Positions 1 through 64,000 of a DNA stretch of 64,000 bases are shown one piece after another; position 1 is the stretch's first letter, and each line of letters starts with the position of its first letter. A program made the translations under genes and the position numbers. Source of the stretch: Martinezella hainanensis (GTDB lineage: Bacteria > Pseudomonadota > Alphaproteobacteria > Rhizobiales > Rhizobiaceae). Location of the stretch: positions 1 to 64,000 of the forward strand of contig NZ_FMAC01000001.1 of the NCBI RefSeq assembly GCF_900094555.1, read 5' to 3'. Below the pieces are notes generated by a model that saw only the letters and a program-made list of their open reading frames with translations, was not told where the DNA came from and ran no database searches.

Positions 1-255
1 GTCATCGGCGTTGCCGGCGCCGGCCAGGAGATCTCGACGCGCCCGTTCCAGCTGGTGACGGGCCGCTCGTGGATGGGCACGGCCTTCGGCGGCGCCCGCG
101 GCCGCACCGACGTTCCGAAGATCGTCGACTGGTACATGGAGGGCAAGATCCAGATCGATCCGATGATCACCCACACCTTGCCCCTCGAAGACATCAACAA
201 GGGCTTCGAGCTCATGCACTCCGGCGAAAGCATCCGAAGCGTCGTGCTGTATTGA
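1..255 (+). CDS. adhC: S-(hydroxymethyl)glutathione dehydrogenase, C-terminal part
   Basis: Only the last 84 codons are present; the gene enters from the left edge in frame 1 and ends with TGA. The tail (GRSWMGTAFGGARGRTDVP, then IDPMITHTLPLEDINKGFELM and an SIRSVVLY end) is characteristic of class III zinc alcohol dehydrogenase, which oxidises S-hydroxymethylglutathione to S-formylglutathione with NAD in the cytosol. The S-formylglutathione hydrolase gene lies about 630 bases downstream on the same strand, which supports a formaldehyde detoxification role. The zinc-binding and catalytic residues lie outside the window, so intactness cannot be judged. Confidence 0.9.
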   Translation, partial: VIGVAGAGQEISTRPFQLVTGRSWMGTAFGGARGRTDVPKIVDWYMEGKIQIDPMITHTLPLEDINKGFELMHSGESIRSVVLY

Positions 256-329
256 GGTTCAAAGTCACGGAAAGAAACGTATGCGGCGCGTGAGGAATGC
301 GCCGCATATAGCTGAAAAGATTTGATATC

Positions 330-770
330 ATGATTTATGTCGACGCCGACGCCTGCCCGGTTAAGCCGGAAATCCTGAAGGTTGCCGAACGCCACGGCAT
401 CGAGGTGACCTTCGTCGCCAATTCGGGACTGCGGCCGTCGCGAGACCCGATGGTGCACAACGTCATCGTCTCCAACGCCTTCGACGCTGCCGACAACTGG
501 ATCGCCGAGCATGCCGGCGCCGGCGACATCGTCGTCACCGCCGATGTACCGCTTGCCGGCCGTTGCGTTGCCACTGGAGCGCTGGTGACGGGACCAACTG
601 GGCGCATCTTCGACAAGACGAATATCGGCATGGCAACCGCCATGCGCGATCTCGGCGCACATCTTCGCGAAACCGGCGAAAGCAAGGGCTACAATGCCGC
701 CTTCTCGCCGCGCGACCGCTCCGCCTTCCTCGAAACCTTCGACCGGCTTTGCCGGCGTGCCAGAGCATGA
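330..770 (+). CDS. UPF0178 (YaiI/YqxD, DUF188) family protein
   Basis: A 146-residue protein opening with MIYVDADACPVKPEI, the conserved start of the YaiI/YqxD family, whose PIN-like fold is known but whose biochemical role is not established. The central segment DIVVTADVPLAGRCV fits the family's conserved acidic patch. Length is normal. The gene sits between the two glutathione-dependent formaldehyde genes, but I infer no functional link from that alone. Its last codons and TGA stop lie inside an intergenic palindromic repeat, so the final Arg-Ala residues are encoded by repeat DNA. Confidence 0.88.
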   Translation: MIYVDADACPVKPEILKVAERHGIEVTFVANSGLRPSRDPMVHNVIVSNAFDAADNWIAEHAGAGDIVVTADVPLAGRCVATGALVTGPTGRIFDKTNIGMATAMRDLGAHLRETGESKGYNAAFSPRDRSAFLETFDRLCRRARA

Positions 771-808
771 TCCAAAAACTGCTCAGCGGTTTTTGGATAA
801 GATCATGC
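765..808. repeat. Imperfect palindromic intergenic repeat, copy 1
   Basis: GCATGATC at the left edge is matched by GATCATGC at the right edge, and inner CAAAAAC pairs with GTTTTTG around a short centre. This shape is a common dispersed repeat between genes in rhizobial genomes. The TGA stop of the upstream gene lies within the left arm. Related copies occur near 2175 and 8016. It may fold in RNA, but no T-run follows, so I do not call it a terminator. Confidence 0.75.
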
Positions 809-888
809 AAAATCAAAACCCCAGAGCTTGAGCGCTTCGAAGAAAGGCCATCAAGCTCTGAAGCCAATCAAACGCCTGGAGGCCAGCC

Positions 889-1725
889 GTGAACATCATT
901 TCCCAGAATACCGCCTTCGGCGGCATGCAGGGCGTCTTCTCGCATGAATCCGAGGCCTGCAAATGCGAGATGACCTTTGCCGTCTTCGTGCCGCCGCAAG
1001 CGATCAAGGAGCCTCGCCCGGTCCTCTGGTATCTCTCCGGCCTCACATGCACCCATGCAAACGTCATGGAAAAGGGCGAGTATCGCCGCATGGCCGCCGA
1101 ACTCGGCTTGATCATCGTTTGCCCGGATACGAGCCCGCGCGGCAATGACGTGCCGGACGAGCTGACCAATTGGCAGATGGGCAAAGGCGCCGGCTTCTAT
1201 CTCGATGCAACAGAAACGCCCTGGGCCGAAAACTACCAGATGTATACCTACATCACCGAGGAGCTGCCTGCTCTGATTGCCAGGCAATTCCGCGCCGACA
1301 TGGGCCGCCAGGGCATCCTCGGCCATTCCATGGGCGGCCACGGCGCCATGACGATCGCGCTGAAGAACCCCGACCGCTTCAAGAGCTGCTCAGCCTTTGC
1401 CCCGATCGTCCAGCCATCAACAGCCGATTGGTCCGCCCCGGCGCTGGAGAAATATTTGGGCAGCGACAAGGCCGCTTGGCGCCGCTATGACGCCTGCGCG
1501 CTCGTCGAAGACGGAGCTCGCTTCCCCGAATTCCTGATCGACCAGGGCAAAGCCGACAGCTTTCTCGAAAACGGCCTGCGCCCCTGGCTGTTCGAAGAGG
1601 CGATCAAAGACACGGATATCGGTCTGACGCTACGCACGCACGAGCGCTACGACCACTCCTACTACTTCATCTCCACCTTTATGGACGATCACCTGAAGTG
1701 GCATGCCGAACGTCTGGAGAAGTAA
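889..1725 (+). CDS. fghA: S-formylglutathione hydrolase
   Basis: This 278-residue esterase releases formate and glutathione from S-formylglutathione, the second step of glutathione-dependent formaldehyde oxidation. It shows the alpha/beta-hydrolase nucleophile elbow GHSMGG with Ser near residue 147, an LSGLTCTHANVMEK segment typical of the esterase D family, and a late HERYDHSYYFISTF stretch containing the catalytic His. Length is as usual for the family. The preceding dehydrogenase fragment at the window edge supplies its substrate. The start MNIISQNTAFGGMQG matches the normal family N-terminus. Confidence 0.95.
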   Translation: MNIISQNTAFGGMQGVFSHESEACKCEMTFAVFVPPQAIKEPRPVLWYLSGLTCTHANVMEKGEYRRMAAELGLIIVCPDTSPRGNDVPDELTNWQMGKGAGFYLDATETPWAENYQMYTYITEELPALIARQFRADMGRQGILGHSMGGHGAMTIALKNPDRFKSCSAFAPIVQPSTADWSAPALEKYLGSDKAAWRRYDACALVEDGARFPEFLIDQGKADSFLENGLRPWLFEEAIKDTDIGLTLRTHERYDHSYYFISTFMDDHLKWHAERLEK

Positions 1726-1740
1726 AGGTAGTGAGATCGT

Positions 1741-1769
1741 CTTGAATTAGGCAGACGGCAAAGGCATAT
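1741..1769 (+). promoter_or_regulatory. Predicted promoter of the guanidine-II riboswitch transcript
   Basis: CTTGAA at 1741-1746 is followed after exactly 17 bases by GCATAT at 1764-1769, close to the rhizobial housekeeping pattern CTTGAC-N17-CTATAT. It would place the transcript start about eight bases downstream, immediately before the first riboswitch hairpin at 1778. This is a pattern match only. Confidence 0.6.
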
Positions 1770-1777
1770 AGGAAACA

Positions 1778-1839
1778 CGCAGACGACTGCGGCGGCTGGC
1801 GCCCAAAACCGGCCGTAGGCATCGCGGGGACGGCCTCGC
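1778..1839 (+). ncRNA. Guanidine-II (mini-ykkC) riboswitch
   Basis: Two hairpins, each capped by an ACGR tetraloop, lie just before the exporter gene. Hairpin 1 pairs CGCAG (1778-1782) with CTGCG (1787-1791) around loop ACGA. Hairpin 2 pairs GCGGGG (1824-1829) with CCTCGC (1834-1839) around loop ACGG, with one G-T wobble. The linker is 32 bases. The Shine-Dalgarno AAAGGAG follows at 1847-1853, seven bases after hairpin 2. Paired ACGR-capped hairpins ahead of an SMR exporter define the guanidine-II class, where loop-loop docking on guanidinium exposes the ribosome binding site. Translational control is therefore likely. Confidence 0.88.
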
Positions 1840-1859
1840 TCTTAACAAAGGAGCGCAAA

Positions 1860-2174
1860 ATGGCTTGGTTCCTGCTTTTCCTCGCAGGCTTGTTTGAAAT
1901 CGGTTGGGCCGTCGGTCTGAAATATACCGACGGCTTCACGCGGCTGACACCGACGGTTTTGACCGTGATATCCATGATCATCAGCATCACGCTGCTTGGC
2001 TTGGCCGTAAAGACCCTGCCGATGGGCACGGCCTATGCGGTCTGGACCGGGATTGGCACCGTCGGCACTGTTCTGCTTGGCATATGGTTGCTCGGCGATC
2101 CCGCGACATTGGTCCGCCTGTTTTGCATCGGCTTGATCGTGGCAGGCATTGCCGGCCTCAAATTCGTCGCCTGA
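1860..2174 (+). CDS. gdx: Small multidrug resistance family guanidinium exporter (Gdx/SugE)
   Basis: A 104-residue inner-membrane protein with four predicted helices. The first helix contains the SMR glutamate in [13 protein letters not shown], the residue that couples proton and cation exchange. The GFTRLTPT loop and the [15 protein letters not shown] segment are typical of the SugE/Gdx branch rather than the EmrE branch. Gdx proteins export guanidinium in exchange for protons. The guanidine-II riboswitch directly upstream strongly supports this substrate over quaternary ammonium compounds. Start ATG at 1860 follows AAAGGAG with proper spacing. The TGA stop abuts a palindromic repeat. Confidence 0.93.
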
Positions 2175-2276
2175 GCATTTCCAGGAAAAGTGCGTAGCGG
2201 TTTTCCGTCCGGAATGCGTAAGGGAACAATAAGATAGAGCTTTTCCTCGATTCAAGGAAAAGCGGGAAAGCTCTGA
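2175..2276. repeat. Palindromic intergenic repeat, copy 2, with adjoining hairpin
   Basis: GCATTTCC at 2175 and GGAATGC ending at 2217 form the arms of an imperfect palindrome with inner GGAAAA and TTTTCC. A second inverted repeat follows at about 2236-2276 (AGAGCTTTTCC against GGAAAAGC and AAAGCTCT). It starts directly after the gdx stop codon and lies between convergent genes, so it could end transcription from both sides. It belongs to the same broad family as the repeats at 765 and 8016. Confidence 0.7.
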
Positions 2277-2285
2277 GCGCGTCGA

Positions 2286-2672
2286 TCATCGGCGCTGGCG
2301 GTTGTCCAGCGCCCAGCTTCCCGGTCCGGCAAATACCAGAAACAGGAAGATGAAGCAGAACAGGATGGCTCCATCTCCCTCATTGTTGGCCGGGAAAAAA
2401 TTGATCGGCATATGCACCATGAAATAGGCGATCGCCATTTCGCCGCTCAGGAGAAAGGCGATCGGCCGGGTGAAGAGCCCAAGCAGGACAAGTGTGCCGC
2501 CGACAAGCTCTATTATTCCTGCCACGAAGAACAGCGTCGTGATTGCGTAAGGTGCCGGTGGAAAGCCGAAAACCTTTTGCGTGCCATGCTCGATGAACAG
2601 CAACGCGGCCATGATTCGCAGGATTGCTTGGGAGGCAGGCTGATAGGGCGACAAGCGCTCGGAAAATGACAT
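2286..2672 (-). CDS. DoxX family membrane protein, paralog A
   Basis: A 128-residue protein with about four membrane helices and DoxX hallmarks: an early LFIEHGTQKVFGFP segment, a GIIELVGGTLVLLGLFTRP helix pair and a C-terminal LFCFIFLFLVFAGPGSWALD helix. DoxX proteins are poorly characterised inner-membrane proteins, some linked to thiosulfate/quinone or redox-stress functions. The next gene on the same strand (2810-3202) is a close relative with a near-identical layout, so this looks like a tandem duplication. The start MSFSERLSPYQPAS aligns with the paralog's start. Confidence 0.88.
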   Translation of the reverse strand: MSFSERLSPYQPASQAILRIMAALLFIEHGTQKVFGFPPAPYAITTLFFVAGIIELVGGTLVLLGLFTRPIAFLLSGEMAIAYFMVHMPINFFPANNEGDGAILFCFIFLFLVFAGPGSWALDNRQRR

Positions 2673-2809
2673 GAGGATCTCCGTTCGATAGGGGATGCGA
2701 AGGAGATCCTGTCAAAAGTGCTCTCGCTTCGCTGACAACGGAGTGAACACGCGAGAGGCGAATTTATTCGCCGGACCCGGCGATCAGCCGAGCCCGACGA
2801 AGAGGCTGG

Positions 2810-3202
2810 TTACTTCTTGTTGTTGTCGATCGCCAGCAGGCCCGGGCCTGCGAAGATCAGGAACAGGAAGATGAAGCAATAAAGGATCGCTGCGTCACCG
2901 CCATTGTTGGCCGGGAAGAAATTCTTCGGATAATGCGCCATGAAATAGGCGACCGCCATGTTGCCGCAAAGGATGAACGCGACCGGACGGGTAAAGAAGC
3001 CGACGATCGTCGCCAATCCGCCAACGATTTCGATGATACCCTGAACCAGAATCAGGGTCGGCAATGGGCTTGGAAATTGACCGCCAGCCGGAAAGCCGAG
3101 CAGCTTCTGCAAGCCATGTTCGATGAACAATACACCAGTGACGACACGCAATACGGTAAGAGCATAAGGCTGATATTGATTCAGCCGATCGGAAAGCGCC
3201 AT
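2810..3202 (-). CDS. DoxX family membrane protein, paralog B
   Basis: A 130-residue DoxX protein sharing with its neighbour an LFIEHGLQKLLGFP-like helix, an IIEIVGG-FTRP pair and an NFFPANNGGDA loop before the last helix. I chose ATG at 3202 (MALSDRLNQYQPYA) because GGAG lies about nine bases upstream and the start aligns with the paralog. The frame stays open further upstream to 3289, but that stretch does not look like DoxX. Substrate and function are unknown; its place upstream of paralog A suggests co-transcription. Confidence 0.88.
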   Translation of the reverse strand: MALSDRLNQYQPYALTVLRVVTGVLFIEHGLQKLLGFPAGGQFPSPLPTLILVQGIIEIVGGLATIVGFFTRPVAFILCGNMAVAYFMAHYPKNFFPANNGGDAAILYCFIFLFLIFAGPGLLAIDNNKK

Positions 3203-3325
3203 GTTAAACTCCAGTTTTAACTCCCCCACGAGGAAGCAATAGAGCGCACGGGCACGAACGTGAAAACACGGATTCTGACGCTCAATCAATTTTCCGTGTC
3301 AAATCCGTGACTTGTTGTCACATGC

Positions 3326-4858
3326 TCACAACGGGATGTTGTCGTGCTTCTTCCAGGGATTGGTCAGGTCCTTGTTGCGCAGCATCCTGAGGCCCTGCGC
3401 CAACCGCCGGCGGGTCGAGTGCGGCATGATCACTTCGTCAATATAGCCGCGCTCTGCGGCAACGAACGGTGACAGGAAACGATCCTCGTACATCTTCGTA
3501 TGGGCCGCAATCTTTTCCGGATCGGCGATATCCTTGCGGAAGATGATCTCGACCGCACCCTTGGCACCCATGACGGCGATCTGCGCCGTAGGCCACGCAT
3601 AATTCAGATCACCGCGCAGATGCTTCGACGCCATCACGTCATAGGCGCCGCCGAAGGCCTTGCGGGTGATGACGGTCAATTTGGGCACAGTCGCCTCGGC
3701 ATAGGCGAAGAGGAGCTTGGCGCCATGCTTGATCAGCCCGCCATATTCCTGCGCCGTCCCCGGCAGGAAGCCAGGCACATCGACAAAGGTGACGATCGGG
3801 ATATTGAAGCAATCGCAGAAGCGCACGAAGCGCGCGGCCTTCCGCGAGGCGTCGCTGTCGAGAACGCCGGCCAGCACCATTGGCTGATTGGCAACGAAGC
3901 CGACCGTCGCCCCCTCGATGCGGCCGAATCCACAGACGATGTTCTTGGCGAAACTCTCCTGAATCTCGAAGAAATCACCCTCGTCCGCCACCTTCAGGAT
4001 CAGTTCCTTGATGTCGTAGGGCTTGTTGGCATTGGCCGGGATCAGCGTATCGAGCGAATTGTCAGCCTCGGTCACCGACTGATAGCACTCGATCTCGGGC
4101 ACGGTCGCGGTGTTCGACTGCGGCAGGAAATCGATGAAACGGCGCACCTGCAGGAGCGTATCGACATCATTGTCATAGGCGGCATCGGCGATCGAGGATT
4201 TCGTCGTATGCACCGAGGCGCCACCGAGCTGTTCGGATGTCACGGTCTCGTTGGTGACGGTCTTCACCACATCCGGCCCGGTGACGAACATGTAGGAGGT
4301 GTCCCGCACCATGAAGATGAAATCCGTCATGGCCGGAGAATAGACGTCGCCGCCGGCACAAGGTCCCATGATGATGGAGATCTGCGGAATGACGCCCGAG
4401 GCAAGCACATTGCGCTGGAACACCTCGGCATAGCCGCCAAGCGCTGCGACTCCCTCCTGAATGCGGGCACCGCCGGCATCATAGATCCCGATGATCGGCG
4501 CCCGGTTCTTCAGCGCCATATCCTGTACTTTGGTGATCTTTTCCGCATGTGCTTCCGAAAGAGATCCACCAAAGACCGTGAAATCCTTGGCAAAAACGAA
4601 AACGGTGCGCCCGTTGACCGTACCCCAGCCAGTCACAACGCCATCGCCGGCGATCTTGCTCTTGTCCATGCCAAAATCGGTCGAGCGATGCTCGACGAAC
4701 ATGTCGAATTCCTCGAAAGAGCCCTCATCGAGGAAGATGTCGATGCGCTCGCGCGCCGTCAGCTTGCCGCGTGCATGCTGCGCGTCAATGCGCGCCTGCC
4801 CGCCGCCCAGCCTTGCGATCTCGCGACGACGTTCCAGTTCCTGCAGAATTTCCTTCAT
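3326..4858 (-). CDS. pccB: Propionyl-CoA carboxylase beta subunit
   Basis: A 510-residue biotin-dependent carboxyltransferase subunit that moves CO2 from carboxybiotin to propionyl-CoA, giving methylmalonyl-CoA for degradation of odd-chain and branched substrates. Family features are clear: the N-terminal [11 protein letters not shown] and [12 protein letters not shown] segments, [17 protein letters not shown] and an [13 protein letters not shown] glycine-rich region in the N-domain, and [14 protein letters not shown] near the C-terminus. Length is normal. The alpha (biotin carboxylase) subunit and methylmalonyl-CoA mutase are not in this window. Confidence 0.95.
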
Positions 4859-4902
4859 GCGGTCCTCTCTCCTTCGCCGCTTGGGCTTAGCATGACGCAG
4901 GC

Positions 4903-5373
4903 TTAGTTGGCGAGCCGCGGCGTGTTCAGCGAAAAGATGGAGCGAACCCGCGCGGCGATATCTTCCGCCATCAGCTCGTCCGCGGTAGCGGGATCGGGAG
5001 CAACAGTTCTGGTCTCGAAGGATGCCATGGCAACCACGGCGCCGCCATCAGCCGCAGCGGCATCGATATTGATCTTGGCACTGCTGCGGTCGCGATTGAA
5101 GCCGCGTGCCTTGCGCACGTCGGTCAGCCTGACGGTGATGACAACCTGCGGCAATTGCGGAGCAAAGCTTGTTGCAGCGATCGCAGCGTTGACGCGATCG
5201 TTGACGGCTGCGACCAACGCCGGCGACACTGGCGGCAAAGCCTGATCGGCTACGACGGTTGCACTTCGCACGGCATATGTTGGAGGCGGAGGATCGACGG
5301 ACCAGCTTGAGCACGCGGCCAGTGCCAAACATCCCACGAGCGCCGGTACGGCTCTCGGCCTCAACAACAACAT
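4903..5373 (-). CDS. Putative lipoprotein of unknown function
   Basis: A 156-residue protein with a lipoprotein signal: a basic start ([14 protein letters not shown]) and a lipobox ending LAAC, giving a mature N-terminal Cys-Ser-Ser. The start at 5373 is chosen because it places the signal at the N-terminus and has AGGGA just upstream; the frame is open to 5439 without a better start. The rest has no motif I recognise. It lies between pccB and the ATP12 chaperone gene on the same strand, with short gaps. Confidence 0.75.
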
Positions 5374-5442
5374 GATCCCTGTCCCGACTTTCGAATTTGC
5401 AAGATATGCAGATCGACATAAAGGACTGGAAATCAACAATAT

Positions 5443-6228
5443 TCAACTGCGAAGCGCAGAAAAAATGTCAGTCGCGGCCTGAAACTCCTCAAAACGCTGT
5501 GCACGGCGCTGCTCGGCCTCTTCGTCGCTGCCCCAATGCTCGATGGTCCAATCCTCGTCGAGATGGGCGAGCGACCAGACGTCGGCAAGCGGCAGGAAGC
5601 CTTTGGCAAAAGCGAGCGTCAGGATCGCTGAGCCGGTCAGTGTCGTGATCGTGTGAAGGCTCGCAAGTTCCATCGGCGTGTCAAATTTGCGCAAAGCAGC
5701 GGCGAAGGCCGCAATGGCTTCACCGGGTTGTTCCTGGTGCATGACACCTTCCGCCAGGATGAAGCGGGCGCCGAAATCGCGAGCCGCCCATTCGATCACC
5801 GGATTCCAGCGCTCCGACTGCCGCTCGACGAGCCGCTCAGGACCGTCGGCGCGATAGCAGAGCAAATCGCTGCCGGAGAAGCGGACGATTTCGTCGAACA
5901 CAGCCTGACTTTCCGTCGCAACACCGTCAATGGCCGTGTTGACGAGGCGCGTCACCGGCATGGTCGCGGGATCGATGACATCGACCTGCCGTGCCCATTC
6001 AGCGGCCACCAGCTTGGCGAGCGCTTCTGTCGGCAGCGCCAGGGAGCGTCTTGCAGGCGTCTTCACCACCTTGCCGTCAAGCGCGATGGCATGGCCGCCC
6101 TCGTCCGCGCTGATCGTCACATCCTTGTAGAAGCGCTTCGGCAAAGGCTTCTTCATCTGGATCTGCGCGCGGCGGATCGGATCGGGATGGCTGAGACCTT
6201 CGGAAAGATCGTTCAACAGGTCGCGCAT
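5443..6228 (-). CDS. ATP12 family F1-ATPase assembly chaperone
   Basis: A 261-residue protein matching ATP12, which in mitochondria binds the F1 alpha subunit during ATP synthase assembly; alphaproteobacterial homologs are presumed to do the same. Recognisable segments are KRFYKDVTISADEGGHAIALDGKVVKTP-like beta strands at the start (about residues 32-60), an LCYRADGPERLVERQ stretch, and a C-terminal HLDEDWTIEHWGSDEEAE region. A second possible start lies at Met25 (MKKPLPKRFY). It follows the HAD phosphatase gene with a 9-base gap, so co-transcription is likely. Confidence 0.88.
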   Translation of the reverse strand: MRDLLNDLSEGLSHPDPIRRAQIQMKKPLPKRFYKDVTISADEGGHAIALDGKVVKTPARRSLALPTEALAKLVAAEWARQVDVIDPATMPVTRLVNTAIDGVATESQAVFDEIVRFSGSDLLCYRADGPERLVERQSERWNPVIEWAARDFGARFILAEGVMHQEQPGEAIAAFAAALRKFDTPMELASLHTITTLTGSAILTLAFAKGFLPLADVWSLAHLDEDWTIEHWGSDEEAEQRRAQRFEEFQAATDIFSALRS

Positions 6229-6237
6229 GGCGTCACC

Positions 6238-6891
6238 TCAGAGAATATGGCTCAACAAGTCGTTCGGATGGTGGGCTATCGCGTCTGCACCGGCAGCCAG
6301 GAGCTCTTCCACGGAGGCATAGCCCCAGGCGACGCCGATGGCGGTCGCACCTGCCGCCTTCGCCATCTGCATGTCGTAGATGGCATCACCGATCACGATC
6401 GTATCATGCGGATCCATGCCGGTCTCATCGCAGCATTCCGTCACCATCGCCGGATGCGGCTTCGACGGGCAATCATCGGCGGTACGCGAGACGATGAAAT
6501 AGGGCGTGAACTCGTTGACGGCAAGAATATGGGTCAACCCACGGCGGGACTTGCCCGTGACGGCACCGAGCAGCAACTCGTCACGCGCGGCCAGCGTCTC
6601 GATCAGCGACTTGATGCCGTCGAAAAGCGGCGTCTGCATATCCGCCTCGTCGCGAACTTCAGGAAAGATCGACTTGTAATGCGCCGTCATGGCAATCGCT
6701 TCGTCATCGACATGCGGCTTGCCCTGCATGCGGGCAATGGCGATATCGAGCGTGAGGCCGATGATCGATTTGGTGGCGGAAACATCAGGACGCTTGTAGC
6801 CAAAAGCCACGAAAGTCCGTGCCATCACCTCATGGATCAGCCGCACGCTGTCGACCAGCGTACCATCGCAATCGAAAAGGACCAGCTTCAT
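6238..6891 (-). CDS. HAD superfamily phosphatase (phosphoglycolate phosphatase-like)
   Basis: A 217-residue HAD hydrolase. Motif I is LFDCDGTLVDS with the nucleophile Asp7 and acid-base Asp9; the motif III Lys is in a TGKSRRGL segment; motif IV is VIGDAIYDMQMA. An alpha-helical cap after motif I places it in the Gph/PGMB-like group. The substrate is not determinable here. The start codon overlaps the stop of the upstream pseudouridine synthase by four bases (ATGA), so the two are probably translationally coupled. Confidence 0.9.
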   Translation of the reverse strand: MKLVLFDCDGTLVDSVRLIHEVMARTFVAFGYKRPDVSATKSIIGLTLDIAIARMQGKPHVDDEAIAMTAHYKSIFPEVRDEADMQTPLFDGIKSLIETLAARDELLLGAVTGKSRRGLTHILAVNEFTPYFIVSRTADDCPSKPHPAMVTECCDETGMDPHDTIVIGDAIYDMQMAKAAGATAIGVAWGYASVEELLAAGADAIAHHPNDLLSHIL

Positions 6892-7886
6892 TCGTCGTCC
6901 GGCTCCCCCGCCGATTCCATATCAAAGCCGAGAAGGTTCCACGTCTGCACCATATGCGGCGGCAGAGGCGCGGTAACGCGCAGGCGTCCGCCACTCGGAT
7001 GCGGAATATCGATATGCCGCGCGTGCAGATGCAGACGCTTCTGGACACCGCCGGGAAAATCCCAGTTGGGATCGTCATCGAAATATTTGGGATCGCCGAT
7101 GATTGGATGGCCCATGTGCAACGCATGAACGCGCAGCTGATGTGTCCGGCCCGTATAGGGCTCCATCTCCAGCCAGGCGAGGCTCTGCGCAGCGGTTTCG
7201 AGCACACGATAGTAGGAGATCGCGTGATCGGCGCCCTCCTCGCCATGCTTGGCGATACGCATGCGATCGCCATCGGCCGTCGCCTCTTTCACCAGCCAGG
7301 TCGAGATCTTGTCCTCGTGCTTGCGCGGCACGCCCTTGACCAGCGACCAATAGGTCTTCTTGGTATCGCGCTCGCGAAACGCCGCCGTCAGCTTCTGTGC
7401 GGCGCCACGAGTGCGCGCGACCACGAGCACACCGGACGTGTCACGGTCGAGGCGATGCACCAGACGGGGCTTTTCACCCTTCTTGCTTGTCCACGCCTCA
7501 AGCATCTTGTCGATATGGCGGGTAAGGCCGGAGCCGCCCTGCACGGCGAGGCCGGCCGGCTTGTTCAGCACATAGACCTTATCGTCTTCATGAAGCAGCA
7601 TGCGCGCTAGAAGCTCGGCATCGCCACCATGTTTAAGGTCGTTACCGGCGATCGGGCCGCTCTTCAGGGCCTTGGCATCGACATCGAGAGGCGGCACGCG
7701 CACGATCTGTCCCGGCTGTACGCGCGCATCCGTCTTGACACGGCCACCATCGACGCGCACCTGGCCCGAACGCAGCAACTTCTGCAGCTGACCGAAGCCA
7801 AGCCCCGGAAAATGCACCTTGAACCAGCGGTCGAGACGCATGCCCGCTTCATCAGGCTCGACCTGTATATGTTCAATCCCGGCCAT
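6888..7886 (-). CDS. RluC/RluD family 23S rRNA pseudouridine synthase
   Basis: A 332-residue RNA-modifying enzyme. An S4 RNA-binding domain occupies roughly residues 10-70 (MRLDRWFKVHFPG through a VRVDGG loop), followed by the catalytic domain with HRLDRDTSGVLVVART, whose central Asp is the catalytic residue. The GRTHQLRVHALHMGHPIIGD segment is also typical. It is closest in layout to RluC, which modifies 23S rRNA positions in E. coli. I placed the start at 7886 (MAGIEHIQVEP); the frame runs to 7949 but the added residues are not conserved in character. Confidence 0.9.
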   Translation of the reverse strand: MAGIEHIQVEPDEAGMRLDRWFKVHFPGLGFGQLQKLLRSGQVRVDGGRVKTDARVQPGQIVRVPPLDVDAKALKSGPIAGNDLKHGGDAELLARMLLHEDDKVYVLNKPAGLAVQGGSGLTRHIDKMLEAWTSKKGEKPRLVHRLDRDTSGVLVVARTRGAAQKLTAAFRERDTKKTYWSLVKGVPRKHEDKISTWLVKEATADGDRMRIAKHGEEGADHAISYYRVLETAAQSLAWLEMEPYTGRTHQLRVHALHMGHPIIGDPKYFDDDPNWDFPGGVQKRLHLHARHIDIPHPSGGRLRVTAPLPPHMVQTWNLLGFDMESAGEPDDE

Positions 7887-8015
7887 TCTTCTTCTTTCAA
7901 ACACCGCAACATGTCCCGGGAAGTTCCAAATCTTGTTCGGCGGGATCATGCGAATTCAAACGACGGGACGATTGGCCCCGTGGCCGGAGGTTTCCCGGCC
8001 TTTTGACGTGGCTTT

Positions 8016-8044
8016 AGAGCATTTCGACGAAAAGTGGAAACCGG
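8016..8044. repeat. Palindromic intergenic repeat, copy 3, partial
   Basis: AGAGCATTTCGACGAAAAG followed by TGGAAACCGG matches the left half of the rhizobial GAGCATTTC-type repeat. The right arm that would close the palindrome is missing or degraded. It lies between the divergent start of the pseudouridine synthase gene and the 3' end of the copper chaperone gene. Confidence 0.6.
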
Positions 8045-8071
8045 AATTATACGGCAGGATAATTTTCTGGC

Positions 8072-8611
8072 TCAGTTTCCCTTGGTCGAGACGACGGGTA
8101 GATTGACGTCGACCATGCCTGCCTTGTCGAACATCAGCATCACGGGCACCGTACCGCCCTGCTTGAAGGGCGTCTTCACCTGCTTGAACATCATGTGCAT
8201 CGTACTCGGCGCGAGCGTCACGGTTGCGCCGGCGGGGATGGCGATACCCCCCTTGATCTCGCGCATCTTCATGATCTCGCCCTCCATCTTCATCTCATGC
8301 AGCTCCACCTTGCCTGCGGACGACGAGGTTACGGAGGTGAGCTTGTCGTCCGTCTTGCCCGTATTGTGGATGGTGATGTAACCGCCGCCGACGGGCTGGC
8401 CGGGAAGCATGGCGCGAACATAACCGCCGCTGATATCGAGATCACCAAGCTTGGCAGACGCAGAGCCAGCAGGCGCCGCACCGGCATCCATGTGCATCCC
8501 GGACATGGATCTCATCGCGCCACTGTCCTCAGCCATCGCTCCATTGAGCGGAAGCGAAAAAGCGCCAATGGAAATCAGCAATGCGGCGGCGTAGTTGCGG
8601 TTCATGTTCAT
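8072..8611 (-). CDS. PCu(A)C family periplasmic copper chaperone
   Basis: A 179-residue exported protein with a signal peptide ending near NGAMA. The mature start is Met/His-rich (SMSGMHMDAG). The copper-binding motif is present: HEMKMEGEIMKMR, then after the usual gap a MHMMF segment, matching the family's His-Met pattern. PCu(A)C proteins carry Cu(I) in the periplasm for cytochrome oxidase maturation, often with SenC/Sco. No Sco or oxidase gene is adjacent here. The Met-rich leader may add a second copper site, which is inference. Confidence 0.9.
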   Translation of the reverse strand: MNMNRNYAAALLISIGAFSLPLNGAMAEDSGAMRSMSGMHMDAGAAPAGSASAKLGDLDISGGYVRAMLPGQPVGGGYITIHNTGKTDDKLTSVTSSSAGKVELHEMKMEGEIMKMREIKGGIAIPAGATVTLAPSTMHMMFKQVKTPFKQGGTVPVMLMFDKAGMVDVNLPVVSTKGN

Positions 8612-8739
8612 CTCCTGCCCGGCTCCTCGATCGAGCAGAAGGGATAGCCTCTCCCATCCCTATTGCAAAGGCCCGTAATCATTAGGAAACGCAGGATTGA
8701 TCGGCGCGACAAAAATTTGTTCAGCGGCGACATTTGCCC

Positions 8740-8768
8740 CTTGCCATCTCTGCCCGGGACCGGATAAT
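8740..8768 (+). promoter_or_regulatory. Predicted promoter of the glycine cleavage operon
   Basis: CTTGCC at 8740-8745 and GATAAT at 8763-8768 are separated by exactly 17 bases. Transcription would begin near 8775, just ahead of the glycine riboswitch. The call rests on pattern and position. Confidence 0.65.
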
Positions 8769-8782
8769 GGCACTCAACCCTG

Positions 8783-8936
8783 TTGGGAGAATCCGGCGCA
8801 AGCCGGTGCCGAAGGAGCAACCGCCCCGGAAACTCTCAGGCCAAAGGACCAGCAAGGGGCAGACGGAACTCTGGAGAGAAGCGCGCAAGCGTTCGCCGAA
8901 GGGATAACAATCTCAGGCAAACAGACAGAGGGGGCT
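8783..8936 (+). ncRNA. Tandem glycine riboswitch (two aptamers)
   Basis: Two glycine aptamers lie back to back upstream of gcvT. Aptamer 1 shows GGGAGA, GCCGAAGGAGCAA, an AAACTCTCAGGC-type core and CTCTGGAGAG near 8871. Aptamer 2 shows GCCGAAGGGATAACAATCTC followed by AGGCAAA and CAGAGGGG. These GCCGAAGG and CTCAGGCAAA blocks are diagnostic. The ligand activates the downstream glycine cleavage genes in known cases. A promoter at 8740-8768 precedes it. Confidence 0.95.
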
Positions 8937-9009
8937 CATCGTCAGGCGCAACCGCGCCGAAATTGTGAGCTCTGCGCTTTGAAACGAGCGCAAAACCCGG
9001 AGGCGTCAT

Positions 9010-10146
9010 TTGGACGAGACCGCTGCCCTCAAGACCACCCCCCTTCATGCCCTGCATGTGTCGCTCGGTGCCCGCATGGTGCCTTTCGCAGGCTATGACA
9101 TGCCCGTGCAATATGCGCCCGGCGTGCTGAAGGAACATCTCTGGACTCGATCCTCCGCCGGACTGTTCGACGTGTCGCATATGGGTCAGGTGACGATCCG
9201 CGCCCGCTCCGGCAAATATGAGGATGCGGCGCTAGCCCTCGAAAGCCTCGTGCCGGTCGACATCCTCGGTCTCGCCGAAGGCCGCCAGCGCTATGGCTTC
9301 TTCACCGACGACAAGGGCGGCATCCTCGACGACCTGATGATCACCCATATGGACGACTATCTCTTCGTCGTCGTCAATGCCGCCTGCAAGGAGCAGGATT
9401 TTAAGCATCTTCAAGATCATATCGGCGATAGCTGCGAAGTGACCTTACTTGATCGAGCCCTCATCGCGCTTCAGGGACCGCGCGCCGTTGACGTCCTCGC
9501 GGAACTCTGGGCCGATATCGCTTACATGAAATTTATGGACGTGCGCCATTGTCGCCTCCATGACGTTTCCTGCCTCGTTTCGCGCTCCGGCTATAGCGGC
9601 GAGGACGGTTTCGAAATCTCCGTACCGGCAGACAAGGCCGAGGATATCGCCAAGCGGCTGCTCGAGCATCCGGATGTCCAGCCGATCGGCCTCGGCGCCC
9701 GTGACTCGCTGCGCCTCGAAGCCGGCCTCTGCCTCTATGGCAACGACATCGACCAGACGACGACGCCGATCGAAGGCGCGCTCGAATGGGCCATTCAGAA
9801 AGCCCGCAAGACGGGCGGCGCCCGCGCCGGCCGGTTTCCGGGAGCAGCTCGCATTCTCGGCGAGCTCGATGGCGGCACTTCGCGCCGCCGCGTCGGCCTG
9901 AAGCCCGAGGGCAAGGCGCCGGTGCGCGGTCACTCCAAGCTTTATGCCGATGCCGAAGGCAAGACCGAAATCGGCGAAGTCACCTCTGGCGGTTTCGGTC
10001 CGAGCGTCGAATCCCCGGTCGCCATGGGCTATGTGCCAACCGATTTCACGGCGCCCGGCACCACTGTTTACGCTGAAGTGCGCGGCAAGTATCTGCCCGT
10101 CGTCGTCAGCACCCTGCCTTTCATCAAGCCCACCTACAAACGTTGA
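9010..10146 (+). CDS. gcvT: Glycine cleavage system T protein (aminomethyltransferase)
   Basis: A 378-residue tetrahydrofolate-dependent aminomethyltransferase that takes the methylamine group from lipoylated H protein, releasing ammonia and 5,10-methylene-THF. Family segments: [13 protein letters not shown] near the start, FDVSHMGQ, then [12 protein letters not shown] and [22 protein letters not shown] around the folate site. The start is a TTG codon at 9010 with CCCGGAGG just upstream; no ATG gives a full N-terminus. It is the first gene of the gcvTHP operon and is controlled by the glycine riboswitch. Confidence 0.96.
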
Positions 10147-10171
10147 ACGTCTTTTCCAGAGAGGATTACCC

Positions 10172-10533
10172 ATGCTGAAATTCACCGAAGAACATGAGTG
10201 GCTGAAGGTCGAAGGCGATATCGCAACGGTCGGCATCACGGCGCATGCCGCCGAGCAACTCGGCGATCTCGTTTTCGTCGAACTGCCTGAAGTCGGCGCC
10301 AGCTTCTCCAAGGGTGGCGACGCGGCAACCGTCGAATCCGTCAAGGCAGCCTCCGAAGTCTATTGTCCGCTCGACGGAGAGATCACTGAAGTCAACGAAG
10401 CCATCACCGCCGATCCGGCCCTCGTCAATTCCGACCCGATGGGTGACGGTTGGTTCTTCAAGCTCAAGCTGAAGAATGTCAGCGATCTAGATGGTCTTCT
10501 TGATGAATCCGGTTACAAGGAGCTGATCGGATA

Positions 10534-10534
<1 letters not shown>
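10172..10534 (+). CDS. gcvH: Glycine cleavage system H protein
   Basis: A 120-residue lipoyl carrier protein that shuttles the aminomethyl group between the P and T proteins and then the L protein. The lipoylation site is Lys58 within VESVKAASE, and the N-terminus [15 protein letters not shown] is standard. Length is normal. The ATG at 10172 follows a GAGAGGA ribosome site. It is 25 bases after gcvT, and its stop overlaps the gcvP start by one base (TAATG), indicating coupled expression. Confidence 0.97.
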
Positions 10535-13398
<2,864 letters not shown>

Positions 13399-13474
13399 AG
13401 TTTTTGCAAAAAAGCGAAGCGGTTCAGTCGCTTCGCTGGAAACAGACATAAATCTATTGTGAAACTTGTCTATG

Positions 13475-13512
13475 AAAACGCCGCGTGTCCGAAAGGATGC
13501 GCGGCGTTTTTC
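13475..13512 (+). terminator. Rho-independent terminator of the gcv operon
   Basis: AAAACGCCGCG at 13475-13485 pairs perfectly with CGCGGCGTTTT at 13500-13510, an 11-base stem with a T-run on the descending arm. It ends gcvTHP. Another 9-base-pair hairpin at 13413-13437 precedes it but lacks a T-run. Confidence 0.85.
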
Positions 13513-13546
13513 ATGACGCCACAGTGGGGCCTTGGAATTCAGATTC

Positions 13547-14167
13547 ATGCCGGAGCAACCGGAACTTCACTTCGTCGCCGGGCGAACGGAACGTGCTTCC
13601 GCGCCGCTGCTTCTCCTGCATGGGAGCGGCATGAATGAGGCCGCGCTTGTTCCTCTTGCCGATTCGGCTGCGCCGCAGCATCCCTATATCGCCCTGCGAG
13701 GTGCCATCGGCTGGGAGGGCGGATTTGCCTTCTTTCGCCGCAATCCGGATCGAAGCCTGGATCATGCGGATCTCATAAGCCGCACGGATGGACTCTGTGA
13801 TTTCATCGAAACGGCTCTGGAGCAAGGGACGCTCAAGCGGACCCCCGTGCTGGTTGGCTTTTCGAATGGCGCGATCATGGCGGCATCCATTCTTTTGCGC
13901 CGGCCCCGCCTGGCCGCCGCCGCCATTTTGATGCGGCCACTCTCGCCGGCACTGGACGCACGCTTTCCATCGCTGGCCGCTTTGCCGATCCTGATCGTGT
14001 CCGCCGAGCACGATCAGCGACGCGAACCCGGCGATGCCGATATCTTGAAAAATCAATTTGCAAACGCCGGTGCGGATGTCAGCGCGCATGTGCTGGCAAC
14101 CGGTCACGACGTCAATCAAGACGACATCGGCATCATCCGCGACTGGCTCATACGGAAAGGCTTATGA
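13547..14167 (+). CDS. Phospholipase/carboxylesterase-like serine hydrolase
   Basis: A 206-residue alpha/beta hydrolase with LLLLHGSGMNE (oxyanion region), GFSNGAIMAA (nucleophile Ser), an acidic residue in SAEHDQRR and a final TGHDV His, the pattern of the MhqD/YpfH carboxylesterase group. Substrate is unknown. I chose ATG 13547; a TTG at 13532 in the same frame is an alternative, and neither has a strong ribosome site. The stop is one base before the start of a HigA-like antitoxin gene, so the two genes are probably translated together. Confidence 0.82.
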   Translation: MPEQPELHFVAGRTERASAPLLLLHGSGMNEAALVPLADSAAPQHPYIALRGAIGWEGGFAFFRRNPDRSLDHADLISRTDGLCDFIETALEQGTLKRTPVLVGFSNGAIMAASILLRRPRLAAAAILMRPLSPALDARFPSLAALPILIVSAEHDQRREPGDADILKNQFANAGADVSAHVLATGHDVNQDDIGIIRDWLIRKGL

Positions 14168-14168
14168 C

Positions 14169-14435
14169 ATGAATCAGGAGATTTCCCTGAGCACCGACAA
14201 TCCCGACAGCTATATCGCGGCCGCATTCGCCACGGACGACCCCGCCTCGATCGCCAGGGCATTAGGCGAAGTTGCCCGCACGCGCAACATGAGCAAGCTC
14301 GCCAAGGATGTCGGCATGAACCGTTCGGCGCTCTATCGTGCACTGAGCGGTGACGGAAATCCGGAATTCGCCACGATCCTGAAAGTCGTCAGAGCGCTCG
14401 GCCTCAAGCTGACGCCGGTATCGGCCGCAAGCTAA
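14169..14435 (+). CDS. HigA-type addiction module antidote-like DNA-binding protein (orphan)
   Basis: An 88-residue protein with a helix-turn-helix (MSKLAKDVGMNRSALYRAL, about residues 44-62) followed by GNPEFATILKVVRALGLKL, the signature end of the HigA-like addiction module antidote family. Such proteins normally sit directly after a RelE/HigB-fold toxin gene. Here the upstream partner is a serine hydrolase with a one-base gap, and no toxin-sized gene follows. It is either an orphan regulator or a chromosomal remnant. The ATG at 14169 gives a normal family length. Confidence 0.82.
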   Translation: MNQEISLSTDNPDSYIAAAFATDDPASIARALGEVARTRNMSKLAKDVGMNRSALYRALSGDGNPEFATILKVVRALGLKLTPVSAAS

Positions 14436-14454
14436 GTCTCGCCTCGAAGCGTCG

Positions 14455-15147
14455 CTAACCGATCGCCTCTTCGAGCAGAAGCAGTACGAGAAAGCCGGTA
14501 AAGAACATGGCTGTCACCCAAGGGCGATCGGGTGTTTCATGAGCTTCGACCAGCAGTTCTTCGGTGACGAGATAGAGGAGCGCAATCAGCCCGAACGCGA
14601 AGAAGCCGGTCAGAATCGGGTCGGGCAACGACGCGATCGGTGTTCCCAGCAAAGCGCCGATCGGCAAAAGCAGTGCAAGCGCTGCCGTAATGGCGACGAT
14701 CCTGGCTCGAGAGCGAACGCTCTCGCCAAGCTCGTTCGCGACCGTCAGGCCCAGGAACAGCACCTCGATCGTCAGGGCGATCGTCAGCAGCAGGCCTACC
14801 TTCGGGCCGGCTGCAAAGCCGATGCCGAGCACAAGGCCATCGATCAGAATATCGATACCAATCGCCGCGAGAAGGCCAACCGGTCCTTTGGCCCATTTTT
14901 CCAGTTGCTTGACCAGCAGCATGACGATGACGCCGATCGCGCCGCCGATGACGGTCGCCAAGGGAGAACCTCTGTGCATGACATCGGGCAGGATCTCGCC
15001 AGCGGCGGCGGCAAAGACCACACCGGCGGCAAAATGCTGGATTGCGCTGACAAGATTAGGCCCCGGCCGCGTGTTCACGGCAACGGCGGCACCCGCAATG
15101 GCCGCAGTCGCAGGGATCAAGGTGTAAACCCATGCCGCAGCCGCCAT
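14455..15147 (-). CDS. ZIP family divalent metal transporter
   Basis: A 230-residue inner-membrane protein with about seven or eight helices. The two metal-site helices are recognisable: QHFAAGVVFAAAAGEILPD with His and Glu/Asp ligands, and DILIDGLVLGIG with Asp ligands in place of the more usual His. ZIP proteins import zinc, iron or manganese; the substitution means the preferred metal cannot be inferred. It converges on the antitoxin gene with a 19-base gap. Confidence 0.8.
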   Translation of the reverse strand: MAAAAWVYTLIPATAAIAGAAVAVNTRPGPNLVSAIQHFAAGVVFAAAAGEILPDVMHRGSPLATVIGGAIGVIVMLLVKQLEKWAKGPVGLLAAIGIDILIDGLVLGIGFAAGPKVGLLLTIALTIEVLFLGLTVANELGESVRSRARIVAITAALALLLPIGALLGTPIASLPDPILTGFFAFGLIALLYLVTEELLVEAHETPDRPWVTAMFFTGFLVLLLLEEAIG

Positions 15148-15316
15148 AGAATTCCCCCTCGCGCGCCGTGTCGATTTTCACCGGCGAGCCGGTCAGCCGA
15201 GGAGATAATAGTGATATCCTCGGCACGCGTCGATCAAAGCACGAAATGCAGCGAGGTGAAATACGGCTAAGTCGGCTCCAAGCGGACTGAGCACCCCGAC
15301 CCTAAGCAATCGACAG

Positions 15317-15922
15317 CTACCAGATCACCTTGGACAATTCGGATAAGACGATATTGCCGTAGTCCTCGTCCTTGATGCTGAACTCGGCCTCGCCGGATTC
15401 CAAATTGAAGTTGAAATAGACTTCAGCTGCGCCCTCGGCAAGAAAGAGCTTGGTGGCGTACCAGTTTCCCGCCGCTCCACCAAAACCGCCGCCAGGAAGG
15501 CGCGTGGCCGGAGGGCCGAGAAATGCTATGTCAAATGGTAGTGTTTCCTGCTTTGCTGCTGAAAAGGTTGGAGAATCCGCGGCCAAAGCATTGGCCAGCC
15601 GTTCGAAAAACTGTGCCGGGCGGGAACTCGTAACATGACGAAATTCGCCATGCGAGAAGCTTACCGGAGTATCAAGATCGGCGCTGCCGTCCTTTTTCCG
15701 CGGACCCTGAATTTCAATGAGGAACTTTGTTTGGTCCTGCCCCTCGCCATAGCGAGCCATCAAGGCGAGAGTTTCTGGATCCGAGCCGCCAGTCATCGGG
15801 GCAATTTTGAAGGGAAGAGAGGCCGGAAAATCACCGTCCGCAGGAAGCGTCACCTCGCTGCCGCTCTGTGCTGACAGCAACGCCGCCACCGGCAGAATCA
15901 GTACGGAGCGCCGCGTGATCAT
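15317..15922 (-). CDS. Exported protein of unknown function
   Basis: A 201-residue protein with an N-terminal MITRRSVLILPVAALLSAQ segment that looks like a signal peptide; an RR pair precedes the hydrophobic core, but the full Tat motif is not present. I do not recognise the rest. It is rich in aromatic and acidic residues toward the C-terminus (EVYFNFNLESGEAEFS, KDEDYGNIVLSELSKVIW), suggesting a soluble beta-rich periplasmic domain. It ends the minus-strand run after the suf operon and may share its transcript. Confidence 0.65.
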   Translation of the reverse strand: MITRRSVLILPVAALLSAQSGSEVTLPADGDFPASLPFKIAPMTGGSDPETLALMARYGEGQDQTKFLIEIQGPRKKDGSADLDTPVSFSHGEFRHVTSSRPAQFFERLANALAADSPTFSAAKQETLPFDIAFLGPPATRLPGGGFGGAAGNWYATKLFLAEGAAEVYFNFNLESGEAEFSIKDEDYGNIVLSELSKVIW

Positions 15923-15956
15923 CCCGCATCCTGAGATAACAAACGGCGCCTGCCCG

Positions 15957-16346
15957 TCATATGGCTTGCGCGGATTGGCGCTGAGCCGCCAGTGCGGCGA
16001 GATCGGCGGGCTTCAATTCGACGGATTCGCCACAGCCACAGGCCGATGTTTGGTTCGGATTGGTGAAGATGAAACCGGAGCGCAAGGTCGTCGTTTCGAA
16101 GCCCATTTCGGTGCCGAGCAGATAAAGTACCGCAGACGGCTCCACCCAGACCTTGGCGCCATCGCGCTCGATCAGGTCATCTTTCGCATTCGGCTCGGTC
16201 ACCAGGTTGATGGTATATTCCATCCCCGCGCAGCCGCCCTTCTTGATGCCAACCCGAACACCCTTGGCATCGGTGCCGGAATTTTCAACGATCGCCTTGA
16301 CGCGTGCTGCTGCCGCATCCGTCATGCTCATGACTGCAAAGCCCAT
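15957..16346 (-). CDS. sufA: Iron-sulfur cluster assembly scaffold/carrier SufA
   Basis: A 129-residue A-type carrier protein (HesB/IscA fold) that receives Fe-S clusters from SufBCD and passes them to apoproteins. The three conserved cysteines are present: KGGCAGM and the C-terminal ACGCGE pair. Start ATG at 16346 has GGAAGGAG upstream; a TTG at 16367 is possible but would lie inside that ribosome site. It is the last gene of the suf operon, 76 bases after the SufT gene. Confidence 0.93.
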   Translation of the reverse strand: MGFAVMSMTDAAAARVKAIVENSGTDAKGVRVGIKKGGCAGMEYTINLVTEPNAKDDLIERDGAKVWVEPSAVLYLLGTEMGFETTTLRSGFIFTNPNQTSACGCGESVELKPADLAALAAQRQSAQAI

Positions 16347-16422
16347 GGGCTCATTCTCCTTCCGCAACCGGGGTCAAGATCCGGCGCTTCGAGTCTCAAT
16401 GTAAAGCCGGCGGCCTAAAGCT

Positions 16423-16803
16423 TCAATACCAGCCGACGGCAACCTGCGCTTCTTCCGACATGCGATCCGGCGTCCAGGGCGGATCGAAGGTCATGCTGAC
16501 GTCGACACCGGAAACACCTTCGACGGCGCCGACGGCATTTTCGACCCAGCCGGGCATCTCGCCAGCAACCGGGCAACCGGGCGCCGTCAGCGTCATGACG
16601 ATCTTTACCATGCGGTCGTCTTCGATATCGATCTTGTAGACAAGGCCGAGTTCGAAGATATCAGCGGGAATTTCCGGATCGTAGACCGTTTTCAGTGCTG
16701 AGATGATGTCGTCGCTGAGGCGCGCCAGCTCATCCTCGGGGATGCTGGAGTGCACGATCCCTTCGCGCGCGTCGATCTTCTGTTCGCTTTCGTCGAGTGA
16801 CAT
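16423..16803 (-). CDS. sufT: SUF system MIP18/DUF59 protein SufT
   Basis: A 126-residue protein of the MIP18 (DUF59/PaaD-like) family. Typical features are DPEIPADIFELGLVYKIDI and TLTAPGCPVAGEMP, with the conserved Cys. SufT proteins help mature Fe-S enzymes, and the gene is a usual member of rhizobial suf operons. ATG at 16803 has GGAGG seven bases upstream; a GTG codon directly precedes it. It lies 11 bases after sufS. Confidence 0.92.
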   Translation of the reverse strand: MSLDESEQKIDAREGIVHSSIPEDELARLSDDIISALKTVYDPEIPADIFELGLVYKIDIEDDRMVKIVMTLTAPGCPVAGEMPGWVENAVGAVEGVSGVDVSMTFDPPWTPDRMSEEAQVAVGWY

Positions 16804-16814
16804 CACTTGCCTCC

Positions 16815-18056
16815 TCAGGCAAAGAATTTCCGTGCATATTCCAGTGCGTCAGCCAAGGCATCCACCTCGGCGCGCGTATTGTACATGCCGAACGATGCTC
16901 GGCATGTGGAGGTGACGCCGAAGCGTTTCAAGAGCGGCTGGGCGCAATGGGTGCCGGCGCGAACGGCGACACCCTGCCGGTCGATCACCATAGAGACGTC
17001 GTGGGAGTGTATTCCCGCAAGCTCGAAGGAGAAAATGCCGCCCTTGCCCGGCGCCGTGCCGATCACGCGCAGCGAATTGATATCGCGCAACCGTTCCGCC
17101 GCATAGGCGGCAAGGTCGGCCTCATGACGGGCAATCGCTTCGCGGCCAATGCTGTCCATATAGTCGAGCGCGTAACCAAGGCCGATCGCCTGCACGATCG
17201 GCGGCGTACCGGCTTCGAAGCGGTGCGGCGGCTCGTTATAGGTAACGTTTTCCTCGGTGACGTCGAAAATCATCTCGCCGCCGCCCTGGAACGGCCGCAT
17301 CTCGGCAAGCCGCTCCTTCTTGCCGTAGAGAACACCGATGCCCGAGGGGCCATAGAGCTTGTGACCGGTCATGACGTACCAGTCGCAATCGATATCCTGC
17401 ACGTCGACGGGCATATGCACCGCACCCTGCGAGCCGTCGATCAGGACGGGAATGCCGCGCTCATGCGCGATACGGCAGACTTCCTTTACCGGAACGACCG
17501 TCCCGAGCGCATTCGACATATGCGTAATGGCGACGAGTTTGGTGCGCTCCGTCAGGCTCTTCTCGAAATCCTCGATATGGAACGCGCCCTCGTCGTCGAC
17601 GGGTACCCAGACCAGCTTAGCGCCCTGCCGCTCCCGGATGAAATGCCAGGGAACGATGTTGGAGTGATGCTCCATGATGGAGACGACGATCTCATCACCC
17701 TCACCAATCTTCGGCATACCCCAGCCGTAGGCGACCGTGTTGATCGCCTCGGTCGAGTTCTTGGTGAAGACGATATCGTCGACCGACGGCGCATTCAGGA
17801 AGCGGCGCACCTTTTCGCGAGCCGCTTCATAGGCTTCCGTCGCTGCATTGGACAGGAAGTGCAAGCCGCGATGCACATTCGCATATTCGTTGGAATAAGC
17901 ATACGAGATGGCATCGATGACGACCTGCGGCTTCTGCGCGGAGGCGCCGTTGTCGAGATAGACCAGCGGCTTGCCATGCACCGTTTTCGCCAGGATCGGG
18001 AAATCCCGGCGAATGGCTTCGACGTCATAGGCCGTTGCCGGCACGATCTTGTCCAC
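16815..18056 (-). CDS. sufS: Group II cysteine desulfurase SufS
   Basis: A 413-residue pyridoxal-phosphate enzyme that takes sulfur from cysteine for SufBCD cluster assembly. The PLP Lys is near residue 233 in TGHKLYGPSGIGVLYG, and the active-site Cys near residue 371 in RAGTHCAQPL, in the short-loop form typical of SufS. I chose a GTG start at 18056 because GGAGG lies eight bases before it; the frame extends to a TTG at 18071 that would overlap the ribosome site. It directly follows sufD. No sufE gene is present in the operon. Confidence 0.95.
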   Translation of the reverse strand: MDKIVPATAYDVEAIRRDFPILAKTVHGKPLVYLDNGASAQKPQVVIDAISYAYSNEYANVHRGLHFLSNAATEAYEAAREKVRRFLNAPSVDDIVFTKNSTEAINTVAYGWGMPKIGEGDEIVVSIMEHHSNIVPWHFIRERQGAKLVWVPVDDEGAFHIEDFEKSLTERTKLVAITHMSNALGTVVPVKEVCRIAHERGIPVLIDGSQGAVHMPVDVQDIDCDWYVMTGHKLYGPSGIGVLYGKKERLAEMRPFQGGGEMIFDVTEENVTYNEPPHRFEAGTPPIVQAIGLGYALDYMDSIGREAIARHEADLAAYAAERLRDINSLRVIGTAPGKGGIFSFELAGIHSHDVSMVIDRQGVAVRAGTHCAQPLLKRFGVTSTCRASFGMYNTRAEVDALADALEYARKFFA

Positions 18057-18071
18057 GAGCTTTGCCTCCAA

Positions 18072-19346
18072 TCAGGCGTGCTTTTCCAGCCAGGCGGAGA
18101 TAACGCCTTCCAGCGCCTCGACCAGGGCTTCGTCTTCCAGTTCCTCGACAATCTCGGCCACGAAGGCGTTGACCAGCATGGCACGAGCCTTGTTCTCGGG
18201 AATGCCGCGCGCCATCAGATAGTAGAGATGGTTCTTGTCGATATCGGCGACAGTGGCGCCATGGCCGCACTGAACGTCGTCGGCGAAGATTTCGAGCTCG
18301 GGCTTCACCGAGAACTCGGCATCGTCGGACATCAGAAGCGTGTTGCACGCCATCTTCGCGTCGGTCTTCTGCGCATCCGGAGCGACCCGGATCATACCCT
18401 GAAAGACGCCGCGGGCGCGATCAAACACCACGTTACGGATAACTTCCGTGGAACCCGTGTTCGGAACGTCATGACCGAGCACCATCGTCACGTCGGTATG
18501 GGTATCGCCACCGAGCAGATTGATGCCGCGAAGCGTCAAATCGGCGCCTTCGCCCACCACCTTGATGTAGAGTTCCTGACGTACGAGCTTGCCGCCGGCA
18601 TTGATAACGAACAGCCTCAGCTTGGCATCTTCTCCAAGATCGATGCGAAGCTGGCCGAGATGGGTGTCTTCGCTGCCCTGCTCCTGCAAGACGATCCAGG
18701 TGATTTCAGAACCCTTGCCGATCTTCACTTCGCTGACAGAGGAAACCAGCGCAGCCGCACCTTCGACCGCCTGATGACGCTCGATGAAGGTCGCCTTGAC
18801 GTCAGCGCCAAAGGAGACAGGCAGGCGGCTGTGAATCTGGCCGCCGGCATGGATGAACTGCACTTCCAGTGGCGCTTCGAGTTCGGTGCCATCAGGGAAA
18901 TCGATGACATAACCGTCACGCACAAAGCTTGCATTGATGCGGCCGATCGCGTCATCCTTACCAAGAGCTTCGAGGCCGGCAGCAGCCGTGCCGTTGATCA
19001 GGCTGTCAGCGTAGCGTCCGACAGTCAAACCCTTGACGGAGGCTTTTTCGCTTGCCTTGCCCTGAAGAGCCGCGAGAACGGGAGAGCCTTCGACCGTTGC
19101 CGGGAGAGCCTCTACCAGCCCCTTGCCGATATCGCTCGGCACCAGACGCAGTAGGTTCTTGAAATCGGTATAGTGCCAGGCCTCGACGCGGCGCGTCGGC
19201 AGGCCGGCAGTCTTCAGCTCGTCCAGCAGGCGATCGCGGACGGCGAAAACTTCGCCATCACCGGGCAGATCGCCCATCTGGTCGTTATACGCCTCGATCA
19301 GCGCCGTTTCGGCTGCTGTCAGGCGGTTCGTCGTCTGAATATTCAT
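18072..19346 (-). CDS. sufD: Fe-S cluster assembly protein SufD
   Basis: A 424-residue SufB/SufD-fold beta-helix protein. The C-terminal domain carries DDVQCGHGATVADIDKNHLYYLMARGI, the signature of SufD, including its cluster-related His. It forms the SufBC2D scaffold complex in the cytosol. ATG at 19346 (MNIQTTNRLTAAE) gives the usual N-terminus; the frame is open to 19418 without homologous character. It lies 22 bases after sufC. Confidence 0.95.
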   Translation of the reverse strand: MNIQTTNRLTAAETALIEAYNDQMGDLPGDGEVFAVRDRLLDELKTAGLPTRRVEAWHYTDFKNLLRLVPSDIGKGLVEALPATVEGSPVLAALQGKASEKASVKGLTVGRYADSLINGTAAAGLEALGKDDAIGRINASFVRDGYVIDFPDGTELEAPLEVQFIHAGGQIHSRLPVSFGADVKATFIERHQAVEGAAALVSSVSEVKIGKGSEITWIVLQEQGSEDTHLGQLRIDLGEDAKLRLFVINAGGKLVRQELYIKVVGEGADLTLRGINLLGGDTHTDVTMVLGHDVPNTGSTEVIRNVVFDRARGVFQGMIRVAPDAQKTDAKMACNTLLMSDDAEFSVKPELEIFADDVQCGHGATVADIDKNHLYYLMARGIPENKARAMLVNAFVAEIVEELEDEALVEALEGVISAWLEKHA

Positions 19347-19368
19347 CGACGTGTCCTTTCCGCCTCGA

Positions 19369-20124
19369 TCAGGCTGCAGCACCGATGATGTCGGCATAGC
19401 CGTTGGCTTCGAGTTCATGCGCCAGCGTCTTGTCGCCGGACTTGATTACCTGGCCCTTGTAGAGGACGTGAACGGTGTCCGGAACGATATAGTCAAGCAG
19501 GCGCTGATAGTGGGTGATGACGATCACGGCGCGATCCGGAGAGCGCAACGCGTTGACGCCGTCGGCAACGATCTTCAACGCGTCGATGTCGAGACCGGAG
19601 TCGGTTTCGTCGAGCACGCAAAGCTTCGGCTCGAGCAGCGCCATTTGCAGGATTTCAGCGCGCTTCTTTTCACCGCCGGAGAAGCCGACATTCAGCGGAC
19701 GCTTCAGCATGTCCATGTTGATCTGCAGCTTGGCCGCAGCATCCTTGACGCGGCGGATGAAATCCGGCGTCGTCAGTTCGTCTTCGCCGCGCGCCTTGCG
19801 CTGTTCGTTCAGCGCCACCTTCAGGAACTGCATGGTGGCAACACCGGGAATTTCGACCGGGTACTGGAAGGCCAGGAAGATGCCCTTGGACGCACGCTCA
19901 GCAGCGTCGAGTTCGAGAATGCTCTCGCCGTTATAGAGGATGTCACCCTCGGTGACTTCATAGTCCTCGCGGCCGGCGAGAATGTAGGAGAGCGTCGACT
20001 TGCCGGAGCCGTTCGGACCCATAATGGCGGCAACTTCGCCCGCCTTGACGGTCAGGTTCAGGCCACGGATGATCTCGGTGCCGTCTTCGGCGATGCGGGC
20101 GTGCAGGTTCTTGATTTCAAGCAT
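19369..20124 (-). CDS. sufC: Fe-S cluster assembly ATPase SufC
   Basis: A 251-residue ABC-type ATPase. Walker A is GPNGSGKST, the ABC signature is FSGGEKKRAEI, and Walker B is LCVLDETDSGLD, the last being the SufC-specific variant. SufC powers cluster assembly on SufB-SufD and is not a transporter. Length is normal, and its place between sufB and sufD is conserved in alphaproteobacteria. Confidence 0.97.
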   Translation of the reverse strand: MLEIKNLHARIAEDGTEIIRGLNLTVKAGEVAAIMGPNGSGKSTLSYILAGREDYEVTEGDILYNGESILELDAAERASKGIFLAFQYPVEIPGVATMQFLKVALNEQRKARGEDELTTPDFIRRVKDAAAKLQINMDMLKRPLNVGFSGGEKKRAEILQMALLEPKLCVLDETDSGLDIDALKIVADGVNALRSPDRAVIVITHYQRLLDYIVPDTVHVLYKGQVIKSGDKTLAHELEANGYADIIGAAA

Positions 20125-20195
20125 TTTAATATCCTATCGCAGGAATGAGTGTGCAGCGCGCCTGGCGCGCCAAAGCTAATTCTGTTTCGTGGACG

Positions 20196-21665
<1,470 letters not shown>

Positions 21666-21716
21666 TTCGTTCTCCAATCTCGCCGGATCCAAGGTCCGGC
21701 AGCTTGTCAACGTTGC

Positions 21717-21734
21717 GGCAGACTTATGTCTGCC
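21717..21734 (-). other. Small hairpin between sufS2 and sufB
   Basis: GGCAGAC and GTCTGCC form a perfect seven-base-pair stem around a four-base loop in the 146-base sufS2-sufB gap. There is no T-run, so it is not a standard terminator. It could be an RNA processing or stability element. Confidence 0.4.
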
Positions 21735-21811
21735 CCCTATGTAGTCGGCCAAAAGGGACTTTTCACCCCGCTTGGCAAGCGGAAATTTCGGTTTCCGCAA
21801 AATTGTGGCCC

Positions 21812-22978
21812 TTAGGCCGCCGCCCCCGCCAGCTTGCGTCTTCCCGCTATGCGGGCAAACGCGGCGATTGCGCGATCGATATCCGTTTCGGTTGTGGTCG
21901 GCCCCAGCGAAATGCGGAGCGCACCGAGCTTGGGATCACATCCCATCGCCACGAGCACATGGCTTTCTCCCACCTTGCCCGACGAGCAGGCCGACCCGGC
22001 GGAGATCGCCACGCCTTCCAGATCGAAGGCGATCTGGCCGGTTTCGGATTTCAGTCCCGGCAGCGTGAAGAAGCTGGTGTTCGGAACGCGCGGACCATCC
22101 TTCCCATGAATAATGACATCAGGCGCCGCAAGCTCCATCCCTGCTTCCAGCCGGCCGCGCAATGAAGCGATCGCAGCATTGCGAACATCGAAGTCCAGGG
22201 CAGCGGCCTCGGCGGCGGCACCGAATCCGATGATGGCAAGCGTGTTTTCCGTGCCCGAACGATGGCCTTTTTCCTGACCGCCGCCATGGATCAACGGCTT
22301 CGGCATCAGCACCTCGCCGCGCGAGACGAGTGCGCCGACACCCTTCGGCCCACCGATCTTATGCGAGGACACGATAAGGAAATCCGCGCCGATCGCATTG
22401 ATATCGAGCGGAACGCGGCCGGCCGCCTGAACGGCATCGACCACGAAGAGACCGCCCGCTGCCTGAACGAGCTTGGCCGCATCGCCGACGGGCTGGACAA
22501 TTCCGGTCTCATTGTTCGCGAGCATGATGGCGACCATCGGCAGGCCGCTGGCCTTGTCATGGGCTGATAGCATGGTCTCCAGCGCGGCAAGATCGACCGC
22601 ACCGTTCGATGTCACAGGTATTTCGCTGACATTGTCCCTGGCAAATCGCCCACCTTCGCGCACGGCCGGATGCTCGACGGCCGATATATAAAGGTGGCTG
22701 ACCACAAGCGGCGTCCGCCCCATGCGAAATTCCGGCGTCAGCACCATATTGGCCGCCTCGGTGGCGCCGCTCGTAAAAACGACATGGGCGGGTTCCGCAC
22801 CCGTCAGTCTTGCAACCTGCCGGCGTGCGGCCTCGACAGCTGCGCGCGCTGCCCTACCTTCACCGTGAACGGAATTGGGGTTGCCTTGAATATCCATCGC
22901 ACGCAGCATTGCTTCGCGGGCCGCCGGATGGAGCGGTGCGGTAGCATTCCAATCGAGATAAAGGCGCGTTGCCGCCAT
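21812..22978 (-). CDS. sufS2: Group I (NifS/IscS-like) cysteine desulfurase, first gene of suf operon
   Basis: A 388-residue pyridoxal-phosphate enzyme. It starts [20 protein letters not shown], has the PLP Lys in [14 protein letters not shown], and the active Cys in the extended loop [19 protein letters not shown], the group I form unlike the SufS at 16815. Alphaproteobacterial suf operons often carry both types. AGGAAGAAG precedes the ATG at 22978. The start is about 150 bases downstream of the suf promoter and its RirA and Irr boxes. Confidence 0.93.
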
Positions 22979-23104
22979 AATCTTCTTCCTGCGCGACTTT
23001 GCTTTGCTGCGACCGGCTCATTTTCCTTGAAATTTCAGCCGGGCATGCCTTATGACACGTTCCACAAACCGTTGCACAAACAACGCGCGGACCACCGCAT
23101 CAAG

Positions 23105-23121
23105 TTTCGAATTGTTCTAAA
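23105..23121 (-). promoter_or_regulatory. Predicted Irr binding site (ICE box)
   Basis: TTTCGAATTGTTCTAAA matches the iron control element TTTAGAA-N3-TTCTAAA at all but one defined position. It lies just downstream of the suf -10 element, near the predicted transcript start. Irr is the haem-responsive Fur-family regulator of rhizobia. Confidence 0.65.
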
Positions 23122-23126
23122 CTGCG

Positions 23127-23155
23127 TTCTAGAAAAGATGAGCGCATTCGTCAAG
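23127..23155 (-). promoter_or_regulatory. Predicted suf operon promoter
   Basis: On the minus strand, CTTGAC (23155-23150) and CTAGAA (23132-23127) are separated by exactly 17 bases, close to the rhizobial consensus CTTGAC-N17-CTATAT. The start would lie near 23120, giving a leader of about 140 bases before sufS2. Confidence 0.7.
23139..23153. promoter_or_regulatory. Predicted RirA binding site (IRO box)
   Basis: TGA-N9-TCA at 23139-23153 fits the iron-responsive operator bound by the Fe-S regulator RirA. It overlaps the -35 element and spacer of the suf promoter, a position suited to repression when iron is ample. The motif is short, so the position carries much of the weight. Confidence 0.55.
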
Positions 23156-23211
23156 TCAACTTGCTGCGTGCCGTTGGGTTTGAACGCAGAAAAAGAAGAG
23201 CCGGAGTATCG

Positions 23212-23889
23212 ATGCCCGAAGTAATTTTCAACGGCCCCGCGGGTCGCCTTGAAGGCCGCTATCAGCCCTCCAAGGAAAAGAGCGCCCCGATCGCGATTAT
23301 CCTTCATCCCCACCCGCAATTTGGCGGCACGATGAACAATCAGGTCGTCTACCAGCTCTTCTATATGTTCCAGAAGCGCGGTTTCACGACACTTCGCTTC
23401 AATTTCCGCGGGATCGGCCGCAGCCAGGGCGAATTCGACCACGGCGCCGGCGAACTTTCCGATGCGGCATCAGCACTCGACTGGGTGCAGAGCCTCCATC
23501 CCGATTCAAAGAGCTGCTGGGTTGCCGGCTATTCCTTCGGCGCCTGGATCGGCATGCAGCTCTTGATGCGCCGCCCGGAAATCGAAGGCTTCATGTCGAT
23601 CGCGCCGCAGCCGAACATCTACGACTTCTCCTTCCTGGCACCCTGCCCGTCGTCTGGCCTGATCATCAACGGCGACGCTGACAAGGTTGCCCCGGAGAAG
23701 GACGTCAACGGCCTCGTCGAGAAGCTGAAGACGCAGAAGGGCATCCTGATCACGCACAAGGTCGTGTCGGGCGCCAACCACTTCTTCAACGGCCAGGTCG
23801 AAACGCTGCTCGGCGAATGCGAGGATTATCTCGACCGTCGCCTCAACGGCGAACTGGTACCGGAACCGGCCGCCAAGCGCATCCGCTAA
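23212..23889 (+). CDS. COG2945-type alpha/beta hydrolase
   Basis: A 225-residue serine hydrolase with IILHPHPQFGGTMNN near the start, an FNFRGIGRSQGEFD segment, the nucleophile elbow GYSFGAWIG and a final GANHFFNG His. This pattern fits the COG2945 group of predicted hydrolases of unknown substrate. ATG at 23212 has GGAG seven bases upstream; the frame is open to 23161 but less convincing. It is divergent from the suf operon, with 233 bases between. Confidence 0.88.
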   Translation: MPEVIFNGPAGRLEGRYQPSKEKSAPIAIILHPHPQFGGTMNNQVVYQLFYMFQKRGFTTLRFNFRGIGRSQGEFDHGAGELSDAASALDWVQSLHPDSKSCWVAGYSFGAWIGMQLLMRRPEIEGFMSIAPQPNIYDFSFLAPCPSSGLIINGDADKVAPEKDVNGLVEKLKTQKGILITHKVVSGANHFFNGQVETLLGECEDYLDRRLNGELVPEPAAKRIR

Positions 23890-23901
23890 GAAAAGCGGCC
23901 G

Positions 23902-24420
23902 TTACTGAGCCATCATGAAAGTCGGACACGAGATCCCGTCGATCGTCATCGACGGGTGATCCTGCATGCCGATCTTTCGCAAAACGCGTTGCGATGCAGC
24001 GTTTTGCGGGTGGGTGAAGGCGATGAAATGCCTGGCAAGATCACGTGTGAAGAACCATTGTGCCAAGGCGGTAGCAATCTCCGTCGCATAGCCATTACCC
24101 CAGGCCTCCTTCCGAATCGAATAGCCAAGCTCGAATTCGCCGCGGCCACTCTCCTCATGAAAACGCGAAAAACCGGCGCGACCGATAAAGCGGCCGTCCT
24201 CACGGCGCAGCATCTTGTATTTCGTCACGCCATCGCGCGTGTGTTCTCCGAACCAGCTTTTCAGCCGCTCCTCGGCCTTCTCCAGCGTCCAAGGGGCGCC
24301 GCCGGAAAGATAGCGCGTCGTGTCGATCGTCGAATGCAGCTGCCGAATCAACTCGGCATCACCCTTGTCCCACATCGTCAGAACGAGGCGCGGGGTTTCG
24401 AGTATGATGGTATCACTCAT
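23902..24420 (-). CDS. RimJ/RimL-type GNAT N-acetyltransferase
   Basis: A 172-residue acetyltransferase of the RimJ/RimL group (Acetyltransf_3). It opens IILETPRLVLTMWDKGDAE, has a FIGRAGFSRF strand and the acetyl-CoA loop SIRKEAWGNGYATE, with the expected HPQNAASQRVLRKIGM near the end. The acceptor (protein N-terminus or small amine) cannot be told from sequence. It converges on the COG2945 hydrolase gene with a 12-base gap. Confidence 0.88.
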   Translation of the reverse strand: MSDTIILETPRLVLTMWDKGDAELIRQLHSTIDTTRYLSGGAPWTLEKAEERLKSWFGEHTRDGVTKYKMLRREDGRFIGRAGFSRFHEESGRGEFELGYSIRKEAWGNGYATEIATALAQWFFTRDLARHFIAFTHPQNAASQRVLRKIGMQDHPSMTIDGISCPTFMMAQ

Positions 24421-24553
24421 CTGCCTGCCTGTTTTCGTGGTGGATCAGCAGCCTGCCGGAACCTGTAAGGCAGCGCCGATTGACAACCGGCCAGTCAGTG
24501 CTAACCGCTCGGCCTGATTTCAACAAGGTAATGAAGCGACAATTCCGAATGAG

Positions 24554-24575
24554 AAGGCCCGCCGAAGCGGGCCTT
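24554..24575 (-). terminator. Likely terminator of the caspase-like gene
   Basis: AAGGCCCGC and GCGGGCCTT form a perfect nine-base-pair stem around CGAA. On the minus strand it lies 25 bases after the caspase-like stop codon, but the following T-run is weak. Confidence 0.55.
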
Positions 24576-24599
24576 GAGATTATCGCCTGATATCATCGG

Positions 24600-27089
24600 T
24601 CAGTGACATGCGGGCAAGCCGGGAGCGCCGCACTTCTTCTTTTCCGGAGGCTTTTGCGGCGGAGGCGGAGGTGGTTTCCTCACCTGTTGCTGCACGACCT
24701 TCGGCTGCGGTTGGGGCTTCGGCTGAGCCTGCGGCTTGGGCGCGGGCGGCCTCGCCTGTGCCACGACGTGCGGCGCCGGCCTTGGCTGCGCAGGAGCCGG
24801 ATTGGCTTGCCGAGGCGGGGCGGCCGCGACATGAGGCTGACTGTTGATCCGAGCTTGGTTGCTGGGGATCGCCTTGGGCTTCGCCGGTGTTCTGGCGACG
24901 ACGGCCGGCGCTGCCGGGGCATGCGCATTGGGCTTCGGTGCAGCGGCAACCGGATTCGGTTTGCCGCTCGGCGCTGCTTGCGGTGGCGGAGTCTTGGCAA
25001 CCTGGTTCTGCCCCTTCACAGCAGCCGCATTGCCAGCCGCCGGCAGCGGTTGGCCCTTGGCGCCGGGCAGCGCATGTGCGCCGGCGTTCGGTGTGGCCTG
25101 CGGCTGTTGAGCCTGTTTCGTCTGCGCTGCTCCAGCATTGGCCGGCAGCTTGCCCGTGGCGGGCAGAGGCTGACCGTTGGCACCGGGAAGTGCGTGTGCA
25201 TTGGCATTTGTGCCCTGCTGGGCAGGTTGCGTGGCAACAGCCGGATTATGCACCGCATTGGGCGTGGCTTGCGGTGGCTGCCCCTGCTTCGTCGGGGCCG
25301 TTCCCGGATTGGCGGGCAGCTTGGCGCCAGCCGGCAGCGGCTGACCATTGGCGCCGGGAAGCACATGGGCAGCGGCATTTCCGCCTTGCGGCTGTGCCGA
25401 TGGCGCAACCGCCGGAGCGGTGCCAGGCGCTGCCTTGACGGCTGCTGCCGGGTTCTGCTTCTGCAGAACCGCAGCCTTCTTCTGCACCGATGGCGGCAGA
25501 GCAACATGCAACGCCGCAGCACCAGCCCCGGCGATGACAGCAGCGCCGGCAAGCTTCTGCCCGGTTGTCAATCCAGGTGCCGCAGGTGCAGCCCCGTTCT
25601 CATTGACAGTCGTGTTGTTGTTGATGACCGTCGTGTTGTTCACGACCGTATTGTGGATGTTGTTGAAGATGACGTTGTTTTCGGGCGGTGCGATATCGCG
25701 TGGCGGCTCTACCCAGGCAGGGACTGGAACGAAGACCGGCGCCGGCAGCACATAGACATCGACAGAGGGTTCCGGCGGCGCCAGCACCACGAAATCCGGT
25801 GGCGGCGGTGCCAGGAAGACAACGGGCGGCGGCGGTGCATAGCCGAAGTCGGCATCATCGAAATAAAGCACAGGCCGGTCGACATAGACCACTTCCGGCG
25901 GCGGAGGCGGCGGCACGTCATACTCGATCACGGTGAATGATGGTGGCGGCTCGAGGGCGGCCTCGAAATGCTCGAGACGGCGGCGGGCGTCCCAGACGTG
26001 CGGACCACGCGGATAACGCCTCAGATATGACCAATAGGCCTCCGGCGTGTCGGCAATCCAGGTCTCGCGCCAGGTAATTGCCTCGCGGCGGGCGGCGACA
26101 ATGGCACGGACACGCCTCACCATGGAATCGTTCGGATAGGCGGCGAGGAAATCCTCATAGCCCTGCAGCGTATCGCGATCGAGCGCGGCGAAATAGGCAT
26201 CCCGTTCGCCGAAATCTCGGATCGGTTTCGTCCTGTTTGCAACATCCTCGGCGCTCGACACCGCAGCAGCCGGCGCATTCGGACCGCGATCGAAAAAGTT
26301 GAATGCATTCTTGAATTTGGAAGCATCCCACGAGATCTCGGCGCCCTTGGTGAGATCGCCGACACGCAAGCGCGTCCGATCGAAGACGTCATCAAGCGAC
26401 AGGCCACCGACGCGGATCATTTCCGCCAGCGCATGCGCGTAGGAACCATAAGGCCCGGCCTCCTGTGGCGCGACCGTGCCGGGCGCCGCATTGAAGGCAA
26501 TCAGCTGGTTGGCGTCGGGATCGACCAGTGCCAGACCACCAGCCAGTGGCTGATTGGACTGCACGAAAGGATTGGCCCTCGCCGCATCCAGCACGACGAT
26601 GCTGCCGCGATTGTTGATGGCCGACAACGATTTGGTGAGGTCGCTCACGCGGATCGCCTGGACGGGGACATCCGTGGCATTGGCGATCTGCGCATCGACA
26701 GGCACGAAATAATTATCGCCCTGATACTGCAGGCCATAACCCGCCAGATAGACGAACACGACGGTATCGGGACCGGACGCGTTCGCTTTCGTCAGAAAGT
26801 CGCGCATCGCGTCGCGCATGCCGTTCTGGTCGAGATCGCGCGCACCGATCACGTCGAAGCCCGCAGCCTGCAGCGTTTGCGCGATCAGGCCGGCATCGTT
26901 GGCCGGCGTCGGCAGAGCGCCTGCCTTGTAGGCAGCATTGCCCACGACGAACGCTATTCTCTTTTCAGGGGAACCTTGAGCTTCGGCCGGGCTCGCAGCA
27001 GCGACACCGACCAAAACCAACATCATGGCAAGAAATGCCCAGATCGTCTTTTTTGATGACAATCCCATCTTCGAAAGCAGAGGCGACAT
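24600..27089 (-). CDS. Exported caspase-like protein with lost catalytic dyad and Pro/Ala-rich tail
   Basis: An 829-residue protein. A signal peptide ending near AEAQG is followed by a C14 caspase-like domain (about residues 40-260) starting KRIAFVVGNAAY. The catalytic His position reads LAGYGLQ (Tyr118 instead of His) and the catalytic Cys position reads VLDAARANPF (Ala170 instead of Cys), while the NYFVPVDA strand remains. After a helical linker come Pro-rich blocks, an Asn/Thr/Val-rich stretch near residue 500, a short hydrophobic segment, and a long Ala/Pro/Gln tail with repeats. Protease activity is unlikely; a binding or envelope role is inferred. ATG 27089 is preferred to a TTG at 27134. 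Confidence 0.85.
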   Translation of the reverse strand: MSPLLSKMGLSSKKTIWAFLAMMLVLVGVAAASPAEAQGSPEKRIAFVVGNAAYKAGALPTPANDAGLIAQTLQAAGFDVIGARDLDQNGMRDAMRDFLTKANASGPDTVVFVYLAGYGLQYQGDNYFVPVDAQIANATDVPVQAIRVSDLTKSLSAINNRGSIVVLDAARANPFVQSNQPLAGGLALVDPDANQLIAFNAAPGTVAPQEAGPYGSYAHALAEMIRVGGLSLDDVFDRTRLRVGDLTKGAEISWDASKFKNAFNFFDRGPNAPAAAVSSAEDVANRTKPIRDFGERDAYFAALDRDTLQGYEDFLAAYPNDSMVRRVRAIVAARREAITWRETWIADTPEAYWSYLRRYPRGPHVWDARRRLEHFEAALEPPPSFTVIEYDVPPPPPPEVVYVDRPVLYFDDADFGYAPPPPVVFLAPPPPDFVVLAPPEPSVDVYVLPAPVFVPVPAWVEPPRDIAPPENNVIFNNIHNTVVNNTTVINNNTTVNENGAAPAAPGLTTGQKLAGAAVIAGAGAAALHVALPPSVQKKAAVLQKQNPAAAVKAAPGTAPAVAPSAQPQGGNAAAHVLPGANGQPLPAGAKLPANPGTAPTKQGQPPQATPNAVHNPAVATQPAQQGTNANAHALPGANGQPLPATGKLPANAGAAQTKQAQQPQATPNAGAHALPGAKGQPLPAAGNAAAVKGQNQVAKTPPPQAAPSGKPNPVAAAPKPNAHAPAAPAVVARTPAKPKAIPSNQARINSQPHVAAAPPRQANPAPAQPRPAPHVVAQARPPAPKPQAQPKPQPQPKVVQQQVRKPPPPPPQKPPEKKKCGAPGLPACH
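25036..25400 (-). repeat. Coding repeats in the caspase-like protein tail
   Basis: Three imperfect copies of a block reading roughly H-LPGA-GQPLPA lie within the C-terminal coding region, near 25365, 25190 and 25070. The first two are followed by KLPAN and a QPPQATPNA-like stretch. They suggest internal tandem expansion of the disordered tail. Confidence 0.75.
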
Positions 27090-27387
27090 ACCGGTTTCTT
27101 TCACGAAACATGAGGTGCGTACGGGGATCAACAAGAAATCACTAGGATTTGATTCGGGCGAATGCGCGGCTTATTCCCGGCGGCTTCGCGGCGATGTTAC
27201 GGTCTATTGACGTTCAGAAGCATCGATTTACAAACCGCACCCAGCCTAAGGCATTTAGCGAAACTTGATCTCACGCCCCACCAAAATGGTGACGCGCCGG
27301 TAAATCGGTGATAAACGCGCCCCGCGACATCAAACAATAGCGACTTCGCCGCATCCGCCAAGGTTGTGGCATCGAGAGACCAAGATC

Positions 27388-28644
27388 ATGGCTGAGTTCA
27401 AATCCGATTTCCTGCACACCCTGCAAGAGCGCGGCTTCATTCATCAGATTTCCGATGAAGCCGGCCTCGACGACCTCTTCGCAAAGGAAACCGTGACGGC
27501 CTATATCGGTTTCGATCCCACGGCATCGAGCCTGCATGCCGGCTCGTTGATCCAGATCATGATGCTGCACTGGATGCAGACGACCGGTCATCGGCCGATT
27601 TCGTTGATGGGCGGCGGTACCGGCATGGTCGGCGACCCCTCGTTCAAGGAAGAGTCCCGCCAGTTGATGACGGTCGATACGATCGAAAGTAACATCGCTT
27701 CCATCAAGCGCTGCTTCTCGAACTACCTCACCTACGGCGAAGGCCCGAAAGACGCGTTGATGATCAACAACGCCGAATGGCTGCGCTCGCTGAACTACCT
27801 CGAATTCCTGCGCGATGTCGGCCGGCACTTCTCGGTCAACCGCATGCTGTCCTTCGACAGTGTCAAGACGCGCCTTGACCGCGAGCAGTCGCTGTCGTTC
27901 CTCGAATTCAACTACATGATCCTGCAGGCCTACGACTTCGTAGAGCTGGCGAAGCGTTACGATTGCCGCCTGCAGATGGGCGGCTCGGATCAGTGGGGCA
28001 ACATCGTCAACGGCATCGACCTAGGTCACCGCATGGGGACGAAGCAGCTTTTTGCCTTGACCTCGCCGCTGCTGACGACGGCCTCCGGCGCCAAGATGGG
28101 CAAGTCCGCTACCGGCGCGGTCTGGCTGAACGCCGACCTGCTGTCGGCCTATGATTTCTGGCAGTACTGGCGCAACACCGAGGACGCGGATGTTTCGCGC
28201 TTCCTGAAGCTCTACACGACGCTGCCGATGGACGAGATCGCTCGCCTCTCCGCGCTTGCCGGTTCGGAGATCAACGAGGTCAAGAAGATCCTCGCGACCG
28301 AAGTGACCGCGATCCTTCACGGCCGCGCAGCAGCCGAACAGGCAGCCGAAACCGCGCGCAAGACCTTCGAGGAAGGCGGCCTGTCCGAAAACCTGCCGTC
28401 GATCGATGTTCCGGCTTCCGAACTCGAAGCTGGTATCGGCCTGCTGGCCCTGATCGTCCGCGCCGGCCTTGCCGGTTCGAACGGCGAAGCTCGCCGCCAC
28501 GTCCAGGGTGGCGCAGTGCGCATCAACGACCAAGCCATCAGCGACGAGCGCAAGGTCATCGGCACCGGTGAGATCACCGCCGATGGCGTGATCAAGCTGT
28601 CGCTCGGCAAGAAGAAGCACATCCTGATCCGCCCGGCCGCCTGA
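27388..28644 (+). CDS. tyrS: Tyrosyl-tRNA synthetase
   Basis: A 418-residue class I synthetase that charges tRNA-Tyr. The HIGH-like site reads [11 protein letters not shown], the KMSKS-like loop is [11 protein letters not shown], and [17 protein letters not shown] contacts tyrosine. A C-terminal S4 domain ([16 protein letters not shown]) follows. ATG 27388 has a weak GAGAGA upstream; the frame is open 24 bases further but is not family-like. It is divergent from the caspase-like gene across 298 bases in which I see no clear promoter or leader structure. Confidence 0.96.
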
Positions 28645-28663
28645 AGGGCCGATGCACGGACAA

Positions 28664-28698
28664 CAAACAAAGCCGGCGCCCTCTCGCCGGCTTTTTTG
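28664..28698 (+). terminator. Rho-independent terminator of tyrS
   Basis: AGCCGGCG (28671-28678) pairs with CGCCGGCT (28685-28692), followed directly by a six-T run; flanking A and T runs extend the pairing. It lies about 25 bases after the tyrS stop. Confidence 0.9.
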
Positions 28699-28745
28699 TT
28701 TCTGTCTAGCTGAAGGTCGCCGGTCGATGGAATGAACCGGCTTGG

Positions 28746-29591
28746 TCAGCCGACGCGCGCGGAGCCGGCCCGCAACGTTGATATCGCTTTCAGGAAGGAC
28801 ATGATCACCGCTCCCAATCGCTCGGGCTGATCGTATGGAAGGCCGTGACCGGCGTCAGCGATCAGTTCATATCGAAGCAAGGGATTGAGCTTTTGCAGCT
28901 CACGGGCCGCATCCAACGAAACGACCCCTTTATCTCCGATCACGAGAAGAATCGGCACGCCTATGCTTTGCACAAGTTCGCGATAGTCGGGATTTGGAGG
29001 TGTGAGCACCTCAAATGCGGACATGCTGGTCTGAAGCCTTGCATCAACCAGGCATTCCAGAATCTCCTCTGACCGGGATGGATGTCGAACGCGCGCTTGG
29101 GTAAGGAGATCAGCCCTGCTTGAAACCAGCGATCGCCGCTGCTCCTCTGCAATATCGCTTTCAAAAACCTCGCGCTGCCACTCTGGACTTATGAAAGTTG
29201 GATCGACCAGGACAACGCCCGAAACCGCTGCTCCGAGTTCGCGAGCGGCCACAGCAGCGGTCATGCCTCCCATCGAATGACCGAGCAATATTGGAGCTTT
29301 TAGATTCAATTTCTTTGTGAGCTCGACAACGTCGCCTGCTAGGTCATCATACAAATATCCTCGAGCCGGCGCGCCGGATTTTCCATGTCCTCGTGCATCC
29401 GGCAAGACGACATCAAAGTCATTCTCCAACATACGCGTCAACGGCGCCAAACACGCGCCGCTCCCGAGCAGCCCATGCAGCGCTACCAGCGGAGGATAAT
29501 GGCCGCCTGTTCGCAGATAGTGAATGTCGATGCCGTTTGCATTGCAGTTGCCAGTCGTCCAACCGACAAGGCACGATTTGCTTTGGGTCAT
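28746..29591 (-). CDS. Alpha/beta hydrolase
   Basis: A 281-residue hydrolase with VALHGLLGSG (oxyanion loop), DARGHGKSG, the nucleophile elbow GHSMGGMTA, an acid in VIGDKG and a final DAGHGLPYDQPE His. The full triad is therefore in place. It resembles the haloperoxidase/MhpC-type group with unknown substrate. I chose ATG at 29591 (MTQSKSC) because AAGAGA precedes it; ATG at 29624 is an alternative. It converges on tyrS. Confidence 0.85.
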   Translation of the reverse strand: MTQSKSCLVGWTTGNCNANGIDIHYLRTGGHYPPLVALHGLLGSGACLAPLTRMLENDFDVVLPDARGHGKSGAPARGYLYDDLAGDVVELTKKLNLKAPILLGHSMGGMTAAVAARELGAAVSGVVLVDPTFISPEWQREVFESDIAEEQRRSLVSSRADLLTQARVRHPSRSEEILECLVDARLQTSMSAFEVLTPPNPDYRELVQSIGVPILLVIGDKGVVSLDAARELQKLNPLLRYELIADAGHGLPYDQPERLGAVIMSFLKAISTLRAGSARVG

Positions 29592-29789
29592 GTCTCTTAG
29601 AGTGCCATAGCTTATCTGGAACATCGATAGAAACGTCGCGCCAGAACGTTCAAGCCGATACTGCGATGCTTGAAGGCTGCCGGTCTATAAGTTCAAACCC
29701 TGGCGCTTGGCTAATTTTCTGCATTTGCTATGTCGGATCGCGACCTGCCCATTCGTCCTCTGTTAAGGTTCCAACCCTGGAGGTGGATT

Positions 29790-30116
29790 ATGGATGAATT
29801 GCCGGTAATCAAGACAAGGCGCAAGGGCCGAAGCTCTACCCAAAGCATGTTGATTCCCAGCGAGGAGATGGTTGCTCGCGCCCTCTGGGCGGCGCCACCG
29901 GGCCAATTGTCCGATATTGCGGGGGTAAGACAGGCGCTTGCCAAGCAATATGGCGCAGATGCCTGCTGCCCCGTCACCGTTCAGCGACATTTGGTGCAGA
30001 TCAGTCAAAGTGGCGCGGCTCCGTTTTGGCGTATCGTGGACCCCGATCGACCATTCGCCCGGCGCATGAGCGGTGGCGCCGAACGCATACGTGAGCGGTT
30101 GGCGAACGAAAAATAG
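29790..30116 (+). CDS. Small basic protein of unknown function
   Basis: A 108-residue basic protein with a good ribosome site (GGAGGTGG) before ATG 29790. It begins with a KTRRKGRSS patch. The second half, PVTVQRHLVQIS and APFWRIVDPDRPFARRMSGG, vaguely recalls the DNA-binding half of alkylguanine transferases and their non-catalytic relatives, but the PCHRV active-site motif is absent. I do not assign a family. It stands alone between a minus-strand hydrolase and the convergent AsmA-like gene. Confidence 0.65.
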   Translation: MDELPVIKTRRKGRSSTQSMLIPSEEMVARALWAAPPGQLSDIAGVRQALAKQYGADACCPVTVQRHLVQISQSGAAPFWRIVDPDRPFARRMSGGAERIRERLANEK

Positions 30117-30168
30117 CCACGCGCAGCCCTATTCTATCGCAAGGAACGAGCCTCAGCGTCGCGCCGCC

Positions 30169-33100
30169 TCAATATTCAAATATCTGCCTGAAAACACCCG
30201 GCGCGATGATCGAAAGAGGATTGATCTGCAGGTTCGATTTCTCGATCGTGCCGGTCAGCCTGAAGGTAATGCCGATCAAGCCGCGATCGCTGCCATTGCC
30301 CAGGATGAAGCCGACGATCGGAACTTCGGCGAACAGCCGGTTCAGGCCATACGCGGGCATGAAGGTTCCCGTCATGTCCATCTTGCCATTGGCGTCCTTC
30401 AGCGTGCCCTGGAACGTCGCCCCGACCTGCACGCCACGTACCACGCCGTTTTCGACCGAGAGCACCCCATCGCGCATCACCAGCCGCGCAAAGCCGCGCT
30501 CGAAATTCTGCGAACGCGTATCGATATTCTGCTTCACGGCCGAATTCAGGCTCTTGCCGTTCTTTCCGCTCGGCGTCGACACGATGGTCGAGAGTTTCTT
30601 GTCATCGATGATGGCGAAGTTGCGGATATCGAGCGAGCCGTCCCAGTCGTCTTGCCCGATCGAGCGCAGCGACAGATTGAGCAACCCACCCTGCAAATGC
30701 TTATAGAGGTCGGTGAAGCGCGCAACGGCGCCGGCATCGCCGCTCGTGATACGGATGACGCCGTTGGCGCCTTTGCTCATCTGGGTGACGAGGGCTTCGC
30801 CGCTACGAGTGACGCCGGAAAAATCCGCAGCTGTCGTCTTGCCGCCGGCTATCGAATAGACGCCCTTGACATTGCCGACGGTCTCATCGTTGAAACCGAT
30901 AACCTTGTCGAGATTGGCGCGAACGGTCGCGCTCGCCGAAGCGTCTCCGTCCGAACTCTGCTGGCCGCCCGATGTGGACGCCTTCAGACGTGCAAGGATC
31001 GGACGTATGTCGGCGGAATTACCCGATATCGCCACGTCGTAGCCGCCACTCTTGCCTCGCTTCAGCGAGAGCGCGAAATCATCGAGCGCCGAGAGCTTCA
31101 CACTGTCGAAGCTTGCCGAGGTGAGGCTCCCCTTGCTGATGAGCAGATCGCCGCTGGCGCCGAACCCATCCCCCTTGAGCATGAAATTCTTGAGCGTCGT
31201 CTGGCTGTCTGGACCGGATGCCTCGAACTGCGCTGTCGCCGCAATGCCGCTGCCCTTCGACCAGCCGACCCACGGCACGGTCAGAGCCGCCTTGCCGAGG
31301 TCGACCTTGACGCCTTGGCGATCATCGTCGATGCGCGTCAACTCCACTTTGACAGGCCCATCGATTATATCCCGAAGTCCGGGCAGTACGGTATTGCGTT
31401 GCGTATCGGTCAGCGTCGCCGTGATCACGCGGGCGCGCTTGACGGTCGATTTGCTGTCGGTCGGCTCCACCATGTCGATCTGGGCCGGAATACTGTCGAT
31501 CTGGGCCTGGGCTTGCAGATGCACGGATTGCGGATCGGCCGAAATCACGCCGGTCAGATTGTCGATCTTGCGATTGTTCATCGGCTTCAGCAGATCGACA
31601 TTGTCGAGATTGAGCTTCGCCTGCCAGTCCGGCGGAGGCGGCTGCTGATCCTTGATAAGCCCTATCCTGGCATCGACCTTGGCGACGATCTTGCCGTTGA
31701 AATCCTCCGGCTTGAATTCGGTCCGTTGAAGCACTTCAAGCGGCTTGTAGGTCAGAAGTTCACCGATCGCATCGCCGGAGCCTGAAATCGTCAAGTCAAG
31801 ATCAGCCATTAGCGGCTTGTCGTAGGTCGCCGGGATCGAGAAGCTGCTGTCGCTCAGCGTGATCGTGCGGCCGGTCGGAAAGTAAGACGTGGCCGTCGCA
31901 ATATCGACGACCATATTCGGACCGGTCAGATCGAAATGGGCCTTGGTATCGCGCAACGGCGGGATCTCTCCCGGCACGTTCATGCGCGCCCCGTCGATGT
32001 CGAAGGCGATATGCAATTCGTTCTTGCCAAGCTGCAGCTTGCCGGTCTGTGACGCTTCCCGCAGTCGGCCAGCCGGAATGAAGACCGATATGGCGGCATT
32101 AGTCACCGAGCCGCCGAAAAGATTGCCCTCGACCCAGATCCTGGGTTTCGAAGCCATCCAGAAAGGCCAAAGCTGCTTGACAACAGTCGTGTCGAGCTTG
32201 TCCGCGCGGCCGCCGAAGCTGATCTCCGGCGAGCTGTCGCCGAGCTTCATATGCAGGGAGCCGAAAAGCGCGCCCTGCGGCGTCGATATGCCGAGATTGT
32301 CGAACTGGAATTCCTTGGTTGCGGAAAAGAACCGTCCGGTGGCGCGACCATCGAAGCTGACGGGCTTTTCCCCTGAGAGAGATGAGGCGGCGACGCCGTC
32401 CTTGATCACGAAGTCGATGCCGAAGCCCTTGCCTGCATTGGCGTCGACACGATCGAGATCGATGACCGCGCCGGAAAATGGCGCAATCGTCCGGAGAAAC
32501 TGCGCTTTTGACGGCGCAATCTCGAGGGTCTGGTGATCGAAGTTGTAGGCGAGGTTGATATTGGCCTGCGTCAACTCCTGCACATCATGGTCCATATAGA
32601 GGACACCGGGCTGGACATTGATGGTAGCGCTCAGCTTGGGATCGACGCCTGCCTCGCCCTTGGCGGCCGAAAGCGTGACGTCCCCGAAGGCCATTAGCCC
32701 CTGTCGCGGCGTACCATTCGGGTCATAGGTCATCGTGAGCGGCTTGAGATCGAGATTGGATATCTTGGCCGCCAGCGAGGAGCTTTGGCCGGCCTCCTTT
32801 TGATCCGCCCTCACATCCAGGAGCGCCACGGATCCGTTGAGCGCAACCTGGCCATAGAGATGTAGAGAATTGGGCGCAACGCGCTCGAAGGTCAGATTGT
32901 CGACGACAAGAGAGATGGGATCACCCTCCTGTCGTGCCAGCTTCATCGAGAAGCCGGAAATGCGCACGGAATTCGTGCCGCCGCGCTGGACGAAATGTTC
33001 AAGGAAATCGAGATTGTCGAAGGCCGCATTCAGGGCCTTGGGCAAGGCATCGACGCGCAAGGCAGTCCAATCGACGGGATCGCCTTGCGGCAGCAGCGAG

Positions 33101-33588
33101 GTGTCGAGCGCGATGCCCTCTGCCGCAACGCTTGCCACTTCCACCCGGCCCTCGATGAGGGCCAGCGGGTCCAGCTCCATGTTGACGGCCGACATCGTCG
33201 ACAGATGCTTGCCGCTCTCCTGATCGACGACGTTGACGTCGCGCGCTTCCAGCGCCAGCCGCAGATTAGGGGTAAACCGGATCACGGTCGCGCCTACTTC
33301 TGCCTTGTAACGCGGGCCGATGGCCTGATCGAGAGCCGTCTGCGCCTTCTGGGACAGCGGCGCATCGAAGATGCCACCTTCGATGGTCGCGATGACAGCT
33401 CCGAGAATGATGGCGAGAAATGCAAAGAAAACCAGCGTCATGCGGCAGACATGCCAGACATGCGAGCGACTGCGGCGAGCACGCTCTGGCACATGCACGA
33501 TCAACGGATCTTCGACCTGAGCGGACGGCAGATGGTCGAGCGACACGAGATCCTTTTTGCGGAATGTTACCTTTTCGCCTCGGATCAC
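30169..33588 (-). CDS. Very large AsmA-like (YhdP/DUF3971-type) envelope protein
   Basis: About 1,139 residues. A cytosolic basic segment is followed by one membrane helix (near residues 50-70), then a long periplasmic beta-rich region with AsmA-like repeats and a C-terminal domain ending ITFRLTGTIEKSNLQINPLSIIAPGVFRQ-type sequence, as in AsmA/YhdP proteins. These bridge-like proteins are implicated in lipid transport between inner and outer membranes. The start is uncertain: GTG 33588 is my choice, with GTG 33546 (AAAAGG upstream) and a TTG at 33654 possible. It is divergent from the peroxiredoxin gene. Confidence 0.85.
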   Translation of the reverse strand: MIRGEKVTFRKKDLVSLDHLPSAQVEDPLIVHVPERARRSRSHVWHVCRMTLVFFAFLAIILGAVIATIEGGIFDAPLSQKAQTALDQAIGPRYKAEVGATVIRFTPNLRLALEARDVNVVDQESGKHLSTMSAVNMELDPLALIEGRVEVASVAAEGIALDTSLLPQGDPVDWTALRVDALPKALNAAFDNLDFLEHFVQRGGTNSVRISGFSMKLARQEGDPISLVVDNLTFERVAPNSLHLYGQVALNGSVALLDVRADQKEAGQSSSLAAKISNLDLKPLTMTYDPNGTPRQGLMAFGDVTLSAAKGEAGVDPKLSATINVQPGVLYMDHDVQELTQANINLAYNFDHQTLEIAPSKAQFLRTIAPFSGAVIDLDRVDANAGKGFGIDFVIKDGVAASSLSGEKPVSFDGRATGRFFSATKEFQFDNLGISTPQGALFGSLHMKLGDSSPEISFGGRADKLDTTVVKQLWPFWMASKPRIWVEGNLFGGSVTNAAISVFIPAGRLREASQTGKLQLGKNELHIAFDIDGARMNVPGEIPPLRDTKAHFDLTGPNMVVDIATATSYFPTGRTITLSDSSFSIPATYDKPLMADLDLTISGSGDAIGELLTYKPLEVLQRTEFKPEDFNGKIVAKVDARIGLIKDQQPPPPDWQAKLNLDNVDLLKPMNNRKIDNLTGVISADPQSVHLQAQAQIDSIPAQIDMVEPTDSKSTVKRARVITATLTDTQRNTVLPGLRDIIDGPVKVELTRIDDDRQGVKVDLGKAALTVPWVGWSKGSGIAATAQFEASGPDSQTTLKNFMLKGDGFGASGDLLISKGSLTSASFDSVKLSALDDFALSLKRGKSGGYDVAISGNSADIRPILARLKASTSGGQQSSDGDASASATVRANLDKVIGFNDETVGNVKGVYSIAGGKTTAADFSGVTRSGEALVTQMSKGANGVIRITSGDAGAVARFTDLYKHLQGGLLNLSLRSIGQDDWDGSLDIRNFAIIDDKKLSTIVSTPSGKNGKSLNSAVKQNIDTRSQNFERGFARLVMRDGVLSVENGVVRGVQVGATFQGTLKDANGKMDMTGTFMPAYGLNRLFAEVPIVGFILGNGSDRGLIGITFRLTGTIEKSNLQINPLSIIAPGVFRQIFEY

Positions 33589-33716
33589 TCCTGCGCGTGC
33601 CTTTCGCTTATACAATTTTGTTGGTGACGCTGCGTCCCATTGGACGGCACACACGGGCAGTATATATGGCTTACCTCAAGTGTCATCTAAAAAACCGGCA
33701 AAAGAAAGGTTTTCCC

Positions 33717-34199
33717 GTGGCGGAAGTTTTTCCAGTTCAACTGAACATCGGCGACAAAGCACCGGATTTCGATCTCCCGCGCGATGGTGGAGATCACGTT
33801 CGTCTTGCCGATTTTGCCGGGAAGCCGCTGGTCATTTATTTCTACCCCAAGGACGATACGACCGCCTGCACGACGGAATCGATTACCTTCACGGCACTCG
33901 CTGCCGATTTCGCAAAGCTCGGTGTCGCGCTCCTCGGCGTCTCGCCGGATTCTGTGAAAAGCCATGATAAATTCATTAGGAAGCATGCGCTTTCCGTGCC
34001 GCTCGCCTCCGACGAGGAAAAGACCATGGCAATGGCTTACGGCGTCTGGCGGGAAAAGAGCATGTATGGCCGCACCTATATGGGCGTGGTGCGCTCGACC
34101 TTCCTGATCGGCGCCGACGGCAAGGTTGCAGGAGTGTGGGACAAGGTCAAAGTCGCCGGCCACGCCGAAGCAATTCTTGCCGCCGCCAGGGAACTCTGA
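33717..34199 (+). CDS. bcp: Peroxiredoxin, Bcp/PrxQ type
   Basis: A 160-residue thiol peroxidase. IGDKAPDFDLPRDGG opens the fold, and the peroxidatic Cys51 is in DDTTACTTES. The usual resolving Cys five residues later is Ile56 here, so it should act as a one-Cys enzyme or use an outside thiol. GVSPDSVKSHDKFI and a late STFLIG strand are typical. GTG at 33717 with AAAGAAAGG upstream is preferred over ATG 33666. It lies four bases before the DUF455 gene, so they form an operon. Confidence 0.9.
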   Translation: MAEVFPVQLNIGDKAPDFDLPRDGGDHVRLADFAGKPLVIYFYPKDDTTACTTESITFTALAADFAKLGVALLGVSPDSVKSHDKFIRKHALSVPLASDEEKTMAMAYGVWREKSMYGRTYMGVVRSTFLIGADGKVAGVWDKVKVAGHAEAILAAAREL

Positions 34200-34203
34200 C
34201 GGC

Positions 34204-35034
34204 ATGGCGGAAACCACCGAAATCATCACATCGCTGCGCGGCGGCGCCATCGCCGCTATCCGCTCAGCCGATCTCGATCTGAAGACCGAACTTGCCCAGG
34301 AATCGGCAAGGCGGTGGTTTGCCCGCACCTTGTCGCTGCGTTCACCGCTCGACCCACCGCTCGCCGATCGGCCTGGCCGGCCGGAAAAGCCGGAATTGGT
34401 GCCGCCAAAACATATGGAGAAGCGTTCGCTGCATACGCTCAAGGGGCGCATCGCACTGTTGCATGCCATTGCCCATATCGAGCTGAATGCCGTCGATCTG
34501 GCGCTCGACATCGTCGCGCGTTTTGCAACCGGCCCGGTCCCCAATTCCTTCTTCGACGGCTGGATGCAGGTTGCCTTCGAGGAAGCCAAGCATTTCCGCA
34601 TGGTGCGGGCGCGCATGCGCGAACTCGGCGCAGACTACGGCGATCTGCCCGCCCATGACGGCCTCTGGCAGGCCGCTCATGCGACCCGCACCGATCTCAC
34701 CGCCCGCTTGGCCGTCGTGCCGCTGATCCTCGAAGCAAGAGGTCTGGACGTGACGCCGGCACTGCAGGCCAAGATGCGCGAAACCGGCGACCTGGAGAGT
34801 GCGGCCGTTCTCGACGTCATCTATAACGACGAAAAAGGCCATGTCGCCGTTGGCGCCAAGTGGTTCCGCTTCCTGTGCGCGCGCGAAAAGCGCGATCCGG
34901 CCCGCACCTTCCAGGAATTGGTACGCGCCAACTTCCGCGGTTCGCTGAAGGCACCGTTCAACGATACCGCCCGGGCGGAAGCCGGACTGACGCCTTCCTT
35001 CTATCGTTCGCTGACATCTACAAGCAATGCTTGA
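34204..35034 (+). CDS. DUF455 (ferritin-like) family protein
   Basis: A 276-residue protein matching DUF455. HAIAHIELNAVDLALDI and FEEAKHFRMVRARM contain the Glu/His pairs expected of a ferritin-like di-iron site, with another YNDEKGHVAVG later. The biochemical function of the family is not established. ATG at 34204 comes four bases after the peroxiredoxin stop. Pairing with a peroxiredoxin could hint at oxidative or iron stress, but that is inference. Confidence 0.88.
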   Translation: MAETTEIITSLRGGAIAAIRSADLDLKTELAQESARRWFARTLSLRSPLDPPLADRPGRPEKPELVPPKHMEKRSLHTLKGRIALLHAIAHIELNAVDLALDIVARFATGPVPNSFFDGWMQVAFEEAKHFRMVRARMRELGADYGDLPAHDGLWQAAHATRTDLTARLAVVPLILEARGLDVTPALQAKMRETGDLESAAVLDVIYNDEKGHVAVGAKWFRFLCAREKRDPARTFQELVRANFRGSLKAPFNDTARAEAGLTPSFYRSLTSTSNA

Positions 35035-35150
35035 TATACTAGCGTAAAACGGCGCTTTCCGGTATTTAATACTGCCGTAGAAAGCATTCATTAACCATAA
35101 TGCCGTGTACTTCCACTGGGTGCCAAAACGCACCGATTGGGAGATTCTCG

Positions 35151-36467
35151 GTGACAGCAAAGCCTCAGAACCGGGTTTTCGGCAAGCAACGGCGACATCA
35201 CACCATTATCCTCGCGAGCGGCGATACGGTGCGCCATATGACCGTGCGCCCATGGATGGCCGCCGTCGCCGTCTGCATGGTCGGGATCTTCTCGATCGGC
35301 TATCTCCTGGCAACATCCTATCTCGTGCTGCGCGACGATCTCATCGGCGCGACGATGGCCCGTCAGGCGCGCATGCAATATGACTATGAAGACCGCATCG
35401 CAGCGCTACGTGCTCAGGTCGATCGCGTCACCTCTCGCCAACTCCTCGATCAGCAGGTCGTGGAGGAAAAGGTCGACAAGCTGATTGAGCAGCAACAGCA
35501 GCTCTCTTCACGCAACGGCAAGCTCAGTACCCTGCTCGACAGGGCAGAGAGCTCCGGCCTGACAGACAAGAGCGCACACCCGGATGCCAACGCTGCTGCG
35601 CCAAAGAACGAGCACGCCCAGCTGACGTCGCCCAAGGCAATCGAAAAGCTTCTCCTGAGCGGCAGACCGGCTGACGCCACACCCGACAATTCCACGCTCG
35701 CCTACGTCCCTGCCCCCGAAACCGTTGCCGACCGAGCTGATCGGGTCTTTTCCAAGGTAACGCTGTCGCTGAAGCATATCGAACAGGATCAGCTGTCGCG
35801 AATTCGCAACCTCACCGCCGGTGCGTCTGAAACCGCGAGCGAGATCCAGTCGATCATGCAAAATGTCGGCGTAAAAGTTCCGAACGAAGTCGCGAGCGTC
35901 AGCAAGGAAGATACGGACGGCGGCGTTGGCGGCCCTTACGTGCCGCCGGAGAATGTCGATCAGTTCGAACAATCCATGGCCGACCTCGATACAGCTTTGA
36001 CGCATCTGGAGACGGTGCGCGGCGCGGCCGAAAGCCTGCCCTTCCGCAACCCTGCCCCGGGCAAGCTCGTCACCAGCCCCTTCGGCAACCGCAAGGACCC
36101 GTTCTTCGGCACGCTGGCACTTCATACTGGTACCGATTTCCATTTCAGCCCGGGCGAAAAGATCAAGGCCACCGCCCCTGGCAAGGTGGTTTCGGCAGGA
36201 TGGACCGGCGGTTACGGCAACATGGTGGAGATCGACCATGGCGACGGTATCTCCACCCGTTATGGACATATGGAGCAGGTCCTTGTCAAAGTCGGCGACA
36301 AAGTCGGCGCTGGCGACGCGATCGGTCTTGCCGGTAGCACCGGACGCTCGACAGGAACACATCTGCATTATGAAGTGCGCGAGAACGGACATCCCATAGA
36401 CCCGATGTATTTCATCGCCGCCGGCACGAAACTCGCAAGTTACATCAGCGGATTGGGCGCAATTTAG
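35151..36467 (+). CDS. M23 family (LytM-domain) cell-wall peptidase
   Basis: A 438-residue envelope protein. A basic cytosolic start is followed by one membrane helix (about residues 35-55), a coiled coil rich in Gln and Arg (about 70-130), and a C-terminal LytM domain with the zinc ligands HTGTD and HLHYEV near the end. The active motifs are intact, so it likely cleaves peptidoglycan cross-links during growth or division. GTG at 35151 (TAKPQNRVFG) has GGGAG upstream; ATG 35100 in frame is less likely. Confidence 0.92.
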   Translation: MTAKPQNRVFGKQRRHHTIILASGDTVRHMTVRPWMAAVAVCMVGIFSIGYLLATSYLVLRDDLIGATMARQARMQYDYEDRIAALRAQVDRVTSRQLLDQQVVEEKVDKLIEQQQQLSSRNGKLSTLLDRAESSGLTDKSAHPDANAAAPKNEHAQLTSPKAIEKLLLSGRPADATPDNSTLAYVPAPETVADRADRVFSKVTLSLKHIEQDQLSRIRNLTAGASETASEIQSIMQNVGVKVPNEVASVSKEDTDGGVGGPYVPPENVDQFEQSMADLDTALTHLETVRGAAESLPFRNPAPGKLVTSPFGNRKDPFFGTLALHTGTDFHFSPGEKIKATAPGKVVSAGWTGGYGNMVEIDHGDGISTRYGHMEQVLVKVGDKVGAGDAIGLAGSTGRSTGTHLHYEVRENGHPIDPMYFIAAGTKLASYISGLGAI

Positions 36468-36560
36468 CTGCGGGAATTGTGACAAACGCGCAACAAAGAT
36501 GGCACTAATCCGAAAATTGCGTTATGAATGAACTTCAGGCCTGTTGAAGCGCCTGCTTTC

Positions 36561-36589
36561 CTTGACTTCCCGGGTATTTGGTTCTATGT
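36561..36589 (+). promoter_or_regulatory. Predicted promoter of the DEAD-box helicase gene
   Basis: CTTGAC (36561-36566) and CTATGT (36584-36589) are separated by 17 bases, close to the rhizobial consensus. The leader to the TTG start would be about 70 bases. Confidence 0.7.
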
Positions 36590-36664
36590 CGCGCTGCATT
36601 GCGGCACGCTCCTGCGTGTCGACTCATGGTGTTCGACTGAACCAAGACGGAATTAGATTTCCCT

Positions 36665-38182
36665 TTGACAACATTTTCTGACCTTGGCCTGAGCCAAAAA
36701 GTCCTTTCCGCGGTGACTGACGCGGGTTACACCACACCGACTCCGATCCAGGCCGGTGCAATCCCCTTTGCGCTTCAGCGCCGCGACATCTGCGGCATTG
36801 CCCAGACCGGAACCGGCAAGACGGCCTCCTTCGTGCTGCCGATGCTGACCCTGCTTGAAAAGGGCCGCGCCCGCGCACGCATGCCGCGCACACTGATTCT
36901 GGAGCCGACACGCGAGCTCGCAGCGCAGGTTGCCGAAAACTTTGAGAAGTACGGCAAGAACCATCGCCTGAACATCGCCCTGCTGATCGGTGGCGTCTCC
37001 TTCGAAGACCAGGATCGCAAGCTGGAACGTGGCGCCGATGTGCTGATCTGCACGCCAGGCCGCCTGCTCGATCATTTCGAGCGCGGCAAGCTGCTGATGA
37101 GCGCCGTCGAGATTTTTGTCATCGACGAAGCCGACCGTATGCTCGATATGGGCTTCATCCCGGATATCGAGCGTATCGCCAAGCTCATCCCCTTCACGCG
37201 TCAGACACTGTTTTTCTCGGCAACAATGCCGCCGGAAATCCAGAAGCTGGCCGACCGGTTCCTGCAGAATCCGGAACGCGTCGAAGTCGCCAAGCCGGCA
37301 TCGACGGCGAAGACCGTGACGCAGCGCTTCGTTGCCTCGCACGGCAAGGATTACGAAAAGCGCGCGACGCTGCGCGATCTCATCCGCGCCCAGACGGATC
37401 TCAAGAACGCAATCATCTTCTGCAATCGCAAGAAGGACGTTTCCGACCTCTTCCGTTCGCTGGATCGCCACGGCTTTTCCGCCGGCGCACTGCACGGTGA
37501 CATGGACCAGCGCTCGCGCATGACCATGCTGCAGAACTTCAAGGATGGAAACCTGCAGCTGCTCGTTGCTTCCGACGTCGCCGCACGCGGCCTCGACATC
37601 CCCGATGTCAGCCACGTCTTCAATTTCGATGTTCCGATCCATTCGGAAGACTACGTTCACCGCATTGGCCGTACCGGCCGTGCTGGCCGCTCCGGCGCCG
37701 CCTTCACCATCGTGACGAAGCGCGACACCAAGCACGTCGACGCGATCGAGAAGCTGATCGGCGAAGATGTTCAGTGGCTGAATGGCGATCTTTCGGCGCT
37801 ACCGCCGGCTGACGAGAGTGGCGACGACAACCGCTCCTCCCGCCGTCGTGACCAGAAGGGTAAAGGCCGCGACCGGGATCGCAGCCGCGGAGGCCGCAGC
37901 GCCTCGAGTCATAAATCTGATATCGACGTCGAGGATAATGACGTCGTAGCGATCGAAGCAGCACCAGCAAAGGCCGAAAGCGTGAAGAACGAGCGCAAGT
38001 CTGAGAACAACAATAAATCCCATAACGGTTCTCGCAACAGCCACCGGCCCTTCCCTGCTGCCAATGACGATCACCGGGAGCGCCGCAACCGCTATCGCGA
38101 TCAGGATGACGGCCCGACGCCGGTTGGCTTCGGCGACGATATCCCGGCCTTCATGCTCATCGTTGCAAACGCCAAGGCCTGA
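36665..38182 (+). CDS. DEAD-box RNA helicase, RhlE type
   Basis: A 505-residue ATP-dependent RNA helicase. Q motif: PTPIQAGAIP; motif I: AQTGTGKT (46-53); motif II: DEAD (154-157); motif III: SATMP; motif VI: HRIGRTGRAGR. The tail from about residue 385 is low-complexity and basic (Arg/Asp/Ser-rich), typical of RNA-binding extensions. The start is TTG at 36665, giving the family N-terminus TTFSDLGLS. It probably acts in ribosome assembly or RNA turnover, perhaps in the cold. Confidence 0.94.
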   Translation: MTTFSDLGLSQKVLSAVTDAGYTTPTPIQAGAIPFALQRRDICGIAQTGTGKTASFVLPMLTLLEKGRARARMPRTLILEPTRELAAQVAENFEKYGKNHRLNIALLIGGVSFEDQDRKLERGADVLICTPGRLLDHFERGKLLMSAVEIFVIDEADRMLDMGFIPDIERIAKLIPFTRQTLFFSATMPPEIQKLADRFLQNPERVEVAKPASTAKTVTQRFVASHGKDYEKRATLRDLIRAQTDLKNAIIFCNRKKDVSDLFRSLDRHGFSAGALHGDMDQRSRMTMLQNFKDGNLQLLVASDVAARGLDIPDVSHVFNFDVPIHSEDYVHRIGRTGRAGRSGAAFTIVTKRDTKHVDAIEKLIGEDVQWLNGDLSALPPADESGDDNRSSRRRDQKGKGRDRDRSRGGRSASSHKSDIDVEDNDVVAIEAAPAKAESVKNERKSENNNKSHNGSRNSHRPFPAANDDHRERRNRYRDQDDGPTPVGFGDDIPAFMLIVANAKA

Positions 38183-38249
38183 TAGATCCTGTCCAGACAT
38201 GCAGCAGGCCGGCTTGCCGGATGCTGCGTCCAACCTCGGGATCTGAATA

Positions 38250-38672
38250 TTGGGCAAGCCCGGCATCGATTTCCCAGGATTAGGAACCGGTCTCGCGATC
38301 CTGCGGGACGGCAAGCTTTTGCTCTATCGGCGCCTCAAGGCACCGGAGGCCGGATTCTGGAGCATCGTCGGCGGCAAAGTCGATCATATGGAGCCCGCCG
38401 CCAGGGCTGTTGTCCGTGAAGCGGAAGAGGAAAGCGGCCTTTCCATCGGCGAAATCGACTATCTGTGCACACAGGAGGTCATCGTAGATGCCGACTGCCA
38501 GCACTGGGTTTCGCTGATCTATGTCTGCAAGGATTTTTCCGGCGAACCTCGACTGATGGAGCCGGACAAGCTCTCCGATTTCGGCTGGTTCGGCCGCGGC
38601 GAATTGCCGGCTCAGCTTTCAGAGTTCGCAAAGGCAACGATCGCCCATCTGAGCGAAGCAGATTTCCGCTGA
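38250..38672 (+). CDS. Nudix hydrolase
   Basis: A 140-residue Nudix protein. The box is exact in spacing: a Gly in GGKVDHME, then REAEEESGL. Substrate is unknown; the LLLYRRLKAPEAGFWSIVGG segment resembles ADP-ribose or (d)NTP pyrophosphatases. The start is a TTG at 38250 with CGGGA about ten bases upstream; no ATG preserves the first strand. It lies close behind the helicase gene. Confidence 0.87.
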   Translation: MGKPGIDFPGLGTGLAILRDGKLLLYRRLKAPEAGFWSIVGGKVDHMEPAARAVVREAEEESGLSIGEIDYLCTQEVIVDADCQHWVSLIYVCKDFSGEPRLMEPDKLSDFGWFGRGELPAQLSEFAKATIAHLSEADFR

Positions 38673-38675
38673 CGC

Positions 38676-38996
38676 CTATTTGTCCGAACGAAGGGCGGCC
38701 TCATAGGCAAGCCGCACCCAGCGAGCCATTTCATCCGGATCATCAAAGGCATCGTCGGGTATCGACCAGTAGGGCATGTTGATGGCCTTGCCCTTCTTGC
38801 CCTCATAGGCCCAGCGTCGCGCACCGGCTGCCTCGAATTCGGAAGCGCTGGCATCGTCCGCTTTCAGGAGGATCTCATCGTCTACCTCGAGCGCTAAAAT
38901 CCGCCCCATATGGTAGATTCCCTTGCCACCGAACATCCGCTTGATGGTGATCGGCCCAAGCGACTGAAACATCTCCTCGATATCGATATTGTCCAT
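38676..38996 (-). CDS. TfoX/Sxy N-terminal domain protein
   Basis: A 106-residue protein consisting only of a TfoX N-terminal domain, with PITIKRMFGGKGIY near the start and a WAYEGKKGKAINMPYWSIPDD segment. The full TfoX/Sxy protein controls competence in gammaproteobacteria, but stand-alone N-domains in alphaproteobacteria are uncharacterised. It is the last gene of the molybdenum-maturation operon, three bases after the MobA-like gene. Confidence 0.85.
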   Translation of the reverse strand: MDNIDIEEMFQSLGPITIKRMFGGKGIYHMGRILALEVDDEILLKADDASASEFEAAGARRWAYEGKKGKAINMPYWSIPDDAFDDPDEMARWVRLAYEAALRSDK

Positions 38997-38999
38997 TCC

Positions 39000-40634
39000 C
39001 TACCCCTTCAAGACACCACCGGCAGCAACGACGGCCTCTGGCGTATCGACATCAAGATGGGCCGCCTCGCCGATCTCGACATCATTGACCGGAAGCCCCG
39101 ATGTTTCGATGATATGCCGCGCACCCACATCGCCTTCAAGCCGCATGACCGCGTTCAACACGGATCGTGGCAGGATAACGGGATTGCCGCGCTTGCCGCC
39201 GGATACCGCCCGTACGATCGCCTGGCCATTCGCCTGACGAAAGGCTGAGATCAAGGTTTTCAGATCGTCGCTGGTGACGCCGGGCATGTCGGCCAGCATG
39301 ACAAGAACGCCATCGGCCTTCTGAGCCGTTTGCGTACTGACGCCTGCAACCAGCGAACTGGCCATGCCCGAGACATAATCCGGATTGAACACCGGTTTGA
39401 CGGCGAGACCGCTTAATACGCCTTCGATCTCATCGCGACGATGCCCGGTGACGGCGACAATATCCGATACGCCACTTGCAATGGCGATAGATGCCGAACG
39501 ACGCACAAGCGGCACGCCGTCAAATTCGGCCAGAAGCTTGTGCGAACCACCCTCGCCCATGCGGCTCGCCTTTCCGGCGGCTAGCAAGACGATGGCAACC
39601 GATATATCCGATGGCGACTTGGCGGCGATGTCGCGCGGCCGCGGGCGTGATTGTATCTCCATGAGCAGACCTCCAACACCCATGCCACCGATATCCTGCC
39701 GCGTCGGTCGTTCGCCGGCTAATATGCGATCCAGCACCCAATCGAAACCATTCTCCTTTGGGCTGCGCGCGCATCCCGGCGCCCCGACGACATAGACATC
39801 TCCCACGCTGCCCAGAACCAATAAGTTACCGGGATCGACGGGCATGCCGACCTGGATGACCTCGCCGCCGGCAAGCCGGATCGCTTCCGGGATGACATCG
39901 CCGGTATCGATGACCGCCGAAGCGCCAAAGACGATCACCAGCTTTGGCATTCGATCGGACGCCGCCAGCGCACGACGGATCGCATCGGCAACGTCTCTTG
40001 CCCTGTGCACAACGCGCTCTTCCCGCTGCAGCCCGCTGCCCGAAGGCTGCAGGCGCTGCGAAAGTATCCTCGCCGTCTTGTCCATGACCGAGGCCTTCAG
40101 CGACGGCAGCTCCGTGGCAACAAGCGAAACGGCATGCGGTACGAATGGCTTGACCTCGAAAACCGGCATTCCCCTTAGAATCTCGACACCTGCAGCGATT
40201 TTAGCGCCCGAAACGGCAAGCGGAATGATCTTGAAGGTCGCGACCATGTCGCCCGCCCGCACAGGTACATGATCGGCAAGACAGGCGAGCGTAATCGCCG
40301 GATCGAGATTGTTGATCCGATCGACCGCTTCACGATTTGCAACGAAAAGGCCATCGACAGCGCTATGGACATTCACCCGTCCTGTCGCCGCTTCGGAAAA
40401 AGTCAGATGATCGGGTGCGACAGCCCGCGCCAGTCGGTCGGCCGCCTCGTCTTCCATGAGATCGCCCGGCTCGATACGCGCGGCGATAATGTGGTCGATT
40501 CCGGCCGCAGCGAGCCTCACGATATCGTCACCGACAAGCCTATGCCCTTTCGAGAAACTGCCATCGGCCAGCCGGACGGAATGGGCGAGAACTGCCCCCT
40601 CCGCCTCCGCCGTCAAAAATTCACCGAAGATCAT
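39000..40634 (-). CDS. MoeA-like/MobA-like fusion for molybdenum cofactor handling
   Basis: A 544-residue two-domain protein. The N-terminal ~340 residues resemble a molybdopterin-binding (MoeA/CinA-like) domain, with IVFGASAVIDTGDVIPEA and GAPGCARSPKENG. The C-terminal ~190 residues are a MobA/MocA-like nucleotidyltransferase with LLAAGKASRMGEGGSHKLL and a VLVMLADMPGV metal site. MocA makes the cytosine-dinucleotide form of the cofactor used by xanthine-dehydrogenase-type enzymes. The fusion would combine cofactor binding with nucleotide addition. Its start overlaps the upstream XdhC gene by four bases. Confidence 0.88.
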   Translation of the reverse strand: MIFGEFLTAEAEGAVLAHSVRLADGSFSKGHRLVGDDIVRLAAAGIDHIIAARIEPGDLMEDEAADRLARAVAPDHLTFSEAATGRVNVHSAVDGLFVANREAVDRINNLDPAITLACLADHVPVRAGDMVATFKIIPLAVSGAKIAAGVEILRGMPVFEVKPFVPHAVSLVATELPSLKASVMDKTARILSQRLQPSGSGLQREERVVHRARDVADAIRRALAASDRMPKLVIVFGASAVIDTGDVIPEAIRLAGGEVIQVGMPVDPGNLLVLGSVGDVYVVGAPGCARSPKENGFDWVLDRILAGERPTRQDIGGMGVGGLLMEIQSRPRPRDIAAKSPSDISVAIVLLAAGKASRMGEGGSHKLLAEFDGVPLVRRSASIAIASGVSDIVAVTGHRRDEIEGVLSGLAVKPVFNPDYVSGMASSLVAGVSTQTAQKADGVLVMLADMPGVTSDDLKTLISAFRQANGQAIVRAVSGGKRGNPVILPRSVLNAVMRLEGDVGARHIIETSGLPVNDVEIGEAAHLDVDTPEAVVAAGGVLKG

Positions 40635-41338
40635 AGCGCAGTGCCTTTTGGCGACGAGACATCCCGCCCGCGAAGCGAACCGATAATTTCAGCCAGAATG
40701 GCAACCGCGATCTCGGCCGGGCTTGCGGCGCCGATGGCAAGTCCGATCGGCGCATGAATGCGGGTAAGCTCGGCGTCGGTAAAACCCTCGCGCTTCAAGC
40801 GATCGAGCCGGCCGGCATGGGTCTTGCGGCTGCCGAGCGCACCGACGTAGAAACAGCCAGTCTTCAGCGCCTGGATGATGGGTTCGTCATCGATCTTCGG
40901 ATCGTGGGTCACGGCGACCAGCGCCATATAGCTGTCGAGCGGTCTTTCCTTGAGCGCATCCACCGGCCAGTCGGCAATCAGGTCGATGCCTTCGAACCGT
41001 TCCGGCGTTGCAAAGGCAGTGCGCGGATCGATGATCGTCACGTCGAAGCCAGCAAGGGCCGCCATACGCGCCAGGATCTGGCTGATATGCACGGCGCCAA
41101 TGATGACGATGCGCGGCGGCGGCAGATGCACGTTGAAGAACAGGCTCTGCCCGCCGACATCAAGCGCCCCGGACTTGCCTGAACGGAATGCCGCTGAAGC
41201 AGCATCGGCGAGAGCGCCTTCCAGCACATCGCCCTCCACGATCAGCCGATCCGCTCCACCGGAAAGATCAGTGACGAGGATCGCCGCCTGCCGCCTGCGC
41301 CGCATCTCATTCAGCCGCGCCAATATCTGACGGTCCAT
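40631..41338 (-). CDS. XdhC-type maturation factor, Rossmann part
   Basis: A 235-residue XdhC/CoxI protein. It begins with a short N-domain and contains the Rossmann-like nucleotide loop VIIGAVHISQILARMAAL, then IIDPR and ALGSRKTHAGRLDRL with IGAASPAEIAVAI, as in XdhC. XdhC proteins bind molybdenum cofactor and insert the sulfurated form into molybdenum hydroxylases. The N-terminal CoxI domain is encoded in the next gene upstream, so XdhC is split in two. It overlaps both neighbours. Confidence 0.88.
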   Translation of the reverse strand: MDRQILARLNEMRRRRQAAILVTDLSGGADRLIVEGDVLEGALADAASAAFRSGKSGALDVGGQSLFFNVHLPPPRIVIIGAVHISQILARMAALAGFDVTIIDPRTAFATPERFEGIDLIADWPVDALKERPLDSYMALVAVTHDPKIDDEPIIQALKTGCFYVGALGSRKTHAGRLDRLKREGFTDAELTRIHAPIGLAIGAASPAEIAVAILAEIIGSLRGRDVSSPKGTAL

Positions 41339-41667
41339 CAGGCGAGCCTTTCAACGTAGACGCGGATGCGGCCGCCGCAGGAAAGGCCGACCCGCCAGGC
41401 GGTCTCATCGGCAACGCCGAATTCCAGCATGCGCGACTTGCCGGTCTCGATGACGTCAAGCGCCTCGGTGATGACGGCGCCTTCGACGCAACCGCCGGAA
41501 ACCGAGCCATGAAAATTACCTTCGCCGTCAATCACGAGATGACTGCCCGAGGGCCGTGGCGCCGAACCCCAGGTATCGACGACCGTCGCCATGGCCACGC
41601 TGCGGCCTGCCGACACCCATTCCTCCGCGATCACAAGCGGATCCAGACTTTCGGATATATCTGACAT
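41338..41667 (-). CDS. XdhC/CoxI N-terminal domain protein
   Basis: A 109-residue protein equal to the N-terminal CoxI domain of XdhC: TWGSAPRPSGSHLVID, GSVSGGCVEGAV and GLSCGG. The paired Cys residues are conserved in the family and linked to cofactor or sulfur handling. ATG at 41667 (MSDISESLDP) has GAGG upstream. Its stop shares one base with the Rossmann part's start, so the two halves are probably made together. Confidence 0.88.
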   Translation of the reverse strand: MSDISESLDPLVIAEEWVSAGRSVAMATVVDTWGSAPRPSGSHLVIDGEGNFHGSVSGGCVEGAVITEALDVIETGKSRMLEFGVADETAWRVGLSCGGRIRVYVERLA

Positions 41668-41674
41668 CGGAGCC

Positions 41675-42922
41675 TCATTGCTTGCCGAGAAACCGTCGCG
41701 GATCATAGGTATCCGCGCGGCCGGCTGTAAGGGCCGATACGAGATCGGCCAGAGATAATAGATTGTGAACGGGGCGGAATTCGTCAACATGCGGCAGCAT
41801 CGCTTTTACACCGCGAGCGCGTGCCTCGAAACCCTCGAAGCGCAGCAAAGGGTTGAGCCAGATGAGCCGCCGACAGGAGCGATGCAGGCGATCCATTTCT
41901 TGCGCCAGTAATTCCACGCCTTCGCGCTCCAGCCCATCAGTGATCAAGAGCACGATCGCGCCCTGTCCCAGCACCCGACGCGCCCAGAGTTTGTTGAATT
42001 CCGTCAGCGTCTCGCCGATCCGTGTCCCGCCGGACCAGTCGCGCACGGCCACCGCGCATTCATCCAGCGCCTGATCGGGATCCTTGTGGCGCATCGCCCG
42101 TGTCACGTTGGTCAGGCGTGTGCCGAACAGAAACGTATGCACACGTCGCCGCCGCTCGGTCAGCACATGCAGGAAATGCAGGAAGATACGCGTATACTGG
42201 CTCATCGAGCCGGAGATATCGGCGAGAACGACCAATGGCGGCTGTATTTCCTTCGGTTGCCGAAAGCGCGGCAGAATCAGCGCCCCTCCCGTGCGCAGCG
42301 CTGAGCGCATGGTCGCCCGCGGATCGACCTTGACCGGCGTGAGGGATGGAGCAAAACGGCGTGTACGGACCCGGTCGAGCGGCAATCGCAGCTTTTCGAG
42401 TTCCTTCTTGGCGACCGCAATCTCGGCTGCCGACATCTGCGCGAAGTCCAGATGGCGCAAGACCTCACTGCCGGAGGTGGTAAAGCGCGCGTCGATCTCG
42501 ACATCAGGCGTCTCGTGCTGCGGCTGCCGGTCGTTGCGATTGTTCAGCAAGGCATCGCTTGCCCGGCTCTCACCCGGCTTCGGCTTTTCCTTCTCGCGAT
42601 GATCCGGGGCAACAGGCGACATCATCGCGATCATCTTGGCGACCAGATCGCGCGAGCGCCAGAACAGCCGGAACGCTTCGTCGAAAACAGCAAGATCTTC
42701 ATGCCGCTTGACGAAGACGGAACAGAGGGCGGCATGGAACTCGTCGCGGGAGCCGATGCCGATAGCCTCGACCGCTTCGATAGCGTCGGCAATGGCACCG
42801 GGTCCGATCTTCAACCCGGCCTTGCGCAGCGTCCGACCGAACAGCACGATATTATCGGCGAGCCGCCCGTCACCGGCTGGTGACGACGCTACGATAGTGC
42901 CATCTTGCCCACCCGGTTCCAT
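41675..42922 (-). CDS. CoxE-type VWA domain protein
   Basis: A 415-residue protein with a C-terminal von Willebrand A domain. The metal-site motif is LADISGSMSQY (Asp-x-Ser-x-Ser), followed by a later TRIGETLTEF segment. This arrangement is typical of CoxE, which works with the MoxR ATPase CoxD to activate the carbon monoxide dehydrogenase class of enzymes. It lies three bases downstream of the MoxR gene and seven before the CoxI-domain gene. Confidence 0.9.
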   Translation of the reverse strand: MEPGGQDGTIVASSPAGDGRLADNIVLFGRTLRKAGLKIGPGAIADAIEAVEAIGIGSRDEFHAALCSVFVKRHEDLAVFDEAFRLFWRSRDLVAKMIAMMSPVAPDHREKEKPKPGESRASDALLNNRNDRQPQHETPDVEIDARFTTSGSEVLRHLDFAQMSAAEIAVAKKELEKLRLPLDRVRTRRFAPSLTPVKVDPRATMRSALRTGGALILPRFRQPKEIQPPLVVLADISGSMSQYTRIFLHFLHVLTERRRRVHTFLFGTRLTNVTRAMRHKDPDQALDECAVAVRDWSGGTRIGETLTEFNKLWARRVLGQGAIVLLITDGLEREGVELLAQEMDRLHRSCRRLIWLNPLLRFEGFEARARGVKAMLPHVDEFRPVHNLLSLADLVSALTAGRADTYDPRRFLGKQ

Positions 42923-42925
42923 GGC

Positions 42926-43855
42926 TCAACCTGCTGCGAGCAGCTCCAATTTCACTTCATCCAGAACGCGCTTGCCCTCGGCGCCCTGGATGCGAGCGAT
43001 ATCATCCTGGTATTTCAACAGTGTGCCCAAAGTGTCAGAAACTGTTTCGGGATCGAGCGCCAGACGATCGAGTTCGGTCAGGGCGGTCGCCCAGTCGATC
43101 GTTTCGGCAACCCCCGGGTTCTTGAAAAGGTCGAGCGTGCGCAGCTTCTGCACATAGGCGACGATTTGATGCGAAAGCGCTTCGTTGCAGCCAGGCACCT
43201 TGCGGCGAATGATTTCGAGCTCCTGCTCGGCCTGCGGATAGTCGACCCAATGATAGAGGCAGCGCCGTTTCAAAGCGTCATGCACTTCGCGCGTTCGATT
43301 GGTGGTGATGATGACAATCGGCGGCTCCGCGGCGCGGATCGTGCCGAGTTCCGGCACCGTCACCTGAAAATCGGACAGCACTTCCAGCAGGAAGGCCTCG
43401 AAAGCCTCATCCGTGCGATCCAGCTCGTCGATCAAGAACACGGGCGCGCGTCCGCCAACGGCCGATAGCGCTTGCAGCACCGGACGGCGGATCAGATAGC
43501 GCTCGGAAAAGATATCCGCCTCGATACGGTCGCGATCAGTGAGGCCCGATGCTTCGGCGAGCCGTATTTCCAGCATCTGGGCCGGATAGTTCCATTCGTA
43601 GACGGCCGAGGAAACATCAAGCCCTTCGTAACACTGCAGCCGGATGAGCGGCCGGTCGAGAGCCTTCGACAGGACCTTGGCGATTTCGGTCTTGCCGACA
43701 CCGGCCTCGCCCTCCAAAAAGAGCGGCCGCTTCATCTTCAACGCGAGAAAAAGAACCGTGCCGAGCGCGCGTCCGGCCAGATAGTCATGAGCGCCGAGCA
43801 GCGCCATCGTCTCATCGATCGAACTCGGCAGCGAAGGTAATGTCTGATCCGCCAT
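42926..43855 (-). CDS. MoxR family AAA ATPase (CoxD-like)
   Basis: A 309-residue AAA+ chaperone. Walker A is GEAGVGKTE (about residues 49-57) and Walker B is VFLIDELDRTDE, with the sensor segment IITTNRTREVHDALKRR. MoxR ATPases act with VWA proteins to assemble metal enzymes; the order MoxR then VWA then XdhC matches the coxDEF maturation set. Its place in the operon makes a CoxD role likely. Confidence 0.9.
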   Translation of the reverse strand: MADQTLPSLPSSIDETMALLGAHDYLAGRALGTVLFLALKMKRPLFLEGEAGVGKTEIAKVLSKALDRPLIRLQCYEGLDVSSAVYEWNYPAQMLEIRLAEASGLTDRDRIEADIFSERYLIRRPVLQALSAVGGRAPVFLIDELDRTDEAFEAFLLEVLSDFQVTVPELGTIRAAEPPIVIITTNRTREVHDALKRRCLYHWVDYPQAEQELEIIRRKVPGCNEALSHQIVAYVQKLRTLDLFKNPGVAETIDWATALTELDRLALDPETVSDTLGTLLKYQDDIARIQGAEGKRVLDEVKLELLAAG

Positions 43856-43874
43856 GATAACTCCCTTGCAGGGG

Positions 43875-44405
43875 TTATAGCGTGTGATAGCCCCGGTTCA
43901 TATAGAGCAATGCCGGCTTTGGCTCGCTGTAGCGTATGGCCATCACCTCGCCGAAGATGATGTTGTGCGTGGACGCCTGCTTGATCTCGAGCACGCGGCA
44001 ATCGAAAGCGGCAAGCGCATCGCTGAGCACGGGCGCACCCGTCACCAACGTCTCGAACTTGCCGGCAGCGAAGCGTTCGTCCACGGTAAGCTGCGTCTTT
44101 CCAGAAAAGGCGTCGGCCAGGGATTGATGGTCCGCACCAAGGGTATTCAGAGCAAAAATGCCGCTCTTGAAGAATATCTCGTTCTTGGCGTTGCTATTAT
44201 TTAGGCAGATCAGAACAGTGGCCGGGCTATCCGACACCGAACAGGCGGCGGTGATCGTGACACCACGTCGTTCCGAACCTAGCGCGGTCGTCACCAGCTG
44301 CACATGCCCCGCATAACGGCTCATGGCATCGCGATAAAGCGCCGGGTCCATACGTTGCCTGTCTAGCACCACCGTCTCCTTTGTTGAGTCGTGCTTGCCT
44401 GTCAT
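43875..44405 (-). CDS. Flavin reductase-like FMN-binding protein
   Basis: A 176-residue flavin reductase domain protein. HVQLVTTALGSERRGVTITAACSVSD, CLNNSNAKNE and FALNTLG outline the FMN-binding split-barrel. Such proteins supply reduced FMN to monooxygenases, but none is adjacent. It is the first gene of the molybdenum-maturation operon, 19 bases before the MoxR gene. Why a flavin reductase leads this set is unclear; it may serve the unidentified target enzyme. Confidence 0.88.
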   Translation of the reverse strand: MTGKHDSTKETVVLDRQRMDPALYRDAMSRYAGHVQLVTTALGSERRGVTITAACSVSDSPATVLICLNNSNAKNEIFFKSGIFALNTLGADHQSLADAFSGKTQLTVDERFAAGKFETLVTGAPVLSDALAAFDCRVLEIKQASTHNIIFGEVMAIRYSEPKPALLYMNRGYHTL

Positions 44406-44477
44406 TCAATATGACGGTCAGGTGTTAGCTTTTCTACAATAGCATTATTGAAAACAGAGCGATTTTGCTGCTTTTTC

Positions 44478-44506
44478 TTTGACGATGCCCTTGAGACGGA
44501 TAAATA
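44478..44506 (+). promoter_or_regulatory. Predicted promoter of the substrate-binding protein gene
   Basis: TTTGAC (44478-44483) and TAAATA (44501-44506) are separated by 17 bases, with a leader of about 25 bases to the ATG at 44538. It faces away from the molybdenum-maturation operon. Confidence 0.6.
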
Positions 44507-44537
44507 GGGCAGGAAAATTGTCCGGGATACTCCATCG

Positions 44538-45623
44538 ATGAACGTTCTGCGTCGCCTTCCGCTCCTGTTTGCGCTGCTTTCGGCAGCCGGCAGCAGCTAT
44601 GCCGCTGGAATCCACATCGGCGTCGTGGCACCGCAGGACGGTAATTTCGCGACGCTCGGCGCACAAATCATCGCCGGCGCCAATTTCGACATACAAGCGC
44701 ATAACAACACGGCGACCATTGTCGGCGAGCCCTGTACCGAAGATGGCGGCCGGGCCGCCGCCGAAGCCCTAATTGCGGCAAAGGTGCAAGTGGCAATCGG
44801 CTTTCTCTGCACGGAAACACTGGAAGGTGCCTTGCCGCGCCTTAAGGAAGCCGGCATTCCGGCGATTACCGTTTCTGTGCGCTCGCGCATCCTCATGGAA
44901 GATGCACTGAAGAATGGATGGCCACTCTTCCGCCTCGCCCCGGTCGATAGTGCCGAGGCGGCGATGGCCATCACCACCATCCTGAAAAATTGGGCAGCAG
45001 AGCCGATGGCGCTGATCGACGACGGCACGATCCACGGACGGGAGCTGGTTGGGGCGATCCGCAACGCTCTTGAGGAAAAAGGCCTGAAGCCCGTCTTCAC
45101 GGATACTTATAGGCCGGGCCAAGACCAGCAGATCGCGCTTGTGCGCCGTCTCAAGAAGGCCGGTGCCACGCGCGTTTTTATCGGCGGTGATCGCAGCGAT
45201 GTCGCAGTAATTGCACGTGACGCCAAGAACGAAAATATTCCGCTAACCATCATGGGCGGCGATGCAATGCGCGCCGCTGATCAGCCGGTACCTCTTCTGG
45301 AAGGTGTGCAGGCAATTGCACTGCCCGACTATGCCAATCTGTTCGTAGCACAGCCATACGTACAAAATTTGCGCGCCGCCGGTATCGAACCGGATGGATA
45401 TGTTCTGCCGGCTGCGGCCGCCTCTCAGATCGCCAATCAGGCTGGGGAAGATGCAAAAAAGGCAGGAAACAAGTCTATAGCCGATGAGCTTGTCGGTACG
45501 TCTTTCCTGACTGCAATCAACGTGTTCACGTTCGGCCCTAACCACGAATTGACCGAAAATCCTTATTGGCTGCAAGAATGGCGTGGCAACACCTTCGTGC
45601 GAGTTAAGGCTCCGTCGAACTAA
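44538..45623 (+). CDS. Branched-chain amino acid-type ABC substrate-binding protein
   Basis: A 361-residue periplasmic binding protein (Peripla_BP_6 type) with a signal peptide ending SSYA. IHIGVVAPQDGNFATLGAQIIAG is the typical first strand, with conserved segments near the hinge (YRPGQDQQIALVRRLKKAG). No permease or ATPase gene is adjacent, so it may be an orphan receptor or serve a transporter elsewhere. The ligand cannot be predicted. Confidence 0.87.
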   Translation: MNVLRRLPLLFALLSAAGSSYAAGIHIGVVAPQDGNFATLGAQIIAGANFDIQAHNNTATIVGEPCTEDGGRAAAEALIAAKVQVAIGFLCTETLEGALPRLKEAGIPAITVSVRSRILMEDALKNGWPLFRLAPVDSAEAAMAITTILKNWAAEPMALIDDGTIHGRELVGAIRNALEEKGLKPVFTDTYRPGQDQQIALVRRLKKAGATRVFIGGDRSDVAVIARDAKNENIPLTIMGGDAMRAADQPVPLLEGVQAIALPDYANLFVAQPYVQNLRAAGIEPDGYVLPAAAASQIANQAGEDAKKAGNKSIADELVGTSFLTAINVFTFGPNHELTENPYWLQEWRGNTFVRVKAPSN

Positions 45624-45703
45624 GGCGATCCGTTCCGGCGGTTGTTCGCCCGCAAGAGCGGTGCTAATCCAGACGCGAAAAAACAGATGGAGTGCAGCTA
45701 CCC

Positions 45704-46390
45704 ATGACCTTGCCGATCCGCATTGCCCCTTCCATTCTCGCAGCAGACTTCGCCAAGCTCGGACAGGAAGTCAAGGATGTGACCGAAGCCGGAGCCGACT
45801 GGATCCATCTCGACGTCATGGATGGCCATTTCGTGCCGAATATTTCGTTCGGCGCCGATGTCATCAAGGCGCTTCGGCCCTATACGACAGCCACCTTCGA
45901 CTGCCACCTGATGATCTCGCCCGCCGACCCCTATCTGGAGGCCTTCGCCAAGGCCGGCTGTGATCGCATCACGGTTCATGCCGAAGCCGGCGTGCATCTG
46001 CATCGCTCGCTGCAGACGATCCGCCATCTCGGCAAGAAGGTCGGCGTCACCCTCAATCCGGCAACGCCGCTTTCCATCTTGGAAAACGTGCTCGACGATA
46101 TCGACCTGATCCTGATCATGTCCGTCAATCCCGGCTTCGGTGGCCAGAAGTTCATCCCCGCCATGGCCGACAAAATCCGCAACGCCAAGTCTATGATCGG
46201 TGACAGGCCGATCGAGCTCGAAGTCGATGGCGGCGTCTCGGTCGAGACCGCTCCGCTCATCACGGCGTCCGGCGCCAACGTCCTCGTGGCCGGCTCTGCC
46301 ATCTTCAAGGGCGAATCGGTTGAAGCCTATCGCCAGACCGTTGGCGATCTCCGGGCTGCCGCCGAACGAGGCCGCGTTGGATCAAACTAA
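45704..46390 (+). CDS. rpe: Ribulose-phosphate 3-epimerase
   Basis: A 228-residue TIM-barrel enzyme interconverting ribulose-5-phosphate and xylulose-5-phosphate in the pentose phosphate pathway. Diagnostic segments are [34 protein letters not shown] and the late EVDGGVS. ATG 45704 has GGAGTG about 11 bases upstream; a GTG at 45692 is possible. The 3' end overlaps the next gene by 14 bases. Confidence 0.95.
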
Positions 46391-46898
46391 TCCAACCAAT
46401 GTCATTACAGCGACGGGCCGGACACGGTCCGTCGCCTCGCATTGTTTGGAAATCTTCGCTGGCGCCATCGGTTGGGGCGCGGCCATGGCCGCATCGGCAC
46501 TTGCTGCCCTCTATTTGCGCAATGGCCTTCTGACCAGCCACCTCACCGCTCTCATGCTCGTCTATTTCTTTGGCGGCGCCCTTGCCTGGCCCGTTCTCGT
46601 GCCGCTTGCACGGCGTTTCACCCGCCGGCGGCCGATCAGCGCCCGCTTCGCGGCCTTCTTCCTGGCGCTGTCCATCGGCACCGTGGCTATGACGGCATTT
46701 CTCTTCGCCATGGACTATCGCTGGTTCTATTCCCGCTGGCACGCGCCGTTCGGCTCACTCATCTGGACGTTCCAGTTTCTCTTCACCGGCGCCAGCGCCG
46801 TCTACCAGTTCGCCGTCCTCGGCCTCATCCTGTTTATGCCGCTCGGCCTGCTATGCCTGATCGTCGTTTCGGCCTATCTTGCGCGACAAGTCCGTTGA
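46377..46898 (+). CDS. Inner-membrane protein of unknown function
   Basis: A 173-residue protein with about four hydrophobic helices, starting at a TTG (46377) inside the end of rpe, with GAGG five bases upstream. An Arg-rich loop ([14 protein letters not shown]) follows helix 2. I recognise no family. Fourteen bases of overlap with rpe suggest translational coupling; a link to purB (119 bases downstream) is less sure. Confidence 0.7.
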
Positions 46899-47016
46899 GG
46901 CGCTCAAAAGACTGCTCCGACAAACATTGTGCCCATGAAACATTGTGATTGCCGCCCGTCTTTGTTATGGGGGCGCCGAGTTCTCCCTTTCCGTCAGCCA
47001 AGAAAGCTTTGAGCCT

Positions 47017-48318
47017 ATGATCCCGCGCTACTCCCGACCGGAAATGGTCGCCATCTGGTCTCCCGAAACCAAATTCCGTATCTGGTTCGAGATCGAGGCC
47101 CATGCCTGTGACGCGCTGGCCACTCTCGGCGTCATTCCGAAATCCGCAGCCGACACCATCTGGGAAAAGGGCGGCAAGGCGACCTTCGACGTCGCACGTA
47201 TCGACGAGATCGAGGCCGTCACCAAGCACGACGTCATCGCATTCCTGACGCATCTGGCCGAAATCGTCGGCCCCGATGCCCGTTTCGTCCACCAGGGCAT
47301 GACCTCCTCCGACGTGCTCGACACCTGCTTCAACGTCCAGCTCGTGCGCGCCAGCGACCTGCTGCTCGCCGATATCGACAAGCTGCTGGAGGCCCTGAAG
47401 CGCCGCGCTTTCGAGCATAAGGACACCGTCACCATCGGCCGTTCGCATGGCATCCACGCCGAACCCACCACCTTCGGCGTCAAGCTGGCGCTTGCCTATG
47501 CCGAATTCGAGCGCTGCAAGCAGCGCCTGATCGCCGCCCGCGAGGAAGTCGCTACCTGCGCCATCTCCGGCGCCGTCGGCACCTTCGCCAATATCGACCC
47601 ACGCGTCGAAGAGCATGTCGCGGCCGCCCTCGGCCTGAAGCCGGAGCCGGTCTCGACCCAGGTCATCCCGCGCGACCGTCACGCGATGTTCTTCGCGACC
47701 CTCGGCGTCGTCGCCTCCTCGATCGAGCGTCTCGCCACCGAAATCCGCCATCTGCAGCGCACCGAAGTTCTGGAAGCGGAGGAATATTTCTCTCCGGGCC
47801 AGAAGGGCTCGTCCGCCATGCCGCACAAGCGCAATCCGGTGCTGACGGAAAACCTGACGGGTCTTGCCCGCATGGTCCGCTCCTACTCGATCCCGGCCAT
47901 GGAGAACGTCGCCCTCTGGCATGAGCGCGATATCTCGCACTCGTCCGTCGAGCGCATGATCGGCCCGGACGCGACCGTCACTCTTGATTTCGCGCTCGCC
48001 CGCATGACAAGCGTCATCGACAAGCTTCTCGTCTACCCGGACAATATGATGAAGAATCTGAACAAGTTCCGTGGACTTGTTCATTCGCAGCGCGTGCTGC
48101 TGGCCCTCACTCAGGCTGGCGTTTCCCGTGAGGATTCCTATCGCCTGGTCCAGCGCAACGCCATGAAGGTCTGGGAAGAAGGCAAGGATTTCCTCGAGGA
48201 ACTGCTCGCTGACCAGGAAGTGCGTGCGGCCCTCTCGGAAGAGGACATCCGCGAGAAGTTCGACCTTGGCTATCACACCAAGCATGTAGGCACGATCTTC
48301 AAGCGGGTTTTCGGCTAG
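47017..48318 (+). CDS. purB: Adenylosuccinate lyase
   Basis: A 433-residue lyase of the fumarase superfamily acting twice in purine synthesis, releasing fumarate from SAICAR and adenylosuccinate. The signature loop is SSAMPHKRNP, and TSSDVLDTCFNVQL, GRSHGIHAEPTTFG and the start MIPRYSRPEM are typical. ATG 47017 gives the normal N-terminus. Its 3' end overlaps the convergent iron permease-like gene by 20 bases. Confidence 0.96.
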   Translation: MIPRYSRPEMVAIWSPETKFRIWFEIEAHACDALATLGVIPKSAADTIWEKGGKATFDVARIDEIEAVTKHDVIAFLTHLAEIVGPDARFVHQGMTSSDVLDTCFNVQLVRASDLLLADIDKLLEALKRRAFEHKDTVTIGRSHGIHAEPTTFGVKLALAYAEFERCKQRLIAAREEVATCAISGAVGTFANIDPRVEEHVAAALGLKPEPVSTQVIPRDRHAMFFATLGVVASSIERLATEIRHLQRTEVLEAEEYFSPGQKGSSAMPHKRNPVLTENLTGLARMVRSYSIPAMENVALWHERDISHSSVERMIGPDATVTLDFALARMTSVIDKLLVYPDNMMKNLNKFRGLVHSQRVLLALTQAGVSREDSYRLVQRNAMKVWEEGKDFLEELLADQEVRAALSEEDIREKFDLGYHTKHVGTIFKRVFG

Positions 48319-48814
48319 AATTTCCCGTTTTCGATTGCGCTTTTCCTGAGGCGGTGCGGCTGACGCGCCGCCTCTTGCTTTTGTTCGCGGATTTGGTTGC
48401 GATAGCGCGATTATGCTCGATGCTGTCGCCAACCTTGCCTTTGTGTTGTTCATGGTGGCGCTTTGCCGCCTTCTCGACCAGCCAATCGAGGTGCTTCAGA
48501 TCCTCTTCATCGAGGTTCTCGATTCCGACAAAGCGATTCTCGGCCGCGCTCGTCAGGATGAGTTCGTTGAGCTTGGCCTGGATGGCTCGCGTATCGCGCG
48601 TCTGCGCATTCTGGAGCAGAAAAACCATCAGGAAGGTGACAATCGTCGTACTGGTGTTGATGACCAGCTGCCATGTGTCCGAATAACCGAAGATCGGCCC
48701 AGTAGCGGCCCAGAGAACGACGGAGAGCAGGGCAAGCACGAAGATGGCCGGCTTGCCGGTCCATTCCGAAACAACGACTGCGAAGCGAGTGAAAATATGC
48801 GTAAGCCGCGCCAT
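48299..48814 (-). CDS. Low-affinity iron permease family protein
   Basis: A 171-residue membrane protein matching the low-affinity iron permease family: VVVSEWTGKPAIFVLALLSVV, GPIFGYSDTWQLVIN and TSTTIVTFLMVFLLQNAQ helices, then a charged C-terminal tail rich in Lys and Arg. Transport has been shown only for fungal Fet4; bacterial members are unproven. ATG 48814 with AGGAG nine bases upstream is preferred over ATG 48823, which abuts the ribosome site. Confidence 0.87.
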   Translation of the reverse strand: MARLTHIFTRFAVVVSEWTGKPAIFVLALLSVVLWAATGPIFGYSDTWQLVINTSTTIVTFLMVFLLQNAQTRDTRAIQAKLNELILTSAAENRFVGIENLDEEDLKHLDWLVEKAAKRHHEQHKGKVGDSIEHNRAIATKSANKSKRRRVSRTASGKAQSKTGNSSRKPA

Positions 48815-48907
48815 GATCCGCATCTCCTGATGATGCGGATCAACGTAGGAAACCGCGCCGCGGTTCCAACAATGGCGTCGCGTCGCCTATGTGGGTTGCA
48901 CTAGCAC

Positions 48908-49708
48908 TTAGCCTTCAACCGCAACCAGCTTGCGATAGAGATGCCAGGACGCATGGCCAAGGACCGGCATGACGACGGCCAGCCCGGCAAAGATCGGGAT
49001 AGTACCGATCACGAGCAGCGCCGTCACGATCAGGCCCCATACCGCAACAGGAACCGGATTGGTGAGCGTTGCCCGGATGCTGGCATCGATTGCGGCGACG
49101 ACGCCGACATCACGGTCCAGCAGCAGCTGGAAGGTAATGACCGTTGTCGCCAGCGAGACGAGAGCGAAAATGAAGCCAATCAGATCGCCCCAGAACATCA
49201 TCGCCATGCCCTCGCGTGTCGTCAGCACGCTCGAGATGAAGGAGGACAGCGTCGGCGGCACACCATCGCCGAAGTAGATGTAGTAGATATTCTGCGCCAC
49301 GACGAGCCAGACGATGAAGAGCCCGAACAGCATGAGGCCGGCGACAATGATCGACGGCAAGGCCGACGAGAAGCGCACGTCGAATGCATGGCTCCAGGAC
49401 GTATCGAGCCCCTTTTCCCGCCGCCGGCTGATCTCGTAGAGGCCGATCGCGGCCAGCGGCCCGAGCAGGGCAAAGCCGGACATCAGCGGAAACAGCAATG
49501 GTAGCAGATTCTGATCGGTGCTCCAGATCGCCAATGCAATGCCGGCAATCGGATACATCAGGCACAAGAAGACATAATGCGATGGCTTTTCGCTGAAATC
49601 GTCCAGCCCCATCTTCAGGGCGTCGACGAGATCGGCGATACCGATCTTACGGATGGCGGGACGCGTAAACGTGTGATCCGCTCCGCCCATGACGTGAAAG
49701 GCCGTCAT
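48908..49708 (-). CDS. DUF2189 membrane protein
   Basis: A 266-residue integral membrane protein with about six helices. The opening (a segment with VDALKMGLDDFSEKPSHYVFL) and the PLAAIGLYEISRRREKGLD loop match DUF2189. The function of the family is unknown. ATG at 49708 (MTAFHVMGG) has GGAGGAGAG upstream; the long open frame beyond it is spurious. It is monocistronic as far as can be seen. Confidence 0.87.
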   Translation of the reverse strand: MTAFHVMGGADHTFTRPAIRKIGIADLVDALKMGLDDFSEKPSHYVFLCLMYPIAGIALAIWSTDQNLLPLLFPLMSGFALLGPLAAIGLYEISRRREKGLDTSWSHAFDVRFSSALPSIIVAGLMLFGLFIVWLVVAQNIYYIYFGDGVPPTLSSFISSVLTTREGMAMMFWGDLIGFIFALVSLATTVITFQLLLDRDVGVVAAIDASIRATLTNPVPVAVWGLIVTALLVIGTIPIFAGLAVVMPVLGHASWHLYRKLVAVEG

Positions 49709-49837
49709 AATGCTCTCCTCCTCAACCGTGGTGCTCGGTTGGCGGTGCAAGATGGCGGCAAAATGGCTGCCGACATCGTCATTCGCTACCGGCAACGGCA
49801 ATCCTAGCAAATTTTGCCGCAATTGTCGCCTTTTTCC

Positions 49838-49866
49838 CTTGACAGTTGGGTTCACCTTTTCCACAT
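49838..49866 (+). promoter_or_regulatory. Possible promoter of the RBBP9-like hydrolase gene
   Basis: CTTGAC (49838-49843) is followed after 17 bases by CCACAT (49861-49866). The -10 match is weak, and the ATG is only ten bases further on. Confidence 0.4.
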
Positions 49867-49876
49867 CGGCGAGATC

Positions 49877-50431
49877 ATGAAAGCCTCCGACGCAAACATC
49901 CTCATCATCCCCGGCTATACCAATTCCGGCCCCGACCACTGGCAGACGCGCTGGGAGCAGAAGCTCTCCACCGCGCGGCGCGTGGAACAGGCGGAATGGT
50001 CGAAGCCCGTGCGCGATGATTGGGTGGCGCGCATTGCCGAAGAAGTGAATGCCTCGGACAAGCCCGTCGTACTGGTCGCGCATTCGCTCGGCGTTCCCTC
50101 GGTGATCCATGCGATCCCGCATTTTCGCAACAAGGTTGCAGGCGCCTTCTTCGTCGCGCCGCCCGATGTCGCCAATTCCGGAATCCGGCCGAAGCACCTG
50201 ATGACATTCGGCCCCTACCCACGCGATCCCTTGCCGTTTCCGTCCATCACGATCGCCAGCCGCAACGATCCCTTCGGCAGCTACGAACATGCGGATGATA
50301 TCGCCAACAGCTGGGGCTCAATGCTGATCGATGCCGGCGAGGCCGGCCATATCAATACCGAATCCGGCCACGGCCCCTGGCCTGAAGGCACGATGGTCTT
50401 TGCCAAGTTTCTCAGCCAGCTGAAGCCGTAG
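49877..50431 (+). CDS. RBBP9/YdeN family serine hydrolase
   Basis: A 184-residue alpha/beta hydrolase of the RBBP9/YdeN family: ILIIPGYTNSGPDHWQTRWE at the start, the nucleophile elbow VAHSLGVPS, the acid in ASRNDPFG and the His in ESGHGPWPEG. The triad is complete. The family's substrates are not established. It faces away from the DUF2189 gene and is followed by a 267-base gap before the purC gene with one small palindrome (near 50521-50535) and no clear promoter. Confidence 0.9.
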   Translation: MKASDANILIIPGYTNSGPDHWQTRWEQKLSTARRVEQAEWSKPVRDDWVARIAEEVNASDKPVVLVAHSLGVPSVIHAIPHFRNKVAGAFFVAPPDVANSGIRPKHLMTFGPYPRDPLPFPSITIASRNDPFGSYEHADDIANSWGSMLIDAGEAGHINTESGHGPWPEGTMVFAKFLSQLKP

Positions 50432-50698
50432 TATTATTGGTAAGCGATGATGGATAGAGGCATGCCTCGCCTCACTAGCCTGTGAAGTACCGGGCACCTT
50501 CATTCCATCGTCAGATAAAAGCCTGTAAAACAGGCCATGACAGCACCCCGATTCCCAGCATTGGCACCCCGCCGAGGCCGGAATTGCGAGGAAGGAGGCG
50601 CAGGCGGATTGTGAATTCGCTTCTTATCCGTTATGGGGACGCCCACATACGATCCACTTGCGCTGTCCCATGAGCGCCAAAGACAGAGAACAATACCA

Positions 50699-51463
50699 AT
50701 GAACCGTCGCCGCCGTATTTACGAGGGCAAGGCCAAGATCCTTTACGAGGGGCCTGAGCCGGGCACGCTGATCCAGTTCTTCAAGGACGACGCCACCGCC
50801 TTCAACAAGAAGAAGCACGAAGTCATCGATGGCAAGGGTGTTCTGAACAATCGTATCTGCGAGTACATTTTCAGCCATCTGAACAAGATCGGCATTCCCA
50901 CGCATTTCATCCGCCGCCTCAACATGCGCGAGCAGCTGATCAAGGAAGTGGAGATGATTCCGCTCGAGATCGTCGTGCGCAATGTCGCCGCCGGCTCGCT
51001 CTCCAAGCGCCTTGGCATCGAGGAAGGCGTGGTGCTGCCGCGCTCGATCATCGAATTTTATTACAAGTCCGACGCGCTCGAAGACCCGATGGTCTCCGAA
51101 GAGCATATCACGGCCTTCGGCTGGGCCAATCCTGCCGAGCTCGATGACATCATGGCGCTTGCCATCCGCGTCAACGACTTCATGACCGGCCTTTTCCTCG
51201 GCGTCGGCATCCAGCTCGTCGATTTCAAGATCGAATGCGGCCGCCTCTTCGAAGGCGACATGATGCGCATCATCCTCGCCGACGAAATTTCGCCGGACAG
51301 CTGCCGTCTCTGGGATATCGAAACCCATGAGAAGATGGACAAGGATCGCTTCCGTCGCGATATGGGCGGTCTGCTCGAAGCCTATTCCGAAGTCGCTCGC
51401 CGCCTCGGCATCATCAATGAAAACGAACCCGTGCGTGGCACGGGACCGGTTCTCGTCAAGTAA
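50699..51463 (+). CDS. purC: Phosphoribosylaminoimidazole-succinocarboxamide synthase
   Basis: A 254-residue ATP-dependent ligase joining CAIR and aspartate to make SAICAR in purine synthesis. [54 protein letters not shown] and [13 protein letters not shown] are diagnostic. ATG 50699 gives the usual N-terminus. It begins the purC-purS-purQ cluster, 17 bases before purS. Confidence 0.96.
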
Positions 51464-51480
51464 GTTCAGGAAGGACAATC

Positions 51481-51723
51481 GTGATCAAGGCTCGTGTAAC
51501 CGTCACGCTGAAGAACGGCGTTCTCGATCCGCAGGGCAAGGCAATCGAAGGCGCGCTCGGCGCCCTCGGCTTTGACGGCGTCCATCAGGTTCGCCAGGGC
51601 AAGGTCTTCGATCTCGAGCTGGAAGGCACCGACAGGGCCAAGGCGGAAGCCGATCTGAAAGCCATGTGCGAAAAGCTTCTCGCCAATACGGTCATCGAGA
51701 ACTTCAGCATTTCGATCGACTGA
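51481..51723 (+). CDS. purS: Phosphoribosylformylglycinamidine synthase subunit PurS
   Basis: An 80-residue small subunit that joins PurQ and PurL into the FGAM synthase complex. [20 protein letters not shown] is the typical opening, with [21 protein letters not shown] following. The start is GTG at 51481 with AGGA upstream. Its presence agrees with the small-type PurL at 56362. Confidence 0.96.
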
Positions 51724-51826
51724 TTGTCGCCCTTCGCGAGCCGTCCTTCCTTTGTCGGAGGCAATGGGGTATGGCTCACGAAGCAAATTCCAGCGATTAC
51801 TCTTCGCCACTTGCGGGACCAGCATC

Positions 51827-52498
51827 ATGAAATCAGCAGTCGTCCAACTCCCCGGCCTCAACCGTGACCGCGACATGATCGCGGCGCTGACCAAGATTTC
51901 CGGTCAGGCGCCGGTGACCGTTTGGCAGACGGAGACCGAGATCCCGGATGTCGACCTGATCGTCATTCCCGGCGGCTTCTCCTACGGCGATTATCTGCGT
52001 TGCGGCGCGATCGCCGCCCGCATGCCGATCATGCAGGCGATCAGGGACAAGGCCGACAAGGGCGTCAAGGTTTTGGGCGTCTGCAACGGTTTCCAGATCC
52101 TACTGGAAGCCGGCATGCTGCCCGGCGCGCTGATGCGCAATGCCTCGCTGAAGTTCGTCTGCCGCGAGGTGAAGCTGGAAGTCGTCAATGCCGAAACGGA
52201 CTTCACGGCCGCCTATGCCAAGGGTCAGGTCATCCGCAGCCCCGTTGCGCATCACGACGGCAACTATTTTGCCGATGCCGAAACGCTGAAGGCGATCGAG
52301 GATAATGGCCAGGTGGTGTTCCGCTATGCCGAAGGCACCAACCCCAACGGCTCCGTCAACGACATTGCCGGCGTGATGAACGCCAAGGGCAACGTGCTCG
52401 GCATGATGCCGCATCCGGAAAACCTGATCGAGGCAGCCCATGGCGGCAGCGACGGCCGCGGCCTGTTTGCCTCCGCGCTCGGCGTGATCGCGGCCTGA
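51827..52498 (+). CDS. purQ: Phosphoribosylformylglycinamidine synthase, glutaminase subunit PurQ
   Basis: A 223-residue class I glutamine amidotransferase delivering ammonia to PurL. The nucleophile Cys86 lies in GVCNGFQIL; the later MMPHPEN contains the catalytic His. [17 protein letters not shown] is characteristic. ATG 51827 has GGGA upstream. It comes 103 bases after purS, and purL is about 3.9 kb further on. Confidence 0.96.
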
Positions 52499-52617
52499 TA
52501 GGCCGTCCCGCTATCGGAACCTTAAAATCGGCGTCTTTGGATAGAACAGCAGGGCGCCGGAAAGTGATCCGGCATCTTCGGCAGACCAGCCCTAACCGCT
52601 TCATTGGAAAGAGATTG

Positions 52618-53025
52618 ATGCGCCCTCGCCTCCCGACAGGACTTTATTCCGCCGCTGCCATCGCGATGCTTGGGCTGCTGGTCACCTCGTGCGGCCCGCG
52701 TCCGCCGAGCATCACCGCGACCGATCACAGCGCGCTGTCGACGATGGAGCGCATCATGCTCAATGCCAATGCCTGCTGGTTCAAGTCTTCGGACCCGGCC
52801 TTTGCCAGCTATCAGCTCGCTCCGGAGCTCAATTCCTTCACCGGTCGCCCGCGCATCCTCGTGGTCGACAAGAAACATCCGACCGGCCGGCCGTCGCTCG
52901 TTGTGCAAGCGGAAGGCAATCCCGCGCAGCTGCAGGCCTTCGGTCCGATGATGTCAGGCGCTTCCGGCGGCCGCATCACGGGTGACGTCAATCGCTGGGC
53001 TGGTGGCTCCAAGGCTTGCAGCTAG
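52618..53025 (+). CDS. Putative lipoprotein of unknown function
   Basis: A 135-residue protein with a lipoprotein signal (a hydrophobic core then LLVTSC at about residues 20-25) and a predicted mature N-terminal Cys. The rest contains no motif I know, though the ANACWFKSSDPAFASY stretch looks family-like. GGAAAGAG precedes ATG 52618. It follows purQ and may share its transcript, but a separate role in the envelope is likely. Confidence 0.75.
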   Translation: MRPRLPTGLYSAAAIAMLGLLVTSCGPRPPSITATDHSALSTMERIMLNANACWFKSSDPAFASYQLAPELNSFTGRPRILVVDKKHPTGRPSLVVQAEGNPAQLQAFGPMMSGASGGRITGDVNRWAGGSKACS

Positions 53026-53106
53026 GTCGACGGCCCTAGGCTTTCCGCTTCACGGGGAAGCCTCGCAGCCAGCGCATGACGTGCCCTTTACCCAGGGATC
53101 ATTGTC

Positions 53107-53640
53107 ATGGACAGGTTTATCATTCTTTCCGGCTGCTCCGGCGGCGGTAAATCCACGCTCTTAGAGGCGCTCAAGCTCCGCGGTTACCACATCGTCGAGG
53201 AACCAGGCCGCCGTATCGTCATCGAGGAATTGCAAGGCGATGGATCGGCCCTGCCATGGGTCGATGCGCCGGCATTCGCACGTAGGGCAATCGCCATGTC
53301 GCTGAAGGATCGCGAAAACGCAACCGCGTTCCCGGGTACTGTCTTCTTTGACAGGGGGCTGATCGATGCAGCATCGGCACTCGAACACATGACGGGCGAG
53401 CCCGTCTTGGCGTCGCTCGGCCGAATGCATCGCTACAGCAGACATGTCTTCCTGACGCCGCCCTGGCCGGAGATCTATGTCGGCGATCGCGAACGGAGGC
53501 ACGATTTCTCGGCCGCCGTCTCGGAATATGACCGGCTGAGCGCTGCCTACCCAACACTTGGCTACGAAATTCATGTTCTGCCGAAAGTCAGCGTCGGGGA
53601 ACGTACGGACTTCGTTCTTTCCATTCTGGGACTTGGGTAG
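53107..53640 (+). CDS. P-loop ATPase (AAA_28-type)
   Basis: A 177-residue NTPase with Walker A GCSGGGKST near residues 9-17, and VFFDRGLIDAAS as a likely Walker B-like or substrate segment, then a late HDFSAAVSEYDRL. It resembles the small AAA_28 ATPase group, which includes predicted kinases. Substrate is unknown. ATG 53107 follows a weak ribosome site. Confidence 0.8.
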   Translation: MDRFIILSGCSGGGKSTLLEALKLRGYHIVEEPGRRIVIEELQGDGSALPWVDAPAFARRAIAMSLKDRENATAFPGTVFFDRGLIDAASALEHMTGEPVLASLGRMHRYSRHVFLTPPWPEIYVGDRERRHDFSAAVSEYDRLSAAYPTLGYEIHVLPKVSVGERTDFVLSILGLG

Positions 53641-53688
53641 GCAGCGCAGGCCGCGCCTGATGTTGGGCAGGCCTGCTTGACAACCCCA

Positions 53689-53934
53689 TCAATCCCAAAA
53701 GAACGACTTTTTGACTTCCTTGGCTGCCTCGCGGCGCGTCAGGCCGATGTCGCACAATTGATCGTCCGTCAAATCTCGTAGGACCTGCCGGCTTTCGCGC
53801 TTCTCCAGCCAATGCAGGTAAAATGTCCAAAGCCGACGTACTACATGCGGCCTTGGCTCTGCCGCTGTAATCCCCATGCCCACCGAACGGGCTTCTCGCG
53901 CCTCGGTCGAGCAGATTGTATCTATTGTACTCAT
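53689..53934 (-). CDS. DUF1127 family protein
   Basis: An 81-residue protein whose C-terminal half is DUF1127: WLEKRESRQVLRDLTDDQL, then CDIGLTRREAAKEVKK. Small DUF1127 proteins occur widely in rhizobia; some influence RNA turnover or phosphate and carbon metabolism. ATG 53934 has GGAAG upstream; an ATG four codons earlier is also possible. It diverges from the MocR regulator gene with 105 bases between. Confidence 0.88.
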   Translation of the reverse strand: MSTIDTICSTEAREARSVGMGITAAEPRPHVVRRLWTFYLHWLEKRESRQVLRDLTDDQLCDIGLTRREAAKEVKKSFFWD

Positions 53935-54031
53935 ATTCACTTCCATAGAACGGTGACAATTATGATGCATCGAGCCAAACGATACAAATTGACTCATACT
54001 CTTGACTCGATAACAGGGACAATCTAGGAAA

Positions 54032-54046
54032 TTGTCATTATGACAA
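54032..54046. promoter_or_regulatory. Palindrome over the MocR start codon
   Basis: TTGTCAT at 54032-54038 and ATGACAA at 54040-54046 form a perfect inverted repeat with a single-base centre, and the right arm contains the ATG start at 54040. A possible promoter, CTTGAC (54001-54006), 17 bases, CTAGGA (54024-54029), lies just ahead. An autoregulatory operator is plausible. Confidence 0.5.
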
Positions 54047-55458
54047 ATTGGCTCCCTGACATTTCCAGTGGCAACGGACCGGTCTATATCCGCGTTGCCG
54101 ACAGCATCGAGAACGCGATCACGCACGGCGTTCTGCCGCCCGGCACCAAGCTGCCGCCACAACGCAATCTCGCCTACGATATCGGTGTGACCATCGGCAC
54201 CGTGAGTAGAGCCTATGCACTTGTGCATGAACGTGGCCTCGTAGCTGGCGAGGTCGGCCGCGGCACCTATGTTCTGGAGCGCTCGAACGGCAAGCAGATC
54301 GAGCTCGTCGATCCCATCACCCAAGCACTCTCCGGCACTCGCGGCCTGAATACGCCTGACGCCAAGATCCGCTTCGACACCACTGCCGCTCCTGACATCG
54401 GGCAGGGTGCGATCATCGGCAAGCTCTTCGCCGACATCAGCAGCGAGCACCAGACGGAGATCTCCTCCTATTCGCGGAACTTCCCGGCGAGCTGGTTTGA
54501 AGCGGGACAGATCTGGCTTGCCCGAAACGGCTGGCAGCCAGCAATCGAGACAATCGTACCGACACTCGGTGCCCATGCCGGCGCCATAGCCGTCATTTCG
54601 GCCGTCACCTCGCCGGGCGACAAGATCGTCTTCGAGAACCTGACCTATACGCAGATCAGCCGCGCCGCGCGCCTGCTCGGACGCCGCACGATCCTGGTGG
54701 ATTCGGACGAGCACGGCATGATCCCCGAGGATTTTGAGCGCCTGTGCCAGCAGCAGCACCCGCGCCTCGCCTTCCTGATGCCGACAGCCCACAATCCCAC
54801 GCTGGTGACAATGCCGGAGGCAAGACGCCGGGCGATTGCCGCGATTGCGCGCCGGCACAGCGTCTGGCTGATCGAGGACGATCTGTATGGCGGCATGACC
54901 GGCGACCAGAACCCGCTTATGGCCACCATTGCGCCGGAGCGAACTTTCGTCGTCAGCAGCCTGTCAAAATCCGTAACGGCTGGCGTGCGCGGCGGCTGGG
55001 TCGCCTGCCCGCCGCATTTCGCCCAGCGCATCAAGGTCACGCACAAGATGACAACGGGCGGTCTGCCGTTCATTCTGGCCGAAACCTGTGCCCGGCTCGT
55101 GCTGGGCGGCCATGCCTTGGAGCTGCGTCGCAGATCTGTCGAGGAGATCAAGGCCCGCGAGCAATTGGCGCGCGAGGCATTATCAGGCTTCGAGTTCAAC
55201 TCGCATCCGCATCTGCCGTTCCTGTGGCTGAAGCTGCCTGAACCCTGGCTGTCAGGCACATTCAAGAACGCTGCCCTCTCGGAAGGCGTGCTCATTGATG
55301 ACGAAGATGAATTTAAGGCGGCCCGAATCGACAGGGTTTTCCACAGGGTCCGCGTCGCTTTTTCGTCGCCGCCACAGCGAGAAGATGTCGCCATGGGCTT
55401 CATGACTTTACGCAGGTTGTTGGAAAACGGCTCATCAGGATACGATAGTCACATTTAA
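54040..55458 (+). CDS. MocR-type transcriptional regulator (GntR HTH + aminotransferase domain)
   Basis: A 472-residue regulator. An N-terminal GntR helix-turn-helix (about residues 10-80; LPPQRNLAYDIGVTIGTVSRAYA) is joined to an aminotransferase-like domain with the PLP Lys near residue 310 in SSLSKSVTAGVRGGW. MocR proteins sense PLP or amino compounds and control genes next to them. Here the divergent neighbour encodes a DUF1127 protein, and the next gene downstream a PagL-like protein. ATG 54040 has AGGAA ten bases upstream. Confidence 0.92.
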   Translation: MTNWLPDISSGNGPVYIRVADSIENAITHGVLPPGTKLPPQRNLAYDIGVTIGTVSRAYALVHERGLVAGEVGRGTYVLERSNGKQIELVDPITQALSGTRGLNTPDAKIRFDTTAAPDIGQGAIIGKLFADISSEHQTEISSYSRNFPASWFEAGQIWLARNGWQPAIETIVPTLGAHAGAIAVISAVTSPGDKIVFENLTYTQISRAARLLGRRTILVDSDEHGMIPEDFERLCQQQHPRLAFLMPTAHNPTLVTMPEARRRAIAAIARRHSVWLIEDDLYGGMTGDQNPLMATIAPERTFVVSSLSKSVTAGVRGGWVACPPHFAQRIKVTHKMTTGGLPFILAETCARLVLGGHALELRRRSVEEIKAREQLAREALSGFEFNSHPHLPFLWLKLPEPWLSGTFKNAALSEGVLIDDEDEFKAARIDRVFHRVRVAFSSPPQREDVAMGFMTLRRLLENGSSGYDSHI

Positions 55459-55581
55459 GCAAGCCTTATCAATTTATCGACAGACATCTTGCGCAATTGC
55501 GATTTCGCTATCTCGACACTTAGCACGCTACCATTCTATCAATAAAGAATGAGGATTCGCCCGCCACACCAGGGGGAGTGC

Positions 55582-56190
55582 ATGGCTATTGCAGGCTTTT
55601 TGAGCAAGCGTTTAGTTTCGAGTTTTCTGGTAGTCAGTTCGGTATTTGTGGCAGGTCAATCGGCCGCAACCGCTGCAGACACGGTGGTGGCTACTCCTGC
55701 CCCTCAAGTCAAAATTTTCGACGAACTCCGTTTCGGTGCAAGCGGCTCCATCCAGAGCGGCAACGAGCACGAGAGCGGCGTATTCCCGGATGTCCAGGTA
55801 CTCTTCAATCCGTTCGGCTATAATCCTACTGCCGACTGGAAGGATCAGCTAACCCATCCGCGTATTCACGTCGGCACATCGATCGGCACTTCAGGCTCCG
55901 CGACGCAGGTGTATGGTGGCCTCTCCTGGACGCTCACCCACAGCAACGGCATCTTCACCGAACTCGGCTTTGGCGGCACGGTGCACACTGGCAATCTGGA
56001 CGATTGGAGAGAACACGGGCCGATGCTCGGCTGTCGCTTGCTCTTCCACGAATATGCCGGCCTCGGCTACAATTTCGACGACCACTGGAACGTGATGGCG
56101 CAGATCGCGCATTCGTCGCATGCCAATCTCTGTGACGGACCTAACGGTGGCATGACGCGCGCCGGCATCATGGTCGGCTACAAGTTCTGA
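55582..56190 (+). CDS. PagL-like acyloxyacyl hydrolase family outer-membrane protein
   Basis: A 202-residue exported protein with a signal peptide ending near AATAA and a beta-barrel-like body. The C-terminal motif reads IAHSSHANLCDGPNGGM, matching the His-x-Ser active site of PagL lipid A 3-O-deacylases, with a C-terminal GYKF ending typical of outer-membrane proteins. PagL removes an acyl chain from lipid A. The catalytic Glu expected about twelve residues after the Ser is not evident, so activity is uncertain. ATG 55582 has GGGGGAG upstream. Confidence 0.8.
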   Translation: MAIAGFLSKRLVSSFLVVSSVFVAGQSAATAADTVVATPAPQVKIFDELRFGASGSIQSGNEHESGVFPDVQVLFNPFGYNPTADWKDQLTHPRIHVGTSIGTSGSATQVYGGLSWTLTHSNGIFTELGFGGTVHTGNLDDWREHGPMLGCRLLFHEYAGLGYNFDDHWNVMAQIAHSSHANLCDGPNGGMTRAGIMVGYKF

Positions 56191-56241
56191 TCTCGCATGG
56201 CGGTCGGCGATGGCCGCGCGCTTGATTTCCCCAGCATCAAT

Positions 56242-56270
56242 ACCGGCGTGTTGTGAGCGCCGGTGATTTT
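56242..56270 (+). terminator. Likely terminator after the PagL-like gene
   Basis: ACCGGCG (56242-56248) pairs with CGCCGGT (56258-56264) around a nine-base loop, followed by GATTTT. It lies about 50 bases after the stop codon. Confidence 0.6.
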
Positions 56271-56286
56271 CCTGTCGCACGACAGG
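56271..56286. other. Perfect palindrome upstream of purL
   Basis: CCTGTCG and CGACAGG flank a two-base centre, a perfect 7-2-7 inverted repeat 75 bases before the purL start, just after the probable terminator. It could be a regulator site or part of the terminator region. No known purine regulator box is recognised. Confidence 0.4.
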
Positions 56287-56319
56287 TTGACTTGCGCTAA
56301 AGAGACCTCGATCCCCTGA

Positions 56320-58593
<2,274 letters not shown>

Positions 58594-58607
58594 TCGAGGT
58601 ACCACTC

Positions 58608-58841
58608 ATGCCCATGAACCCCGGCGACATCGAAGACATGATCAAGGCCGGCATTCCCGGCGCCAAGGTGACGATTCGCGACCTGGCCGGGGATGGCGAT
58701 CATTACGCAGCCGAAGTTGTCGCGGAAGCCTTCCGCGGCAAGAGCCGCGTGCAGCAGCACCAGATGGTCTATGATGCCCTGAAGGGCAATATGGGCGGCG
58801 TGCTGCACGCCCTTGCGCTACAGACGTCAGCGCCCGACTGA
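58608..58841 (+). CDS. BolA family protein
   Basis: A 77-residue BolA protein with IEDMIKAGIPGAKVTIRDL and KSRVQQHQMVYDALKGNMG, including the conserved C-terminal His. BolA proteins bind CGFS glutaredoxins and share an Fe-S cluster; grxD lies at 60935, making a partnership likely. Two in-frame ATGs at 58608 and 58614 are possible starts. Its last 15 bases overlap the convergent lipase-like gene. Confidence 0.93.
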   Translation: MPMNPGDIEDMIKAGIPGAKVTIRDLAGDGDHYAAEVVAEAFRGKSRVQQHQMVYDALKGNMGGVLHALALQTSAPD

Positions 58842-60026
58842 GAGCGCCTGCGCCTCTTCGCCGGGGTTGAAGCTCAGCTCCGGCATTCTCTTCGGTGAGA
58901 ATTCAGCGAAATCCGAGGCCGGCAGCGGACCGGCCGTCATCAGCGTGAAATCGAAGAATGCCCTTACATCGGGGCCGAGCACATATTGCCGGTGAACCCG
59001 CAGGAAATCGCGCTTGATCTTCTTGTAATGCTTCTCCGACAACATCTGCTTGAACCGCACGAAGAGGATCGAAGCCTGCCGGGCATCCTCATGTCCGCAA
59101 ACGGCGGCGACCTTTGCCTTGTAAAAGTGGATCGCATCGGTCAGACAGTGCACGTCGAGCCAGAAGATCTCCTTGCAGCGCGCGATCAACCCCACGCGTG
59201 AGCGCAGCACCTGTGCCGGCCGCATGAGGGCGCATTGCAGGATAGCGCTGCCGAGCGTCGTAAACACCACGCGCTTGCCCTGCAGCAATTCCGGCTCGCG
59301 CTCAAGCAACAGGCCGACCACGTGAGCTGCCACGGATGAGCCCATGCTATGCGAGGAGATGACGAATTCTTCGACGTCGGGCTCATCCAAGGCTTGCCGG
59401 ACGCTGATGGCGCTCGCTTCCAGCCATTGTTCGGCGCCGATTCCGTTCAACCCTGCCATCGCAACCGCCATCTCCCAGTCGGAGAAAAGGTGCAGAGTAT
59501 GCAGCTTCTCGGCCTGTGGCAGGAAGACATAGACGAAGAAGAAGACCGCGAGCGCGATGCTGCCGATATGACTCCACGCCGGCAGCCCGAAGAGGAATGG
59601 CGTAAATGCGATCGACAGGCTGAGAATCAACCCTGCGAGCATCAGCAGAAAGGGAAAGATGAAGAACAGGCCGAAGCGCCACGCATGGCGGAAATAGCCG
59701 GTCATGCCGCCCGAAATGGCAACTCTTGCGGCAGCTAGATAGCCCTGCATGAGCCGCGTGAAGAATGGCCTGCCGTTCAGGACGGCGACCAGATCATTAT
59801 GGTCGATGACATGAATGCGGCTTTGGGTATGCCAGCCCGCCGCCGTCGCCATGACGTCGAAGTACGGCGCCCGACCGAAATTCTTCAACTCATCTACGGA
59901 GACGGAAAAATCCCAGGCGGCGGCACTCTGCCGGGCTGAACGCTCATAGCGAGCCCGATGCGCGGCAGCATCCAGCGGCTCGAAGCCAGGGAAGTGGAGA
60001 ACCACCCTCTTCTTGATAGGATTCAT
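58827..60026 (-). CDS. Membrane-anchored alpha/beta hydrolase-like protein
   Basis: A 399-residue protein. VVLHFPGFEPLDAAAHRARYERSA opens it, two hydrophobic helices lie at about residues 115-165, and the nucleophile elbow ISSHSMGSSVAAH comes near residue 210. It looks like a lipase- or esterase-like enzyme held in the inner membrane. Substrate is unknown, and I do not recognise a named family. ATG 60026 is preferred to an upstream ATG at 60089. The 3' end overlaps bolA. Confidence 0.75.
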   Translation of the reverse strand: MNPIKKRVVLHFPGFEPLDAAAHRARYERSARQSAAAWDFSVSVDELKNFGRAPYFDVMATAAGWHTQSRIHVIDHNDLVAVLNGRPFFTRLMQGYLAAARVAISGGMTGYFRHAWRFGLFFIFPFLLMLAGLILSLSIAFTPFLFGLPAWSHIGSIALAVFFFVYVFLPQAEKLHTLHLFSDWEMAVAMAGLNGIGAEQWLEASAISVRQALDEPDVEEFVISSHSMGSSVAAHVVGLLLEREPELLQGKRVVFTTLGSAILQCALMRPAQVLRSRVGLIARCKEIFWLDVHCLTDAIHFYKAKVAAVCGHEDARQASILFVRFKQMLSEKHYKKIKRDFLRVHRQYVLGPDVRAFFDFTLMTAGPLPASDFAEFSPKRMPELSFNPGEEAQALSVGR

Positions 60027-60249
60027 ATTGTAGTCTGTCCCCGGGACGCCAGCATCAGCCATAAGAAGTGGAGATCGCCATGAACACACCCTGCCGGCTT
60101 TTTCATGGCAGACCGCAACAAATCATCCGAAAAACAAAAAGATAGGCACAAACGTTTACAACCATGTCAACCCGCATAACGGACGCACAATCGTCCCCGG
60201 CCGGCTTGCTCGCCGTGCCAAGGGGTAAAAACTCCACGGTTCCGACATG

Positions 60250-60552
60250 TCAGCACTCCCGGCCCGGATATGGGGAGACTTCAGCACAAGGGTCCACCGG
60301 CGGTGCCGCCATGATTTTCTCGACTATCGGCGGCATGGCTGGTTGCGGCGTCGGTGCGGTCGAGGCACGATAGCCGAAGGCCATGCTGAGAATGAGCACG
60401 ATCGCACCCACGGTCACAGTGCTGTTTAGGATCGATGCCCGTGGCGTGCGCACATGCTCGTAATATTCCCGCTCGCCTTCACTCGTATCTTCAGAGCTAT
60501 AAAATTCCCGCTCTTCACCAACCTGCCCGTCTGAATAGTGATGGTGGCTCAT
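60250..60552 (-). CDS. Small single-pass membrane protein of unknown function
   Basis: A 100-residue protein: a His/Glu/Tyr-rich, acidic N-terminal half (EEREFYSSEDTSEGEREYY), one membrane helix at about residues 45-63 (VGAIVLILSMAFGY), and a Pro-rich tail ending in two Cys. I recognise no family. The stop is at 60250, and the gene stands alone between the lipase-like gene (starting at 60026) and a gap of 382 bases. Confidence 0.6.
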   Translation of the reverse strand: MSHHHYSDGQVGEEREFYSSEDTSEGEREYYEHVRTPRASILNSTVTVGAIVLILSMAFGYRASTAPTPQPAMPPIVEKIMAAPPVDPCAEVSPYPGREC

Positions 60553-60934
60553 GGAGTCCGCTCCCTCAAAAATGCGAATGCAATGCTCACAAGGGACCGA
60601 TACGCGCCAAACCGCATCAATCGACGAACTCTAACAAACATACCGACCGCTTGTAAATTAGATAGCAGCCTAATATTAATCATCCCTTGCTTCAAATTTA
60701 TGTGTGTTGTTCAGACATGGAGTTGAAGGGGTATTTCCAAAACGCACTGTTCAGAAAATCTGGTCAATGAGCCATTTCCATCATCATCCTTAGCCATGGA
60801 TACTGGAAGTCCATTCATGCGATGAAAAAGACGGCGCGTATGTTTTGCGGCTGGAAATCTTGTCGGCCGCTTGCTATTTAAGGAACAGATGTAACGCTGC
60901 GGATCTTGACCCCGCATGTGAAAGGAACTGGACA
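60553..60934. other. Gene-free, AT-richer intergenic stretch
   Basis: This 382-base stretch between the small membrane protein and grxD is visibly AT-richer than its surroundings. I see no convincing gene, promoter, terminator or RNA structure. It must carry the grxD promoter, but no CTTGAC-N17-CTATAT match stands out. Confidence 0.5.
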
Positions 60935-61270
60935 ATGAGCGGCATTCAGGAATTCATCGCCAACGAAGTTAAGAACAACGACGTCGTTCTCTTCATGAAA
61001 GGCACGCCCCAGTTCCCGCAGTGTGGCTTCTCCGGCCAGGTGGTCCAGATTCTCGACTATATCGGTGTCGACTATAAGGGCATCAACGTGCTCGCCGACG
61101 CCGAGATTCGCCAGGGCATCAAGGACTACTCCAATTGGCCGACCATCCCGCAGCTTTATGTCAAGGGCGAGTTTATCGGCGGCTGTGATATCGTGCGCGA
61201 AATGTTCCAGGCGGGCGAGTTGCAGCAACACCTCCAGGAACACGGCATCAGCGTTCGCGGCGCCGCCTGA
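60935..61270 (+). CDS. grxD: Monothiol glutaredoxin (Grx4/GrxD type)
   Basis: A 111-residue CGFS glutaredoxin. The active site CGFS spans residues 30-33, and [20 protein letters not shown] carries the glutathione-binding strand. CGFS glutaredoxins carry Fe-S clusters with BolA partners, and bolA is about 2.1 kb upstream. ATG 60935 follows AAAGGAA. A hairpin (61319-61344) lies after the gene but has no T-run. Confidence 0.96.
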
Positions 61271-61367
61271 CCGGGCACCGGGCTCCTCGTCCGGTTTCCA
61301 TAGTTCAATTTGATCGATAAGGCGCTGCCACCGGGCGGCGCCTTGACATGTTTATGGGAATAAAACC

Positions 61368-62642
61368 GTGACGACTACATCCCAGGCTATGTCCCATGGG
61401 CAGTTGCCCATGGGCAAACGTGAGTTCATCGCACTCGCGGCCTTTCTGATGGCGATCAATTCGCTCGCAATAGACATCATGCTCCCCGCACTGCAGCAGA
61501 TCGGCTCCAGCCTCGGCGTCATGAATGAGAATCACCGGCAATATGTGGTGACGGCCTATCTGATCGGCTTCGGCTCGGCGCAGCTTATCTACGGCCCTCT
61601 GTCGGATCGCTTCGGCCGCCGCAAGCCGCTCCTGGTCGGCATCATCATCTACGTGATTTCAGCATTCGGCATTGCCCTCATTCCATCCTTTGCGGGCTTG
61701 CTTGCGCTCCGTTTCATTCAGGGCCTCGGCTCGGCGGCAACCCGCGTCATCACCGTGTCCATCGTTCGCGACGTCTTCGGCGGCCGCCTGATGGCGGAGG
61801 TGATGTCGTTGATCATGATGGTCTTCATGATCGTCCCGGTCATCGCGCCGGGCAGCGGCCAGATCATCATGCTCGTCAGCACCTGGCACATGATCTTCGT
61901 CTTCATCGGCACCATGGCGACGCTCGTGGGTGCCTGGATGTATTTCCGGCTTCCCGAGACGCTAAAGCCTGAAAATATCCGTCCCCTCACCGTCAGGTCG
62001 GTTGCCTCCGGCTTCAAGATCGTTCTGACGGACCGGGTAGCGCTCTGTTACACCCTGGCGAGCACGTTCCTGTTCGGCGCGTTGTTCGGCTTCATCAATT
62101 CCGCCCAGCAGATCTACAACAATATCTACGGCCTCGGCGTCTATACGCCGCTGGCGTTCGGCGGCGTGGCCGCGTTCATGGCCCTGTCGTCCTTCGTCAA
62201 CTCTCAGTTCGTCGGCCGGTTCGGCATGCGCCGGCTGTCGCACACGGCCCTGCTCGGCTTTGTCGCCATCACCTTCTGTTGGCTGCTGGTGCAGCTCTAC
62301 GGGCCTGCGCCGATGCCGTTCCCGCTGTTCATGGTCTTTTTCGCACTGGCCATGTTCCAGTTCGGCTGGATCGGCTCCAACTTCAACTCTCTCGCGATGG
62401 AGCCTCTCGGCCACGTCGCCGGCACAGCATCCTCCGTACTCGGCTTCATGAGCACGGTCGGCGGCGCATCGATCGGCGCCTGCATCGGTCAGTTCTACAA
62501 CGGCACGGCAACACCGATGGTCATCGGCTATTTCACCGTTTCCCTTATTGGTGTCGTCTTCGTGCTGATCGCTGAGAAGGGAAGGCTGTTCCGCCCACAT
62601 AACGCACCGCCGCCGGCCGATCAGTCCCTCGCTTTACATTGA
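61368..62642 (+). CDS. Bcr/CflA-type MFS drug exporter, copy 1
   Basis: A 424-residue inner-membrane transporter of the major facilitator family with about twelve helices. The Bcr/CflA signatures are IDIMLPALQQIG in helix 1, GPLSDRFGRRKPLL (motif A) and QGLGSAATRVI (motif C-like). Members export drugs or metabolites by proton exchange. The start is GTG at 61368 with GGGAA upstream. The next gene is a close paralog 13 bases away, so the two are likely co-expressed. Confidence 0.9.
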   Translation: MTTTSQAMSHGQLPMGKREFIALAAFLMAINSLAIDIMLPALQQIGSSLGVMNENHRQYVVTAYLIGFGSAQLIYGPLSDRFGRRKPLLVGIIIYVISAFGIALIPSFAGLLALRFIQGLGSAATRVITVSIVRDVFGGRLMAEVMSLIMMVFMIVPVIAPGSGQIIMLVSTWHMIFVFIGTMATLVGAWMYFRLPETLKPENIRPLTVRSVASGFKIVLTDRVALCYTLASTFLFGALFGFINSAQQIYNNIYGLGVYTPLAFGGVAAFMALSSFVNSQFVGRFGMRRLSHTALLGFVAITFCWLLVQLYGPAPMPFPLFMVFFALAMFQFGWIGSNFNSLAMEPLGHVAGTASSVLGFMSTVGGASIGACIGQFYNGTATPMVIGYFTVSLIGVVFVLIAEKGRLFRPHNAPPPADQSLALH

Positions 62643-62655
62643 CAGGCATATTCGA

Positions 62656-63951
62656 ATGACAACCCCGCCTCAGTCCCAGCAGCCGGCCCAGCAGCCGGCG
62701 CAGTCCGGCTCCAGCCGCATCGGCCTTGGCATCGTGGAATTCATCCTCACGATCGCCCTGATGACGGCCAGCATCTCCATGGGCATCGACAGCATGCTGC
62801 CGGCACTGCCGAATATCGGCCAGTCGCTGAATGTCGCCAATCCGAATGACACCCAGCTCGTCATCGGCGTCTATTTCCTCGGCTTCGGCATCTGCCAGCT
62901 TTTCTTCGGCAGCCTGTCGGATACCTATGGCCGACGGTACATCCTTCTCGGTGGCCTGGCCTTCTATACGGTGACGCTCTTTGCCGCAGCGTGGAGCGGC
63001 AGCCTGTTTGCCCTGCTGGCGATGCGTTTTGCGCAGGGCGTCGGTGCTGCAGCCGTGCGTATCACCACGCTTGCTATCGTGCGCGATTGCTTCGGCGGCC
63101 GCGAAATGGCTCGCGTCATGTCCTATGTGATGATCGTCTTCATGATCATGCCGATGGTTGCGCCCTTCGTCGGCCAGATGATCGTCGCCTATTCGAACTG
63201 GCAGTGGATTTTCATCCTGCTCGGCATCGTCAGCGCCGGCCTTTTCCTGGTCGCCTTCTTCCGCATGAAAGAGACGCTGCCGGTTGAAGAGCGCCTGCCT
63301 CTCTCGGTCGCATCGGTTCTTTCCGGCTTCAAGACGGTGCTGACCAACCGCATCACCTGCGGTTACATGATCGGCCTGACGCTCTATACCGGCGTCATCT
63401 GCGCCTACATCGTCTCCGTGCAGCAGGTTTTCGGCGAGGTCTACGGTCTTGGGGACACGTTCCCGATCGCCTTTGCAGCAACGGCAGCCGGCACGGCCGT
63501 CGCACAGTTCGCCAATGGCTATTTCGTCCGCAGCTTTGGCATGCGCCGGATTTCCCACGCCGCCATGATCGTTTTCACCGTTTTGGGCGCCATCGGCTAC
63601 ATCGTCGGCATGTTCGGTCAGCCGAGCTTCACCTTCATTTACGTGCTGATCTCGGTGATGCTGATGATGTTCGCAGTGATCACCACCAACTGCATGGCGA
63701 TCAGCTTGGAGCCTATGGGACACCTGGCGGGCACGGCAGCCGCCATCACCAGCTCGGTCTCCACCACGGTCGGCGTCCTGCTCGGCGGCATCGTCGGCCA
63801 GATGTTCGATGGCACGGCGCAGCCGCTGCTGGCCGGTTTCACGGTGTTCGGTCTGCTGTCGATCCTGGCGACGCTCTGGGCGGAGCGCGGCAAGCTCTTC
63901 ACCCATCCCGGCGATACGCCGGCGCTGGAGCCTGGTATGGGTCACGTCTGA
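62656..63951 (+). CDS. Bcr/CflA-type MFS drug exporter, copy 2
   Basis: A 431-residue paralog of the preceding gene. It keeps the helix-1 motif MGIDSMLPALPNIG, GSLSDTYGRRYILL (motif A) and QGVGAAAVRIT, but has a longer Gln/Pro-rich N-terminus (QSQQPAQQPAQSG). The tandem pair may form a heteromer or have divided substrates; neither is visible from sequence. ATG 62656 has AGG upstream. The window ends 49 bases after the stop, with nothing recognisable there. Confidence 0.9.
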   Translation: MTTPPQSQQPAQQPAQSGSSRIGLGIVEFILTIALMTASISMGIDSMLPALPNIGQSLNVANPNDTQLVIGVYFLGFGICQLFFGSLSDTYGRRYILLGGLAFYTVTLFAAAWSGSLFALLAMRFAQGVGAAAVRITTLAIVRDCFGGREMARVMSYVMIVFMIMPMVAPFVGQMIVAYSNWQWIFILLGIVSAGLFLVAFFRMKETLPVEERLPLSVASVLSGFKTVLTNRITCGYMIGLTLYTGVICAYIVSVQQVFGEVYGLGDTFPIAFAATAAGTAVAQFANGYFVRSFGMRRISHAAMIVFTVLGAIGYIVGMFGQPSFTFIYVLISVMLMMFAVITTNCMAISLEPMGHLAGTAAAITSSVSTTVGVLLGGIVGQMFDGTAQPLLAGFTVFGLLSILATLWAERGKLFTHPGDTPALEPGMGHV

Positions 63952-64000
63952 GCGACGTGACCTCCTTAAACACCGCTGCGCGGGCGACTGACCCAGCGCA

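Follow-up and report, generated by a model that had tools for sequence, protein, structure and literature searches.

Pseudo-orthocaspases with a Tyr-Ala pair at the positions of the catalytic dyad and with long C-termini have been reported from Rhizobiales by Klemencic et al. 2019, and this rhizobial variant is already in print (PMC6426788). Frequent dyad substitutions in Alphaproteobacteria were described by Asplund-Samuelsson et al. (PMC3501461). Among the papers listed in our literature searches, we recognized no title as a study of the protein described here or of the function of rhizobial pseudo-orthocaspases. An nnrR mutant expression table (PMC6710368) contains a 'caspase family protein' of Bradyrhizobium diazoefficiens, bll3611.

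Here we analyze a gene of this kind in a 64,000-nucleotide stretch of Martinezella hainanensis DNA, which we refer to as the window. The open reading frame of 829 codons plus a stop codon lies on the reverse strand, with its ATG at 27089 and the end of its stop codon at 24600. New here are a C-terminal architecture that is tied to the loss of catalysis, eight invariant residues in a helical module, a cysteine pair found in 51 of 73 family rows, the lack of an association with photosynthetic reaction centers, and the finding that this gene is the only C14 match in 27 of 40 carrier genomes of the genus.

The caspase domain and its substituted dyad

The only Pfam domain found in the protein is PF00656 (Peptidase_C14), which matches residues 43-257 with 109.2 bits against a gathering cut-off of 21.4 (E 3.2e-31); the only NCBIfam match, NF047832, falls far below its cut-off. 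The predicted fold aligns with whole caspase chains, an observation that bears, together with these profile matches, on the lack of a separate p10 domain expected of a pseudo-orthocaspase. Profile and model both place the protein in the Peptidase C14/caspase fold. When the protein is aligned with His-Cys relatives, the sequence at the His position is AGYGLQ (Tyr118) and that at the Cys position is VLDAARANPF (Ala170), as the initial annotation had proposed. The protein lacks the His-Cys dyad of an active orthocaspase, and its p20 domain with substituted dyad residues is that of a pseudo-orthocaspase. We also looked for an intact catalytic His and Cys elsewhere, which that annotation had named as grounds for giving up its reading. 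The sole cysteines of the protein are residues 820 and 828, and the only histidines before residue 470 are 219, 364, and 374. Given that the caspase domain contains no cysteine, it has no displaced dyad.

An alignment with C14 members from related rhizobia had been suggested as a check on these substitutions. In the alignment made here, all 67 distinct close members lack both catalytic residues, having Tyr (64) or Gln (3) at the His position and Ala (65) or Gly (2) at the Cys position, while His and Cys are both present in all 39 of the more distant relatives kept in the alignment. Sequences were taken from score bands of 80-200 and >400 bits, one 60-bit match was dropped, and duplicates were removed (90 to 67 and 40 to 39).

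The same division is seen in a set of 143 distinct caspase domains, for which domains longer than 170 amino acids were used and identical or contained ones were removed (196 to 143), all relatives having been collected by similarity to the window protein. A strong match (>80 bits) to the region that follows the domain is present in 99 of them, and none of these 99 has the catalytic Cys. Their dyads, His position first, are YA (74), LS (6), YG (4), QA (3), HA, YS, EA, and VS (2 each), and HG, LA, IA, and VA (1 each), so the catalytic His is kept in three. Among the other 44 domains, 43 have the His-Cys (HC) dyad: the region matches weakly in four (three HC, one HA) and not at all in 40 (all HC). 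Loss of catalysis coincides with one C-terminal architecture. In the 73-row family alignment described below, Tyr and Ala occupy the two positions in 56 and 61 rows, respectively.

Locus L134 holds two adjacent copies of the family on its reverse strand (1517-3979 and 4311-7349), both of which have kept the His and lost the Cys (HA and HG). On the forward strand of locus L157, positions 2001-5474 hold an open frame of 1158 residues that has an HA dyad, the Trp and His of the helical module, and a very long repeat tail of the GMRPQPG type.

Table 1. Coordinates of the pseudo-orthocaspase gene and its parts in the window.
Feature	Position	Strand	Basis
Pseudo-orthocaspase gene, 829 aa + stop	24600..27089	-	ORF list, translation, PF00656 profile match
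Signal-peptide-like N-terminus, residues 1-38	26976..27089	-	by eye, own sequence and relatives' starts
Caspase (p20-type, PF00656) domain, residues ~40-257	26319..26972	-	profile match (26319-26963), predicted fold
Tyr118 codon, replaces catalytic His	26736..26738	-	alignment
Ala170 codon, replaces catalytic Cys	26580..26582	-	alignment
Helical module (perhaps TPR-like), residues ~276-378	25956..26264	-	alignment, predicted structure
Pro/Tyr-rich arm, predicted ordered, residues ~379-470	25680..25955	-	alignment, block pLDDT 73-91
Asn-rich stretch, residues 471-497	25599..25679	-	sequence, alignment
Ala/Gly-rich hydrophobic segment and next helix, residues ~503-545	25455..25583	-	dN/dS 0.066, model
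Pro/Ala/Gln tail, low model confidence, degenerate LPGANGQPLPA repeats, residues ~546-814	24648..25454	-	self-match
C-terminal Cys pair CGAPGLPACH, residues 820-829	24603..24632	-	alignment

Predicted structure of the module, arm, and tail

The protein begins with a hydrophobic stretch followed by SPAEAQ, which by eye resembles a signal peptide, and a signal-like start is likewise seen by eye in most of the N-termini of the 99 relatives. The protein is probably exported, to judge from these N-termini. Structure prediction, which had been proposed as a further check, gave a confident model of residues 41-470, in which 10-residue blocks have mean pLDDT values of 73-98 (87-98 over residues 41-270). 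After residue 470, the blocks are mostly below 60, except for residues 531-550 (87 and 74). With Foldseek and VIA-align, the closest solved fold is MALT1 (3uo8_C; Z 23.1 over 247 residues, rmsd 4.4, 19% identity), and caspases are found as well.

Conservation of the helical module was assessed in 73 rows, comprising the window protein and 72 of the 73 relatives that matched the module region at >80 bits and shared <94.5% identity; the start of L155 is uncertain, and this row was excluded. R335, E336, W340, Y352, W353, Y355, G362, and H364 are invariant in all 73 rows, a degree of conservation that is inflated by the choice of rows according to their module-region match. By eye, the HC relatives L160, L159, and L161, which have a weakly related module, carry R, K, and K at the position of W353 and Tyr in each case at that of H364, and L157, with its HA dyad, has W at 353 and H at 364. 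These invariant His, Trp, Arg, Glu, and Tyr residues might give the protein a different catalytic activity centered on His364 and its neighbors, but the matches of the module are weak or resemble helical repeats and no catalytic motif was recognized in it, so we regard such an activity as highly improbable.

When the module is modeled alone, its helices are retained (blocks 86-96). For the arm, pLDDT is 81-85 (residues 401-450) when the whole protein is modeled and 59-76 (residues 396-455) when the caspase domain is omitted. This difference suggests that the arm packs on the caspase domain in the model, although a fall upon truncation could possibly have other causes. Comparison of the module with solved folds gave no confident match, and novelty is not implied by this; the best were BamD, whose Z of 5.9 lies in the range that the tool gives by chance, and a Foldseek match at E 0.95. 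The module of the window protein has no Pfam match. Across the 73 members, weak Pfam matches at E ≤0.1 are to Phage_int_SAM_5 (19), YfiO (4), TPR_9 (3), and TPR_16 (1), so the commonest is to an integrase SAM-like family and not to TPR, and a likeness to TPR proteins or BamD is only weakly indicated. When the module profile was searched against PDB sequences, three chains of ribosomal S15 at E ~1 were the sole matches.

Both the Asn-rich stretch (residues ~471-497) and the Pro/Ala-rich repeat tail noted in the initial annotation are present in the 829-residue protein. Comparison of the protein with itself shows that the tail contains degenerate repeats of the HALPGANGQPLPA type (69% over 45 amino acids, E 3e-8; 60% over 30 amino acids, E 0.2); in the DNA, Tandem Repeats Finder reported one weak 18-base array and nothing else. 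Residues 513-531 were considered as a transmembrane segment, given a mean hydropathy of 1.66-2.03 in 14 rows, but this was rejected because the segment is absent in L108, L114, L115, and L123.

Two cysteines lie within the last 16 residues in 51 of the 73 family rows, and eight of the 22 rows without this pair are cut off by the end of the locus. No other cysteine follows residue 40 in 44 of the 51. An oxidized C-terminal loop in the envelope is likely. In L059, L060, L064, and L077, the C-terminal pair is His-rich (e.g., KCHGKHGCH and KCHAGHECH) and might bind metal.

Evolution of the family

We constructed a maximum-likelihood tree from 77 rows (<88% identity) and 215 columns with both dyad columns blanked; the tree is unrooted, and the tree tool flags long branches, one pair of which is joined. 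A single branch (100/99) separates the 33 Cys-bearing rows from the 44 Cys-lacking rows. The Cys state requires one change on this tree and the His position requires 10. Since the His-Cys dyad is found throughout C14 (PMC6426788), we take it as ancestral, and the catalytic Cys was apparently lost once in the family, as judged from this tree. The label 'strong C-terminal region' requires two changes on the tree because L157 (HA, weak match) groups with the pseudo-orthocaspase rows, and it requires one change in 44% of bootstrap trees. The HC relatives that carry a module are placed among the other HC rows, with L161 at the base of these, and are not sister to the pseudo-orthocaspase group. An HC ancestor that already bore the module is plausible.

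We measured selection as median pairwise dN/dS among 15 sequences of an R. tropici-like group (85-105 of 105 pairs usable). The ratio is 0.065 for the caspase domain, 0.053 for the module, 0.101 for the arm, 0.121 for the Asn-rich stretch, 0.066 for residues 503-545, 0.189 for the tail, 0.103 for the last 15 residues, and 0.380 for the signal region. Purifying selection is strong and the gene is maintained. Long antisense ORFs overlap the gene, as they might if it were a pseudogene or a gene-calling artefact on a GC-rich strand. With dN/dS of 0.05-0.10 across the folded part, a confident predicted fold, and no internal stop in any of the 40 matches from the genus, the probability of either is negligible.

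The initial annotation had proposed that the protein is a pseudoenzyme. This proposal is strengthened by the absence of the catalytic Cys from all 99 relatives with the same C-terminus, by the loss of residues that are invariant in HC relatives, by the single Cys change on the tree, and by purifying selection. Sequence and model together indicate that the protein is most likely a maintained pseudoenzyme whose loss of catalysis is old.

To see what else changed in the caspase domain, we compared 43 non-redundant pseudo-orthocaspase rows with 33 HC rows; positions 256 and 257, although marked as kept, are gap columns and have no meaning here. Fold residues are retained in the pseudo-orthocaspase rows, as are D65 (39/43), D168 (43/43), G117, Q121, P203, and G204. 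D65 and D168 presumably correspond to MALT1 D365 and D462, which are acidic S1 pocket positions. Five positions that are invariant in all 33 HC rows, D209, G210, S215, P216, and Q251, have been lost, Asn173 and Gly194 have been lost in part of the pseudo-orthocaspase rows, and the residue has switched at positions 61, 201, and 215. Sixteen positions are newly fixed in the 43 rows (≥85% versus <60%), including R147, D150, E223, R238, R242, and G249.

These data bear on whether the dead cleft itself is the binding site, holding Arg/Lys-containing peptides uncut as a sensor or decoy while the module merely supports it. The retained D65, D168, G117, Q121, P203, and G204 count in favor of this. However, the five HC-invariant residues listed above are gone and the former His position is variable (Y, L, Q, H, E, V, or I), and we consider a binding role of the cleft unlikely.

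Distribution, genome context, and proposed role

In a sample of 148 genomes from the genus, 107 have a PF00656 match of any kind and 40 carry the family, of which one or two are incomplete. The family is the sole PF00656 match (E 0.001) in 27 of these 40 carriers, and the other 13 have at least one further match. In the family-level group, a match of ≥66% identity is present in 11 of 394 genomes, and the next best among the matches listed is ≤39%. The C-terminal region is matched at >80 bits in 51 of 397 genomes sampled from the order. Named carriers include R. multihospitium, R. tropici, R. lusitanum, R. rhizogenes, Phyllobacterium myrsinacearum, and Pleomorphomonas oryzae.

The protein could in principle form a pair with an active C14 protease and so regulate it, in the manner of cFLIP with caspase-8 or TbMC4 with TbMC3. 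PMC6426788 gives precedent for this in other pseudo-caspases, and the 13 carriers with a further PF00656 match are in line with it. However, a search of the window's own genome for a second PF00656 match at E 0.01 found none, as is the case at E 0.001 in the 27 other-match-free carriers, and we regard pairing as very unlikely.

A role in photosynthesis was proposed for alphaproteobacterial pseudo-orthocaspases on the basis of the orders that contain the variants (PMC6426788). In the order sample, reaction-center genes are present in 9 of the 51 genomes that have the family versus 66 of the 346 that lack it (Fisher p = 1, kinship being ignored), where 'with' denotes the 51 of 64 matching genomes above 80 bits and the 13 weaker or partial matches are placed under 'without'. 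Three of the weaker ones (G460, G494, and G726) have reaction-center genes, and counting all 64 gives the same picture (12/64 versus 63/333). That both order searches covered the same 397 genomes is taken from their shared handles. A search of the window's own genome for Photo_RC at E 1e-10 gave no match. The photosynthesis link is rejected for this branch of pseudo-orthocaspases only; as an account of the window protein, it is exceedingly improbable.

A link to nitrogen fixation was likewise rejected: within the genus, nifH is carried by 13 of the 40 genomes that have the gene and by 44 of the 108 that lack it (p = 0.45), and a search of the window's own genome for nifH found none. Gene neighborhoods were compared in 30 loci that came from differing settings, with flanks of <1 to ~9 kb and ORFs of ≥110 amino acids read from ATG. 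No operon partner emerged from these neighborhoods. Only an ABC-ATPase-like group, named by eye, recurs in six of the 30 loci; four further groups recur in three of 30, one of which consists of antisense frames of the family itself. Of 39 named loci, 25 have a tyrS gene, identified by eye, next to the caspase-like gene, and at least two of the other 14 (L049 and L070) are too short upstream to judge. In the window, positions 21812-28644 hold, by eye, tyrS, the caspase-like gene, a GNAT acetyltransferase, an alpha/beta hydrolase, and a sufS-like cysteine desulfurase. This order from tyrS to the desulfurase is conserved in most of the 25 tyrS-adjacent loci.

Binding or scaffolding in the cell envelope, perhaps via the helical module, is the most likely function that the sequence suggests. 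In the account that we favor, and to which we give somewhat better than even credence, the protein is a probably secreted, non-catalytic caspase homolog. The family would derive from His-Cys orthocaspases in which a related module was already present, and its ancestor would have lost the catalytic Cys once while the caspase fold was retained to serve as a rigid platform for binding. The working surface would probably have shifted away from the dead active site and onto the helical module (W353, H364, and nearby Arg, Trp, and Tyr residues), the Pro-rich arm would probably pack against the core, and the long flexible tail, ending in a probable disulfide loop, would reach through the envelope. 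Export, binding, arm docking, and the disulfide are steps that we infer. The retention of D65 and D168 counts against a module surface, as the old cleft could still bind. A fuller version, which we hold only tentatively and consider the less probable, is that an orthocaspase of the order lost catalysis in a single ancient event, that its working site moved to the module (AYWxYLxRYPxGPH) with the caspase domain scaffolding the arm, and that the product is an order-wide periplasmic receptor or adaptor that involves neither an active caspase nor photosynthesis.

Pseudo-caspases are common in Rhizobiales, and this family offers a clean case, with apparently one Cys loss and selection across the order. 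It is frequently the sole caspase homolog of its genome, in bacteria that are genetically tractable, and candidate residues outside the dead active site can now be named for mutation. For this branch, the result speaks against the published photosynthesis idea (PMC6426788).

Among known systems, the nearest solved fold is that of the MALT1 paracaspase, which differs in having an Ig domain, according to entry titles, and in sharing only 19% identity. MALT1 is an active protease. L159 (1593-3254, reverse strand) and L160 (1178-2866, forward strand) resemble the window protein in that a weakly related helical module comes after their caspase domain (the two phmmer scores are 40.2 and 39.3 bits) and in having, by eye, a signal-like start, but they differ in that their His-Cys dyad is intact and bacterial SH3_3 domains take the place of the Pro-rich arm. 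Their combination of HC dyad, module, and SH3_3 is a possible ancestral architecture. Synechocystis SyOC is also a pseudo-orthocaspase, and its deletion leads to higher oxidative stress tolerance (PMC7889975), but its dyad is Tyr-Gly (Table 1 of PMC6426788) and its host is a cyanobacterium. The window protein also resembles the Tyr-Ala and Tyr-Ser alphaproteobacterial pseudo-orthocaspases in the available part of PMC6426788, which likewise have a substituted dyad (Tyr-Ala being among the commonest) and a long C-terminus and occur in Rhizobiales. Whereas that part of the paper describes the C-terminus as being without identifiable domains, here it comprises a helical module, a Pro-rich arm that is predicted to be ordered, an Asn-rich stretch, a flexible tail, and, at its end, a Cys pair.
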